Assembly (NCBI GenBank): GCA_025201375.1
Contig: JAIWZP010000085.1
Location: 1 to 64,000, forward strand
Reading direction: 5' to 3'
From: Gongronella butleri
Lineage: Eukaryota; Mucoromycota; Mucoromycetes; Mucorales; Cunninghamellaceae
DNA: 64,000 bases
The position numbers and the translations under genes were made by a program. A model generated the notes under the pieces. The model ran no database searches, had not been told where the DNA came from, and saw only the letters and a list, made by a program, of their open reading frames with translations. Position 1 is the first letter of the stretch; the number at the start of each line of letters is the position of its first letter. Positions 1 through 64,000 of this stretch are shown in pieces.

Positions 1-37
1 CCCTCGCATTTTTTTTTTGTCCGCGTAATCGAAAAAA

Positions 38-1766
38 ATGTGGCTATATATTATATTCCTTTTGGGGACTGTGCCATACTGCATGGCCGGGTTACAGAAA
101 AGACAAGAAATCTCCACCATGGAGACGAAAATCACTTTAGACGGCTTGATGCGACATTTGCGCGAATTTCAGACTATTGCTGACAACAATGGAAAAAATC
201 GTCAAATCGGTTCAAAGGGGTACACAGCGACAATGAATTACATCGAACGCTTTCTTGTTTCACGCCAATTCTCGGTGTCAAGGCAACGTAAGGCGTGATT
301 TTTAGTTTTTAGTTTCATCTCACGCATGTTTCCCTTTGCGTGCTCGGTGCATGTTATGAAGCGGTCACCGTGTATGTTGAGCAAACGACTATCGCCCGAC
401 GCGACTGGGCCATGGTGAAACGTGAAGACGGTAGCACGCACGAATTCTTGGTAAATATGACACACAACTCGCCATTTACGGCTAGCGAGGGACTGCATGC
501 CAAAGTTGTCCATCAGGGTGATGGCTGCAAGCCGCAATCTATGACTACGAATCATGCAGAACCTTGGATTTCCCTTGTAAGCGAGGGAGATTGCTCGTAC
601 AATATCATACAGCAATTAGCACGCGACAATGGTGCGCATGCCGTGCTTGTATACGAAAACGGCGAAGTTGTAAAGAATGAGGCGCACAAACATGCAAGTC
701 GTCGCTTGTCCAAACGTGTCAATGACCTGCCGCCGGTTGCTACGGTTTCCATGGCCACAGCGGAGTCATTGATGTTGATGCAGCCACCACCAATGCTCCA
801 TCTGCACATGAAACGCGACGTTGTAGCTTTAAAAACCGAAAACTTGATTGCCGAGTCGCCAGTGAGTTTGCACGAGCCAGAAAAAAAAAAAAAGGAGAAA
901 CATGAATAATTGAAGCATTTTTTTTAAAAAAATGTAGAGCGGTGATAGCAGGAACGTGGTAATGCTTGGTGCCCATGCTGATAGCTCTGGCATTTCTCCA
1001 GGTATCAACGATAATGCTGCAGGAATGGCCATTTTACTGGAAATTGCCGACAATCTCTTGCAAAATTCGACCAACAAGGTCCGATTTGGTTTTTTTGCAG
1101 CTGCAGAGATTGACAATCAAGGCGCGCGCACATACATCAATAGTTTGTCTTTCAGCGCTAGGAAACTTATTGCCGCCTTTTTAAACACGGAAACAAACGC
1201 GTCAAAAAATTATGCCAATCGTGTTTATGACGGTAAACCTACAAAAAAAAAAAATGCTGCTCACGAATCCTCACGCAATTAGCACTCCGTGGCGCGGATA
1301 GGCAGTGGCTCTGTGTCTGCTACGACGGAGAAGATTGTAAACGGCAGTGATGTGATTCAGAAGGCATTTCAAGAATATTTTGCCAATTATGGCTTGGCCT
1401 ATAGCAAATTAAGTCTAACAGAGGTGTATAAGACGGATTGTGTGGTCATGGCAGTAAGTGGATTCATAATACCCGCACACTGGATCAAAAAGTAGAAAAT
1501 CATCTGAATTGTCTGGAATTCAACAGGACAGAGACATTCCATTTGGAGGATTAAGCGCTGGTAATGACCGTTCCAAGGCGCAGGCTGACGTTGACATCTT
1601 CGGCGGCAAAGTGGGTCAACCCATTGACCCTTGCTACCAGAAAAGTTGCGACACGCTCGACAATGTTAACGGTGACATTCTTGTCAGACAAGCACGTGCG
1701 TACGCTGCAATTACAGAACGATTTGCAAAATCGGTGCAAGATATTCGCGCTAAGCAACAAAATTAG
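38..1766 (+). CDS. M28-family aminopeptidase-like protein with PA insert, probably catalytically dead
   Basis: Exons 38-287, 362-861, 938-1232, 1302-1453 and 1527-1766 give 478 aa, close to the size of vacuolar/secreted aminopeptidases of the APE3 type. The N terminus is a hydrophobic signal peptide. Residues of about 90-240 look like the PA domain inserted into this family. The peptidase core shows GAHADS (H263), PGINDNAAG (D275), FFAAAE (302-307), FLNTETNAS (332-339), VYDG, IPFGG and DPCYQKSCDT (433-442). In active members the third motif is GAEE, the fourth NFD and the last CYHxACDT. Here the catalytic Glu aligns with A306, the zinc Asp with E335 and the zinc His with Q437. Fold and disulfide pattern are kept but hydrolysis is unlikely. 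Family assignment is firm; loss of activity is inferred from the alignment by eye. Confidence 0.85.
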
Positions 1767-1832
1767 AGAGTGTTGTTGAAAAGCGATGAGATTGAATTAC
1801 TTTTAAACCGCTCTGCCTTTGCGCTAAATCAA

Positions 1833-1864
1833 AAGACTCGATGTTTACGTAATCATCGAGTCTT
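1833..1864. other. Perfect 11-bp inverted repeat with 10-nt loop in the 3' flank of the M28 gene
   Basis: AAGACTCGATG (1833-1843) and CATCGAGTCTT (1854-1864) are exact reverse complements separated by 10 nt. It lies 67 nt past the stop codon, so it could form a stable hairpin in the 3' UTR. Function unknown. Confidence 0.6.
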
Positions 1865-1919
1865 GCCTTCCTTTCCTGCTATCTAGAAAGAAATATATAA
1901 ATGCACCATTTATCCTCCT

Positions 1920-2400
1920 CCACCTTTTATGGCTCAAGGATTTCGCAATGATCGAAAACGACCAAAAACGATCAAAAATATTACTCACTCTAGCGACGAA
2001 GCGCGTCAGAGATTCAAATTTAAATCACATAAGAATAATCATCAGAAACGTGAGATGTGCCGAGGAAACTTGGGGATGATTTTTTTTCCAGACCTAGCGC
2101 CCAAATTTACGCAATTTTGATTAAGACACATCATTTCTCAACAACGAAGTGCGTCAGAGATTCCACACAAGAGCAATTATGAGAGACGCGAGATGTGCCG
2201 AGGAAACGCGTGGGCGATGCGTTTTGCAGGAGCCAGCGCCCAAATTTATGCAATATTGATAAGGCGCGTCATTTCTCAACGACGAAGCGCGTCAGAGATT
2301 CCAAATAATAACCACACTAAGGTAATTATGAGAGACACGAGATGTGCCGAGGAAACGCGTGGGCGATGCATATTGCTGAGGTAGTGCCAAATATATGCAG
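1920..2400. repeat. Imperfect tandem-repeat array, left copy (about 138-148 bp period)
   Basis: Three degenerate units share the words CGAAGCGCGTCAGAGATTC, GAGATGTGCCGAGGAAAC and GCGCCCAAATTTA. The GCGTCAGAG core recurs at about 2003, 2151 and 2289, giving spacings of 148 and 138 bp. The same unit recurs in an array at the other end of the window (63.2-63.7 kb). A 63-codon ORF inside it is not conserved between units, so the repeat looks non-coding. Confidence 0.8.
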
Positions 2401-3359
2401 TTGGTGAAATTCGTCCCAGCGCATATCCCAAATTAAACTTGCACCAGACCCACACTAGCAATCTGCTCACCTCACACCCCAATCCACACGACTCACACCA
2501 GTAATCCGCATGCAAAATGAAAACAAGAGGAAGATCAAAGGAAATCAACCGATATGATGGATCGTTGATCTTTTTTATACTAAAAAGTGGCCGGGAAAAA
2601 GGTTGCACGCGCGTTGATCTTGGTCCAAAAGGAATGGGGTTGCTTGTTTTGTCCAAAAATGGGCAAAGCTTCGAAAAGCTCCAATTGAGAGAAATGCAAG
2701 AGACTTTTTTTTTTTTTTTTTCTACTTTGGCTCTCAGCGGACCATGAAATTTCAAAAAAGGGAAAGGCGAAAAAACTCGCGGGGCGACTGCATCCTTTTT
2801 GCATGGTCGGTCCACGAAATCAGCAACTGACCACGCGCATTGCTGCAAGTTGAAAGTCGTGGCCCCCAAAAAAGACGTCCTGCATCAGTCCTTTGGTCAT
2901 GCTTTCCAAACATTGCTCGAGAGGGAGGGGGCGGTGTCTCCTGAGCGCGATGGCTGCTTCGGATCTTTGATTTCTATCTTTGTCGTGATGCGCGCATAAT
3001 CAATTTTTTTTATTGGCATCTGAGATTTCTCTCTGGTACACGTCAATGTGCATGGCCCATCATCCCCCCCTTTTTTTTAACTTTTCCTCTTCCTCTCTTT
3101 TTCTTTTTCTCATATTCTCTTTTTTTTCTTTTTTTTTTTTCAACATTGCTTTTTCCTTTTAATTGATTGCTTATGACAGTGTGCGTGACCGCGAAGGTTA
3201 AAAGCAGAAGAGATCGCGTGTGTTCATGGATCAGTGCACTGACATTGACACGCTTTTTTTTCTATTTTCTTTTTTCTATTTTCTTTTTTCTTTTTTGCAT
3301 TGTACACATTATGCAGTCATCCGACGATTGTGCTCTCACCACCACCACCGACCAGCTCT
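2401..3359. other. Intergenic stretch without recognised gene
   Basis: Mostly low-complexity sequence, with T- and TC-rich tracts from about 3065 to 3290 that probably form the promoter and 5' leader of the downstream kinase. No protein family, RNA gene or repeat was recognised in 2401-3060. Confidence 0.5.
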
Positions 3360-4224
3360 ATGAATCAACATTGCGTCGTCACTGTGGACGATCAAGTCAG
3401 CAATCCATTGTTATATCATGACACGATTTTGCACGCACCTCAATCTTCCGCGATTGGTCTGCTTGTGGCCACGGCCACGTCCACGGCATCACTTTGTTCG
3501 CAGCCACAGCAGCACGTAGGCTATCAGATGACGGGGACGCATTCGCTGATGACCCCCGACAATGGCGCTTCCGATGCCCATGGCAGTCTGTTTTTGCAAG
3601 TCAAGCGATTTGTATCATCATCGTCTTTTCTTGGCCGGCGTCGTCGTGGATCATCGTCTTCGGCACTGTCCAGCGTGTCTTTGACGCCATCCACAATGTC
3701 CAATGGCAGCACCAGTGGCCTTTCGACGACGATAAGATCAAATGAGAGCAGCAGCAATGAGTCAGATATGGTCTCTCCCTACAGCCCTGATTCAAAGTTG
3801 TCGCCGGCACCATTGTCCATGGCGTTCCCCCTAGAGACTCCTGAAAATAGCCGCCCAGCCTCCCCGTCTGGAACAACGCGATTGAAACCCCCTTTTTTGC
3901 ACGATCGATACCCCTCTTATCGATTAGGCAAGCGCATTGGCAAAGGTGCGACAGCAGCCATTCGCCAATTACATTTGGCGCGTCCGTGGCCCGCATGGTT
4001 GCCCAAAGAGGCAATCAGCTCGACAAATCGACACAAAACAGCCACCATCGCAATTAAAGCATTCCGCAAGCCAGACCGCGGCGAAACAGAGCGGGCTCAC
4101 CGTCAGCGCATGATCAGCGAATTCTGCATTAGCAAGTCTATAGGCAAACATCAGCACATTGTACAGGTTTTTGATCTTGTACAAGACCGCAAAGACCGCT
4201 GGTGCACACTCATGGAATATGTTC

Positions 4225-4258
<34 letters not shown>

Positions 4259-4999
4259 CACAAAAAGCATTTCTCATCTTTTTTTTCACTACTCGACGAT
4301 TGTTAGTGCTCAGGCGGCGACGTCTTCACTGTTTTATCACAATTGACGCTGAATGACCAAGAAATTGATTGCCTATTTAAGCAAATGCTCCTTGGTTTGG
4401 CTTTTATGCACGAGTGCGGCGTGGCGCACAGGTAAAAACATAGTGTGTTGTTAAATTGGAATAATCCCATTGACGTGCATAATAAATATAGGGACATTAA
4501 GCCTGAGAATTTGGTGATGACACATGATGGCGTGCTTAAAATCACAGATTTTGGCGTAGCAGACGTGGTTCGATTGTTTGGCAAGAAAACTCGACCATGC
4601 CAGGGCAAATGTGGGTCGGAGCCGTATTGGGCGCCAGAATTGTTCACGTCCCCGCACGCGTACGACGGCACGTGTATGGATGTGTGGAGTGCGGCCGTGA
4701 CTTGGCATTGCCTCGTGTTTCGCCAGATTCCCTTTTTCCAGGCGTGCACTAGCGACCCAAACTACGAAAATTACGTCAAGCATCACCGCCCTACAGGTTC
4801 CTGGCCGCCATTGTCCAAATCAAACGCTGACGAGCAGCGTTGTCTTTACGGGATGCTAGATCCCGAGCCCACGACGCGCTGGACGGCACAGCAATGCCTC
4901 GAAAGCGCATGGGTACAATCTATCGACGTGTGTCGCCACGGCTATACCATCTTGGGCGAACGACACAGACACCATCTGTCGCCACCCCTTGAAAAATAA
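3360..4999 (+). CDS. HAL/NPR1-family serine/threonine protein kinase (SAT4/HAL4-like)
   Basis: Exons 3360-4224, 4314-4431 and 4492-4999 give 496 aa. The first ~190 residues are Ser/Thr/Pro-rich and disordered, followed by a kinase domain. Visible motifs are the glycine loop IGKGATAAIR, catalytic Lys in TIAIKAF (K233), FCISKSIGKHQHIV, HRDIKPEN (D329), TDFG (D347) and YWAPE. The EFCISKSI and GSEPYWAPE signatures point to the fungal HAL4/HAL5/NPR1 group, which controls plasma-membrane ion and amino-acid transporters. Substrates here are inferred only from the family. Intron 1 starts with GT followed by 31 A residues. The first AUG (3311) belongs to a short out-of-frame ORF ending at 3421 that overlaps the chosen start, so translation may be regulated. 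The start at 3360 is the first in-frame ATG. Confidence 0.85.
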
Positions 5000-5555
5000 A
5001 CAAATAAATAACCTGATTGCACTGCAGTGGCCGTAGAACTGCAGTCATGGGCTCATTCGACCTTTTGACAATTTCGAGAATGTCATTTACAGCTCCTTCG
5101 CATCATGCATGCATATCCCTTTTGCGTTGATCCATCGGAATAGCAACACCGGCGATAAAAAATCGGATTTTAACTGAAAATCTCGATTACTCACCATTAG
5201 GACGCGCCATCGAGACAAAAATCACTGGATACAGAAGCCGTGATGTTACAGTAGCGCACGGGTGTGTCAAAATTTCGTGAGTTTCCAAAGAGTCCCCGCT
5301 AAAATGCGATTTTTGAACCGTCTTTTTTAACAAAACGCGATTTGACGGCATTTGTGCAATAGGATACGTGCTCTGGAATTCAGCGCACAGCTGGACCCAA
5401 GTCTTTGTGCATGTATGCAGATCTCGCGGGGAGGGGTGGGATATATCTTTGAAACTCCGGTGCTGCATAATGGAATTGATTGTTTCAGCATTTTTGGTGG
5501 CTTTTCGAGAGTGATTTCCTTTCTTCCCGCTTCACCATTTTTTTTTTTGTGCACC
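5000..5555. other. Intergenic region between kinase and TSR2
   Basis: Tandem-gene spacer that includes the TSR2 promoter. It contains one TACAGTA word at about 5249, compatible with a Tc1/mariner footprint. Nothing else recognised. Confidence 0.4.
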
Positions 5556-6164
5556 ATGGCCGAACATCCCAACAAGGTGGCGTTCCAACGAGGCGTCAAG
5601 CTAGTTTTATATTCGTGGACGGCGCTACGTCTTGCTGTTGAACAAGACTGGGGTGGTGTTGACTCTGCCGAGAAGCGCGACTGGATGGTGGACCTTGTCA
5701 CCGACTACTTTGGCCAACGTATGACACCAACACACACGTTTGCATCGCCAACTCACGCAATTCCATATTTTTTTTTAGATGGCAAAAAGGTGGATATTGA
5801 AGAAATCGAAGATATTTTGACGCAAATCATGAACGATGAATTTCATACACTCTTGGAGGACGACTCTGGCTATTTGGTGGCCAAGCATCTTGTCGAAATG
5901 TTCAATCAATGCATCCATGGCAATTTTAGCGGGGTTGAGCTGCTTGAGAGCAAATGCGCGAATTTGCCATCTTTGGCGTCGGTGCAACAACAAAGTGGAG
6001 ATGACGACGACGAGGAAATTGATGAGGATCACGATGGGGAAGGCGACAATGACAAACAAGATGATACCAACAATGACATGGACATGGACGAGGCTGGCCC
6101 ATCCAATCCCACGCCTTCTGGCCCTGACGCCGATGGATGGGAGACTGTTTCGCGTCGTCGCTAA
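5556..6164 (+). CDS. TSR2: Pre-rRNA processing protein TSR2
   Basis: Exons 5556-5718 and 5779-6164 give 182 aa. The conserved block reads FQRGVKLVLYSWTALRLAVE, then DWGGV, then EEIEDILTQIMNDEF and LEDDSGYLVAKHL, followed by a strongly acidic Asp/Glu tail and a C-terminal DGWETV, all typical of TSR2. TSR2 is the escortin/chaperone of ribosomal protein eS26 needed for 20S pre-rRNA processing. The single intron (5719-5778) is exactly 60 nt with no in-frame stop, so retention would insert 20 residues without breaking the frame. I prefer splicing because the GT, the T-tract and the AG are all present. Confidence 0.9.
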   Translation: MAEHPNKVAFQRGVKLVLYSWTALRLAVEQDWGGVDSAEKRDWMVDLVTDYFGQRMTPTHTFASPTHAIPYFFLDGKKVDIEEIEDILTQIMNDEFHTLLEDDSGYLVAKHLVEMFNQCIHGNFSGVELLESKCANLPSLASVQQQSGDDDDEEIDEDHDGEGDNDKQDDTNNDMDMDEAGPSNPTPSGPDADGWETVSRRR

Positions 6165-6411
6165 ACAATTATTAGAAGCATTCATACTCTAGAACATTAA
6201 AGTATATTTAAAATAGGAAAATTATCGCGAAAAAGATGCTAAATTGGGCAATGCGTATAGATTGTAAGTGTACGACGCGTCGTGGCTCTCTTTTACTCTC
6301 TTTTTTTCCGTTGTTGTCGAAATGGAATATGAATCAATGCTAATTTTTTTTAATTAATGGATATGATGCCATAGGTAAAGAACAAAGAAAGATGAAAAAG
6401 AACTAAAAAGA

Positions 6412-7343
6412 CTACACAGAATTGAATTCGCTGAGAAGCTCTGTGAATTCGCTACCGAGTTCTGCGGCAATCTTGTTGCTCTTTTCTTGGACGCGTTTCT
6501 TTTCGGCCAAGGCGCGTTGTTTTTCCTCTGCGGCCTTCTTTTTAGCAATTGCCGCCTGTTTGTTGGTCTCGCGCTCCTGCTCCTTTGCCAACTTGGCCGC
6601 CTTTTTGGCCGCTTGCTTTGCGTTGCTTGTAGTGTCAACGAGTCCCATCTTTGCGCCGGCAGCGCGCACCTTTTGGCTCGCGAGATCCTTTTTTGGCGTT
6701 TTTGTGGCAGCAGCAGTGTCATTGGCAGCGTCGGTCTTGACCTTCTTGTTGCTTTTTCCTGCAGACGGCGCGTGCATGCCAGTCAATGCTGTCGTCATGT
6801 CTGAAGGCTCGTCGTCCGCGCTTGCACCCGAGGCTTTTCGCTTTTTGGACTCATTGGCGGCTACTTTTGACTTTTGCTCGTCGCCTTCCTCTTCTTGCTG
6901 TTCTTTCTCCTGCTTCTCACGTTCCTGGCGCTCCTTTTCCACAATGTCAGCCCACATCGTGCCGGCACCGGCTTCAATCATCTTGCTGATGCGCGACTTT
7001 TCTTCAGGTCGCAAACTCGCGTAACCGCGGAACATTTCCAAGGGCTTTTTTTGCAAATCGATAGGCACTGGCACCATAAAACAAAAACAAGTGTAAGGAT
7101 TTTCGAGAGGCAAAGAGAAAGAGAGAAAAAAAAAAAAGGAATTGCCTTACCAGCCCAGCATTTAAAGTGGATGTGCTCGTTTTTGGCGTTTTTCTTCTTC
7201 TCCTTCTTGCTTGCACGCGTCATGGTATTGATCGTAAAGGTATGTGGAGTGATGGTCTTGTTGCAAACCACACACTTGGAGCGAACGGGTACATGTTCGA
7301 AGGACAGGGTACGAATAGGCGTGGTAGGGGCAGCGTCCGTCAT
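6412..7343 (-). CDS. PARP-type zinc-finger protein of unknown function
   Basis: Exons (minus) 7343-7151 and 7067-6412 give 282 aa. The first 65 residues contain CVVC, then HIHFKCW about 30 residues later, which is the CxxC...HxxC layout of the PARP-type zinc finger. A short segment with DLQKKPLEMFRGYASL follows, as in other such fingers. The remainder is a highly charged Lys/Glu/Ala coiled-coil-like region (EKERQEREKQEKEQQ, KQAAKKAAKLAKEQE). No PARP catalytic domain is present. DNA or nicked-DNA binding is an inference from the finger family. It is divergent from the mL50 gene with 195 bp between starts. Confidence 0.6.
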
Positions 7344-7466
7344 ATTGTACGAAAAAAAAGAAAGAAAACGAAAAAAGGAGTGGCCCGCTGCGGTGACAAT
7401 TTATTTCCTCGAGTCCGGCACTCGGGCGGGGGTGCTGTGGCTTCGCCCGTTTTTTCGTTTTTTGAA

Positions 7467-7492
7467 AAAAAGGCCCATGCTTGGGCCTTTTT
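7467..7492. promoter_or_regulatory. Perfect 11-bp inverted repeat in a divergent promoter
   Basis: AAAAAGGCCCA and TGGGCCTTTTT flank a 4-nt loop (TGCT) midway between the divergent starts at 7343 and 7539. It could be a two-fold operator or a transcript hairpin. Neither is shown. Confidence 0.45.
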
Positions 7493-7538
7493 GTTGCTTT
7501 TTCTTCCTTTTCACACCGTTTTTTTCTTTTATTTTATC

Positions 7539-8258
7539 ATGTTGACACGACCTTTGTTGCTTGGGCAATCACGACGCTTCTTACAGACTTCCACCATGGT
7601 GTGTGCTGACAAGGGTGGCGTTTTCAGCCGCTTCAACCCTTGGGCCAAGCAGCAACAACAACAAAGCGACGCTTCCGACCAGCCACAGTCCACTGAGGTC
7701 GTTGGCAATGCCACTTTTGACGTTGCTTTTCAGGACAAGGAGACCTTTGCTTCGTACGTGTGCACATTATAACAAAAAAAACGGCATTGACGCGTGTTTA
7801 TTGCTCTTTTTAGGTGGAAAACGAACGAAATTGTGTCGGATGATGAGCAAATCCAATCGATCATCCAATCCATTGTTATTGAGCATATCCCCGGCACCTC
7901 GCAAGCCGACTATCAGCAAGCTTCTTTACAAAACGTCGATACCAAGTTCAAGGTAAAAGGGTTTTGCCATCTTGAATTGAGTCAATTCTGCATTACAAAA
8001 CGTCAGCTCACGGCTTTTTTGTGCACGTTTTTTTTTCATTAGGTTGTCAAAGATAGCATCAAGCAACTCGGGAAGGAGGTGCCCAATGCTTCGTTGCACA
8101 GCATTTCCACCGTGCAAGACTTGATTTCCTTTTTCCAGCAGAAACCGTCGTTGGAGGCCACCTCTGTCGAGCAATTCTTTACCCAGCAGGCCGAGTCGCT
8201 GCCCTCCAACTTGCGCTTCGAATTGTCCAAAACTCAGCAGCAATTGCAACAAGAATAA
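7539..8258 (+). CDS. Mitochondrial large-subunit ribosomal protein mL50-like
   Basis: Exons 7539-7753, 7814-7952 and 8043-8258 give 189 aa. The N terminus (MLTRPLLLGQSRRFLQTS) is a typical mitochondrial presequence. The C-terminal half has VKDSIKQLGKEVPNASL, then STVQDLISFF, a pattern like the acyl-carrier-like fold of the mL50 family, followed by LPSNLRFE. The middle is Gln-rich. I call this mL50 from the motif pattern and presequence. Another ACP-fold mitochondrial protein is possible. Confidence 0.55.
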
Positions 8259-8506
8259 GATTTTTATGCGCATACATGCACTTTTTTTTTTTTTTTGTCC
8301 TTTTGCTCTCTGTATCATAGACCATCCTCTTATCCCTTTCACGCATAAAAAAGCATATGTGGCATAGAATAATACTTGATGGCTCCATGTCTCACTAGGG
8401 CCCTTTTTCAATGCAATTGCTTGGAAAATGGGGGGTTGCAAAAGGAGTTAAGGCTTTATTTGTGGTCGCCAATGGGCGAACTTGACGCGTGTTGAAGGGT
8501 TTATTT

Positions 8507-11022
8507 TTAAGCCGCGTCGAGTGCTGAGGATGGCTGTCTGCGACACAAGTCGAGGAAGAGGTGCTGGTGCATGGACCACATTGCATCGCGGGGAATAAAG
8601 CTAAAATAGATAGCCATGAGGACCTGGCGGCCGGCGGTGAGTGTAATGGAATCATAGCCATGGTGACGCAAGCTCGCGGGCAAGAGCTGGTGGATGTGCT
8701 GCTTCATGACGTCGTCTTTTGTCTCAATGTCATGATGTTGTTGATGGGTATGGTAGGCTTTGCTGAGCATGGTGGTATGAAGACGGTGCAAAAGATCCAA
8801 GGACGGCCAATGCCATTGTGCCAGGCTCGATGTACAGCATTCATCAAGCACGGATGCCGTGGGACGGATATTGTACGACTGATACACGTTTTGCAAAATC
8901 TCGTGGTGCTTATCTACATCGTTTAAATCCACGATCCGTGGGCTGACCATGGTGCCCTGGTGCATGTGCACAAAATGTACGAGCCCCGGGTAAGACATCG
9001 CGAACGACAGCACCGTGAAATGCGTCGCCTCCTTGATGAGCAAAAAAGATACAAAATCACGCAAAGCCAGCTGCAAAGCCTGGCTGAATTGTTTGATCTG
9101 CTGCTGCGGCGTTGGTGTATGCTTGTTTACCAAGCCAGGTGTCGGCAGTGCCTATCAAAAAAAAAAAGTGAATTGCACGTCTCTCAATTTTTTTTTTCAA
9201 TCTACCTCGTCCGCAAAGAGCAGCACGGCGGTCAGACCTTGATCAATGGGGATACAGCAGATGCGTGTCATGACGACGCGCTGTTGTCCTTGATGGACCC
9301 ATCTTCGGACCATTTTGACGAGACCTGGAGCCATTGTGGTCTTGTCTTGGTCGTCATCGATACTGGCTGCCTCTGCGGGCGCCCCTAAGCTTGCACGTCG
9401 AGACAGGGACATGGGCGAGGTGCTGGCAGAAGCACGTCGGCGTGGTACAGCGCCTATTGTAGCGATTGAAGCTTGGGTTGGCTCGTCTTTGAATGCCTTT
9501 CTGAGTGTGCGGGGCAAGCTGGAGGATAACAGGGATGGAGACGAGGCAGTGTGGAAGGGCACGTGATGTGTGTACAATGCTTTGGCATTTGGGGGCAATG
9601 GATGATCATCAGGGCACGGAGGTGCCGAAGCCACAGACGAAGACGAAGACGAAGACAATCGCACTAATGTATGATCGTCCGTAGACAATTCCTTGCGTGG
9701 CAGCCTTGTAAGCAAATGCGAGTGGATCAATGGGGGCGGATTGCTCCAGGACACCTCGGGCACAGCCGTCGTAGACGGCGATACCTGAGTTGGGCTGGCT
9801 TTGGTCTGGATCTTGAATGGCAATTCCGTGCTGGATGCAAAGAGCGATGAGGCCCGCTTACTGCGACCAACCTCATAAGATGACAAAATTGGCGATGACG
9901 ATGTGGATGCTGCAATTGGCGCGGCATGGATCATGGTGCCACTCGATCCGACACGCGTGCCTGCCGAAGAAAACGTCGAGGGTGCGGCCAGTGACGAAGG
10001 GGACGCGTGATACGTCGAAGGCGATCGATGTGATTGGAGCGACATGCTGTAAAGCGTGCGGCGCTCGTGATCGGCCGTGTCCAATGTACGGCTGCGCTGC
10101 CGCTGGATCGTCTGGGGTGTGGCTGCAGCATCGCCACGTGGCCGCATCTGTCCTTCTAAAAAAAAAAAAAAAAAGTCAGGTTCTAGTTAATTCCTTTTTT
10201 TTTTGACTTTTTCTCCATTTTCTTGCCTTGTTCAGCCGTTAAATCCACAACCATGTTGCGTAAAAAGTAGAGCAATTCTTGGGTAATTGGGTAATTGGGC
10301 TGCTGATCCTTGTTTCCGCATGCAACCACTAGTTTTTCTCTGCAAAAGACCAGCGCGTGATGCCATGCACCCAGGGGTTGCTCGTCCCACTTGCGCTGAG
10401 ACGAAGATGGCTGTGGCTGGTGATGATGATGGTGAAGGTGATGATGAAGGTGCGGAAATGGCGGTGGTATAGGCTGCGGTGGTGATGGATGAGATATAGA
10501 ACGGTTGGCACTAGATGAGCTTGTGGAGCTGTTGGTGGATGACGCATTGGAGGGGTGGCGTCGCGGGTTTGAGAAGATGGACGTGATTTTCTGTTGCATT
10601 GCCTGTGCGGGAGTGGCCTTGATCTCCGGGAACAATCCGTGGCAGGTGTCGTGCAATGCGTCAATGAGGCGGGTATACAGATGGTCCTCGAGGAAAAGTC
10701 GCTCGACACAGCATAGGCAGCTTGTTCGTAAAGAAAATCGATGGATGAATGGAAGAGTGGCAAGGCATTGATGTATTTTGGCATGAGACAATGGCGGATG
10801 GATGGGCGACCGTCTTGATTTGATCACGTCGTCTTTTAGGCGCAATTGCCATTGGGGGCCAAAATGATATCGAAGATAGCTGTCCAACACCTTGAGATGT
10901 TGCTGCATCAGTGCAACAGGTGGCAAAGACCCTTTGCCTTGTTTGCAATACGCCAAATACACAAGCTTGTGCCGCTAAAAATCATAAAAATAAAAATAAA
11001 AATAAAAAATCAAATCCTTCCT

Positions 11023-11059
<37 letters not shown>

Positions 11060-11272
11060 CGCCTGTGTGTGTGTTGTACGTACCTCCCAAAAGACTACGA
11101 GGTTGCCATTGGACCGGACGTAGCGGATGGCTGCTTGGCTGTTTGCTGCGACAAGGTCGTTGATAAGCAGCAAGGGAAGGTATTGTATGCGCCTTTGGTC
11201 GGCGCGCGGGTCTTGGTCATTGGAATGATATAGCACGCTACCGGTCTTGTCCACAATACAATAGGTGATCAT
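8507..11272 (-). CDS. HPS1-like longin-domain protein (BLOC-3 subunit family)
   Basis: Exons (minus) 11272-11084, 10974-10227, 10155-9206 and 9151-8507 give 843 aa. The N terminus is a longin-type beta sheet (MITYCIVDKTGSVLYHSNDQ) running into GNLVVFWE and DSYLRYHFGP. This arrangement matches HPS1, whose N-terminal longin domain ends in a similar xxHFG segment. The C terminus contains LRDFVSFLLIKE and YPGLVHFVHMHQGTMVSP, again resembling the HPS1 C-terminal longin. The centre is a long Ser/Pro/His-rich linker. In animals HPS1 pairs with HPS4 as the BLOC-3 Rab32/38 exchange factor. CCZ1 or MON1 is the main alternative. Intron 2 (10226-10156) is a GC-AG intron by phase. It starts at 11272, where MITY opens the longin fold. 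Confidence 0.6.
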
Positions 11273-13210
11273 CGCACCATGCCAAGATAAAAAAAAAAAA
11301 AAGGGGGGGTGGAGTAGAGAAAAGAGAAATCGGGAGACAGAACAGGAAGGGAAGCATCCAAATTCAAATTGCAGCCAGCCCCCCTTTTGTGTCCAACTAT
11401 TTTTGGTCTCTTTTTTTTTTTTTTTTTTTGTACACCCTCGTTGTTCATTGAGGCCTTCTTGACAAAATCAATTGCCATCATTGCCTAAGCAACACGAAAT
11501 TGATCACTTATCCGTGTCTTTTTTTTTTATTTTTGCAGTCCTGTTGCGTTTTTTTTTATTTACTTTTATTTTTGCTTTCTGGTTCTTTTTGCCGTTCCTT
11601 TCTTTTTTTGGATTCCAACAGCCACGACTTTGCATTGAGTAATAGGTTGAAACGTCCCTCATTTTGCGTTTTGATTCGTTGCCCACTCTTTCTCCTTGTC
11701 CCACGCGTCAAAAACAAACACGCTGCCCCTGGTTTCCAGTGTATTACATCTTCAAAGCGTGCCCACGAAACAAAAGGAAAAATGTGAAGCATTTATGGCC
11801 ATCTTGGCACACGTGTTTCATCCGCTACGTGTCAATTCGATCCAAAGGTCGTGTTTTTAGCCCAAAATTAAAGGTGTGTTATGCGTCCAAATCCCAAAAT
11901 CGGGCAAATGATTCCAAACTAATGAATAGTTCACCATACTCGCGTCGCAGCACAATCTTGAAACCACAAACAGGTGCACAAATACCCAGAAAAAAATCAC
12001 AGACTATACCCAGACCCCTTTCAAGCCAGATTCCCTGAGCAAGTTTGGCAAAATTAAAAAAATAGCCACTAGACGCCAACTGCCGAGTGTGGATCAAGTT
12101 AAAACGACAATAAGGATGGCGATTTTACTGAAAACATGGGCGCTAAAATATACGTATGCCCCCCTAATCTGCGATCAATGGCAGATGAATCCTAGCAATC
12201 CATAGGATTACGCGTGTACCAGACATGCCAATCTCAATGAACGCGTAAAAAATGATACGCGCCTTATCCATACCTGTACACAACGCCATGTATATGACAA
12301 AAGCGCCCATTCAATGATTGAAATGATCCCCAGATTGCCGCGCCTTTCACAATAATGAAAACACGCCTCGTTCACCGATAAAATGCAAAAAAAAAGCCAA
12401 AAGTTTATCTACAGATTTTGGCGAAATATACGTTTGAGGTCTTATTTTCGACTCTAAGTCATCTCTACGAAAAACGCCTGCATCCCCGAGAAACACTCAT
12501 CATCAGAGAAAAAGCGCAGCTCGCTGCGCAAGACACGTGGACATGGATGATCAATGAAAACGCAATTTTTTAACATTTTTGACACGGATTTCAATCATAA
12601 ACAACTCGCGACGCGTGAAAAACCGCGCCAAACGACGCGCTGCACGCGCTTCTTTCTAATTTAATACATACTCCTGGCACGTCTATTGTTAGTGGACATG
12701 CCGGCGCGGCCTCACGGACGCGTTTTTCCCGTGCAATTCGCCATTGAAATTAAATCTAATATTGCTCATTGCTCGTGAACGAGCCAATAAATATCTCTCT
12801 TTTTAAGCATTTATTCGTGGTGTATCCATGCCCTTTTCCTTTTGGTGAGAGTTTGACATGATTCGGAGACCCAGTTTTCGAGTTTGGGGTATTGAGCCGG
12901 AACGCGACTGATTTTGAATTGGCGCCTGGCGGAGGGCTATTCTGCCGCAAATCTTCAACATGACGCCCAACACTGCCGTTTCTAGAGTGCCATTTCACAC
13001 TAGGATGCGTTTCGGACTCGTGCCAAAGCGTTTATACCAATTGAAACCTTGATTTATCGTCTGGTCTATTCATTTGGTGTCGAAATTAGGACACGGCTCG
13101 AAAGAAAGGCTGCTTTGAATATTTGAAAGGCCGCTTGGTCTTTTTTCAGACTGGCAACAACAATTGACAGCGCGTTGACTCTTTTTCGTATCCATTTTCT
13201 TTGTAATTTC
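11273..13210. other. Gene-poor AT-rich region
   Basis: About 1.9 kb with no credible coding potential on either strand. T-tracts are dense at 11.4-11.6 kb, and scattered ACGCG words occur at 12.2-12.7 kb. A small inverted repeat, GCGCAG CTCG CTGCGC, lies near 12515. It contains the upstream regions of the HPS1-like and SMN genes. No tRNA or rRNA signature seen. Confidence 0.5.
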
Positions 13211-14376
13211 ATGTTTGGCTCTATACTTGATACCCAGGTATGAATATCTCAACAAATTGAGATTTATTATTGTTTGACGCGCGTAGCTCTTTAGGACTCA
13301 AAGAGCAACGACCTTTCCGTGCTTCAGTTTTGGCACAAATCGCTCGACTCGTACAAAGTAAGCTGCAAACGCCGGTTTCCACTTTGATATCCGTCGTTCT
13401 CACCCCTACTCTCTTATAGACTTACTGTCCGCCGACAGATCCAGACGCCAGGGAACGCAGGGCAAAGCAAGAAAACGATGAGCTGCGTTTCTTTGTAGAA
13501 AAGGCGTGAGTATTTGGTTTGAAAGCGCGTGGTCGTCGAAAACACTAATTTTTTTTCTTTTCGAGTAGTCGGGCTTTCGTTGCTGGCCAGGTAATCGCGC
13601 ACTGCAGCCAAACAGGCAACTTGAAAATCGGCTCATCTCACTGTTCTTTTAAATTTTGCATTAGAGTGAAGACACGGCCAGCGAACAGCCATATGACATC
13701 AATGCAGAGACTCAAGATGAGCCAATTGCCTTGGATGACACGCAGCAGGACGAGAGAGCTACAGTGGGCATTGAAACAGACATCAATGACGCGCACATGG
13801 CGTTTGCAGAGGAACACAGCGACAATTCTGCGCAAATTGGCATTGCGCAGGAGGACAGTGGCAATCTGGAGCAATCGGACGACAATGACAATGAAGACAA
13901 TAACGACGCGCAGCCTGCGAGTCCTGTTAATCAACAACACACACAGCAGCAAGCTCAGCAGCATCATATTCAACCTGAACAGCAGTTTTATCCGCAGCAG
14001 GATGCGTTTTACCAGCAAAACTACCAATTTCATCAACGCCATCAGTTCCAACCTATGCATCACTCCATGCCGGCAATGCCTGTGTTTGGCACTCAATCCG
14101 GTGCAGCCGATGGTGCATACTTTTTTTAAAAAAAAATCAAGGTTGCTTGCTCATTTATTCTTTATTTGATGCGTAGACAATGAAGACTTGACCAACATGA
14201 TCATGGCTTGGTATTACAGTGGCTATTACACAGGTGTCTATCAGGTACAGAAACGAAGAAATCAATCGCAAATCAATCTCATGGATTTTCCACCAGGCTC
14301 GGAACCAGCGACGAAATTGAGTATGAGAAATGTGAAAAATAAAAGATTTGATTCCCCTCGTCACTTGCACCCCTGA
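13211..14376 (+). CDS. SMN1: Survival motor neuron protein (SMN) orthologue
   Basis: Exons 13211-13237, 13295-13357, 13420-13505, 13569-13590, 13665-14112 and 14177-14376 give 281 aa. Exon 2 encodes NDLSVLQFWHKSLDSYK, matching the Gemin2-binding helix (DDSxLIxxWDKAxxxY). Exon 6 encodes NMIMAWYYSGYYTGVYQ, an almost perfect YG-box that drives SMN oligomerisation. Between them lies an acidic, then Gln/His-rich, linker with no Tudor domain, as in fission yeast Smn1. The protein is the core of the complex that loads Sm proteins onto snRNAs. The last ~40 residues after the YG-box are unusually long. The true end may be earlier if a further intron starts at GTACAG (about 14244). All other junctions are phase-consistent. 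Confidence 0.8.
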
Positions 14377-14708
14377 TTGCTTTCCGCAGCATTGCACACT
14401 GATTAAGTACCATCTGGCTTCCTATTGGCTGTACAAAGGCCGCAATCGCCATTTTTGACCAATGCCAGCGGTGAAAATCGCTCACACGACGTCACGCGAG
14501 CCCACTTTTGCAATGTTTGCTCTTCTCTTTTCTTTTTCTGGCCACTCGCATTGCCTTTGCAATCCGAAAGTTTGCTAGGCTCCTTTTCTGCTCCTGTCAA
14601 TTAGGAAAAAAAGCAATTCGGATTGATTTATGGCCTTTTAACATTTCTCTGCCACCCTTTATCGCTATACCCCATACCTGGCCGTGCTCTGGAAGCATCA
14701 ATTAAAAG

Positions 14709-16308
14709 ATGAAGTTTGCCAAGCAGTTGGAAATTGAAAGGAACGAGATTCCAAGCGACTGGCACCCGTACTTGATTCACTACAAGCAATTGAAAAAGGC
14801 ATTGCGCTTTGTTGTCGAGGAATTGCATTTGTGTTTGCCACCCGCCATCCGCGCCATGCCCTTTGATCAGCGGAAATGGACATATGGATTGCAAGGTAAC
14901 AAAAAAAAAAAAAAAGAAAGAAAAGAAAAGAAAAAAAGAAATAGAAAAAGACGCAATTGAGCGCATTTCTGGTTTTGACATGCATAATTCTGTAAAGACA
15001 ATCAGGAGCCGCAGCCATACATTGAGGTAGTTGTGCCTGGTTCAACAGAAATCGACAAAATCGATCAAGGGACCGGTTTGCAAGAATGTCAAGATAGAGC
15101 GGCCGCCAAGCCATTCCAGCGGAAAATCGATCTGATCAAGGACAGCGAATTTCTACGCCAATTGCTCAAGGACCTCGAGCATGCCCAGGTGTTACAAAAT
15201 CACCAGGTGGCACGCTTCCGCCGCGTCGTACAAGCATTGCAACAACAAATGCTCATTGTCGTAAGATTGCACCCTCCCTGTTTGCCCAATTCTCATTTTC
15301 TTACGCTGAATAGACGTCGCCCAAGAAAAAGGACCTCGACGCGTGGCGCGCAATATTTCAGTTATACATTGCTGCGGCCCTGACGAACAAAAACAGACAT
15401 CACGCTGACAACAAACTGCGATTTGCCCAATTTTGGGACCTCGTGCGTGCAAGGAAACTGGTATGCAACTAATGGATGAAAAAGGAGCAGAATCACACGA
15501 TATTGTACAAATGGGTTAGCTGACGCATATCTTTTTCCAAGAACAATCGACTGTCCAAGGGTTCCAAGGCGGCTTTGACCCAATTCCTTGAGTTTCACAA
15601 TCAATTCTACCAATTCCAGCATTTTGTATGCCTCAACTCTCTTGCTCTGACCAAGATTCTAAAGAAACACGACAAGCGCAGCGGTCTCTCGTAAAGCCTC
15701 ATCTTAGCCCCTTGTGTATGAACACATCTTGATTTTTTTCGTTACTTTTTGGTGCGCATTTAGAGCAAGCACTGTATTTGTGTCCTTTGCGCAGGCCCAT
15801 CACAACTGGTTGGATGGGCTGGACGGCGCCATTTTTGATCTGATCCAAGCCAACGTTGTTTCCATCGTGCCACAGCCCGACGACTACAGCTGCCCGGTGT
15901 GCTTTGGTAATAAAATGGGGGGGAAAGACGCGCTGGTCGTTGCGAATCCCACTCAACTCTTCTCTTTTTTTCAATCTGCGCGTCATTGACACAGGACTCA
16001 CCTGGCGGCCCATCCGGCTAGAGTGCCAGCATGTGTTCTGTTTGCGATGCATCATCAAGGCTCATCGTCAGCGACTTTATGACTGCCCCGTTTGCCGCAA
16101 AGAGATGGCCATTGGTCACGCGGACGCGACATTTCTTGACGAGGAACTACAAACGTACCTTTTGGCCTACTTTCCGCGAGAAATTCAAGAAAAAAGACGT
16201 GACAATAAGCACGATCAGACGCGTGCCGAGATGCACAGGCTGCAAGAACAAGGCCGATCTTTGTATCAGCCTAATCACAAGCGCGATCAGCAATGCCTGC
16301 TCATGTGA
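14709..16308 (+). CDS. SPX-RING E3 ubiquitin ligase (phosphate-sensing type)
   Basis: Exons 14709-14895, 14998-15260, 15314-15460, 15542-15690, 15764-15906 and 15995-16308 give 400 aa. It begins MKFAKQLE with WHPYLIHYKQLKK, the start of an SPX domain. The domain closes with LNSLALTKILKKHDKRSG, whose lysines match the inositol-pyrophosphate pocket. A C3HC4 RING follows: CPVCF, then CQHVFCLRC, then CPVC. This architecture matches fungal and plant SPX-RING proteins (NLA, fission yeast Pqr1) that down-regulate phosphate uptake. The target is inferred. The intron 1 acceptor is CTGTAAAG, fixed by phase and by the continuing domain sequence. Confidence 0.85.
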
Positions 16309-16402
16309 TCACAATTATATTAAACACTAAAAGTCTTTTTTTAATCTTAACATCACTAAAGCAAAAAAAAATTCAAAACGAAGAGAGAGTATGTTCAAAT
16401 AC

Positions 16403-17456
16403 TTATTTCTTGGCCTTCTTAGGCTTGGGTTCGTCCTCATCTTCTATTTAGCAGACGCGTGTCAGTCATCACGATTGAACGGCTCCTACAAGACGCGTCT
16501 TGCCCGCACGCGCTTTTTTTTTTTACCTTCCGAATCAGATCCAAGTTCGATGTCCTCGTCAAGATCATCAGAGTCCTCGCCACCGCGGTAGAAACTACAA
16601 GACAGCACGTCAATTTCGTGTTTTACACAAGTTGGTGACATTGAAATTACTCAAGTGCACCGGGGAACACCTCCTCGGTCAAAAGCGCGCCGAGAGGGAT
16701 GCTGTCATCCGAGAACCATTGCAAAAAGTTGAAGTCGAGGTCGGCGTCGATGTCGTCGCCCTTGCGCTTTTTGTTGTTGGGCTCCTTGCCAGAGTGGTAT
16801 TCCACATTGGCCTTGCTGATCACCGTGCCTTCGTCCTTGTCAATCGTGAATTCCTGAAAATGATCACACTATGAGCACTCTGTTCCAAATTTTATAGCCG
16901 CACACGCGCATCTTCGTGTCTTGATCACGCATCATTTACCTTGGTCAAAACCTCGTTCTTGAACACGCCGTTCTTGCCGAAGTGCTAGAGAGAAAAAAAA
17001 ATGAGACAATTGCTTCATTTTTTTGCGTTTTAGGTATCCATTTACAGCAACCACTTTGCGATAGTTGGGGCGATTCTCGTCATATTCGACGTGGAAATCT
17101 TTGAGGTTCTCGAGAGCCTAATAATAAAGCAAATGCAAGGGTTGTTATTGGCTTTTTTTACAAAAAAAAATGCATTACCTCGACGTCATTCTCGTCCCCG
17201 GGGCCCTCAAAGAAAGGCGAGTTGGTGATCTACAATATATTTGATAAGTACCACGATTCTTGTCTGTTCTGCTCACTCCAACAAGCTCAAGACGTACGAC
17301 TTCCGCCCAGAAATTGGGAATATTCTTGACAATATCGCGGCGCTTCTCCCAAAGAGGCTTCATCAGCTTGCGCTGGTACTCGAGGCACTTTTCATGGACG
17401 GCCTCTTGCTCATTCTCAAGGCTCATCAATTCGTTAGCAATACGTTCGTCCGACAT
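16403..17456 (-). CDS. SET/TAF-I-like NAP-family histone chaperone
   Basis: Seven small exons (minus): 17456-17298, 17229-17179, 17117-17046, 16984-16940, 16853-16651, 16594-16527 and 16443-16403, for 212 aa. Motifs in order are the N-terminal dimerisation helix, LWEKRRDIVKNIPNFW (hallmark of the SET subgroup), ALENLKDFHVEY, HFGKNGVFKNEVLTKEF, DFNFLQWFSDDS and VFPGALDFY, then an acidic tail ending DEDEPKPKKAKK. SET proteins bind H3-H4/H2A-H2B and regulate chromatin. The IPNFW motif separates it from canonical NAP1. All six introns keep phase, and the smallest internal exons are 45-51 nt. Confidence 0.88.
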
Positions 17457-18762
17457 TGTGTATTTGTGAAGAAAAAAAAAAAAAAAAAAAAGAAGCGACG
17501 CGTTGGTGTCAAAAATTTTTTTTGTGTGAAACCCTTTGTGGTGAAACCCAGCGCGGAGCCGGGAAAATGCCAACATGCTTTGTTTGCTTGCCTTTTTGTG
17601 TTCTATGAAGGCTTTGTTTGTGCCACAAATACCCCATCCTAGCATTCGTAAAAAAAAAAAAAAAAAAATGACGCGCTTAGCCCATGTACAGCATTTATGC
17701 AACAAATTAACCCGCTTTCCGTTGCTCAAAACACAGGTATACGCTACGTACAGCATCGTAAGACACCGAGGGAGCAAGAAAAAACGCGTGGTCTCCCACG
17801 GTCAAGACGTGCTCTTGCGGTGGAATCAAATTTGGGGTAACTGCGACGCGTTTTCGCCAGCTTGGCCCTGGCGCCAAAACGAGACCTTTTTCGAAAACAA
17901 TTGTCGTTTACGGAGCAATGGCTATGGGGACCTCGGTCGCTGACACCATTGCCGTTCGTTTTTCTTGGTGGCCTGTCACGGGTCAAAATAGGAAAGCAAT
18001 TGGAGCACTTGATTTTCGGTTTTCGCCATCCTGAGTGTACTTGTGCATCCCTCTCCCTCCCTATTTATTCTTTTTTGGGCCTTTATATCCCATTTTATTT
18101 CCATCTCTTCTCCACCTTTCTGCCTTTATATTATTCTTTTATATTTTTTTAACCGGTTGATCACCTGCCTGCGGTAAGCCTTGTTGACACGTCTCTGCCC
18201 GACCCGGTCTCTAACATTTAAATAAAGGTTTTATTTTAAAAGAATACTCTTTCAAAAACCCGCTTTTCGACTTCCCCACATATCAGTACGACAGTATCCC
18301 TGCCACGATTTTCGAAATTTGTGTTTTCTCAATACTCCGGGCATTGTAGACACTCGAGCAATGGCTCACTCGAAAAACAACCTTGGTTTTCTGCATCAGA
18401 ATGGGCCATTTTTCCCAAGTACAAATGTAGGTTTGCATGTATTTTCCTTGCTTGCACGATTTAACGGTATAAAAAAGCGACCATTATGCATGCTACCTGA
18501 TGCCATGGAACATGCATCAGGGATGTGAGTGGCGCGCCTCCGCGCCGCTCCTACAAGCATGTCGATGCGGGGGCGGGGCGAGGACACCTACACGTTTAAC
18601 AGACTTTTGGACGCGTTTGACGCGTTGTGCAAGCGCATTCGGCATTGCACGCAATGCGAAGCGCGTCACACGCGGTGAAGGGCTGAAGGCTAAAATAGCG
18701 CGTTTGGTATGATTATTTTTTTGCGAGGGGCCACGAAAAACGTACACATTTACCTTTTCATC
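17457..18762. other. Intergenic region with inverted repeats
   Basis: No gene recognised. Two clean hairpins lie close together: CCTGATGC/GCATCAGG (18496-18503 and 18514-18521) and GGCGCG CCTC CGCGCC at about 18533. ACGCG words are dense at 18605-18680. The region separates the divergent SET gene and the disrupted gene to the right. Confidence 0.45.
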
Positions 18763-19673
18763 ATGGCCACGACAATTGCAACTACACAAACCAATACAGC
18801 GCATCTTGAAGCCATCCTTGCTGGTAAGATCATTTTTGGTGTGAACGCCCCATCTTATTTTGCTTCTTTAGGCCTCCGAGTTAGCACGCCCGAGATTGCA
18901 CGTTTGATGACCAACTTGCAAGCGATTTTGAGCACCCCGAATGCAACAGATCAGGAAACGCGAAGTGATCCTCTGGGTCAAGTTGTGATGTCATTGGAGC
19001 GTTCTTACGCCAAAAAGATCAGGTGGCAGCCCATTCGACGCTGTTCAATATTTATCAGTTGGAGTTGTTTTGCAACACCTATGAATTCTTGCGCGTTATT
19101 TCCACGAATGATCAAACGTTTTCAATGAGCGGCTTGAACAGCTACTACCTTCACGTCACCGGTCTATGATAGTCCCTCCATACAGTACATACTGTAGCAG
19201 CCCAAGCCAACACCCTGGAAGAAATTGCTTAAAACCGAACCAAAGGCGATTTGCGCACCCGTAAGTCAAATGTGCAAAAAAAAAGTGTTTTGGGCGCTTA
19301 TAATTTGTTTTTAAGTGTTTCAGAAAATGTACACCGTGTACCGCAAAGGACGACAATCGCAACAAGTTTGCCGTATGTCGCAAACATATTTGGTGCTGCT
19401 ACAGTATTCCACCGCCATTTTAAGCAAAGTCTGCTTCGAGATGTAAATTTGTGTGAGAGATGGGCTGATTCTCCATTTTCGCCGTTTCTCATTTTACAGT
19501 ATACTGTATGTTTTTTAGAACACGACGGCGCAAATGGACATGATTGCGACGACCATGCACCAGCCGGCATTTCTAGCAACTCCTTCTTGCGTACAGATCT
19601 ACCAATTATCCAGGCCATGCAGGAAGAATATGAGCAACTCATCGCGCGCATGGATGCCCCGTAAATCGCTCAA
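18763..19673 (+). pseudogene. Disrupted gene of unknown function
   Basis: Exon 1 (18763-18823) and exon 2 (from 18872) splice cleanly in phase (…HLEAILAG then LRVSTPEIARLMTNL…). At about 19020 the frame must shift by one to continue into AAHSTLFNIYQLELFCNTYEFL. Further coding-looking pieces are PKPTPWKKLLKTEPK (about 19203-19250) and MYTVYRKGRQSQQV (from 19328). Three TACAGTA/TACTGTA words (19181, 19190, 19400) fall inside. Deleting the 5-bp CAGTA at 19400 would join the open frame on both sides. I did not recognise the protein. It is probably a decaying gene, but a sequencing error at 19020 or an unusual intron is possible. Confidence 0.4.
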
Positions 19674-21030
19674 ATAAATGGCCACCATTCTACACTTGGT
19701 CAATTGTTACTGTATCCATTACCCATTCCTCATCCAGCACATACATCCATGCAATTGATCATTAAAACATCATCTTTCCATTACTCTCTTTTGTGTTACG
19801 CACAGGTCATAGGCGAGGATGCCCGTGTGCCCGTATCAATGGTGTCCGTGGAGGAGGGTCTGTCAAGAACTCAAGATCATACTGTAATGGGCGCAGGCGC
19901 TCAGCCCATCCCCTGACGCAAAAGTCATCGTACTGTGTCCATTTTATATGGTTGTACTGTATATCACGCCCCAGCTCATGTCAAGAGGCAAGCGCGCGCG
20001 CACAATAGGCGCGTCGTCGGCGATTGGAATTCTGCGATGCTTTGACAGACGTTCTAGGGTAATTGATGATTCTAAATCGCATGGTGAAGTCTGAAATGCA
20101 TGTCAGATTGCTGATTTTGAGTAGCGATTTGCGCTGATTTCGCCCTGTCTTTGAAGTCTGCTCTAATACAAGTGCTTCAAAAATCGCTCAATTCGTAATT
20201 CTGTTCCCGTAGTAGCCAGATGTAAAAAAAATTGATTTAGAATTGAATAAAGTTCTCACACGGTGTCCGTTATAACTTAACAAAATTTCCAATCAAATTT
20301 TACATCCAGGGGCATCGCGTTAACTCATCTCAGTGGTGCATTCCTGGGCGCTCAGCAAGAGATTACTGTAAAGTCAAAATGCAGCTGCCCGATTCTCGAT
20401 TTATGGATAGAAAATCATAGGTACAGTAGGCGGCCTTTTCCACTGGTCAACCGTCGCCCAGTTCAGGTGCGTTTTGGCAAAGTTGAGTCTCGCTTTTACG
20501 TGTTCAGGCTTAAGATACAGTACGACGGTTTTTTGCGAGGCACACGAGCGTGCGTGGTACTCCATCATGTCGTCATGCAGGGCCCTTCTGATGATCGTGC
20601 TCTCATGGACATGATCGGCTGCATTGACCTTGACTTCGGATAGAGGGGCTCGCGGGTGTGTATTTACAAAGCGGCCGACGAGACGCGCCAGGGCCCGTCC
20701 TGAGAGCTTTTTAGGGCGCCCTGGCCCTTTTTTTGTCGTTCGTACGTGCCATTTTCTTGAATTCTTTTTTTACGCGCTCTGTCATGTCAGTGGCATTGGA
20801 CAGGAAGAATTATTGAGTGTCAATGGGGGCTGTATGTGAAACAATGCGTATAATAGATTGTGTAACCCACCCTGGCTAGCTGAATAGTATACTGTAAGTA
20901 GACAGCTAGACACCGGGTTTTCTAATAATGAACCGGGCCCCTTGATCTCGTATCTCTCCTTGGTCCTGTACGTACGGTACCTTCAATTTTTTTCTACTAC
21001 TCGTGATCCCGTCTACAGCACAATCACATT
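19674..21030. other. Decayed intergenic DNA
   Basis: No gene or RNA recognised. Several TACTGTA/TACAGTA footprints occur (for example 19708, 19955, and about 20365 and 20515). The stretch 20690-20790 has a GC-rich then T-rich profile but no domain. Confidence 0.4.
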
Positions 21031-21039
21031 TTTTTACGA

Positions 21040-22438
21040 ATGTCTCCCTCTTCTTCCACCTCTCCTTCCACCAGTACCCGCGGCTATGCCGATGCGGTGC
21101 GACGCACGCCGTCGCCGGATCGTGAGTTGCCACCTGCGCGCTCGACCCGGGCAGCAAAAGCTGCAACTGGTGGTGATGTACCCTCTCTGGAGCGAGGGTC
21201 AGCAAGCCCGCCCAAAAGGCAAAGCGCGTGGAACAACGCGGAACCCATCATTCCCACCACGTTTGTGCCTACATACCGGTAGCGTGCTACGGAAGATGAG
21301 CGACGCCGCCGCAGGCCAATTGAGCTCACTGTTGTTGCTGACGTGGTCGTGATTACGGCACAAAAGCAACGTGGACGACGTGGACGTTCGAGCGTCACGC
21401 CCACATCTCCCGCTGCAGAATCGTCAGTGGAAAGCCTCATTGAGGAATCCATCCACTCGGGTCAACCAATCGTCCTCGGAGAAGAAGGAGATTGCAGCAA
21501 CGAGTGCGACGCATGAGGTCACACGGGATTTTTCACCAGAACCTATGGATCTGGACCCCGTTCCTGCCTCAAACAGCAGCTCTACTCGATCTTTTGCTGG
21601 GATCTCTTCTCGCCCATTGAACGTCAGTGAGAAAATCCAAAGGTTGCACAGCGCTATTACTGTAGCCACGTATACCAGGAAATCGACGATGCTCAAGAGA
21701 GACTCATCGATTGCACATTCATCATTTCGGACCGTTTGCAAAGAAATGAAGAGATCATTTCAATTTCTGAGCAGATCGATGATGCACGACGGAAAAAATC
21801 GCTGGAACAGATGCTCGAAGCACTGGAAAGGCTGCTGGAAAGTTTAAAGGATGGCAATTTGGCTCCTCCGATGCATCGGCATGCCGCGCCTACTGTAAAC
21901 CTACCGGTACTTTTTTCACATGAGCAGCAATACTGTACTACTGTACATACAGTATCATCCGAACCTTGCACAAGCGAGTACCAGTGTAACTGAAAAGAAG
22001 CAGAGGCTGCCCAAAGACTTTGTCAAATGGGACACAACAAAGCCGGAAAGCTTGTTGTTCCGCCATCTGGAATCTGTTGAAACTGCAATGGAGCGTGAAT
22101 GCATTGACATACCGGTAGACGCCCATTGGCAACAGGCCAAGCGGTCCATTCTGCACACTGAACAGGTGCGCGCATTTGATGCGGCCCTCAAGGAAAAGTT
22201 TGGTGGGCAACAAGCGCGCATGGATGCGAAAACGATCCCATGGCAAGACGCGAAAAAGGTTTTGCTCAGCCTTTACGGTACGGCGAGTCCGACACTGTCG
22301 CGAGCTCCGAGGTCCGTCTGGACAAAATGCGTTTGACGCCAAACCAGGCACTCGGCCCATACTGTACATGGACAAGTTTGCATATGCGGCCAAGAAAAAA
22401 GCGGAAAAGGAGAACGACAAATCTTTGGATGGGTTTTA
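21040..22438 (+). pseudogene. Degenerate LTR-retrotransposon gag-like relic
   Basis: Coding-looking blocks in changing frames resemble a Ty3-type gag. They comprise a Ser/Pro/Arg-rich N terminus (with an in-frame TAG near 21280), a Glu/Arg-rich coiled-coil block (about 21670-21860) and a capsid-like block. That last block has LPKDFVKWDTTKPESL, RAFDAALKEKFGG, VRLDKMRLTPNQALGP and MDKFAYAAKKK. Frame changes at 21658, 22274 and 22360 coincide with TACTGTA or TACGGTA words, and omitting 5 nt at each restores continuity. No protease, reverse transcriptase or integrase follows. The gag call rests on layout and the xxLxxMRxxPxQ pattern, so it is moderate. Confidence 0.5.
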
Positions 22439-22567
22439 AGTTCTTCATTCGATCCTTGGAAGCCCACCCTTCTTTGTACCGTAAATAAGGTGGCAGCGAA
22501 TTTTTTGTGGAGGTACAGTACGTACTTATAAAGGCAACCTCTCCCAGTTTTTTTGGGCTGTGGAAAA

Positions 22568-23033
22568 TGTCAGGTTCCGCCTGACAAGCTCGCCTACTAC
22601 ACTCTTTTTTTTGCCTCAGGCAGTCAGGCTCCATCCGCTCCTTTCAAGAATTAATTTCCTTTTTGGCAAGCCCGCTCGTTGCCCCGCTGCGCCATCTCAC
22701 CGCTGACACTTTGACCTGCTGACTCCGCTTGGGCAATCCCGACAATCCTTTATCTCTATTTCCCTTTTACTGTAAATAGTAGCCTCTTCTTCCTTTTTTC
22801 CCCTTTTCCTTTTTCCTTTCTTTACTCTCGTCAACACAAGCAATTGACCGTCCTTCCCTCTCGCTCCTAGGTATTAACATCACATTAAACCTTGCTTGTT
22901 GTTCGAACCACTCACACCATGGCCCACTTTAAGCGTCGCTCGAGGCACTGAGACGCCTCACCCGACTCCCAGTCGAGTCGGCGGGAGGCACAGCAGCAGC
23001 AGGAGCGTGACCAGCCAGGGGTGGATCGTCACA
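22568..23033. mobile_element. Solo LTR B with 5-bp target duplication
   Basis: The 466-bp segment starts TGTCAGGTTCC and ends GGATCGTCACA. Its ends are imperfect inverted repeats (8/11), and it is flanked by GAAAA on both sides (22563-22567 and 23034-23038). The paralogous repeat at 50.6 kb has a single GAAAA (50617-50621) at the matching place, i.e. the empty site. Internal layout is pyrimidine-rich, like LTR A. A TACTGTA word lies inside (about 22767). Confidence 0.75.
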
Positions 23034-24640
23034 GAAAATGCCAAAAAAACTCCCATTTATACTACTGTATTTTGCATTCATCTCTCCATTTTCATGGTCG
23101 ACCAGGCTTAAAATTAGCTGCATCGGATTCAGCGTGTCACGATCCCACTCGTGAAATGCCAATACCTTTTTTTTCTCCAGTCCTTTTCTTCCCTTGGTCC
23201 GCCCTTGTTCCGCTTTCCCTTCTCGCGTGCCCATTGGAACCCCGATCTGTCTGTGCGCAAGGCCGCAGACCAATTTGGCCTTGCCCCACATAAAAGACCC
23301 CGCCACCTTCCTTTTCCCCTTCCTTTCTTTTTTTCTTTTCTTTTCTTTTCTCTTCACTCTTCCAACACCCACTCGTTCCCTTGCCTCGCGGTGTTGCTGC
23401 CATCAATAAACCCACGTTTGTCCCAATAATGTCCAATCATGTGCACTCTTTCCGTCAAGGTCGGCGCCTCCGTGTCAAGGGAGTCGCCGCCCGCCGAGCT
23501 CAACGACGCGTTGCCCAACAAGGCATTTGAGCGATGCCAGAGACGCCCGACGCCTCATTAATCACTCGGCCGGTTCAATGACCACGACACTCCCCCCTCA
23601 CCCCCAAGGACAGCGACAGCCTAGGGGATCGGATCGTGTCACAGCGCAAAATTTGCAACAAAAAAGCTTAAACCCCCAAGGGCTACGGTACGACTACTTT
23701 TGAAAAATCCATGGGTTACTCAGGGCGTCAGGGGTCACGAATTTCAATCTCAGAAAATGCCTAATCGAACTCTGAGTGATCAATACATCCCAAATAGATA
23801 ACTCCGATCATTTGCTATTGGCAGACAAAATGCCAGGTTGCCCCTCAACGTAGGAAATAAATGTCCAAAGAGTGACGCATGAACGGCGATCGACTGAGAA
23901 AAGCGCTTACTTCTTTGGGCAAGATTTTTTTTGCAAAAATTTAAGGTTTGACACTTCCAAATTTAGGTGCGTAAATTGCATGGAATTTTTTTACTGTATT
24001 TTTTCGCAGGTTTTTGTGCGCTGTACTGTACCTACAGTAGAGTAGGCTGCAACAAGCGGATAAAATAATGGCCGATGATGCAAAAAGTTACTGTAAACCC
24101 CAAGTTACTGTAGCGCCCTGTAAGTCATCCCATTAGTAGATGCTTTGCCCCCCTGTTTTTTATTAAATCTGAAATAAAAATCGAGGGTTGACTAGACAGT
24201 TGTCGAGCAAATCGTCATTGAATCTTTTGTTGAAAAAGTGTATTTCCTCGGACAGTTTTGATCAGGTCGCCGTGAAACTTGTTCATTCGGTGGAGATTCA
24301 GCAGCAGCATTTGACAATTAAAAGCATCGTTGGTTATTTTTCCAGTTATCGAGAAAAGCAAGTTTGAAAATTGATCCAAACATCAATCAATCTTCCAATG
24401 TTTGATCGACTTTTGCAAGCGGGCAAAGTTCATCCATCGGGCAAGCAAACAATCAGAAAATGTCATCCGACGAGTGCGTCTACCGGTATTTCGATCGGTG
24501 CCATTTCACCGCGATCCACAAAATACAGTATTTCGAGAGACTCGTGCCGGATTTGTGGAAATGTCAGAATTTTGGATTCATCTGCACAATGACTCGGTCG
24601 ACTTTTGATTTGAACAGTTTTTCAAGAAGAGTCGCGCGCG
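23034..24640. repeat. Dispersed non-coding repeat, copy 1 (interrupted by LTR A)
   Basis: Aligns by eye to copy 4 (50.60-51.29 kb) over its left and middle part, and to copies 2 and 3 over its right part. Shared anchors include CATTTATACTA, TTTGCAACAAAAAAGCTTA, AAGTCATCCCA, GGTTGACTAGAC and GTCGAGCAAATC (24202), plus TTTTGGATTCATCTGCACAA (24570). No conserved ORF. It carries 5- and 6-bp footprint insertions absent from the other copies. A further weak match (ATTCATCTGCAAAA) lies at about 24740. Confidence 0.7.
23135..23641. mobile_element. Solo LTR A with 5-bp target duplication
   Basis: The 507-bp segment begins TGTCACGATCC and ends GGATCGTGTCA (terminal inverted repeats 10/11, TG...CA ends). 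It is flanked by CAGCG on both sides (23130-23134 and 23642-23646). The copy at 50703-50707 has one CAGCG with uninterrupted flanks, confirming the insertion. Inside are a TATA-like CATAAAAG (about 23289) and AATAAA (23405), as expected of an LTR promoter and poly(A) region. Confidence 0.85.
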
Positions 24641-25261
24641 TCGGTAAAACATTACTGTATGTGTAGATTTTGAGCCACCCAACCATGATAATTTGTGGCA
24701 TTTACAGTAATTTTGCATTTGTAAAAATGTCGAGATTACGAATTCATCTGCAAAACGCACGATCCAGTCAATCTTGGGGTTTCATGTTGTGTTGTTGAAT
24801 ACAACTGTAAGGCGCGGCGAAATAGTCAAAGGGCAAAGGTTGGGAGGTAATCGATTCATGATTTGTGTTGGTCATCCATGGATTGCTTGGTGCCAATTCT
24901 TGAAAACGGCGCATGCCACGAAAACGGCCCGATCAACATCTTGTTTTTTAATTTTTCTTTCAAAGAGAGACGCTGAAAAAGCCAAGTGGCAAAGTTTGGC
25001 GATGATCGAATCATGATTTACCGCGAAATGAATTTTACAAAAACGCGCTACAGCCAAATTTTCAGCAATGCCGTGCTTCCCGACTACAGTAACCACATGA
25101 TTGACTTTTGGATTTTTATTCTTTTCTGAGAAGAGAGAAGCAACGTCCTCTACATGTAAAATTTTCGTGGAGCTGCGATGAGTCCTAGGTGACGAATTTT
25201 TTTTTTCAAATTTAGAAAAAAAAGGGTGGGTCAGGTCAAAATGCATCTGCAGGAGGGTCCC
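24641..25261. other. Decayed spacer between repeat copies 1 and 2
   Basis: No gene recognised. It contains TACTGTA/TACAGTA words near 24652, 24704 and 25085, and a weak extra piece of the dispersed repeat at about 24715-24775. Confidence 0.4.
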
Positions 25262-25650
25262 CCGCTTTGAGAGGGTCGAGCAAATTGCGATCAAAGATTT
25301 TGATGAAAAAGTGAATTTTCTCTGCGAGTTTTAGTCATTCATCGATGAAAGTGGTCTTATTCGATAGAGATGCAAGAGATGCATTCGACACGTTAAAAGT
25401 GCCGTGTGTTGTCTAATCCGTTGCCGAGAACATCGAGGTTGAAAATTTTGTAATGTTTGAACGGCTTTCACAAGCAGTACAAGGTCACGCATCGGGCAAA
25501 CAAACATTCTGGAAATGATGTCTGAGCATGACTCTTTCGAATGGTGCCAGTTTCACCCTGATCTACAAAATATTTCGAGAGCCATTGCTGAATTTGTGAA
25601 ATGTTGATATTTTGGATTCACTTGCACAACGACTCAACTGAGCAGTTTCT
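25262..25650. repeat. Dispersed non-coding repeat, copy 2
   Basis: Matches copy 1 from GTCGAGCAAAT (25275) to TTTTGGATTCACTTGCACAA (25610), with intermediate blocks CATCGGGCAAACAAACA and TGGTGCCAGTTTCAC. It lacks the TACAGTA and TACCGGTA insertions present in copy 1, showing AAAATATTTCGAGAG uninterrupted at 25566-25580. Confidence 0.7.
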
Positions 25651-26102
25651 GTTTCTAATCATCCGCATGCATCAGGAGCCTCTCTTGCAAATGAACGTCA
25701 GAACACATCGGGGCGAGTTCATGGACGCGTTCTTTTTATGCAACTCGCGTGTAAAGTTTAAACTAAAATTGCGCATTGGGCATTACTCGTTACTGACAAG
25801 GTGTTTTTTTTTGGCATTTTTTGTGGTTCCTCCGATGCTCAATTACTTGTGGGTGAGTTGGGTTTTTGGATACTGTATGCTTCCGGGTAATCCATTTTTT
25901 TTCGATTTTGATTTGAGAGCTTGGCAACGGCTGAATTGGAATTGTTGCCACTGTAAGGAACCGGGTTTTGCCTATTTTTTTTTTTTTTTTTTTTTTCCGT
26001 AATGCAAAAAGCCATCTTAAAATTGAATAGCCGTTGAGCCTCCAAAACTTCACATCTCTTTTTGTTTTCTGTGCTCCAACAACGAGATTTCTTTGTTGAC
26101 CA

Positions 26103-26846
26103 ATGGTAAGTGCTAAAGCACACGGAATGAAACGAGCAGGAGGTGCTTATTGTTTTCAAGTTTCCTTCAAGCACAGATTCTGATAACAATCGTCCAACCT
26201 ACCCACTGTATGCCAACCAAAACAAACAGCTTGGCACCGGTGACGGTCAAAGCGATAGTTACCAAGAACTAAAAGGCCCCGCCGAACTAGATCCTTTTAT
26301 CGTGGAACTGCTTGGAAAGCCCACGGAGCGCCTGTTTTTGCTCAAAATTGAGCAGGAGCTGCAACAATTTATACATAACAACAGGTAACTTTGATAATGG
26401 CTTGCCTTATCCACAAGGACTTGCAATTCAACTGTGTTCTGTTTTTTTTTTTTTCTTTCAGACTCTATCGCCTGGATTTGCCTCCAATGAACTCGTATCA
26501 GCGCTTGATGGTGCATAAAGTGGCTCCTTATTTTCGACTTTCGCATTTCTTTGACTCATCGCGCCAATTGCTTTTTCTCTGCAAGACCCCATATACCAGC
26601 ATGCCGTCCAGCCGCTTCTCTGAATTGGTCAAGTCACCCGATGACTCCGACTCTGCCTGCGCCGAGTCCCCTGGGCAATTCAAAATCATGAAACGAGATC
26701 CTGCGGCAGCCCAACGACAACAGTTACAACAACAGCAGCAAGTCAATGCCGAAAAGAAGGTCTTGACGCTGGAGGAGAGACGACTGGCTTACGAGCAGGC
26801 TCGCGCACGGATATTCAATGATGAGAACAGCTTATCAGATGCGTAG
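26103..26846 (+). CDS. R3H-SUZ domain RNA-binding protein
   Basis: Exons 26103-26105 (ATG only), 26161-26384 and 26462-26846 give 203 aa. LDPFIVELLGKPTERLFLLK, then IEQELQQFIHNNR, RLDLPPMNSYQRLMVHKVA and YFRLSHFFDSS form an R3H domain with its Arg/His signature. FKIMKRD and LTLEERRLAYEQARARIF form a C-terminal SUZ motif. Proteins of this architecture bind single-stranded RNA or DNA. The first coding exon is the start codon alone: the upstream frame is closed by TGA at 26097, and joining ATG to TTT restores the frame. A different upstream start exon cannot be excluded. Confidence 0.85.
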
Positions 26847-26934
26847 CAAGCAATATGCCCCAATAAAACGTACAACAGAAGTGTGACTCTTTCCAGCGAT
26901 CATACAGCCCTCCCCCCTTTTTTGTGATAGATTT

Positions 26935-27713
26935 TTATTGCGCTGCCAAGTGATCCCATATTGATGTTGCCACTTCCAAGTCAGATTTGTCTTTAATTTC
27001 CACATTGTGCCAACTGGGTAGACCATCCTTGCGTGCTTTGAGACAAAAAGGAAAAAAATGAGAAAACGTAGGTAATCGGCGGCAAAAGTGTCCTTACTGA
27101 TGTCAATTGAGAGCACCAAGTCGTTGTCCAAGGCCGTGGTAATGTCGATTCCAAGCTCGGTGTAAAAGGCAACCTTTGCACTTCAAAAAAAAAAAAAAAC
27201 CAGAAATTGAGTATAAATGTGAGGAAATTGCGCCAAATCGTGATTTTGCATGGGGTGTACCTGTCAGTTTCTGCAGAGGCATCTGGATCGCCCATTCGTT
27301 TCAAGGTGGCCAGGCGTTGTTCGAGTTGTGTCCTTTGTGTTTCCAAGCCAAGGCATTTTTGTTCCAATTCCGTGACATTGTTTTTGAGCGCGTCTGTGGT
27401 ATCGTGCAGGGAGATGAGGTCATGTCCGTTTGCTGTGGTTGTGTACTGCGCCTCAAGGGTCACCAGGTCAGTCTGAAGATCGTCCAATGTTTCTATCAAA
27501 GCTGCAAGAACACACAAAAGAGAGGGGTAAACGAAGGCAAAATTAGAAACTCTTGGACTAACCTCGTCGCTCTTGCTGTAGTTTGTCCATATTCTGGCTG
27601 CAAGAATCTTTTCCTTGCTTAAGCTGATGAACCCACTGTGAAAGCTGCGTGCCAAAACCCACAACACCCAGTTGGTCAATCAGCCCCTCTAGTTCTTGCG
27701 CAATATCTTCCAT
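26935..27713 (-). CDS. SPC24: Kinetochore protein SPC24 (NDC80 complex)
   Basis: Exons (minus) 27713-27563, 27501-27261, 27180-27098 and 27035-26935 give 191 aa. A long coiled coil (LIETLDDLQTDLVTLEAQ, ALKNNVTELEQKCLGLE, QRTQLEQRLATLKRM) precedes a small globular end containing KVAFYTELGIDI and IWDHLAAQ. The order coiled coil, then (L)YxxLGI, is that of Spc24, which with Spc25 anchors the NDC80 complex to the inner kinetochore. Size fits (yeast 213 aa). It is divergent from YTM1 with 165 bp between starts. The intron 3 acceptor is CAAAG. Confidence 0.7.
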
Positions 27714-27878
27714 TTCCCTGTGCAAAAAGAGCGAAAGAAAAGATGCACGCGCTACAGTACACGTCGCTCCGCAATGTGCAAAGTTCAAAGCCCGTCCGCA
27801 GTGGCTTCAACATTTTGTGCGCTCATTTCTTTCTTTCTTTTTTTTTTTTTTCCACTTCTTTTACCTCATTTGAATCTC

Positions 27879-29723
27879 ATGTCTGACGTTCACGAGCAAG
27901 TCCAGGTGCGCCTAGTCTCCAAGCAGCCCAAATATGCGGTCAGTGAGGCGCCAATTCTTGTGCCAAGCACGCTGAAGCGCTACGGGCTTTCTGAGCTTGT
28001 AAACAATCTGCTTGATCCAGGTAAATCGCGCCAGAGGATCGTCAGAACCGCTCAATTGCTCACTGCGCACTTTTTTTTTTTTTTGGATTATAGACACACC
28101 TATTCCCTTTGAGTTCCTGATCGACAATGAGATCCTGCGTACCAGCCTCGCAAAGTACCTGGCCGACCAACAATTGTCCACTGTAAACTTATTTTTCTAG
28201 GAGCGCAACGCCCGTTGCTTATGTTTTCTCTTTTATTGGATAGGAAAACATCATCACCATCGAGTATGTCGAATCAATGCTGCCACCAAGGATGATGACC
28301 GCGTATCAACACGATGATTGGATCTCCTCCGTCAAGGGCTTTGGCTCTTTTTTCTTGACTGGTTCATATGACAATATGGTCCGCCTGTGGAACAGTTCTG
28401 GTGAATGCATACACACTCTCGCCGGCCACAAAGAGGCTGTCAAGGCCGTTGCTTTGGGCGGAAATCAAGGTAAAATTTTGATAAAGTAGAGAAAAGGCAG
28501 GCAAAAAGTGCGACAAGGACTGATTTTTTTTTTTTTGAATTGGAAATTAGATGGTTCCCTGACCGTAGTCTCCGCCGGCTTGGATCGTTCTGCGTTGGTT
28601 TGGCACATCAATGATCAGGGTGCCAGCCTGCAATACGAATGTGCAGGCCACACGAAGCCAATTGAAGGATTGGCCATCAATGCTTCTCTGTCACAGGTAC
28701 TTTTTTTTTCCTTTTAATTTGCGGAATTGAAAGTGAACCATCTTTTTTTTGTCGCGTCATTTAGTTTGCGACTGCATCAGCTGATGCCACCATCAAAGTT
28801 TGGACCAATGCGCCGCCAACCGAGGATGACAACTCTTTGGACACGGCACATGCCAAAAAGAAGAAGCGAACAGAAAAAGAGCGCCCTACCAAGGTAAGTT
28901 GCTTCGCAGCGGCTCTTTCCAATGGTAGCAATTGATTTTTTTTTTGTGTAGACGGTGGCCACGGCGTTGGAAGGGCACGTAGGCGCAGTGACAAGCATTG
29001 TGTACGATGATGTCGATGAGAACATGCTGTACTCGGGCGGCTGGGATCATTCCATCCGTTCATGGGATATTGAGCAGCAAGTGAACATCACGACCAAGGT
29101 ACGAGGAAACAAAAACAAAAACAAAATAAGCATAGACAACGAGCTTTATAAACACCTATTGGCTTTTTCGCTTTGTAGAATTGTGAAAAGGTGGTGTTGG
29201 CCGTCGATTACTCGCAACACTCGCGTCTCGTCGCTACTGGTCACTCGGATTCGGTCATTCGCATGTGGGATCCTCGATCGGAAGGTAAGAAAGCAATCTG
29301 GAGTTGAAGAAACGGCATTCGGCACATGAGAACACGCCCAGACGCGTCAATGACGCATCTCGCATATTTGGCCCAGTTGCACGATCATCTAAGCGCGTCA
29401 CTTGCGCGCAAAAGTTGCTCCAGGAGATCTCATGTTTTTTTCTTCTAGATGGCGTGAATGTCAAACAATCTCTGCGCGGTCACCAGGGCTGGGTGTCGTC
29501 GGTGTCTTGGGCGCCTCGATCTGCATATACCTTGTGTTCAAGCTCGTACGATGGTACGGTGAGGGTGTGGGATATCCGCAGCAAGGGCCCCGTGTATACA
29601 ATGGAAGAAAGTGATCATCCCAAGGTGTTTGCCGTCGACTGGAGCGGCAATTGCATTGTCAGTGGCGGTGAAAATCAAAAATTGACCATTTTCGAGGCAA
29701 AACCATTAGACCAGTCCAATTGA
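27879..29723 (+). CDS. YTM1: Ribosome biogenesis WD40 protein YTM1/WDR12
   Basis: Exons 27879-28020, 28094-28182, 28244-28469, 28551-28696, 28765-28893, 28952-29098, 29179-29284 and 29449-29723 give 419 aa. The N-terminal NLE domain (QVQVRLVSKQ, then ILVPSTLKRYGLSELVN, then IPFEFLIDNEILRTSLAKY) is followed by seven WD repeats. Examples are TGSYDNMVRLWN, SAGLDRSALVWH, SADATIKVWT, SGGWDHSIRSWD, TGHSDSVIRMWD and SSSYDGTVRVWD. The NLE domain binds the MIDAS domain of Rea1, which removes the Nop7-Erb1-Ytm1 complex from pre-60S particles. Family and length match well, and all seven introns keep phase. Confidence 0.95.
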
Positions 29724-29780
29724 ACATGAAACAGCGCCCCCCCTCCCACGCACACACACTATAAAATTCATCTTCTTGCA

Positions 29781-30244
29781 TCATTCTTTATTCGTGTCGG
29801 CTGGTATATTAGAGGAGTCACAATTGAGAATGGGTAATTTGACAATTGTGTTGATCTCGCTGCTTCCTGGATCTGTGTTCATTGATCCCATAGTCCGAAA
29901 AACATAATCCCAATTGCCTAGCACCTGGGAAACACCTAGAAAAAGGCCAAAATATGTCAAGACAAGGAATTGCGCAGACAAACAAACAAACAAACAAACA
30001 AAAAAATAAAACAAAAAAAAAAAAAGAAACAAAAGAGAGAGACAAGTCAATTACCTTGGCTGCCATCGGCGAGGTTGTGTACGCTCTGAGTGAGCTGCTC
30101 AAAATGGCGGACAAGCAACTCACTGAGATCTTTTATTTGAACGAGTTCGTCGAGCTCCTGCTGCTTTTCGTTGATGAGCGACATTTTGGTCGTCGACGCA
30201 AGCTTTTTTCGCGTAGCAGCCGCTTGTGCACTGTCAGGGATCAT
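29781..30244 (-). CDS. DAD2: DASH complex subunit DAD2
   Basis: Exons (minus) 30244-30055 and 29935-29781 give 114 aa. SLINEKQQELDELVQIKDLS, then LVRHFEQLTQSVHNLADGSQ and VLGNWDYVFRTM match the Dad2 pattern (coiled coil, then LADGTxxVxxVLxNW). Dad2 is a small subunit of the fungal microtubule-ring complex that couples kinetochores to spindle microtubules. It is convergent with YTM1 and only 2.1 kb from SPC24. Confidence 0.85.
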
Positions 30245-30480
30245 GAGCGAGGCAAAGAAAAGCGAGAAGAAAGCGACTGTGACGAAAAAAAAAAAAGAAA
30301 AAAAAAAGAAAAACGCGCCCAGACAACCAATTCAAGATGGAATTGCGCCGAAAAATGATTGGGAAACAGCAGCTCTTTTTGATGCTGTCATTGCTGCCAC
30401 TTCATGCGCACGGCACGTAAATTTCAGAGCGATCACCAGGCGTCTATTGGGTTTTAAATACTCAACAAGTGTGCGTTTTA

Positions 30481-31511
30481 TTATTGAATTGAAATGTTTA
30501 ATTTACACAATGGGCACTAATGGGAAGAAAGCCATGAAAACGGTGAGAACGGCAATTGCCCTGGACGCTTTTTTTTTTTTTTTTTTTTTTGTGCATTTCC
30601 GCTCACATACGTATTTCTTTTTTGTGGTTAGCCATGCATCTACACAATGAGGATGAAAGTTGTGTTTGCACGGCAAGACGCGCAGCTGCTCGCCAAACAG
30701 ATAATCTTCCAGGCAGATTGCGCAGCTATCAATGTGGCCATCACTTGCTTCGTCAGGATTGAAGGGCTCCAGTGCCAATTTTGAAACAACATGCACTGGT
30801 GCAATGTTCTGCAACTTTCGGTGTTGCTGCCTGATCTTACATAATAAATAGAAGAGCGTCAACATCGTTATTGGCGCAACAAGTAAAATCATAATGATGT
30901 CGTGGAGTGGCCTAAAAGGAAATTCAGTTGCGTCAGTCCTTTTTTTTTTTTTGACGCGCGAATTGCCAAAAAAAAAAAATCGTACCAAATAAAATCATCA
31001 CTGTCCATATAAACGAGCATTGGTTTGTCAAGGACACTGGCTAGATACAGAAGCGATTTGTATTCGTTTTGAGCGACAAACACGCTTGGGATCGATATGT
31101 CTGAGCTGTCGCTTGTGGCGTGCATTGTCACCCACTGCTGGCGGTCCAAATCGCCAATGACCACGCCAATGGCACCAGACTGCTCCATGGCTCGCACCTT
31201 GGTGGCAAAGCTACAGCCTCCGCGATGGACCAGCGCAACCCAGTTGCTCATGGGCGATTCCACCCAATGGCATCCTGATGGATCCAATGGTTCTACCAGA
31301 TAGCCGAGCTGACCGGCTTTGGACAACTTTGGCCCAAACGCAGCGGTTCTCGAGACAAATGTGTCGTTTGTAACCTATAAAAAAGGAAATCAAGCCAAAT
31401 GTACACACAATTGTATCAAAGCGCCTCTAATTTTACCAGGACAGTCAATGACGCATTAGTATGCCAAATGGACAGCAGGACAATGCATGACAAAAGCCAT
31501 GCCTGTAACAT
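30481..31511 (-). CDS. PA-TM-RING E3 ubiquitin ligase (RNF13/RNF167 type)
   Basis: Exons (minus) 31511-31437, 31374-30986, 30911-30611 and 30516-30481 give 266 aa. It opens with a signal peptide ([20 protein letters not shown]). A PA domain follows ([29 protein letters not shown]), then one membrane helix ([20 protein letters not shown]). A RING-H2 comes next ([21 protein letters not shown]) and is completed by CPLC in the last 36-nt exon. That terminal exon is fixed by the RING consensus. Such proteins sit in endosomes or vacuoles with the RING in the cytosol and ubiquitinate membrane proteins. Targets are unknown. Confidence 0.88.
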
Positions 31512-31759
31512 TTTACAGCATGAAAATCAAAAAAGCAAATGAAAAAGAAATTTTTACTGCCTTTTGCTGGAAAATCAAGGAGAAGGAATTGGGCACGGGA
31601 AAAATTAAAAATACACGCGGGCTGTTTTCAATCAAGAACTTTCCTCCCTAAAAGACAAAAAAAACAAAAAGCATTGTCCTCGTGCCTTCAAAACACACAC
31701 ACACACTCCCCCTTTTTTTCTTGGTTTTCTTCTTGCCTCCTTGTGTTTTCCCCGCCGCC

Positions 31760-32683
31760 ATGACGAGCCAGCCCGTTAAACGCGCGTTTGAACTGGTTGA
31801 CGATAAACCTTCTGTCGCTGCACCTAGAGAAAAGCGAAAACGCCCTGCTTCGGGCACAATACCCATTTCTCGTGGTCGATTCAAACAAAGGTGGCTCTCA
31901 AAGCACTCGAGCCTTATAAAGCGAGCAGATTCAGCATATGGTATTATGGTGACTTGCCCAAATCGCACGGAAACGCGTGCAATGGTAAAATGGCGCACCA
32001 CAAAGTCATGTCCTCCCGGACCAAATTCAAGCAATTGTTCTTTTTAGGGCCAAATTCAACAATTCTTGACCAAATTCTTGGACGAGGCCTTTTCTACGGC
32101 AACATCGACTTGGACACGGCCGGATTGTGCGTTTGAAATCGAAAGTGACGAAGAAAGCGTGCCTATTAACGAGAATCGCCCTGATCGCAAAATTGAAGCG
32201 GTGGACACTGCTTGTGGGGGCCTCGTGTTCTATCGTCTGCGTGTGGATGTTACTCCAAGCACTTTTGTCGATCGGATGTTTGCGCATTTTGCACAAATCA
32301 AAAACGCAAAAGAGCGCGAAAAACAAGCAGAGTTGCTACGATTTACGGCGAGGTGGCTGCCTATTGATTACGTCTGCCCAGCTACCACGGACCGGATCAC
32401 TCTGTGCTTTGAGAAACGCGTCATTCCCGATAGGATTGCCAAATTTCAACCCAAAACATCCATTGCCATTATCGCAGAAGTGCGCAATTCGCCGCTGTCC
32501 AAGAAGGAAGTGATAGACCTTGTTGCCAATTTGCTTCCTTCCACGCTGACCGTCGATTTGTCGCGCCCGCAGTACGTCATCTTTGTCACCGTGTTCAAGA
32601 GTGTGTGCGGCATTGGTATTTTGCATAAATATTACGAAAGAAAAAAGTTCAACCTTCTACAGCAACTGAAATCTGCAGAATAA
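31760..32683 (+). CDS. TAN1: THUMP-domain tRNA acetylation cofactor TAN1
   Basis: Exons 31760-31984 and 32048-32683 give 286 aa (yeast Tan1 289). A basic N terminus precedes GIMVTCPNRTET. The THUMP part shows FVDRMFAHFAQI, RWLPIDYVCPA, IAIIAEVRNSPLSKKEVIDL and TVDLSRPQYVIFVTVFKSVC. THUMPD1/Tan1 binds tRNA and enables Kre33/Rra1 (NAT10) to form N4-acetylcytidine at position 12 of tRNA-Ser and tRNA-Leu. The activity is assigned from family identity. Confidence 0.9.
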
Positions 32684-32844
32684 ACGATGTAATGACTTCT
32701 TGGCTTTATTTCAATTTGTTTTGTGTCTGTCAGTGCAAATTTTGATCCTGCGCTCCAATTGTCTCGCTGCCATTCGATCTTTGTCGAATTTGAACTAGAT
32801 GAATCATCTGGACATTGAAAGATTTCAAGCTGTACTTTATTTTT

Positions 32845-34518
32845 TTATTGTTTGAGCACGTCGTTCATGGTATTGAGCATGATGTCGGCATGGTGCTTTT
32901 GGAAGGTAAGCATGGGACGCAATCGAACAGCACGGTCGCCACAGCCGCCAATGTTGACGCCTCGCTGGCGCATATCCACCAAGAATTTGTCGCGTTGCGC
33001 GGCCGTCGGCAGGTCAAACGCGATGAAAAGGCCTTGACCGCGGACGTTCTCCAGACCCAATGTTGGCAGCTGCTCCTGCACGTACGCGCCGATCTGCTTT
33101 ACATTAGTGAGGAGATCCTTGCTCTCGATTTCGTTGATGATGGCTGCTGCTTGGAAGGCACGCACGGGGTCGCCCATCCAAGTGTTGTACAAACGATAGG
33201 GCTGCGTGGGGCGCAGGCGGCCATTCAAAAAGAAGCCCGCCGCTTGGAATTTTTTGGAGAAGGTGACAATATCAGGCGATTCAGGCAAATTCCACGCCTC
33301 GTGCGCCCAAAAAGTGCCAGTGCCACCGACACCCGTCTGCACCTCATCCACAATGAAGACGACGTCATGCTTTTTGCAAATGGCTTGGAGTTCTTGGAAG
33401 AATTTGGGAGAGGCTAAAAGAAAGAAACATGAGCATTTCCCATTAAAAAAAAGCGCGTGTCATCCCGCCTTCCCCCTCTCCCTTGATGCATACGTACCAT
33501 GATTGTCACCACCCTCGGATTGAATTGGTTCTACCACTAAACCGGCAATTGGCTTCTGGCTTTCCTTGATGATCTTCTCAACAGCCTGCAGGGCCTCCTT
33601 CTCCATCTGCTCATTGTATTCTTCATTTTCGGCCAATGGATATTTGCGCTGTGGGAAAGGTGCCTTTGGCCAGTTAAAGGCAGGAATGTCGACTTTGTGG
33701 ATGGCTTTGGAAGCGGTGGCAGTCAATGAGCCAAAAAGACGACCGTGGAACGCCTGGGTAAAGCTCAAAATGGCCATGTCAGGCGAGCCGGGCGCCTCAT
33801 TCTTCATGCAGCTATTCAGCTCTTCCGTCGAAAATTCGTTGCTTCCACGCATCTTCGCGGCCTTGTACATGAATGCGGTCTTGAATGCATTCTCATTTGC
33901 GCAGGATCCACACATCACCGTGAAAACTTGGTCCAATCCCTTGGGTGCGACGCGCATAAACGAATTTTCAAGTTGATCCACCCAGTCTTTGTTCGGATTC
34001 ACGCCAAGCGCCGCGCTACACAGAACCAAATAAAGTTTTTAGTGACACAAGCTCCAAAAAAGCACACAACCATTTACCGATTGGCCAAAGCTGTTTGAAA
34101 CGCGGGATTCTTGCTCAATGCATGGAACGCCGGGTTGTTGTAGCCCACAGGAATGGAAGCAATCTGAGCAAAGACGTCGAGCATGGTGTTTCCATCGGCA
34201 TCGACAATGTAGTTTCCCTTGGACTTTTCAAAATCTTTTTTTTTCTAGAGTGAGAATGGCTATTTCTCTCTTTCCACTTGCATTGTGTTCTTCCTTACCA
34301 GCAACAAAAAAAACGGATCGAGTATCCTGGTACTTGTTCAGGTTTTGCAAAATGGCTTTTGATTTGGGGCCGGGCACCGCCGAAACCATGTCCGGCTTTT
34401 TGGGCTCGTCTGGGAAGAATGGTGCAGCGCCAGCCGAAGCAAAGGCTCTGACAATCATGCTGCCGGATTGCTTGTGGATCCTTTTACCGAGGGTCTGTTG
34501 GGAAATGACGCGTAACAT
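32845..34518 (-). CDS. UGA1: 4-aminobutyrate aminotransferase (GABA transaminase)
   Basis: Exons (minus) 34518-34299, 34234-34078, 34015-33498 and 33413-32845 give 487 aa. A class-III PLP aminotransferase with [42 protein letters not shown] core residues ([14 protein letters not shown]) and the PLP lysine in [11 protein letters not shown]. The N terminus ([19 protein letters not shown]) looks mitochondrial. It converts GABA and 2-oxoglutarate to succinic semialdehyde and glutamate. The exon 2 acceptor is an A-tract AG (34236-34235). It is chosen because it alone gives phase and the family sequence [10 protein letters not shown], whereas the upstream TAG at 34246-34245 breaks the frame. Confidence 0.93.
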
Positions 34519-34807
34519 GTCTGATAATGCAAGTATGTAAAGAAGAAAAGAAAAGAAAAAAAAAGTTGCGTCCAAAAGCATTGGCTTTTATATGAGAATC
34601 AGACCCTTATTTTCCCTTTTACGATCGTGGGTGTTCCAGTAGTAAAAATATCCATCCTCATGGTATGCAAATCACTGCAGACTTATGACAAAGCTCGTCC
34701 AGTCGACACTGGCCTTTTTTTGTCATAAGGTTTGACGGGCGAGGCGCGAGGTGCTGATTGGTGTACAGAGATAAAACTCCACCATTGTTTGTTTATTGTT
34801 GTGAGGC

Positions 34808-36406
34808 TCAATTCATGGTACAAAAAATGCGGCGCAGATGATGGAAGCCAAATCCGAGTGATGGACCTGGGTTTGGCACCCAAATCCAAGTGACAAAGAG
34901 CATTGCTGCCATGGAAATGCAGAAAGGCAGGAGAGCACCAATGCCAGCGGATCCAATCAGAACACCTCCCAGGTATGGGAAAATTGCCGAGCCACCACTG
35001 CCAAACTGTATAAAAACGCACAATTACTTTCATTTTTGCTTTGCATAAATGGGACATTGACGCGCTTACAGCAGCCAGAAAGCCGATGGTCGTTGCCTGC
35101 AATCTCGATGGCACAATCTTTGTAGTCAGTGAGATTGTCGTGGGGAAGAGCGGCCCAATGGCAATGCCAATAATGACAAGTGCTGGAGACAATTTCATTA
35201 CTGTAAAAAAAAACAGACAAACAAAACAAAGGGAAGAGATACATACCTGTTGCACTGACACCCACGGCGGGGACCAACCAAAGAAGCAAAAGCATGGCAA
35301 TCAGGACGAGGACATAACCATAAATCATCCTTTTTTCGCCAAATTTTAGCGTAAGCCATCCCAGGGCGAGGCGACCAAAGCAGATTCCACTCCAGTAGCC
35401 CGTCATGACGTGAGCCATTGCGACGGTGTCGTCACTACGGGTATCGAGCAAAAAGGTAAAGCCCCAATTTCCTATTAAAACCTCAGTTCCAACGTAAAAG
35501 AGGAGAAAAAGCGCGCCAGCATATATAATTGGTTGATGGAGAGTTTCATGCAGCAGGCCTCTGCTGGCTGTGCCTTCATCATCACTTTCCAGTGGCACGC
35601 CAGGGCGTCTGACTTTGCCGCGTCCAAGAGCAAACATGGACGTGATGCCCGCAAGTGCGGCAAGAGCACAAAAAATGCGATATGTGGTTCTCCAATTCGA
35701 CACAGAAGAGGCAATCAGGGGTCCAATCAGCGCGCCAAAGCCGTAAAATGCTTCCATGCACGCCAGTCATTGCAGAAAGGATCAGCTTTTGTTCTTTTTC
35801 TGAGCTTTTTTTTCTGTTCCTTTTTTCTTTGCTCATTTTTTCCATACCATGTAGAAAATTTAAAATGATAGTCGGTCTAGGCATGTTTCCACAAATTACA
35901 TTGGCACAGCTTTGAATCAATGCGAGCCCAAAGCCAACAAACACCAAAAAAATGCATTGGGCGGCAAAAGGCACGGGACACCCGCAGACCAGATAGCCAA
36001 CGAACAGAGATGCGCATCCAATCAGACTCGTATTTGGATACCCGAATTTGCGCGTAAGAAAGCCATTTCCAAGGGCGGCTGTAATAACAAATCAAAGTGA
36101 GAAAACTAAAAAAAGGAAGCAACGATTCTTACCAATCAAGTAACCAGCAGTGGAGGCCAAAAAGACCACAGAGACCACGTATTGGCTCAGGTTGTATTGC
36201 ACTTGCATGAACGGAAGAATGATGCCTGAAAACGATTGTTAAAAGTGAGCATGCAGCACAATTCAGCCTCTTATCATACCGAGGTTGGCATCATTGATGC
36301 CAGAGATCAGTTGAAAGAAAAATGACTGACAGAGCGGCAAAATGTACTTTTTCATAGATCGCTTGTCTTGTAATTGACTAGGATCTTCCAGTTGTAGACT
36401 GTTCAT
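34808..36406 (-). CDS. Major facilitator superfamily transporter (FucP/BSC6-like)
   Basis: Exons (minus) 36406-36280, 36225-36133, 36078-35848, 35750-35247, 35200-35070 and 35005-34808 give 427 aa with about 12 hydrophobic segments. Motifs include GILPFMQ-like IILPFMQVQYNLSQ, LTRKFGYPN and NFLHAFYGFGALIGPLIA, the latter typical of the FucP-related group. GYWSGICFGRLALGW and a C-terminal half with FPTTISLT also fit. Substrate is unknown; sugars are transported by some relatives. The exon 4 acceptor is GGAAG, supported by phase and the LHAFYG motif. Confidence 0.8.
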
Positions 36407-36432
36407 TTTTCAGATTTGTTTGATTGCAGGTT

Positions 36433-36472
<40 letters not shown>

Positions 36473-36721
36473 AAGAAAAGCCTGTTTCAGGTCAACTGTT
36501 CGGAGAAAATCCTCGGGAAAAAAGAAAATAGGATCCAGGGACCCCGACGTGGGACCTGAAACTGTGGGGCTCCACAAATTCGGGCCCGCGGAGCACATTT
36601 GCTGCGGCTTCAATACCAATGGCCACGGCTTAAGGCTGTTCCACAGGATTTGTATTTGAGTTGCATGGCATGACACAAGCGATTCCAGAAAAAAAATGCA
36701 GGATACTCTTTGATTTTATTT
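36407..36721. other. Spacer with 36-nt poly(A) tract
   Basis: Lies between the MFS 5' end and the IML2-like 3' end. An uninterrupted A36 (36434-36469) is the longest homopolymer noticed in the window. No gene seen. Confidence 0.6.
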
Positions 36722-38832
36722 TCATTTTTGAAATTTACGCGAAGCGACACCAAAAGCACCCACGGTGCTGCCTCGCGTGGCGACCTCGGCAACAAATCCA
36801 AGACATGCGTGGCATTTTAGGACAAGGATGGATTCGAGGGAATACTTGCTCTTTGCTCTCTCGCCTTTGCCAACATTAAATTGTCGCTTTTCAGAGTACG
36901 ACAGCAGGTCATCCAATAGCACCTTTGCCTTGGCATACTGCTCCTCAATGATATGAAGCTGTGCTTCTTCCAGTTTTGCAAAATAAAAGAGCCAATGATC
37001 CAGCTGGATTGACGGGGCGTGCTTATAGACTTCTTGTATCGATTCGGCGTGCATCCGCTTGCACGGGTGATGCTCGACGCTGGGGGCCATTCCAGCACCT
37101 TTGTAAACAGAGCCACCAAGCACGTCGTGCTCGAGCAAGAGCCTACAGAGTGTTGCGCGCAGCAAATGCGATAAGGCAATGTCGTCGTGTGCATAGATGG
37201 ATCGGCTTGTGGCTAGGCGGTCCAATGTGGCATGAATTCGCTTCATATTGGCAACAATCCACTTGGTTGGCATGAGCTCCAGAGCGCCAATGGCAAATAA
37301 AATCTCCAGGTCCGGAAACAACAATCGATTGCCTTGCAGACAGAATTTGCGAGCCTTTCTCGCCACAAATTTCTTAAGCACGTTGGATAAAGGGCCCAAT
37401 TAGGTTCAAATCCGTAAAAACTTGCCATTTAAATTACCTCAATGAATACGGATTTGCCAGCAATTCTTTGTTTCAAATGTGGGACCGCCTTCATGGAATG
37501 CGTTGCAGCGTTGAGCAATTCATCTCGTTGTTCTCCAGGAGGATAAAGATCCAGAGCCATCATGTATGTCGTCAATCCATACAAGTAATTGTAGGTGCAC
37601 TTGGACCAATGACTTTCATTCATGAGAATACGAAGCATTTCGTTCGCCTTGCGCCAATCGTGCTCAATGAGTGCAACTGTGGCTATTTCCCAATAACAAA
37701 TATGCTGCAGCTGCGGCCAGAGGCGCTGTGCGTCAGCGGCTTTCGAATAGTATTCTTTTGCCTTGTCGAGATTCTGGCAGGAAGCGTACTGGCGTCCACG
37801 CAAGGCCAAGAAAATCATTCCGTTGGGAAATTTGTCGAGATAATGATTCAAAATCACACCACCAAGAGCCTCGTCCACATGCGACAGATATGTGAACTTG
37901 CTTAAAACAATGTTGTAGCCCATAAGGACAAAGTCTGTCAGATCACGCCGCAGACCCTCAGTCGCGCTTGCTTGATTTTCGGATTTTAGCGCGTCCCAGC
38001 CACCGACGGTGCGACAATACCACATGCCCAGAGTGCGATCGCCACGTAACCCGACCAAGTGAGATAATTTAAGAACATAATCCGGGACGGCAGACAAGAT
38101 TAGGTTGAATGCTGACACACCAAAGGAAATACCAGATACCAAGTGCCCATCCAGACCATATTCTGACGTGTTTTCACCGGCCGCAGCAAGCTTTTGCACG
38201 TAAAGCATGTAATTCTCCAATTGTGTATAGATGCCGTGTGTGAAACATGTTTTGACAACCTCCTTGACAGCCAATAAGATGCTTTGATCATAAAGGATTT
38301 GAAGGCCAGCCTTCAGCAATCCCGTTTCGGCGTAAACAAGCTCCTGCAAACGACGATGGTCATTAAAATCTGCTCTCTAAGCATGCATCGTAGCACTTAC
38401 AGCGTGCCTCTGAACGGGCGTCATGTTTTTGATGTCCTTGATCGAGTAGGGTCCAATGGCGCGCTTCCAAGAATTGAGCCTGAGCTTGCTAGAGATAGAG
38501 TTGGCCTTTTTGGCTGCATCAATCGCCTTTGCGATATCTTCCCGTTCAAACGAAAGAACGGATGTCCCTGCAAGCAGGCAAGCGTATGCCATGCAATGAT
38601 ACATTGACAGATTTTTCTTTGCAACAAGGATGTCGAGGCATTCCGCAATCTGTGAATTTAGGAATAGGTCAAGCGCACTGCGTACGTCTTGAATGTCCTC
38701 ATACAGCGTGTCATGAGCAATGGCAGATCCAGACTGTCCGCTACTGCTGCAAGCGGATTGGAAAGACTCGCTGGCTTTTTCGTCAAGGGCATCTACCTCT
38801 GCTGTATCTTGACGTACAGCAAACGACGCCAT
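36722..38832 (-). CDS. IML2/TTC39-family outer-membrane TPR-like protein
   Basis: Exons (minus) 38832-38401, 38343-37438 and 37372-36722 give 662 aa. The protein is alpha-helical throughout with FGVSAFNLILSAVPDYVLKL, VGLRGDRTLGMWYC, LYGLTTYMMA and ARKFCLQGNRLLFPDLE, matching the IML2/TTC39 (DUF3808) family. The yeast member acts in lipid-droplet and inclusion-body clearance, and animal TTC39 proteins affect lipid metabolism. Exact role here is unknown. The exon 3 acceptor is CTTAAG, phase 0. Confidence 0.85.
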
Positions 38833-41397
38833 GGTATTCGTATGAGAGAGAGGGGGGGAAAAAGAGAGAGAGGTGAAAAAAGTGCTGTTCCTGGTGAATG
38901 AAGTGTCACCATTCAAATTAAAATGGTTGCACAAACTTTTGTGTGACACATTGACTGCTTGACCATGGCGCCATTCATCTTTAAGAACTCGAGAGCCCTG
39001 TTGCTGCCTTTTTTTGCATGCCAAACATAAAACACGCCATCAACTTCAACCTTGTTGTTTTATTGTAAGGCACGATGATACAGTACTCAGATTGAATCAC
39101 TTATTGTTCACGTTCCGCTTGCGATGGTCACTGATAAATGATGAAAATTCGTGAGACCGTGCACATCTCGACCAACAGGCTGATCGCCCTTTCCCGTTTT
39201 TATTGCATGAAAAGGGAAGCCATGAAATATCAAGTCGACGCCCTTTGCCCGTGATCCAAGCATGATTTTATCTTGAAAAACTAAAAAACGCGTGAAATTA
39301 TTTGGCACTGGGGTTTCACTAGCAAACACGAATCTCGTGATTTCTCAAAACTGAGCGATCCGATTTGCGAAAAAAAAATCAACACAGTTGGAGAGTTGGG
39401 TGTATTATCAACTTGTCCAAATTTGGGACCAGATGAGCAAGTTTCCGAGAAAACGCCAGTTTCATAGGCGTAAATGAGGTACGATCAGCAGCATTTTGTC
39501 TCGTACTGCGGCAACGGCTGAGCGCCCCGACGCGTGAATCACTTCAAATGAATCAGCGGGCAAACGCGGTAAAAGCGCTTGTGGTTTGGGAACATCGCGT
39601 CGAGTTTTGGGCGAGTTAGCCCTCAGAGGTCGTTTTGACCCTGATTTGGCCCTGATTTTATGAAAAATGCATTTATCATGACTGAGTGATCCGACCTCTG
39701 GAAAAACTTGACATCGCCGGCTTTTTGTGTTCAGCATTTTCAAGCCTAAATTTAAAATTCGATGAACACGATTCGGAGAACGCGCTCTGAAAAAAAGAGT
39801 AAGGTCTTTTCTATTTTGGTGGCGTACGCGACAACAGCCCGACCATACCGACGTGCGATTCACCTCAAATGAATCTGTGATCAAAGAAGACAGTGAAAGC
39901 TCTTGTGTTTTGGAGACATTGAGTCGAGATCTCGGCGAGTTTGGGGTGCAATGGCTCTGAAACCTCACATTTTCGATATCATCATACAGGATCATATTGG
40001 TTTGGCAGACATGATACTGGGTCGGCTCTGCCTGTCTGTCCATATTCACAAATACAACATGAGCTTCCGCATGCGTGAAAAAAAATCTGTCAGTATCTCG
40101 GCAAGTTCCCCGCGAAAAATGCACAAAAATACCGTTGTATTTGCCTGCTTTGCAGAGCTTGATTGAATAATAAAAGTTCTTACAGACGCTGGTCTGTCAA
40201 TGAAAGAAAGCGTAAACGCAACTTGAACGCGTTTAAACGCGTCAATGCGCGTGTAAGCAGTGATTAAAGAATTAAAATGCTGACTTGTCACGGCAATTGA
40301 TCTTTCTCATGCCGCTTCTCTTACTGTATGCGGGCATTGCCCAATTGTAATGGTCCCGCTCTGCTCGTCAGAAAAGCCCGCTGTCGGCTGCTCATCTCAT
40401 TTTATCGCTTTTTCATGCGTTGTGGAAGAATGCGCATCTTCCTCCATCTCGGTCTCTGTACGCATCATCACATTGTCTCAGAAGTTACGCCGTTAAAGCG
40501 CCATGTGTCGTCACTAATCAGCTGCCGAGAACTAAAGAACATCGAGGTTAAATATTTTTGAACTGTTTGAACGTCTCTCACAAGCGGCATTACAGTACAA
40601 AGGTCACGCATTGGCCGTTCGGCCCGGGCAAACAAGCATTCTGGAAATGCCGTCCGAGCATGTCTCTTGTGAATGGTGCCAGTTTCATCCCGATCCACGA
40701 AATATCTTTCGAGTCATTGATGATTTTTGAAAATGTCGATATTTTGGATTCATCCGCAAAATGACTCAATGGACCTTTGGTTTCAACACCATGCTGAAAA
40801 AAGACGCGACGAAATGGCCTAAACCCCTGAATACAGTAATACAAAGGGTTTGAAGGCGATCCAAGCATCCAAGCATGCTTTCGCTCTCTTTTCTTTTTGC
40901 CATTTTTCGCGGCTTCTCTTTTTGTACGTATGAAGGTATGATATTTTCAATTTTTGTCTGTGGGCTTGGCAAAGGGGGGATTTTGGTTTGCCGTTTGGCG
41001 TTCAATCTAACTGCATTTCAACTTTTGCAGTAGTGCGTCTGTGCGTGATTGCCAACATAAGCTTTTATTCACACCCTCTGAGCAGTTCACACTACTTCCG
41101 GGGCACGCAAGGTGATGCATTCCGGAGCAAGAGCGCGAGCCACCGTACCATTATTCATCACCACTTGACAATGATCGACCTGAAATATCATAGCGAATCA
41201 ATACGCAGAATTTTGCAAAAAATAAATTGATTTTACTACTGCCTCGCCGTTTGTTCGAGACACGCACGATCAAAATCTGGTTTAATTCTCGCGCAATTTC
41301 TCGAAAAAATGAAGCACCCTTTTGTCGGCTGGTTTCTTCCCTCTCGGTTTTTTTTTTTAACTGTAAAGACTCGAAATACAGCGAAATTCGTTCCCAC
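38833..41397. repeat. Gene-free repeat region
   Basis: No coding gene. A degenerate duplication of about 130 bp recurs at 39497-39630 and 39825-39955 (shared CACYTCAAATGAATC, GCTTGTG, GAGTTTTGGGCGAG-like words). A 16-bp perfect palindrome lies at 40227-40242. Dispersed repeat copy 3 is at 40.48-40.80 kb. TACAGTA/TACTGTA words occur near 39080, 40323, 40590 and 40834. Confidence 0.6.
40480..40800. repeat. Dispersed non-coding repeat, copy 3
   Basis: Matches copy 2 through CGAGAACATCGAGGTT-like, AAGGTCACGCAT, CAAGCATTCTGGAAATG, AATGGTGCCAGTTTCA and ATTTTGGATTCATCCGCAAAATGACTC-like blocks. It carries its own TACAGTA at about 40590. No ORF is shared between copies. Confidence 0.65.
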
Positions 41398-43366
41398 ATG
41401 CCCCAGTCCACTGTTGTAAAATCAACAAGCTCTAGCCGCTTCTCCAACACGCAGACAAGCTTTTACCGCCTTGTTTATGCAAAAACGAATCCAAAAACGT
41501 TTTACCCTGATGACACCGTAACAATTCGAAATGCAGGCTGTCCTCATTTGCGACTCATCAAGGGCAACGACGAGTACATAAGCATGGTCAGCACTTATCA
41601 TCGCTTGGTGCGGTATGCTCTGTTGTGGTCCAAGCAGCAGCAGCTCCCCAAGAAAACAAGACGAGATAAAGAGGTATATTTTCCTTAGAAGGTCTGTCGA
41701 AAGTCTCACGAGCGTTGCACATAGCTCCCTGTGCCCAGGTGCCATGGCTGTACCGACAATCTATCAAGGTTGCATATGTGCCTTCATTGTGTTTTCATGG
41801 GATGTTGGAAAAATGGACATATGCGCCAGCACTTGAAATCCAGCGATCACACTTTTGGTACATTGTCCTGCTCGACTGACGAATTTAAACTAATCATTTC
41901 CGAACGCCATTTCACTGCGATCAATTGATTTTTAGCTATGGACTTTGGGAGATGTACACTTTACTGCAGCAAATGCCATGATTATGTGTATGACACCGAA
42001 TGGATGGAATGCATAATTCAAATGGAAAGATTGAAATTGAATCTCGGTACGTGTCAAAAGTAACAAGCGATTGCAGGGTTTGCGACAGCTTACAATATCA
42101 TGCACATCTAGGCAATCGGCAATTTAAATCGAGGTCGTCGCTCACTGGAACGATCGACAATTCTTCGGATGTCGGCCTGATGACCCACAATGCGAAGCTG
42201 ACACCGTGCCAAGGCATCCGTGGATTATGCAATATGGGGAATACTTGCTTTATGAATGTCATTCTTCAGAGCTTTTTGCATAATCCATTGCTCAAAGCAT
42301 ACTTTCTTAGCAACCAGCACAACCCAAAGCACTGTTCAACTAAGCATTGTCTCTGTTGCGAAATGGATCGGCTGTTCGAAGAAGTTTACGATCCCCGACA
42401 AAAAGAACCTCATGGACCGTGTCATTTTTTGCAAGCAATGTGGATGTCATTCAAGGAATTAGCTGGATATGCTCAACAAGATGCGCATGAATTCTTCATC
42501 AGCGCGCTGAATGGCATTCATGCAAGCTCTGAAGGTCACAGCACAGCCCATTGCAAATGTATTGTTCATCAAACTTTTGCTGGCGTTCTCCAATCAACGG
42601 TGACATGCTGCAGATGTGGAAACATTACGACAACAGATGACCCAATGCTTGACATCTCTGTATCCATGTCCCATGTCTCGGCAAACGAAAGCACCAACGC
42701 GACGACCGGCAAACATAGTGGTGCATCCGCGCACCTCAGGAAACAGAGATATCAAACCTTGGTGGGGTGTTTGGATCGTTACACGCAGCCAGAAAAACTA
42801 GGCATTCAAGACTACATTTGTTGTAATTGTGGCACTTTTCAAGAAGCAACAAAACAGCTTTCTATTAAGCAGCTGCCATCTGTCCTCAGCTTTCAACTCA
42901 AGGTAGGCCAATCGCATTATTTGTGCGTCATGCTAACAAAACACATCTCAGCGATTTGAACACAGCGCGTCGGCAAGCAAAATCGATTCCAAAATCAAAT
43001 TTCCTGTGGATTTGGATATGACCATGTACACCACCGATGCCAAAAGCCTTCAAAACATTGCCAACCAGTACACCCTATTTGCTGTCATCAATCATCAAGG
43101 AAAGATGGACACCGGTCATTATACAATGTTTGCCAAAAATCGTCAACAGGTAATTTGCGAGTCGATGCTTATACTACAGACACTGAACCATTTTTATCAG
43201 TGGTTTCGATTTGACGATCATCATGTGACCATGACTTTTCAACGCGACGTGCTGGAAAGCAAAGCGTAGGGTTGAATCCGTACCGTACTGCAACTATGTT
43301 TTTAAAAATCTATCTTGTTTTAGGTACATGTGCTTCTACGTCAGAAAACAACTTGACTACATGTGA
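41398..43366 (+). CDS. UBP8: SAGA deubiquitinase UBP8/USP22
   Basis: Exons 41398-41673, 41725-41857, 41936-42046, 42112-42902, 42952-43149, 43201-43265 and 43324-43366 give 538 aa. The N-terminal zf-UBP domain has CPHL, CHGC, CLHCVFMGC, GHMRQHLKSSDH and YCSKCHDYVYD. The USP domain shows RGLCNMGNTCFMN (C219), GYAQQDAHEFF, CRC/CCNC zinc pairs, MDTGHYTMF (H493) and AYMCFY. This domain order and spacing match Ubp8/USP22, which removes ubiquitin from H2B within SAGA. Both catalytic residues are intact. The start is the first ATG before the zinc finger. Confidence 0.92.
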
Positions 43367-43384
43367 GTGATGTGCGTTTTACTT

Positions 43385-43417
<33 letters not shown>

Positions 43418-43587
43418 ATGCGATTGAACCGATAATCTGATCTGGTTGACTCAAAGATGTACCAATAAAATTGCGGCTGACCAAAAAATCTGCTGAGTTT
43501 TACTTTAAATGACAGGTGTCGTCAGGCACAACCCATGTTTCTTCCTTTTTTTTTTTTGCCGTTTGTTCGTCTCTCTTAGCATACCTC

Positions 43588-45050
<1,463 letters not shown>

Positions 45051-45206
45051 AAAAAAGATTAAAAAAGATTAAATGCGCTTTTTTTATGTTTTTGTAATTT
45101 TACGTGATCTTACGAAAAAGGGCCATTTGCGGCAACACGTTCGGAGCAATTTTAAAGAATGGGGAGCAAGAAAGACAAAGAGAAGAGCAAAAAAACCCCT
45201 CCCCAT

Positions 45207-46431
45207 TTATTTCAAAACACGATTAAATGTTCGCAAGAAAGTCTTTTCACCGGATTCGCAGCCTTGTTCTAATTCACGTTCCAGTGCGTATATGGCATCT
45301 TGAACTGTAATTCTGCGATTGTTCGCCTCCGTGCCAATGCCCGATCGCCCATGAAACGTAGACAAGAGCAAGGATGATGAATCGTGCCGTGATAAATTCG
45401 AGGCGCCACGACCACGTTTTGTCGATTCAGATTTTCGACCACGAGGGCGGCCACGTTCACCGCGAGAATCTGCATTTCCAGTCGAATCGGTAGTGTCAAT
45501 GGATTCTTGAGATGGAAGTCGATTTTTGAGAGTTGACACATCTTTGGCGCCACTTGAGCTTGGCACTGAAGTGCTAAAATGACCACTGCCAGAGCCGTCT
45601 CCGCCACTCCCATCATCCATGGTCATCATCCAACTTTTTCGCACGCCACCAGCAAGCATCAAAGCTGTTTCATTTGTCGATTTCTTTAGACTGTCGTTTG
45701 CAACATCGCGTCCGGCTGTGCCTGGAGGACCATCTTTCTTCTTCTTCTTCTTCTTCTTTTTTGCAGCTCCAGATGACGAGATTGCGCCGGCTGATGCCAC
45801 CTTGTTATTGTCATCGACATCCTCCATGTCGTCGCCATCATCCGATGAATTGTTGGCTTGTCGTTCACGTTCAGATATGACTCTTTTGCGTTGGCGTTCT
45901 TCTTCGCGTTCGACACGATCAATTGCTGCCAATTGTTTCTTCATATCCTGTACATCGGAGATCTTGCATGGTGACTGGCTAGAGAGATTGGCAAGAATTG
46001 GATCAACGACCTGCGAATGAACACGGTGCTGAGATGCTTCCACCATTGCAGAGATAAGGTGTAGCAGCCGGCTTTGTGTGGCCTGTGCTAAATATGCCAA
46101 AGCACCTTGGTCGACATGACCAATATCCATATCTTTAGCTAATGCTCGGCAAAAAAATTAAAATCAAAACCAAAAAGGAGCATTTTAGCATAATTCGCTT
46201 TGAAGTTGCTCAATAAAATTCTTCAATACCAAGTTTGTTCATCGTTTGCGAAATCATGTCGAGATTCAGCGCCATTGGGGCATGTGATTCCGTGGAGCCA
46301 AGCTAATAAACAGATCTGTATTATTACGTCTCCACTACAAAGAATATTGTCTTGTATTTTTTCTTTTTTACTATAGATTCATGGTATGTGAGGTTTTGCG
46401 AACGTCCTCCTGCATCGTAGTATTGACTCAT
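45207..46431 (-). CDS. TFIID subunit TAF4-like
   Basis: Exons (minus) 46431-46372, 46302-46230 and 46138-45207 give 354 aa. The short N terminus leads into a histone-fold-like helix pair: ALAYLAQATQSRLLHLISAM, then VEASQHR. A basic coiled coil (DRVEREEERQRKR), a poly-Lys stretch, and a C-terminal ITVQDAIYALERE follow, matching the TAF4 CCTD (VTxxDxIxxLExE). TAF4 pairs with TAF12 in TFIID. The middle is Ser/Gly/Asp-rich. Assignment rests on these two conserved segments. Confidence 0.75.
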
Positions 46432-46710
46432 TGTTGAAACAGGAGAAAGAAAAGCAACAACTGGCCAAAAACAAGAAAAGCAAATTTGTACAGGTACAAT
46501 TGGGCCAACGTGACCAAATTTGGACGTATTGGTCATCAGGATTGAAACTCCGGGAAAAAAGTGCGTGTTGAAATCAAGAAATTGCGCCATCATGCGTTGA
46601 TCTCAATGGCGGAAAGTCCGTGTTGTCATCTTTGCATATTTAAAAGAAAAAAAAAAAAGTCAATTGTTCATTTTCTTTTTACTATTATTTTTTTTCTTTG
46701 TTTTATAATC

Positions 46711-49700
46711 ATGTTGGCTTCAGCTGCGCTGATTACATCCCTCTTGAAGAGCCAATTGGGTGGCAAGGATATCGTGCTGGATGATGTTGCCGTGGAGAAA
46801 GTCGCGGCATCGCTTGGTCTCGACTCGGATGCCTCTTCGACGACAACCGCGAGCCAGACCACTGTGGTAGATGCTGGCGTTCGCTTGCGCTCCAAGTTGG
46901 ACAATTTAGTTTATAATCTTGTCCAAGAATCGATGACTGAAGACAAGACTCGCTTGCTCCACATCAATCACGTCATCGAATACATCAGCTGCGCTCTGTC
47001 TGATATGGTGTTCATCTATCCAGGCACCAGCAGCACCCATCTTGGCCAGGGGCTGCTTCCGTGGGACGAATCCCTGGACAATATTTCTGGCAAGTCCGTC
47101 AAGGTGGTGCGCATGGATACGCGTGATGGTGCGCTTCATGCTGTGCAAGGCGCATTGGAACATGGCGACATCCAAGCTACTGTGCTTGCTTCTAGCCAGT
47201 CGCTCTACAGCATGCTGCCAATGCTTCACCTCTTGGTTGGACAGCAAGCGCCCGTTGTATTCCATGTGGCCGGACATGGCATCAATGGTGCATTGGTGTC
47301 TCGCACTGAATTGGATGCTGTGGTGGCTGCCCGTCAATCTGGTGCTGTGTTGCTCTCCTCTAGCAGCGTGCAAGAAGCTCACGATATGGCTGTTGTTGCT
47401 CGTGTGATTGCCCAGCAATTGCAAGCTCCTGTCATTCATTATTTTGACGGCACCCTGGTGAATCGATTCGAGAAGGTCAATGTCTGTTCGTACAAGAAAT
47501 TGGCTCTGCGCTTGCAAACCGGTGGCTCGTCCGTGCCTAGCATCTTGTCTCAGCATGGTTTCAGCAGCTCGTTTGGCTATTTTGGAAGCCAAAATGCAGA
47601 AACCGTGTTGGTTACGTTGGCTGCGCACGCCTCATCTTCTCTGGTGCGCGCTGTGGAATCCACTCCTGGCGTTGGCCTGCTGTCTGTTCGCGCGTACCGC
47701 CCTTGGCAAGATGACGACTTTTTGCACAGCGTGGTGCCTAGTGCGCGCCAATTGGTGGTGCTTGAGCAAGGAGACGGCCTATATGCATTCAATGGTGCCC
47801 TCTACCTTGATGTTGCGTCTGCTGTTCGATTCGGATCAAGCCATCTGCGTGTCGTCACTGCTCAAGCTCCCGGTTTTGGCCATCTTACCTCTGCTCACTT
47901 GCAAGTTCTTGCGAAGCGCGCATCGTCAGCCTCCTTTGTCGATCTTTTGGATGACAAGTTTGAAGAAATTGAACTTGGAGTAAGGCGATCAAAAAGCAAT
48001 TTGACCAGGATCGCATCCTTACAATTCTTTTTTTTTTTTTTAAAAAAAATAGGAACCATCTGTTGAGACGCAAGCAGGCCATGGCAGTGCATTCCGTGCC
48101 GCTTATTGGGATGTTGAACAAGATGGTACTGCTGTTGCTGGATCACACATTGCTCAATTGGTGCATGAACAAGACCCTGAGCAAGCCGGTATCTGCCAGA
48201 TCGTGCACGATGGCTACCGCGTTGGTGGTGGTGTGACCCACACTCAGATTGCCTGCAACACCAATGACTTGGCTTCCAACAAGGTGAATTATATTGGTGT
48301 TCACAACATTGGTCTTGTCAATGAATACGACATTTTGGCCGAGGCTGCTCAAGGAGCCAAGGTGTTACTTCATGGTCCGTGGCAACACGGCGATGACTTG
48401 GAGTCCGTGCTCCCCAATTCGTTTAAGCTCCGCATGACTCAGCTGGATATCGATCTGTACACGTTGGATGCCACACAAATTGTTCAAGAAGCCGGCTTGC
48501 ACCAACAATCTGCTCACGTTGTGGACGAATTGGCCTTCTTGCTTCTCAATTCTCCCAAGGTGGACCCTGTGGATGTACTCTCAGCTGCGTATCAAGATGG
48601 CAAGCGCGATGTTAATGCCCTCCTCGCTGAGCTTGCTGGTGCAGTGCAATCAAAATTGACGCGCGTTGCTCTGTTGCCCCCTTGGACGATCCTGGAAACC
48701 GACGACGCTGTTCTTCCTGCGTTGCCCTTGGATCGTGGCGATTTGACTCCTCCTGTTGCGGATGACATTGAAGTGCAAGATGACAAGCACTCTCAATTGA
48801 ACGTGGCGACATGGCACAAGGCAGCTTGGCAGATGATGTTCAAGGAAGCCTATCACACCGATTCTTTGCTGCGCCCCGACCTTCACGAGAACAATTATCT
48901 GGTGACCCTCTCGGTGAACCGACGTTTGACCCCTGCTACTTATGATCGCAATGTATTCCATCTCGAATTCGACACCTCAGCCAGTGGCCTCAAGTACGAG
49001 CTTGGTGATGCACTGGGTGTGCATGGGCACAATGACTCTGATGAAGTCAAGCAATTCCTTCAATGGTACGGCCTTGACGAGACGGATGTCGTCACCGTCC
49101 CTGTTGGCGTGCATGCCGGATCTCGCACTGTGTTCCAGCTGTTTTCCCAAGTGCTGGACATTTTTGGTCGCCCAAGCAAGAAGTTTTATGAAGGTCTGGC
49201 CACTGTTGCTGCCGACGACAAGGAGAAACAGCAATTGGAATTCTTGATTTCGGCCGAAGGCAAGGATGCCTTCAAGGCACGTGTGGAAGACACGGTGACG
49301 TACGAAGATCTGTTGCATGAATTCCCTTCGGCTCGACCTTCCTTGGAGCAGCTGATGGCATGGGTGAGCCCAATCAAGCCTCGTCACTACTCGATTGCAT
49401 CCTCGCAAAAGATGCATGGCAATTCTGTTCATCTCCTGGTCGTGGCTGTGGACTGGGTCAACCGCGCCGGCAAACCTCGATTTGGTCAATGCACGCGCTA
49501 TCTGGCCAATCTTGCGGTAGGCTCTCAGGTGACCGTATCCATCAAGCCTTCCGTGATGAAGCTTCCTCCTCTGGACAGCCAACCTGTTATTATGGCTGGC
49601 CTTGGTACTGGTATGGCTCCTTTCCGCGCCTTTATTCAAGAGCGTTACATGGCCAAGCAAGCTGGCAAGCAAGTCGGCCCTGTTGTTCTGTACTTTGGCT

Positions 49701-50035
49701 CTCGCAATCGCTCTAACGAGTACCTGTACGGCGAAGAATTGGAAGCCTACCATCAAGATGGTGTGCTGTCTCATATGGGCCTGGCTTTCTCGCGCGACCA
49801 GAAGCAGAAGGTGTACATCCAACACAAGATGAAAGAAGACGCCGCTATGCTAAGCGACTATCTGATCAACAATAATGGACATTTCTATCTCTGTGGCCCC
49901 ACTTGGCCCGTGCCTGATGTGAAGGACGCTGTGGTTCACGGCCTGACCACCTTTGGTAGCATCCAGGAAGCGGAGGCAAATGCTCTTATTGAAGAATGGA
50001 AGGAAAAGGAACGTTACATCCTTGAAGTCTACTAA
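46711..50035 (+). CDS. MET10: Sulfite reductase (NADPH) flavoprotein alpha subunit
   Basis: Exons 46711-47979 and 48053-50035 give 1083 aa (yeast Met10 1035). The N-terminal half is pyruvate-ferredoxin-oxidoreductase-like (YPGTSSTH, VVFHVAGHGINGALVSR, SVRAYRPWQDDDF). The C-terminal half is a FAD/NADPH reductase with KPRHYSIASSQ (FAD), VTVSIKPSVMKLP, MAGLGTGMAPFRAFIQER (NADPH), YFGSRNRSNEYLYGEE, YLCGPTWPVPDV and a C-terminal EWKEKERYILEVY. It passes NADPH electrons to the sirohaem subunit Met5 in sulfate assimilation. The first ATG sits just before the conserved N terminus. Confidence 0.95.
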
Positions 50036-50237
50036 ATAAAATTGTAATTCGCATTGTGCATCCATCTTTCTGTCTGTAACATAATGTAGCACCATTAGAT
50101 CGCGTCGTCAACTTTAATTTTTTGTCGCAAACTTCAAGTGAAGAGTAAAAGGAAGACCAACATGTAGAGATCTTTTTGTACTGTGTCATTCTTTGGTATG
50201 TTTTCTACTCCTTTTTTTTTTTCTTTTGTTGTTGCCA

Positions 50238-50274
50238 TACAGTATGATAATACGCTAAGAGGTATGATACTGTA
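50238..50274. mobile_element. Miniature CAG...CTG element flanked by TA (possible Tc1/mariner remnant)
   Basis: TACAGTATGATA at the left and TATGATACTGTA at the right enclose a 33-nt core (50240-50272) that begins CAG and ends CTG and is bounded by TA on both sides. The ends are near-perfect inverted repeats (CAGTATGATA versus CAGTATCATA). This is what an extremely deleted Tc1/mariner-type element would look like. Chance is possible given the short length. Confidence 0.35.
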
Positions 50275-50599
50275 TGAAATGATATCACAAGAGCTACAAC
50301 AGTGGCGACAAGTATTTATTGACAACCGTGATTTTCAGGTTTTAGCACAAGCAAATTCGATTTCTCCATTTGCAATGTGACACGGTAGCGAAGAAACTGA
50401 CGCGTTCTGTCATTTCAATGCCTGAAGAATCGCTTTACGCTGCATAAAAGCTTACACATTCACATTTTAAACACAAAAAGCGTGTTTTTCGGATTTGCCG
50501 GCCCGTCGTGCCTCCAGAATTTTTTTAGAGCTTACTTGCCCAAAGATGAAACCTGCGTTACAGCATAAACTATAGCCCATGGCTCAAGGCGAATCCGCC

Positions 50600-51290
50600 C
50601 GATTTTTTTTGGGCTCGAAAAGTCTCCTATTTATACTATTTTGCATTCATCCGTCCATCTGCATGGTCAACCCCGCTCAAAAATACCTGCATCGATCGAA
50701 TTCAGCGCAAATTTTGCAACAAAAAAGCTTACACACACTTTTAGGGCTACGATCACTTGCCGGTATGTAAAAAATTCAGGGGTCACATCTCAACCTCAGG
50801 AAATGCCCAAATTTGAGAAATTTCGAATTCCGCATGATCAATGCATCCCAGACAAGGCAACTCCGATGATTTTCTATTGGCTCACAAAATGACAGGTCGC
50901 CTTCAAGTCACGCATGAACAGCGATCGGCTGCAATTTTTTTTTAACATCATTTTGTGCAGCCCGAGCTAGCGCGCTGCAAGTCATCCCAATATATGCTTT
51001 TCCCCTTGTTTTTTTTTTTTAGTAAATCAGGAATAAAAATCACAGGTTGACTAGACCGTTGTCGAGCAAATCGCGATTAAAAAATTGTTTAAAAAGTGTA
51101 TTTTCTCTGCGCGTTTTGTTCATCCATCGGTGAAACTGGTCACATTCGATAGAGATTAAATGCCTGCTTTCGACACGTTAAAAGCGTCGTAGGTCGTCCT
51201 GTATGTTGGCGAGCAAACCGAATTTAAAAATCGATGAAATGCTCGATTGGATTTTGCAAGCGTGTAAATGTGCTCGTTCATCGGACTCGC
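50600..51290. repeat. Dispersed non-coding repeat, copy 4 (carries empty sites)
   Basis: Collinear with 22.55-24.4 kb but lacking both LTR insertions (single GAAAA at 50617-50621, single CAGCG at 50703-50707). It also lacks the footprints found in copy 1: it reads ATTTATACTATTTTGC at 50630, GGGCTACGATC at 50745 and GAGCTAGCGCG at 50964. It therefore serves as the pre-insertion reference. Confidence 0.75.
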
Positions 51291-51427
51291 ACTTGGATCC
51301 AACCAATATTTTTTGTACTATAGCTTTTACTTACAGGCTGTTTTTTTGACAAAACGTCCAAATTTTATGTAAAATTCGCTTTTGAGATGATACAGTACTA
51401 CAGTGGCATAATAAAGTAAAACAGATG

Positions 51428-53314
51428 TCACCAGTTATCGAAATTGCCATAGGAGGAGGTTGTCTTAGGCTTCTTGGACGGTGCGATAGATCTGGCCAAA
51501 TCGACGTCATCATCATTCGGCAGTTTGGCGTTCGCAACACGTTTTCGTGAGTCGGTGAGATACTTGCCAACAGCGGAGGAGCTGTCTTGCTGTGCCTTGC
51601 TGACGCTGGGACCAAACCAACCCATTTTGTTGACCTTTGCTTCCTGTCGGTTCTTCTCGGCTTGGATGGCTGCCGCATTAGCTTCCTTCTCGTGCTTGCT
51701 CTTGAGCCTATCCTTATACACCTGATAGGGATCCACCAACACCTCAATGTCCTTTATGCGGATGGTGCGCTCGGGTCGGTCGTCGTCCGCGGTAGGTACA
51801 GCCTCCATTTTGTCCAGGACATCCAGTCCACCCACGACGCGTCCAAATACGGAATGCTTGCGATCCAGGTGTGTGCACGGTCGATATGTAATAAAGCTAA
51901 AAGATTTTTGATTCAGAGGGTTGTTATAAGCACGTAATTTCTCTCAATCTTCGTTCTGTTCTTCCTTACAATTGTGATCCATTCGTGTCTTTGCCATGAT
52001 TGGCCATGCTAAGGATGCCACGATCATCGTGGGAGAGACCAGGTCGGAACTCATCAGGGAATTCCTGTTTGAAATAGGATTGACCACCACGGCCCGTGCC
52101 AGTTGGGTCTCCGCCTTGGATCTGCATATCAAAATTCGTGAGAAACCAAAATCATTTTTTTGTTGGTTGGGGTCACATTACCATAAAATTCTTGATGCTG
52201 CGGTGGAAAATAACATCCTTGTAATATCCCTCCTTAGCCAACATAATGAGATTATAGCAAGTTCGAGGGGTCTAAAAATAAAAAAGTGTCAGAGAACACT
52301 GCCTGTGGTTTTCTCTCGCAAATCTTACCTTGTCGCAATGCAACTCGACATTGAGGTTACCAAAATTGGTCACAATGCGCACGTAGCCCTTGGATTTGAT
52401 CCGCTTGTACATGTATTCATCTTCACTGATCAAAGCGCGCTCATTTTGTGTGACAGGAACCCCGACGGTCGACGTAAACGATTCTGCGACGGCACCGGTG
52501 GTGAAATGGGCAGCGTTGTATGGATTCGAGTTGCTGGTTGACTGCACAAAAGACACATCAGGTTTGTCCTTCACGACAGGCTTGTTTTTCTTTTCATGTT
52601 GCTCAAGCTCCGCAAAGATGCGACCTGCGGTGCCACCCATGCCTTTGACATTGATGTTGTTGATCGGTTTGCGTTTTTCTCGTTCGACAGCCTCATCTAC
52701 TACTTTGAGATTGTTGTTGAGGTAGTGGAATTTGGACATGTCGCGTTTCTCTAGGTTATGCGGGTCCTATAGAGGGAACAAAAGAGGTAAATATGACGTG
52801 AATCAACCAATTTTTTTGTTTGTTTTACCTGGATCATGATGACATCGCTGCGTGTGAATGGTTCGTCGTTGATCAGATCATGCCAATGCTTCGCCTTGAT
52901 GTTGAGGCGCTCGATGGTGTCGAAAGCAAACACGTTTCCGGTTGTTTTGATGGCTGCGATGGCGGTATGATCAGTGAAAGTCTTGAACGTGACAGGGCAG
53001 TAGAATTGACCTTTGTCATTCTTGTGAAAGTGCAATTTGATCAGATCTTTGGCCACCAGCTTTTCACCAGTAACAGGATTGGTGCCATACTTTTTGATAT
53101 AAGGAATAATGTTGACGAGGTCAAAGACAATGCCATCCTCGGTGCACACTGGGTGCTCAAAGGGCTGCAGCGACAAGGAGCAGCAAAAGAAGGGCAACCG
53201 CTTAAACGCATAATTCGTCTTTTTGTTCATGCGGCCACTTGAAGCAGAATGCTGTCCCACTTCGCCGCTCCACTCGGAGTGAGTAATATACAGTTTGTCA
53301 GTCCATTTGCCCAT
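51428..53314 (-). CDS. U-box cyclophilin PPIL2/CYP60-type peptidyl-prolyl isomerase
   Basis: Exons (minus) 53314-52829, 52766-52329, 52271-52182, 52121-51970 and 51896-51428 give 544 aa. The N terminus [15 protein letters not shown] and a split U-box ([42 protein letters not shown]) are diagnostic for PPIL2. The cyclophilin domain has [36 protein letters not shown] sequence ([14 protein letters not shown]), [18 protein letters not shown] and [14 protein letters not shown]. It is a nuclear, spliceosome-associated ubiquitin ligase with an isomerase fold. Some PPIL2 proteins have weak isomerase activity. Confidence 0.93.
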
Positions 53315-53377
53315 TGTGCAAAGCAAAGCAAATCAAAGAACAAAAAAAACAGAGAAGAAAAGTGATTTTTATTTTTT

Positions 53378-54386
53378 TCAAACAGCAATGCCCAAATCAT
53401 CTTCGTCATCTCCGACAGGCATTGCGGAGAATGAATCAAATGGAATGGCCAAATTAGAAAGCTGATCACGAGCATTGTCGAGCGGACGCTGTTCATCATG
53501 ACCATGGACAAGATGAAATTCAAAATGAGCAGGTTTAGCAAAAGAGATGCGGTTCTCAGTCCATTGCAACGCATTTTGCCTTTCTTGTGTCATCGTGTTT
53601 TCCGTACAAACGTTGCCTGATGCCTTGTTGGATCCTAATGGAAACGAGTCAAGCCAATCGTGGATCATCGTGTAGCAATCCTTGAAATCCGAATTCCATT
53701 TGCGCGCGAGCGTGTACAAGCGCGCACACACGCCAATATGCACAAACGCCATTGATACAAAATGTTGAAGATGCAGCAATGTTGTGTATTCTCGATAAAT
53801 CTCTACAAGCACAACTTGAAGCTATCCCAACAACCCCCCAAAAAAAAACGATTGTCACAGATTGTCACTTTATCCCATTGCTCTCACTTTTTTTTTTTTT
53901 TTTTTACCTTATCCAAGACCACAGACGCCGCAATCAATTTCCGCATGGTGTATTCGCAGAATTCACGCGTGGGTACTGATGTCCATGGCTTTTTGCTGTC
54001 AGTCACGTTGTTGTTCCAAAACATGGTATAAAAATCGCGGATGACCAGATCAACGGCGAGATGCTTAAAGCGTTTGAGAAGCCGTCTTGCCTATGAAAAC
54101 AAATAAAAAAGTGAGAAAATCCCAAATTAACCAATGTCGCGTCCACTGGAAGCAATTGCGCCCTCACCTCGGCAGTGCGCCGGAATCGGTGAAAGTGACG
54201 GTGCTGGTTGTAATTTTTGTAATAGAGTCGATCGAGCACGGCAACGTCGATCCAAAATTTAGATTGAGCAGCGAACGAGTTCTTGTAGATCGCGAGCTGT
54301 TTGAGATTGTATTCGTGGTCAACTTTGACATGCTTATTGACGCGCTCCTTGGGAAGCCATAGCTGGTGAGGACGACGCAGATCCAT
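53378..54386 (-). CDS. NEPRO/RMP1-like nucleolar protein (putative)
   Basis: Exons (minus) 54386-54168, 54090-53908 and 53821-53378 give 281 aa. [23 protein letters not shown] resembles the core LxRLxYKNxNQHR of the NEPRO/RMP1 family (RNase MRP and nucleolar proteins). It is followed by [12 protein letters not shown] and a predicted helical region [15 protein letters not shown]. The C terminus is acidic. If correct, it acts in pre-rRNA processing, which suits the neighbours. Assignment is tentative because only the NQHR block is clearly conserved. The start at 54386 leaves 93 bp to the divergent BOL3 gene. Confidence 0.5.
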
Positions 54387-54479
54387 CGTCCAAAAACAGG
54401 TAAAAAAGGGAATAAGGGAGCGGAGTCGAAGATGCTTCCCTTGTTTTCTTTTCTTTCGTCTTTTCTTAAGAATTTCGCC

Positions 54480-54836
54480 ATGTTTACTCACCTAGCGCGG
54501 CAGTGCACCCGTTTCTATAGCACAACAGTGCCTGAAGGATTATCTGCTGGCGAAAGCACCATTTACAAAAAGCTCAGCACTGAGTTTGACCCTATCCGTC
54601 TGCGTGTGGCTGATATCTCGGGCGGCTGTGGCTCCATGTACGCAATTGACATTGCTTCCAAGGCTTTCGAGGGCAAGAGCATCATCAAGCAGCACCGACT
54701 CGTCAATGATCTGCTGAAGAGCGAGATTAAGGATATGCATGGATTGCAGGTAAGAAACAAACAATGAACATGAAAAAGATGACAGGAAATTCACGATTTT
54801 TTTTATCTGTTGTAGTTGCGCACATCCAGTAAATAG
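54480..54836 (+). CDS. BOL3: Mitochondrial BolA-family protein BOL3
   Basis: Exons 54480-54749 and 54816-54836 give 96 aa. A short presequence ([15 protein letters not shown]) precedes the BolA fold: [40 protein letters not shown] and KDMHGLQLRT. The conserved HGL and KxxxxHRxV residues are present. Bol3 helps transfer 4Fe-4S clusters to mitochondrial enzymes such as lipoate synthase. The last exon is 21 nt and supplies LRTSSK. Confidence 0.88.
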
Positions 54837-54931
54837 AATATTATTGCACCGTCACACTCGTTTACCCATCAATTGACAATAGATGCATGGTAAAAATGAA
54901 ATTTAATGAATGAATGAAATGAGAAAGGAAT

Positions 54932-55527
54932 CTATGAGTTGACAGAGAACTTGTACCTGACAAAGCAAAACAAAAAAAAAAAAAGGGCGAGTGAGTGAGT
55001 GATGTCTTTGGGGTTGGCTACAAGTTGGCCATTGACTTTACCCGCATTTTTTGCAATTGTAAAATACAGTCTGACCTTCATCTGCAGATCGCAATTGCAT
55101 GGTGTGATATGCCATTTCATGATGGCCACACTGCGGGCACTTTTCATCGACCTGCAAATAAAAAAACAGAGATAAGTTGTTTTAAACGGGGCAATTGTGT
55201 CGTAACATACCATTGCTTCAGCTTCGGGTTGATGCGTGTTATTTTGGACAAGCTGTCGCTTAGCCTTCAGAGCCGACTGGAATGCACGTTCAGACGATGC
55301 TGTGATAACCTCAATAGGATTGGTATCTAGAGGCAGAAAATGTGGGTTGTCAACGAGAAACAGGATCATTTCACTTCTGCCGTGATCAAAAAGGTCTTAC
55401 TTTCGAGTTGGTGACCAAAGCCGCACAGCTGGCAGCGAATGATATCCTCAGTGTCACCTGGCATGTCCAGTAGATTGCCGCATTCATCGCAGAACATCAA
55501 AGACCCAATGACGTTGCGCTGATCCAT
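54932..55527 (-). CDS. RPA12: RNA polymerase I subunit RPA12
   Basis: Exons (minus) 55527-55401, 55326-55211, 55151-55042 and 54956-54932 give 125 aa, exactly the yeast length. The N-terminal zinc ribbon shows FCDECGNLL, then RCQLCGF. The C-terminal TFIIS-like ribbon shows KCPQCGHHEMAYHTMQLRSADEGQTVFY and CKKCG, including the acidic hairpin pair (DE) used for transcript cleavage. The final exon (25 nt) adds YKFSVNS. Subunit of Pol I required for RNA cleavage and termination. Confidence 0.92.
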
Positions 55528-55639
55528 ACTTTGTATATGAGCGGGTGGAGACGACAAGAAAAAGAATTGAGGGAGTGGGCAATGAAAAAAGTGGCTTCCA
55601 AACCAGGTTTTTGTAGGCATCTGGATTTAATCCCCGCGC

Positions 55640-56185
55640 ACCTTTCTCTTTTTTTTTTTTGATTTTCACATCAAAAGGACACTCTGTTGGATGGTAGCCA
55701 TATTGCCGTGGCAAAAGAATCTCAACAGCCCAGGGGGACAAAGTGACGTCTTCCAGCGTGCCGCTCATTTTGGACAACACGTGGAACAGAATGCTAAACT
55801 CCAGCTTTCTCGAGATTTTCGGGATCCTGCAAATCGAATCGCATTGATGCCATCGCCAATGATCAGGTTTTCTTACCTGTTTCGGGTGCAGAGAAACGGC
55901 TCATCGGCGGTGCATTATATCGTTTGGAGCACGGAGCCGAGTAGCTGGCAGCAAAAAAAAAAAAAAAAAAAATTTGATGCTGCGCCAATTTGTTTCAATT
56001 GCTGAGGGCATGTCGCGATTACCGTTATAATATTCCATTTCATTTTTTTTTTTTTTTTTTGGAGCGTGGTCTAAACGACGTTCTTCCATACGCAAAGACA
56101 ATGGTGCGTGCCCATATGCTCCACGTATAGCCAATGGATGGGATTTGCTAGTGTAAAAAGGGGCAGTGTAAGCATCTGCCTTCAT
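55640..56185 (-). CDS. Unrecognised gene, exon structure unresolved
   Basis: A minus-strand ATG at 56185 opens MKADAYTAPFYTSKSHPLAI, then GAYGHAPLSLRMEERRLDHA, and then runs into a 20-nt A tract. Further open blocks, each bordered by plausible splice sites, are YSAPCSKRYNAPPMSRFSAP (about 55940-55880) and KLEFSILFHVLSKMSGTLED with PWAVEILLPRQYGYHPTECPF (about 55830-55670). The first junction is out of phase by one. The 3' end runs into a 12-nt A tract, so a homopolymer-length error is likely. I do not recognise the family. Confidence 0.35.
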
Positions 56186-56366
56186 TTGGCCATATTAGTG
56201 GAGAGGAATGAAGTGCTTCCCTCTGCCTCCCCTAACATTCTTTTCCCTAGTCTGTCTCCTTGATTTTGATTAATGGCTGTTGTCAATGATATCCTATTTA
56301 ACTTGATTCATTTTTTTAATATTTCGCCTTGCTTTCTTTTTCTTTTTCTTTTTACTCCAAGCAGAA

Positions 56367-59215
56367 ATGCATCAGATTCGGCACCGGCATAGCTCTAGCT
56401 CTGGTCGCCGCTCTTGGGTGCCCGTGGCAGCTGGTGAGCCAGACGAGGCCATTGATCTTAAAGAAAAGAAGGTAAATACGCGTTTTCTCAAGAAACCCCA
56501 ATAAAAACATTCTATGATTTTAGTTCGTGCAGCAAATGCAAAAGCAGAATCAATTGCATCGGACACTGCAGCTTGGTATCATGGCAATGTGCGCAATCCT
56601 CACGTATTTCAAAATCTGGCATCCGGCAGAAGTTGTGTAAGATTTGTAAAAATACACAAACGTTCACTAAACTTCAATTTCCCAAAGGTTTGATGAGGTG
56701 CACTTTGGAAAATTTTCAAGCTTCTACATCAGAGGCACATACTTTTTCGATGTTCATCCACCGCTGGCTAAGATGATTCTCGCCTTTTGGTCGTACATGG
56801 TCGGTTATGACGGTCATTTTGATTTTACGTCTATTGGTGATAGCTATATCACGAACCGCATTCCTTATATATCTATTCGCCTGCTTCCAGCCACCGTCAA
56901 TGTCCTCAATTGTGGGCTTCTTTACAGCATCATGCGTAATTCGGGGCATTCGTGGCTAACATGTGGCCTGACAGCTCTCTTGTATGCATTTGGTAATATT
57001 CATTTTGCAAATGCCCTTTTTTTCTTCTGCTCATTATGACTTGTGCCCTTTCATTGTTTTTTAGACAATGCCATGGTGGCGCAAAGTCGCCTTATTCTTC
57101 TCGACAGCTTCCTGATCTTTTTCATGCTTTGCTCTGTTTATGCGTTTGTTCGCTCGCGTGGTCTACGCCACAAGTAAGAATAACTGACTTGCTTGCACAC
57201 AATAGCATGCGAAAAGTGTGGCTCAATTTTGTCATTTTAGGTCATTCACCAAAGAATGGTGGCTTTGGCTCTTTCTGACGGGTGCAGCCTTGGCCTGTAC
57301 ACTCAGGTAAGCTTGGTTGCTTGTGAAAAACGACTGACGACTGACGAATTCGGCATGTAGCGTCAAGCTGGTGGGTTCATTTGTGATTATCTCTGTGGGT
57401 TTCGCCGTCATCATGGATCTCTGGGAGCTGCTGGATGTTTCATCCGGCCTTTCGATTGCAAGTGCAGTAAAATACGAGATTAAGAATATAAAATACTAAT
57501 TTTATATTGCGATTAGAATGAAGTGGTGTCTCACTTTATGGCACGTGTTGCTGCGTTGATTGTGACGCCAATAATTCTTTATCTTGGTTTTTTTTGGATT
57601 CACTTTGCTGTACTTCCATTGTCAGGTCCTGGTGACAAGTACATGAGTCTGACGTTTCAAGCCACACTCAAAGATAGTCCTCTTGTCAAAGATGCTCGGT
57701 GTAAGTAAAAAAAAAAATTTAAAAAAAGATCTTATTTTCAAGTAAATATCCTATTCATTATTTTTTAGTTATTCATTACAACGACACCTTCACCATCGAG
57801 CACAAGCAAAGTAGCTATTTTTTGCAATCATCAGACAATCAATATCCACAGCGCTACGAAGACGGTCGCATCAGCAGCCAAGGTAACACAAGGACACCTT
57901 AAAACTCCATCCTACACGAGATGAGTGGTCACTGACTTGGCATTTTTATTTAAAGGGTTCATTGTCAGCATCAAGAGCAACAAGGATCGCAATTCCTATT
58001 GGCGCATCCTTCCGACGGCGGGGCAAGAATTGGGGACCAAGGTCATGGATGGCGCCGTGGTGCAGCTGCAGCACGCAGTCTCCAATCGCATTTTATATAC
58101 ACATGATGTAGCCTCTCCCTTGAAGTCATCCAATATGGAGATGACGGTTAAGAACCTGGAGACTGTAGAAGAACACAAGCTCAACAATACGTACTTCAAG
58201 TTGTCATTGCAGACGGAAAGCCAAGGCCAACCTTGGAAGAGTGATATTCAGACGTTCCGCCTAATTAGTGTGCCGCACAACGTCGCCATCTCTTCCACAA
58301 ATAAGGCGCTGCCAGACTGGGGCCAAGGTCATTTTGATGCCAATGGCAACAAGAAACAAAGTGACAAATCAAACGATTGGATTGTTCACAATGTCTTGGG
58401 AGAGCGACGTAAGATTCATTACATGTTTAATTAACGCGCGATTCTGATCACGATTTATGACAGCCAAAGGCGAGGAATATGGTCCGGATAAGAAGGTCAA
58501 GCCAATGCCGTTTATGGCCAAGTTTATGGAGTTGCAATTCTTGATGTTGGATCATAATGCACGACTTGTCACGGAGCATCCATATCAATCCAAGCCGTAC
58601 ACATGGGCATGGATGCGTCGAGGCATTGCGTACTGGCAAAACAAGGAATCGCGCTCGCAGATTTATCTGTGCGGCAATCTGACCGGCTGGTGGGCTATCC
58701 TCGTGTGTATACCGGTATATGTTGTCATGGCCAGTGTCCTGGCCATCGCCAAGCGTCGTCAAGTACACATCATGCGTCCAGGTATTATAAGAATTTTGCA
58801 TTTTTTATTGCAAAACAATAATAATACTGATGTTATTTCGCCCCCCCCAGATGTTGAACGCCGTTTTATCCGCGCGACGACCTTTTTTACATTGCTGTGG
58901 TTCATGCATTATTTCCCCTTCTTCATGATGGGCCGTGATTTGTTCCTGCATCATTATCTTCCGGCAGCTACCTGTGGCTATATGCTTGTTGGAAGTTTGT
59001 ATCAATTTTTCTTCACCAATGGTGTTGAAAATGAGCGTGGCGCCACCACCACCCTTTTGACGCGCAAATCTTTTATTGCTGCTTCATTGTTGCTGCTCTT
59101 GCATCTTCGTGTCTTTGTTTTCTTGGCCCCCCTCACCTATGGTTTGGAGTTATCTGTGGGCCAAGTGCTTCAGCGTCGCCTCTTACCAGCTTGGGATTTG
59201 CAATTCGCAAAATAA
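56367..59215 (+). CDS. PMT4: Protein O-mannosyltransferase PMT4
   Basis: Eleven exons (56367-56471, 56524-56636, 56688-56992, 57065-57173, 57241-57306, 57361-57466, 57517-57700, 57769-57882, 57956-58408, 58464-58781 and 58851-59215) give 745 aa (yeast Pmt4 762). Key motifs are VVFDEVHFGKF with the catalytic DE pair, YFFDVHPPLAKM, DNAMVAQSRLILLDS and SGPGDKYMSLTFQ (typical of the PMT4 subfamily). Lumenal MIR repeats (YNDTFTIEHKQSSYFL, YWRILP, NRILYTHDVASP) and several C-terminal membrane helices follow, with HYFPFFMMGRDLFLHHYLPA. The ER enzyme transfers mannose from dolichol-phosphate-mannose to Ser/Thr of membrane and GPI proteins. Confidence 0.95.
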
Positions 59216-59406
59216 TAATCTCGTGTTTTGCAAAGATGTTTCAAAAATTAAAATGAGCACAATAAAAACCGAGATTAGATTTTGCTCTTAAATTGTTGAT
59301 GGGCGGATGGTCTGCCTCTTTTTTTTTTTTTTTTTATCCCTCAATCCCGCCCCCCTTCCCAATGGTTGATGATGGATGATTCAGCACACAATGGTTTTTT
59401 TTAATA

Positions 59407-60745
59407 CTACTTGTTGGATTTTTGACGGGATGAGAAATGCATGTTTCGTTGGAACTTGTTTTTCAAAGGCCCAGAGCCGGTGATGCCGCTTGATCTTCTC
59501 TTTGTGCCCGCGCTGCCATCAGATCGGCGTGTAGATCGGTGTAACACATTTTTCAGTCGTTCATTCTCTATATCGTTCACCTCACGGATGCCAACCAAGT
59601 TTCCAAGCTCACTCAGATTCTACGCGCGAAAAAAAGGGATGAGAAGGGAGTACGAGACGAATTGATCATGTATACCTCGAATTCTCGACCAAGCATCCTG
59701 TCCTTGTTGCGAAGATGCTTCTTTTCCTTTCGTGTGACTTGCAAACGGACATAATTGTTCTCCTCATAGTCTTTCTTTTCAGCAAGCTTGCGATCCATCT
59801 GGCTTCTAAAGTTAATGTCATCGTGGACACCTCCATACACACCAGATTCTTCAGGGGCGTCGTTCATGTCAACCATGAGATCCTTCATCATACTTGAACG
59901 CGTAGCACGTTCTCGCATGCGTTGTTCGTCCTTGTCCTTTTTGGATGTCTTGCTAGATAGCTCATTATAGGTGACAGGAGCCATTTTCGGGGGTCGATAC
60001 ACACCAGATGTTGGCTCGCTTCCATCATCACTGTCATTGTCCTCGTTTTCGTCCTGGCCCTCCTTGTCCATTAAGCTCATTGGATTGGGCTTGAATGACA
60101 ATGGATCGTCAACGGCTTGGCCCGGTGCTTGCGATTCCAGCACAGACTGTCGCACTAATTTGTCGATTTGATATTTCAATTTTGCTTCAATTGGTTTAAT
60201 GCGCTCCAGGACAATGCGCAATTCCACCAAGGACTCGATCAAAGAATGACCCTCAATCTGCTTGCCAGACAACTTGGCATAAGCAAAAATGGCCAATTGC
60301 GAGATATATTGCAGCAGTACTTGATACTTGACTTCCAAAAATGAGATTCCTCGACTTGTCTTGAGTTCCCCTTCCTTTAATCTAAAAATCCATCAGATAA
60401 ACAGCCATTGAATAATATTTCACTTACTTTTGCAACAAAGGCTGAACGTCGTTTTTCAAATCTCGCACCTTGATCTTGAGACTTTTCAAGATAACTCGCA
60501 ATTCATTATGATCTAGTACCATTTTAAAGCAATGGATCAGGAAAAGCACGAACTTGCCTTTTCTTTAATTTTCCTTGGCTACAAAACTTACCAATTTCGT
60601 CGGGAACAACACCCATTTTGATCTTTGCTGCGCTGACAATAACGAAAGAGGGAAAGAAAAAAATTTGCTCGATTTTTTTTTTTTTTTTTTTTTTTTTTTG
60701 GACCCGCACCTTTTCACGCTGCGCACTGAGTTCAATTTCCGTCAT
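59407..60745 (-). CDS. LCP5: SSU processome protein LCP5/neuroguidin
   Basis: Exons (minus) 60745-60710, 60622-60592, 60512-60428, 60381-59676 and 59619-59407 give 356 aa (yeast Lcp5 357). The Sas10/Utp3 domain reads RGISFLEVKYQVLLQYISQ, then LVELRIVLERIKPIEAKLKYQIDK. Next are VYRPPKMAPVTYNE, RERATRSSMMKDL, PEESGVYGG, EENNYVRLQVTRKEKK and a basic Ser/Arg tail. Part of the U3 snoRNP-containing 90S pre-ribosome. The exon 2 acceptor is GCAAAG. A shorter model starting at 60522 (MVLDHNE) is possible, but the five-exon model keeps phase throughout. Only 38 bp separate it from the multicopper-oxidase stop. Confidence 0.88.
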
Positions 60746-60783
60746 TTCGCCCCCAGCCCACCCAAATAAAAGTCATTTTGCGT

Positions 60784-62520
60784 TTATTGTAGGTACGAGA
60801 TTTGCTCAGGTGCCATCTCAATGACGATCATCATTCCCTGCAGCATATGGCCTGTAATGTGGCAATGGAAAGCCCATAGCCCGGGATTGACAGCAAATAA
60901 ACGGACCTTTGTCCATCCACAAGGCACACCAGGCTCCGTGTATTGCTTGCCGTCGGGATACACCAGTGTTGTGTCGCGAGGAATAGGGTGTTGGTAGTTT
61001 CGAATGTCCCTGTCGTGCTCGTGGCTATATTTTCCAGCACCATAGGCAATTGGGAAATGTTTGAGACCATGGGAGTGCCAAGGATGCGCTGCATCAATTC
61101 CAAAAAAAAGTGTCAGAATGTCTGATCAAAGCAAAGGCAAATGGCAATTACCAGCACAGATATTTTGGTTCAAAAGCGTTGTCGTGTGAATGACAAAGTC
61201 CACAACTTCATTGCGTTTTATCGGATATGTTTTCATAGAAGTGTCGTATCCATCCCAATTATCGTGCGTATTCAAATCAATTGCTGTTGCGTTCAATTGT
61301 CGTCTTGTCTTGCGGTGGCGCAGCTGTTCGATGACAGGAACCTTCCAATGTGGCAGAGGGTGATCGTTGATAAACCAGCGCGTCTTGTTGTTGGCAGTCA
61401 ATCTTTCTTTGGGCATCAACACAACCGTGCGATCTGGCGGTGCTGTAAAGTCGTGCAATTCCTTGGATTCTAATGGAGTCATGTCGGGGAACAGCCATTG
61501 AGACTTCTCCTTTGGAAATTGCGGTTGTGATGAATCAAGCGCAGAGCCACGCGCCAAAGCACCCTGCGAATGCGATTTTCTGCCATATTTGAGAATTGCG
61601 CGGCCACGTGTAGTTGTGTTGGTGATCCAAAATGGCTTGACTTCAATATTGTAAGATGTACCTGGTTCTTGATCAGTGTTCAATAAAAAGGAAAAGCGCT
61701 GGCCAGAGGAGACTTCAAGGTAATCCGTTTCAAAGGGCTCGATCAAATCACCGTCTACTTCAATGACTGTCATTTTGTGTTTGGCAATGGCTAGGCCAAC
61801 CGTTGCAAATGTGAGACCACCAATGACACGGAATCGATAGGTTTTGTCGTGCTCGACTTCCAATGCTGCATATCCAGGACAAGATGACTTTGAATCGCTA
61901 GTCATCCCACGACCATTGACAAGATAGGAATCGGCCGCAATAAATCCGTTGTATTGATTGCCCATGTAATAGTTCAGCCGATCTCCTTGCTCTTGATGCC
62001 ACCATTCAGACAATTGGATCGTGCGCTCACCATCATAATGGAATGGGCCATCATGCAGCTGTTTGTCTGATTCTGGCCAATCGTCTTCTGATTGATAGAC
62101 AATAAACGGTCCTTGTATGACATCATCTTGTAATTCCACATGCGCATGGTAAAAGTACGTTCCAGATTGATCAATCAAGCGAAAACGTTGCTCAAATTCG
62201 TCGCCGGGCTGGATTGGAGCTTGAGTCACACCTGGCATGCCATCCGATTCCGTTGTGCCAATTTGAAGAATGCCATGATAGTGAATGGTCGTCGGGGCGT
62301 TTGAGGAAATGGCATTTCGTACAATAACGCGAACCTCGTCACCAAGGGTAGCGTAGATTGGTGGAGCCGGATATTGACCATTGACCATAAGCACGCGATG
62401 AGTAATGCCGCTGCAATCAGGATCCAATTCCCCCATTGTGATTTCCAATTCATAGGTCCGCAGTTTGGCCATCACACACAACGTGCTAGCCGCCATCCAA
62501 AGTAAGGTACAGATCCACAT
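60784..62520 (-). CDS. Secreted multicopper oxidase (ascorbate-oxidase/laccase-like)
   Basis: Exons (minus) 62520-61152 and 61088-60784 give 557 aa. A signal peptide (MWICTLLWMAASTLCVMA) precedes three cupredoxin domains. Copper ligands are TTIHYHGI, GTYFYHAHV, HPWHSHG and AFHCHITGHMLQGM. All eight type-2/3 histidines and the type-1 cysteine are present. The axial type-1 position, five residues after the last His, is Met, as in ascorbate oxidases, suggesting a modest redox potential. DGMPGVTQAPIQPG is also ascorbate-oxidase-like. Substrate unknown. Confidence 0.9.
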
Positions 62521-63214
62521 TGATATTTTTACACGAAAGAAAGATATTTTTCAAGGCCGGTTTCTCGCCATCCAGGTATATCTTTTTCGTGATTCAATGC
62601 ATCCTCTGCTGCATTCATGTATTTACCAGGTTTGTGCACATTAAACACGGATTAATTTATCCCTTTGAAAACAAACAACACCGTTGCACTCTTTTTTCCC
62701 CAAGATCAAGGGGTGCAGCAGTAAGATGCTTGACCCCCTGGAAGATCTGGTGCATTTTGAAGCGTGGCATCAGCGACATTCAACGATATAGCACAGACAT
62801 ACAATTTACAAATCTTTGGAATGCGTCATTGTTTGTTTGGACGGTCACTTTCAAGGATTTTGCTCTCGGACGCACTGGTTTTCCTTTTTAAGACATCATA
62901 ATGCACACCCTAAAAACAGCGCCATGTGATTCTGAGCCCCCGCTTCTTGTTCTAATCTGTCGTCTTCGCATGCGAATATAAAAAAAAAGTCACAACTCGC
63001 AAAATTGAAAGCTAATCGTTTTTGCAAGCGGGCGAACAAAGCAAAAATACCAACATTGACAATAAACAATGATAGGCAGCTAAACGCAAAAAATAGACAG
63101 CAACACGGACGCGAAAAGTAGGACAGAGGAGGCCGAAACAACCAAGTTTTCGATTTTTACTTGTAACGTCGCATAATCGTAGAGTGGTACAAAATTTTAT
63201 GCACTCATTTCCCC
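62521..63214. other. Intergenic region upstream of the multicopper oxidase
   Basis: Contains the promoter of the oxidase gene. No other gene, RNA or repeat was recognised between the start codon and the repeat array. Confidence 0.45.
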
Positions 63215-63715
63215 AGCTCATCCCCTATGATAAACCACGCAATAGCAATCATGAGAGACGCGAGATATGCCGAGGAGTAGCGGGTTTTTTCCTGAGTTTG
63301 TGCCAAATTTATGCAGTTTTGATGAGACGCGCCTTTACTCAACAACGAAGCGCGTCAGAGATTCCAAATTTAAACGATGAAAAATAATCATGAGAGACGC
63401 GAGTTGTGCCGGGGAATCGCGAGAGCAATGTGTTTTTCCTAAATAAATCCCAAATTTATACAATTTTTACGAGATGCGTCATTTCTCAGTAACGAAGCGC
63501 GTCAGAGATTCCAAATTTAAACCACAAAAGAACAATCCTGAGTGACAAGAGATGTGCCGAGGAAACGTGAAGGCGGTGCGTTTTTCCGGAGAAAGTGCAA
63601 TTTTGATGAGTCGCGACATTTTCCAACGACGAAGCGTGTCAGAAATTCCAAATTATAAGCACATAAGAACAAACATGCATGAGAGACACGAGATGTGCCG
63701 AGGAGCAGCAAGAGT
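63215..63715. repeat. Imperfect tandem-repeat array, right copy
   Basis: Same unit as at 1.9-2.4 kb. CGAAGCGCGTCAGAGATTCC recurs with GCGTCAG cores at about 63352, 63499 and 63636 (spacings 147 and 137). GAGATGTGCCGAGGA and CCCAAATTTATAC-type words recur too. The alternating long-short spacing mirrors the left array (148/138), suggesting that whole arrays were duplicated. Confidence 0.8.
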
Positions 63716-63853
63716 TCATTGAATGAACAATTAAGCATGGACTCTGCTGCTGTAAAAATCCTTTTCTTGAATGGTCAACTCCATGAAGTGATGAGAACGG
63801 AAATTGAACTACTCAAAAGGTGTGGTTGCGAACAAACCTCACAATTTATTACA

Positions 63854-64000
63854 CTACAATTCGTACTTCTTCAGGACTTCTTGCTCCATCTTTTGCATCG
63901 GGGCGTGCTTGCCAGTCCAAATTTCAAATTGAGCAATTCCTTGGGAGATTAGGACCTCGATGCCTTCAACGCACGACCAGCCCTTGCGTTCGGCTTGCAA
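63854..64000 (-). CDS. ARO1: AROM pentafunctional polypeptide, C-terminal end (partial)
   Basis: Forty-eight codons plus a stop on the minus strand, running off the window: QAERKGWSCVEGIEVLISQG, AQFEIWTGKHAP, then KMEQEVLKKYEL and a stop. GWxxVxGxEVLxxQGxxQFExWTGxxAP is the C-terminal shikimate-dehydrogenase segment of fungal ARO1. A stand-alone shikimate dehydrogenase cannot be excluded from this fragment. In the shikimate pathway it reduces 3-dehydroshikimate. Confidence 0.75.
   Translation of the reverse strand: MQAERKGWSCVEGIEVLISQGIAQFEIWTGKHAPMQKMEQEVLKKYEL

Follow-up and report, generated by a model that had tools for sequence, protein, structure and literature searches.

Words of the form TACTGTA or TACAGTA (together, TACWGTA), which crowd one part of the 64-kb stretch of DNA analysed here (the window), are very probably footprints left upon the excision of Tc1/mariner superfamily transposons, cut-and-paste elements that insert at TA. 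At such sites, most copies of a repeat hold TA and single copies hold TA-CWG-TA, TA-TSA-TA or TA-CSG-TA; moreover, the genome contains CNG, CTG, CAG and CCG element ends that adjoin TA and match the CWG and CSG scars. Thousands of identical seven-letter words look like a countable record of transposon departures retained by the genome.

Word counts in the window and in the genome

TACWGTA was found 41 times in the window, as compared to a mean of 1.83 and a maximum of 6 in 100 dinucleotide-preserving shuffles. The initial annotation had described about 31 copies within 6.8 kb, the number counted between 19100 and 25900, and fewer than ten elsewhere in the window, where the words are indeed sparse but number 10. 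In the former interval, TACWGTA accounted for 31 of the 45 TANNNTA words. Scrambled versions of the word were not similarly enriched, with 420 permutations averaging 0.98 per 6.8 kb and the runner-up value, 11, being that of ACTGTAT plus ACAGTAT, which are TACWGTA overlaps shifted by one base. The 41 words have differing flanks and hence do not form a single tandem array, although some words are arranged back to back.

19100..25900, no strand: island rich in scars and poor in genes, with 31 TACWGTA words (word counts)
19495..19508, + strand: word pair, back to back, TACAGTATACTGTA (word positions)
21931..21954, + strand: three-word cluster (word positions)

Stop-to-stop frames of at least 200 aa hold only one of the 41 words, yet span 21,968 of the 64,000 bases, in rough agreement with the earlier claim that the words avoid intact genes. 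Scars would survive where a 5-bp insertion meets no selection against it, and the gene-poor island may be rich in scars because no such selection acts there.

In the 33.0-Mb genome, TACTGTA occurs 16,213 times versus 554 times for the composition-matched word TAGTCTA (about 29:1). Reversed-word controls, which unlike TAGTCTA are not matched for the scarcity of TA, gave 6,355 for TACTGTA and, for a control lacking the TA frame, 9,577 versus 1,999 occurrences of TACCGTA; TATCATA occurs 9,529 times. As such, a genome-wide excess is established for TACTGTA relative to the matched word but not for the third word, TACCGTA. When the 32 TANNNTA classes were counted in 302 kb of fetched loci, which are concentrated around repeats and transposases such that word densities there are not genome averages, only CWG (10.3-fold), TSA (3.4-fold) and CSG (1.4-fold) exceeded mononucleotide expectation, the next class reaching 0.97. 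Chains of scars reach eight TA-NNN-TA units. Neighbours within chains comprised 71 CC, 70 CT and 20 TT pairs (580 C-type and 222 T-type units), and like-with-like targeting inside chains was rejected, since CC neighbours were not in excess.

Empty sites in repeat copies

The window includes one copy of a repeat, termed family-1, that allowed empty sites to be read from paralogues. The comparison involved 30 aligned copies, namely, that of the window and 29 fetched copies.

23642..25277, + strand: family-1 repeat, about 1.64 kb; 29 more copies fetched, 81-87% identical; empty sites read from paralogues
24089..24095, + strand: TACTGTA scar; in the 29 other copies, TA only in 25, TT in 2, six letters in 1, unclear in 1
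24106..24112, + strand: TACTGTA scar; in the 29 other copies, TA only in 21, scar word in 3, AA in 2, other lengths in 2, unclear in 1
24524..24530, + strand: TACAGTA scar; in the 29 other copies, TA only in 27, scar word in 1, TATTA in 1
24653..24659, + strand: TACTGTA scar; in the 29 other copies, TA only in 16, scar word in 5, other in 8
24703..24709, + strand: TACAGTA scar; in the 29 other copies, TA only in 23, scar word in 5, TAGTGTA in 1
25085..25091, + strand: TACAGTA scar; two letters in all 29 other copies, AA instead of TA
23992..23998, + strand: TACTGTA, no private 5-bp insertion; stretch of similar length in most other copies
24024..24039, + strand: two words (24024 and 24033), empty state not settled by alignment (copy comparison)

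Six of the nine TACWGTA words in the window's copy are thus 5-bp additions at two-base sites, one is not and two have no clear empty state, lending support to the Tc1/mariner excision scars proposed in the initial annotation. Across the 30 copies, a screen restricted to short indels with clean flanks yielded 29 derived 5-bp insertions versus two deletions. In 25 of these insertions TA had become a scar word (TACWGTA in 18, TATSATA in four and TACSGTA in three), the other four comprising one TAGTGTA and three that fell into no class. Insertions likewise outnumbered deletions at 3 bp (90:3) and 4 bp (32:1), with changes of 1 bp running in the opposite direction (19 insertions versus 38 deletions). 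When family-1 words were sorted by the state of the same site in other copies, CWG words met a two-base majority in 34 cases, a mixture in 38 and a seven-letter majority in none (too few comparisons in 14), the corresponding numbers for other TANNNTA words being 1, 3 and 11 (too few in five). For two-base versus seven-letter majorities, 34:0 versus 1:11, Fisher's test gave p 9e-10.

Outside family-1, where an event common to several loci was counted once per locus, 26 of 76 5-bp indels were scar words (CWG 18, TSA 6 and CSG 2) and 50 were not of the TA-NNN-TA form; no TA-NNN-TA other than the three scar words was seen among the 76. One locus (L038), about 99% identical to its relatives, carries a private TACAG insertion at TA.

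Candidate donor elements and rival explanations

The initial annotation had called for a CAG-ended element in the genome, and TA-flanked elements with CAG or CTG ends, as well as DDE transposases, do exist. Candidate donors outside the window include Sleeping Beauty-like DD34E elements in which CNG or CCG ends adjoin TA, 5.3-kb elements with CTG ends and a pogo-like element with a CAG end; intact DD34E transposase frames are present in some of the elements bearing these ends. In donor elements, terminal inverted repeats adjoin TA. The donor-end pattern WNNNNTACMGTRCCCKRMM was matched at 195 places (reversed control, 7) and TANNNKATTTGTCCAWTYAG at 14, with CTG in all (reversed control, 0); further ends were TA followed by CAGTAGGTTCTGG and TA followed by CCGTGGCTCTC. 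In locus L031, the inner CCG-ended element is flanked by TA on both sides when the site is occupied, with paralogous empty sites holding a single TA or TG. DDE_3 matches in the genome fill at least 74 rows, some genes giving two. In the transposases of L073, L024, L028 and L019, residues D165, D262 and E297 (L073 numbering) are invariant, 34 residues separating the last two; PF13358 was found in all four and PF01498 in all but L019. The two compared to Sleeping Beauty 5cr4_A, those of L073 (E 3e-29) and L028 (E 1e-48), both matched.

Donors with a matching end triplet were thus found for CWG and CSG scars. Inverted-end matching, performed in the fetched loci only, found no TSA donor, the apparent matches being rejected as internal parts of a palindromic 1-kb element. 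Among the matches listed, none of the DDE_3 (74 rows), DDE_1 (3 rows), TA followed by NNN-TA-CMGTRCCC (81 ends) or TA followed by CTGKATTTG (14 ends) lay on the contig containing the window, and direct scanning of the 64-kb window revealed no CMGTRCCC ends, which fits the earlier statement that no copies survive here.

Were TACWGTA a pre-existing and preferred target of TA elements, its abundance would reflect targeting rather than departures. TACWG was indeed seen upstream of 88, and TACSG of six, of the first 100 of the 195 donor-end matches, although the pattern itself demands an A or T at the position five bases before the inner TA, and in L073 two abutting elements have one TA in common with no CNG between them, as if the flanking CNG were the target's. 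Comparison with paralogues speaks against targeting, since the scar words represent plain sites to which 5 bp were added, as does the presence of TCA in only one of 81 ends with TANNN upstream, despite TSA scars being common. Moreover, for the CNG-ended element inside the family-1 copy of L031, none of 29 alignments crossing the empty site held a tandem scar pair and one (L073) held a single scar, the other copies mostly having CA, not TA. With a double scar as the target of a CNG element, joined flanks argued against in L031 and for in L073, L037 being too diverged. Targeting is considered very unlikely. A 7-bp target duplication with complementary pairing of the end triplets was not supported (22 of 35, p 0.18); by eye, 21 unlike versus 13 alike pairs were seen among those of the first 100 of the 195 matches with TACWG at both ends.

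There is next to no likelihood that the word is a functional motif maintained by selection, a reading that would suit its strong enrichment and clustering but is contradicted by the many occurrences private to one or a few repeat copies and by two more words of the same form behaving likewise. Just as implausible is an origin in slippage or another general small-insertion process: common small indels and frequent 3-bp tandem duplications are seen in the repeats, yet insertions are the more numerous at 3, 4 and 5 bp and deletions at 1 bp, and nearly all TA-NNN-TA insertions are confined to three of 32 classes.

Excision footprints, the preferred reading, would form as follows. In Sleeping Beauty and related elements, each end loses its three terminal bases to the donor site, where the transposase leaves them as 3' overhangs. 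Upon end joining, the outer bases of the overhangs would pair (C:G or T:A), with the mismatched middle base being resolved to either side. CAG or CTG ends would yield TACAGTA or TACTGTA, CCG ends TACCGTA or TACGGTA, and TCA ends, of an element not seen here, TATCATA or TATGATA; the TA added by each scar would offer a new target, giving chains of TA-NNN-TA units. All three scar words share the form TA-X-N-X'-TA, which we infer to be that expected from such pairing and resolution. By this rule, element ends would be predictable from scars alone, TATSATA predicting a TCA- or TGA-ended element so far unnamed here.

Excision of a DNA transposon is usually hard to detect after the element has left. 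Given a recognisable footprint word and a paralogous empty state, departures can be counted per repeat copy and compared with surviving elements, and the repair of transposon breaks can be read in a natural genome. Impala and other fungal Tc1-like elements insert at TA and leave short CAG/CTG footprints. The Sleeping Beauty/Tc1 group has in common with the present case a TA target that is duplicated, terminal inverted repeats, a related DD34E transposase and the footprints TACAGTA and TACTGTA, the two consensus forms for Sleeping Beauty (PMC4378557); here, unlike there, thousands of words in 33 Mb stand against at least 74 DDE_3 rows, the scar words number three, chains reach eight units and the middle base of the end triplet varies. 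Scars of this kind are already known, but their scale and layering here are unusual. Fungal DNA-transposon footprints are called almost undetectable in PMC10691877, and no report of such genome-wide accumulation was found among the open-licence PubMed Central papers listed by the searches.

Three-base duplications

The initial annotation, whose reading of TACWGTA as scars is supported, missed TATSATA and TACSGTA, the genome-wide scale and a second class of footprint. Exact tandem copies made up 72 of the 90 derived 3-bp insertions in family-1 (68 non-homopolymer), three-base deletions numbering only three; elsewhere, non-homopolymer tandem copies were 47 of 107 three-base indels. This suggests that exact 3-bp duplications constitute a second footprint class, possibly due to CACTA-like excision. 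Some carry one extra base complementary to a bordering base, as would be expected of P nucleotides. In the unique-fit set, this held for 9 of 9 in family-1 (p 9e-4) and 6 of 7 elsewhere (p 0.024); in a looser set, for 19 of 19 and 13 of 27, respectively, AGAG/TCTC repeats accounting for 12 of the 14 failures. P nucleotides follow hairpin-type excision of Ac/Ds in Candida albicans (PMC5873905), and CACTA elements have 3-bp target sites (Table 1 of PMC4423477). The duplications here, some with an extra complementary base, resemble both, and PF02992, a CACTA-type transposase domain, gave nine match rows in the genome (eight above cut-off, one in a 906-aa open frame), making such elements a candidate source only. 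In PMC4423477, excisions of rice Mariner/Stowaway and other elements, likewise cut-and-paste elements recognised from occupied versus emptied sites, were perfect in 8 of 94, most showing deletions or filler; the short derived indels here, by contrast, are mostly clean, the screen having covered short, clean-flanked indels only.

The middle base of CNG ends varies even between the ends of copies that are 99.9% identical, which is unexpected. It is conceivable, albeit improbable, that clean overhang joining after excision is among the main sources of 3-5 bp insertions in the non-coding repeats of this genome and that excised CNG-ended copies were also ligated, by means of the CNG overhangs, into breaks that other copies had left, the middle base being re-drawn each time. 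Such ligation, if true, would explain why the ends of otherwise identical copies differ, one having CAG and another CTG. It would also represent a second reintegration route for a Tc1/mariner element, beyond strand transfer.

A 507-bp insertion at 23135-23641 was considered as the origin of the 3-bp duplications but discarded, since it has a 5-bp duplication and TG...CA ends, noted by eye, which point to a solo LTR.

Scar words in the window and genome

The initial annotation had read a field of TACTGTA and TACAGTA words at 19100-25900 as Tc1/mariner excision scars, namely TA-NNN-TA left at former TA sites. In the window, these words occur 41 times, as compared to 1.83 expected from shuffles, and 31 of the 41 lie within 19100-25900; permuted words were not enriched in the window, save for frame-shifted versions of the same two words. 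The dense field was thus borne out. Only one of the 41 falls in a long open frame, the excision record being best preserved in gene-poor repeats. Outside this island, most words fall within or close to two further repeat stretches (39286-40822 and 50398-51286) that are also present in the fetched loci.

Across the genome (32,997,837 bases in 110 contigs, the window being a portion of contig C95), TACTGTA was found 16,213 times versus 554 for TAGTCTA, a control of equal composition and equal TA frame. Reversed-word controls offered an unfair comparison because TA is scarce (observed/expected 0.49-0.56) and these controls lack terminal TA: the control for TACTGTA gave 6,355, while TATCATA gave 9,529 against 1,031 and TACCGTA 1,999 against 9,577. 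The scarcity of TA (observed/expected ~0.5) holds throughout the window and loci despite TA being continually added by scars. In 302 kb of sampled sequence, the only TANNNTA words above expectation were TACWGTA, TATSATA, and TACSGTA (W, A/T; S, C/G).

Empty sites within and outside a repeat family

The final quarter of the field is one copy of a repeat of ~1.64 kb:

23642-25277, + strand, family-1 repeat copy

A genome search for family-1 scored 40 candidates, which gave 88 match rows, and 29 more copies (81-87% identical) were fetched. These and the window copy were aligned in all pairs, with indels being taken where the 12-base flanks were clean and an insertion being scored as derived if found in three or fewer copies and absent from at least eight. 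Derived insertions and deletions stood at 90:3 for 3 bp, 32:1 for 4 bp, and 29:2 for 5 bp; at 1 bp, deletions were the more numerous (19:38). The 29 five-base insertions comprised 18 conversions of TA to TACWGTA, four to TATSATA, three to TACSGTA, one TAGTGTA, and three unclassed.

State of the other family-1 copies opposite each TANNNTA word
Word: majority two-base site; mixed; majority seven-letter; too few comparisons
TACWGTA: 34; 38; 0; 14
TATSATA: 3; 9; 0; 4
TACSGTA: 3; 2; 0; 2
Other TANNNTA: 1; 3; 11; 5

In the window copy, six of the nine TACWGTA words are five-base additions; the word at 23992 does not qualify as such, and a further two are ambiguous.

Family-1 copies were then masked (56,494 of 309,949 bases) and the sampled sequence aligned all-against-all, an event common to several loci being counted once per locus. 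Among 903 indel events, 76 were of five bases, these being 18 TACWGTA, six TATSATA, two TACSGTA, and 50 of other form; the remaining 29 TA-NNN-TA classes were absent from these 76. Given such five-base additions in family-1 and their replication elsewhere, the reading of these words as excision scars is well supported, and can be widened: several families of elements would have left their departures on record. A transposon copy at locus L038, ~99% identical to its relatives, carries a private TACAG insertion at TA. The record is old and is probably still growing.

Candidate donors and the form of the scars

At least 74 genomic match rows to PF13358 (DDE_3) were obtained, many of them within open frames 336, 346, or 360 aa long, together with three to PF03184 (DDE_1). 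The candidate donors, whose ends abut TA, are:

(a) 1.34-1.40 kb, with transposase (loci L024, L027, and L073-L075); ends CNG-TA-CMGTRCCC, also borne by largely palindromic elements of ~1.0 kb
(b) 5.26 and 5.31 kb; ends CTGKATTTGTCC; CTG in 14 of 14 ends
(c) 2.9 kb; ends CAGTAGGTTCTGG; DDE_1 and a Tc5-type DNA-binding domain
(d) 1634 bp; ends CCGTGGCTCTC

The transposases of (a) and (d) match that of Sleeping Beauty and show DD34E spacing. Donor (d) is the likely source of TACSGTA; no element with TSA ends was found when sought in the fetched loci. The TANNN preceding 81 CCCTA-type ends was CWG in 75, CSG in four, and TCA and ATG in one each, while a wider pattern gave 195 ends, the first 100 listed comprising 88 TACWG, six TACSG, and six others. 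CNG-TA immediately precedes 23 of 27 end-pattern matches in the fetched loci, two of the four misses being unlike such ends.

Much of each ~1.0-kb element (L037, L043, L045, L048, and L061) is made up of an inverted repeat. At L073:1-1941, a 1-kb element directly adjoins one of 1.34 kb; the two have one TA in common, and their junction is a perfect palindrome. The 5.3-kb TA|CTG element (L072; L019, C54:14101-19408) has a DDE_3 frame, 336 aa in length, and in its other part a frame of 329 aa whose helix-turn-helix match is weak and falls short of the Pfam cut-offs.

In all three scar words the outer bases are complementary (TA-X-N-X'-TA). The overhang chemistry of Sleeping Beauty is established. 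Were two three-base overhangs of identical ends to be joined, the outer bases would pair and the middle base would be mismatched, a mismatch that could be resolved to either side; TA-X-N-X'-TA is the expected product of such joining. The consensus Sleeping Beauty footprints are given as TACAGTA and TACTGTA in PMC4378557.

The elements at L073-L075 are 99.85-99.93% identical, yet their outer triplet has either T or A between its C and G, and at L074 this base differs between the two ends. It is more likely that CNG is the true element end, with its middle base re-drawn at transposition, than that the triplet is part of a double scar that served as target. The latter would suit L073, where two elements have one TA in common and no triplet in between. 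Against it, the empty site of an element within the family-1 copy at L031 is crossed by 29 alignments, none with tandem scars, although CA and not TA stands there in most copies.

While the mechanism of scar formation is already known, what is new is how dense the scars are, together with the three-word rule, scar chains reaching eight units, and the variable end base. No similar report was found in the open-licence literature, which is weak evidence of absence.

A suggested second class of footprints, and other features of the window

Of the 90 derived 3-bp insertions in family-1, 72 exactly repeat the adjoining triplet in tandem, the triplets themselves being arbitrary, and 19 of the 32 derived 4-bp insertions consist of triplet, one base, and triplet. 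The extra base is complementary to a bordering base in all 19, or, considering unambiguous cases only, in 9/9 within family-1 and 6/7 outside it. P nucleotides, as these extra bases may be, mark hairpin-ended excision (PMC5873905), and CACTA elements generate 3-bp duplications (PMC4423477). Nine genomic match rows to a CACTA-type transposase were obtained. Together, these are suggestive of hairpin-type (CACTA-like) excision footprints.

Two other features of the window are:

23135-23641, 507-bp insertion, ends TG...CA and 5-bp duplication CAGCG (ends read by eye), with six further sites carrying near-identical copies (94-98%); a probable recent solo LTR
46561-50035, frames encoding a POR_N domain followed by FAD- and NAD-binding domains, an arrangement like that of a fungal-type sulfite reductase flavoprotein
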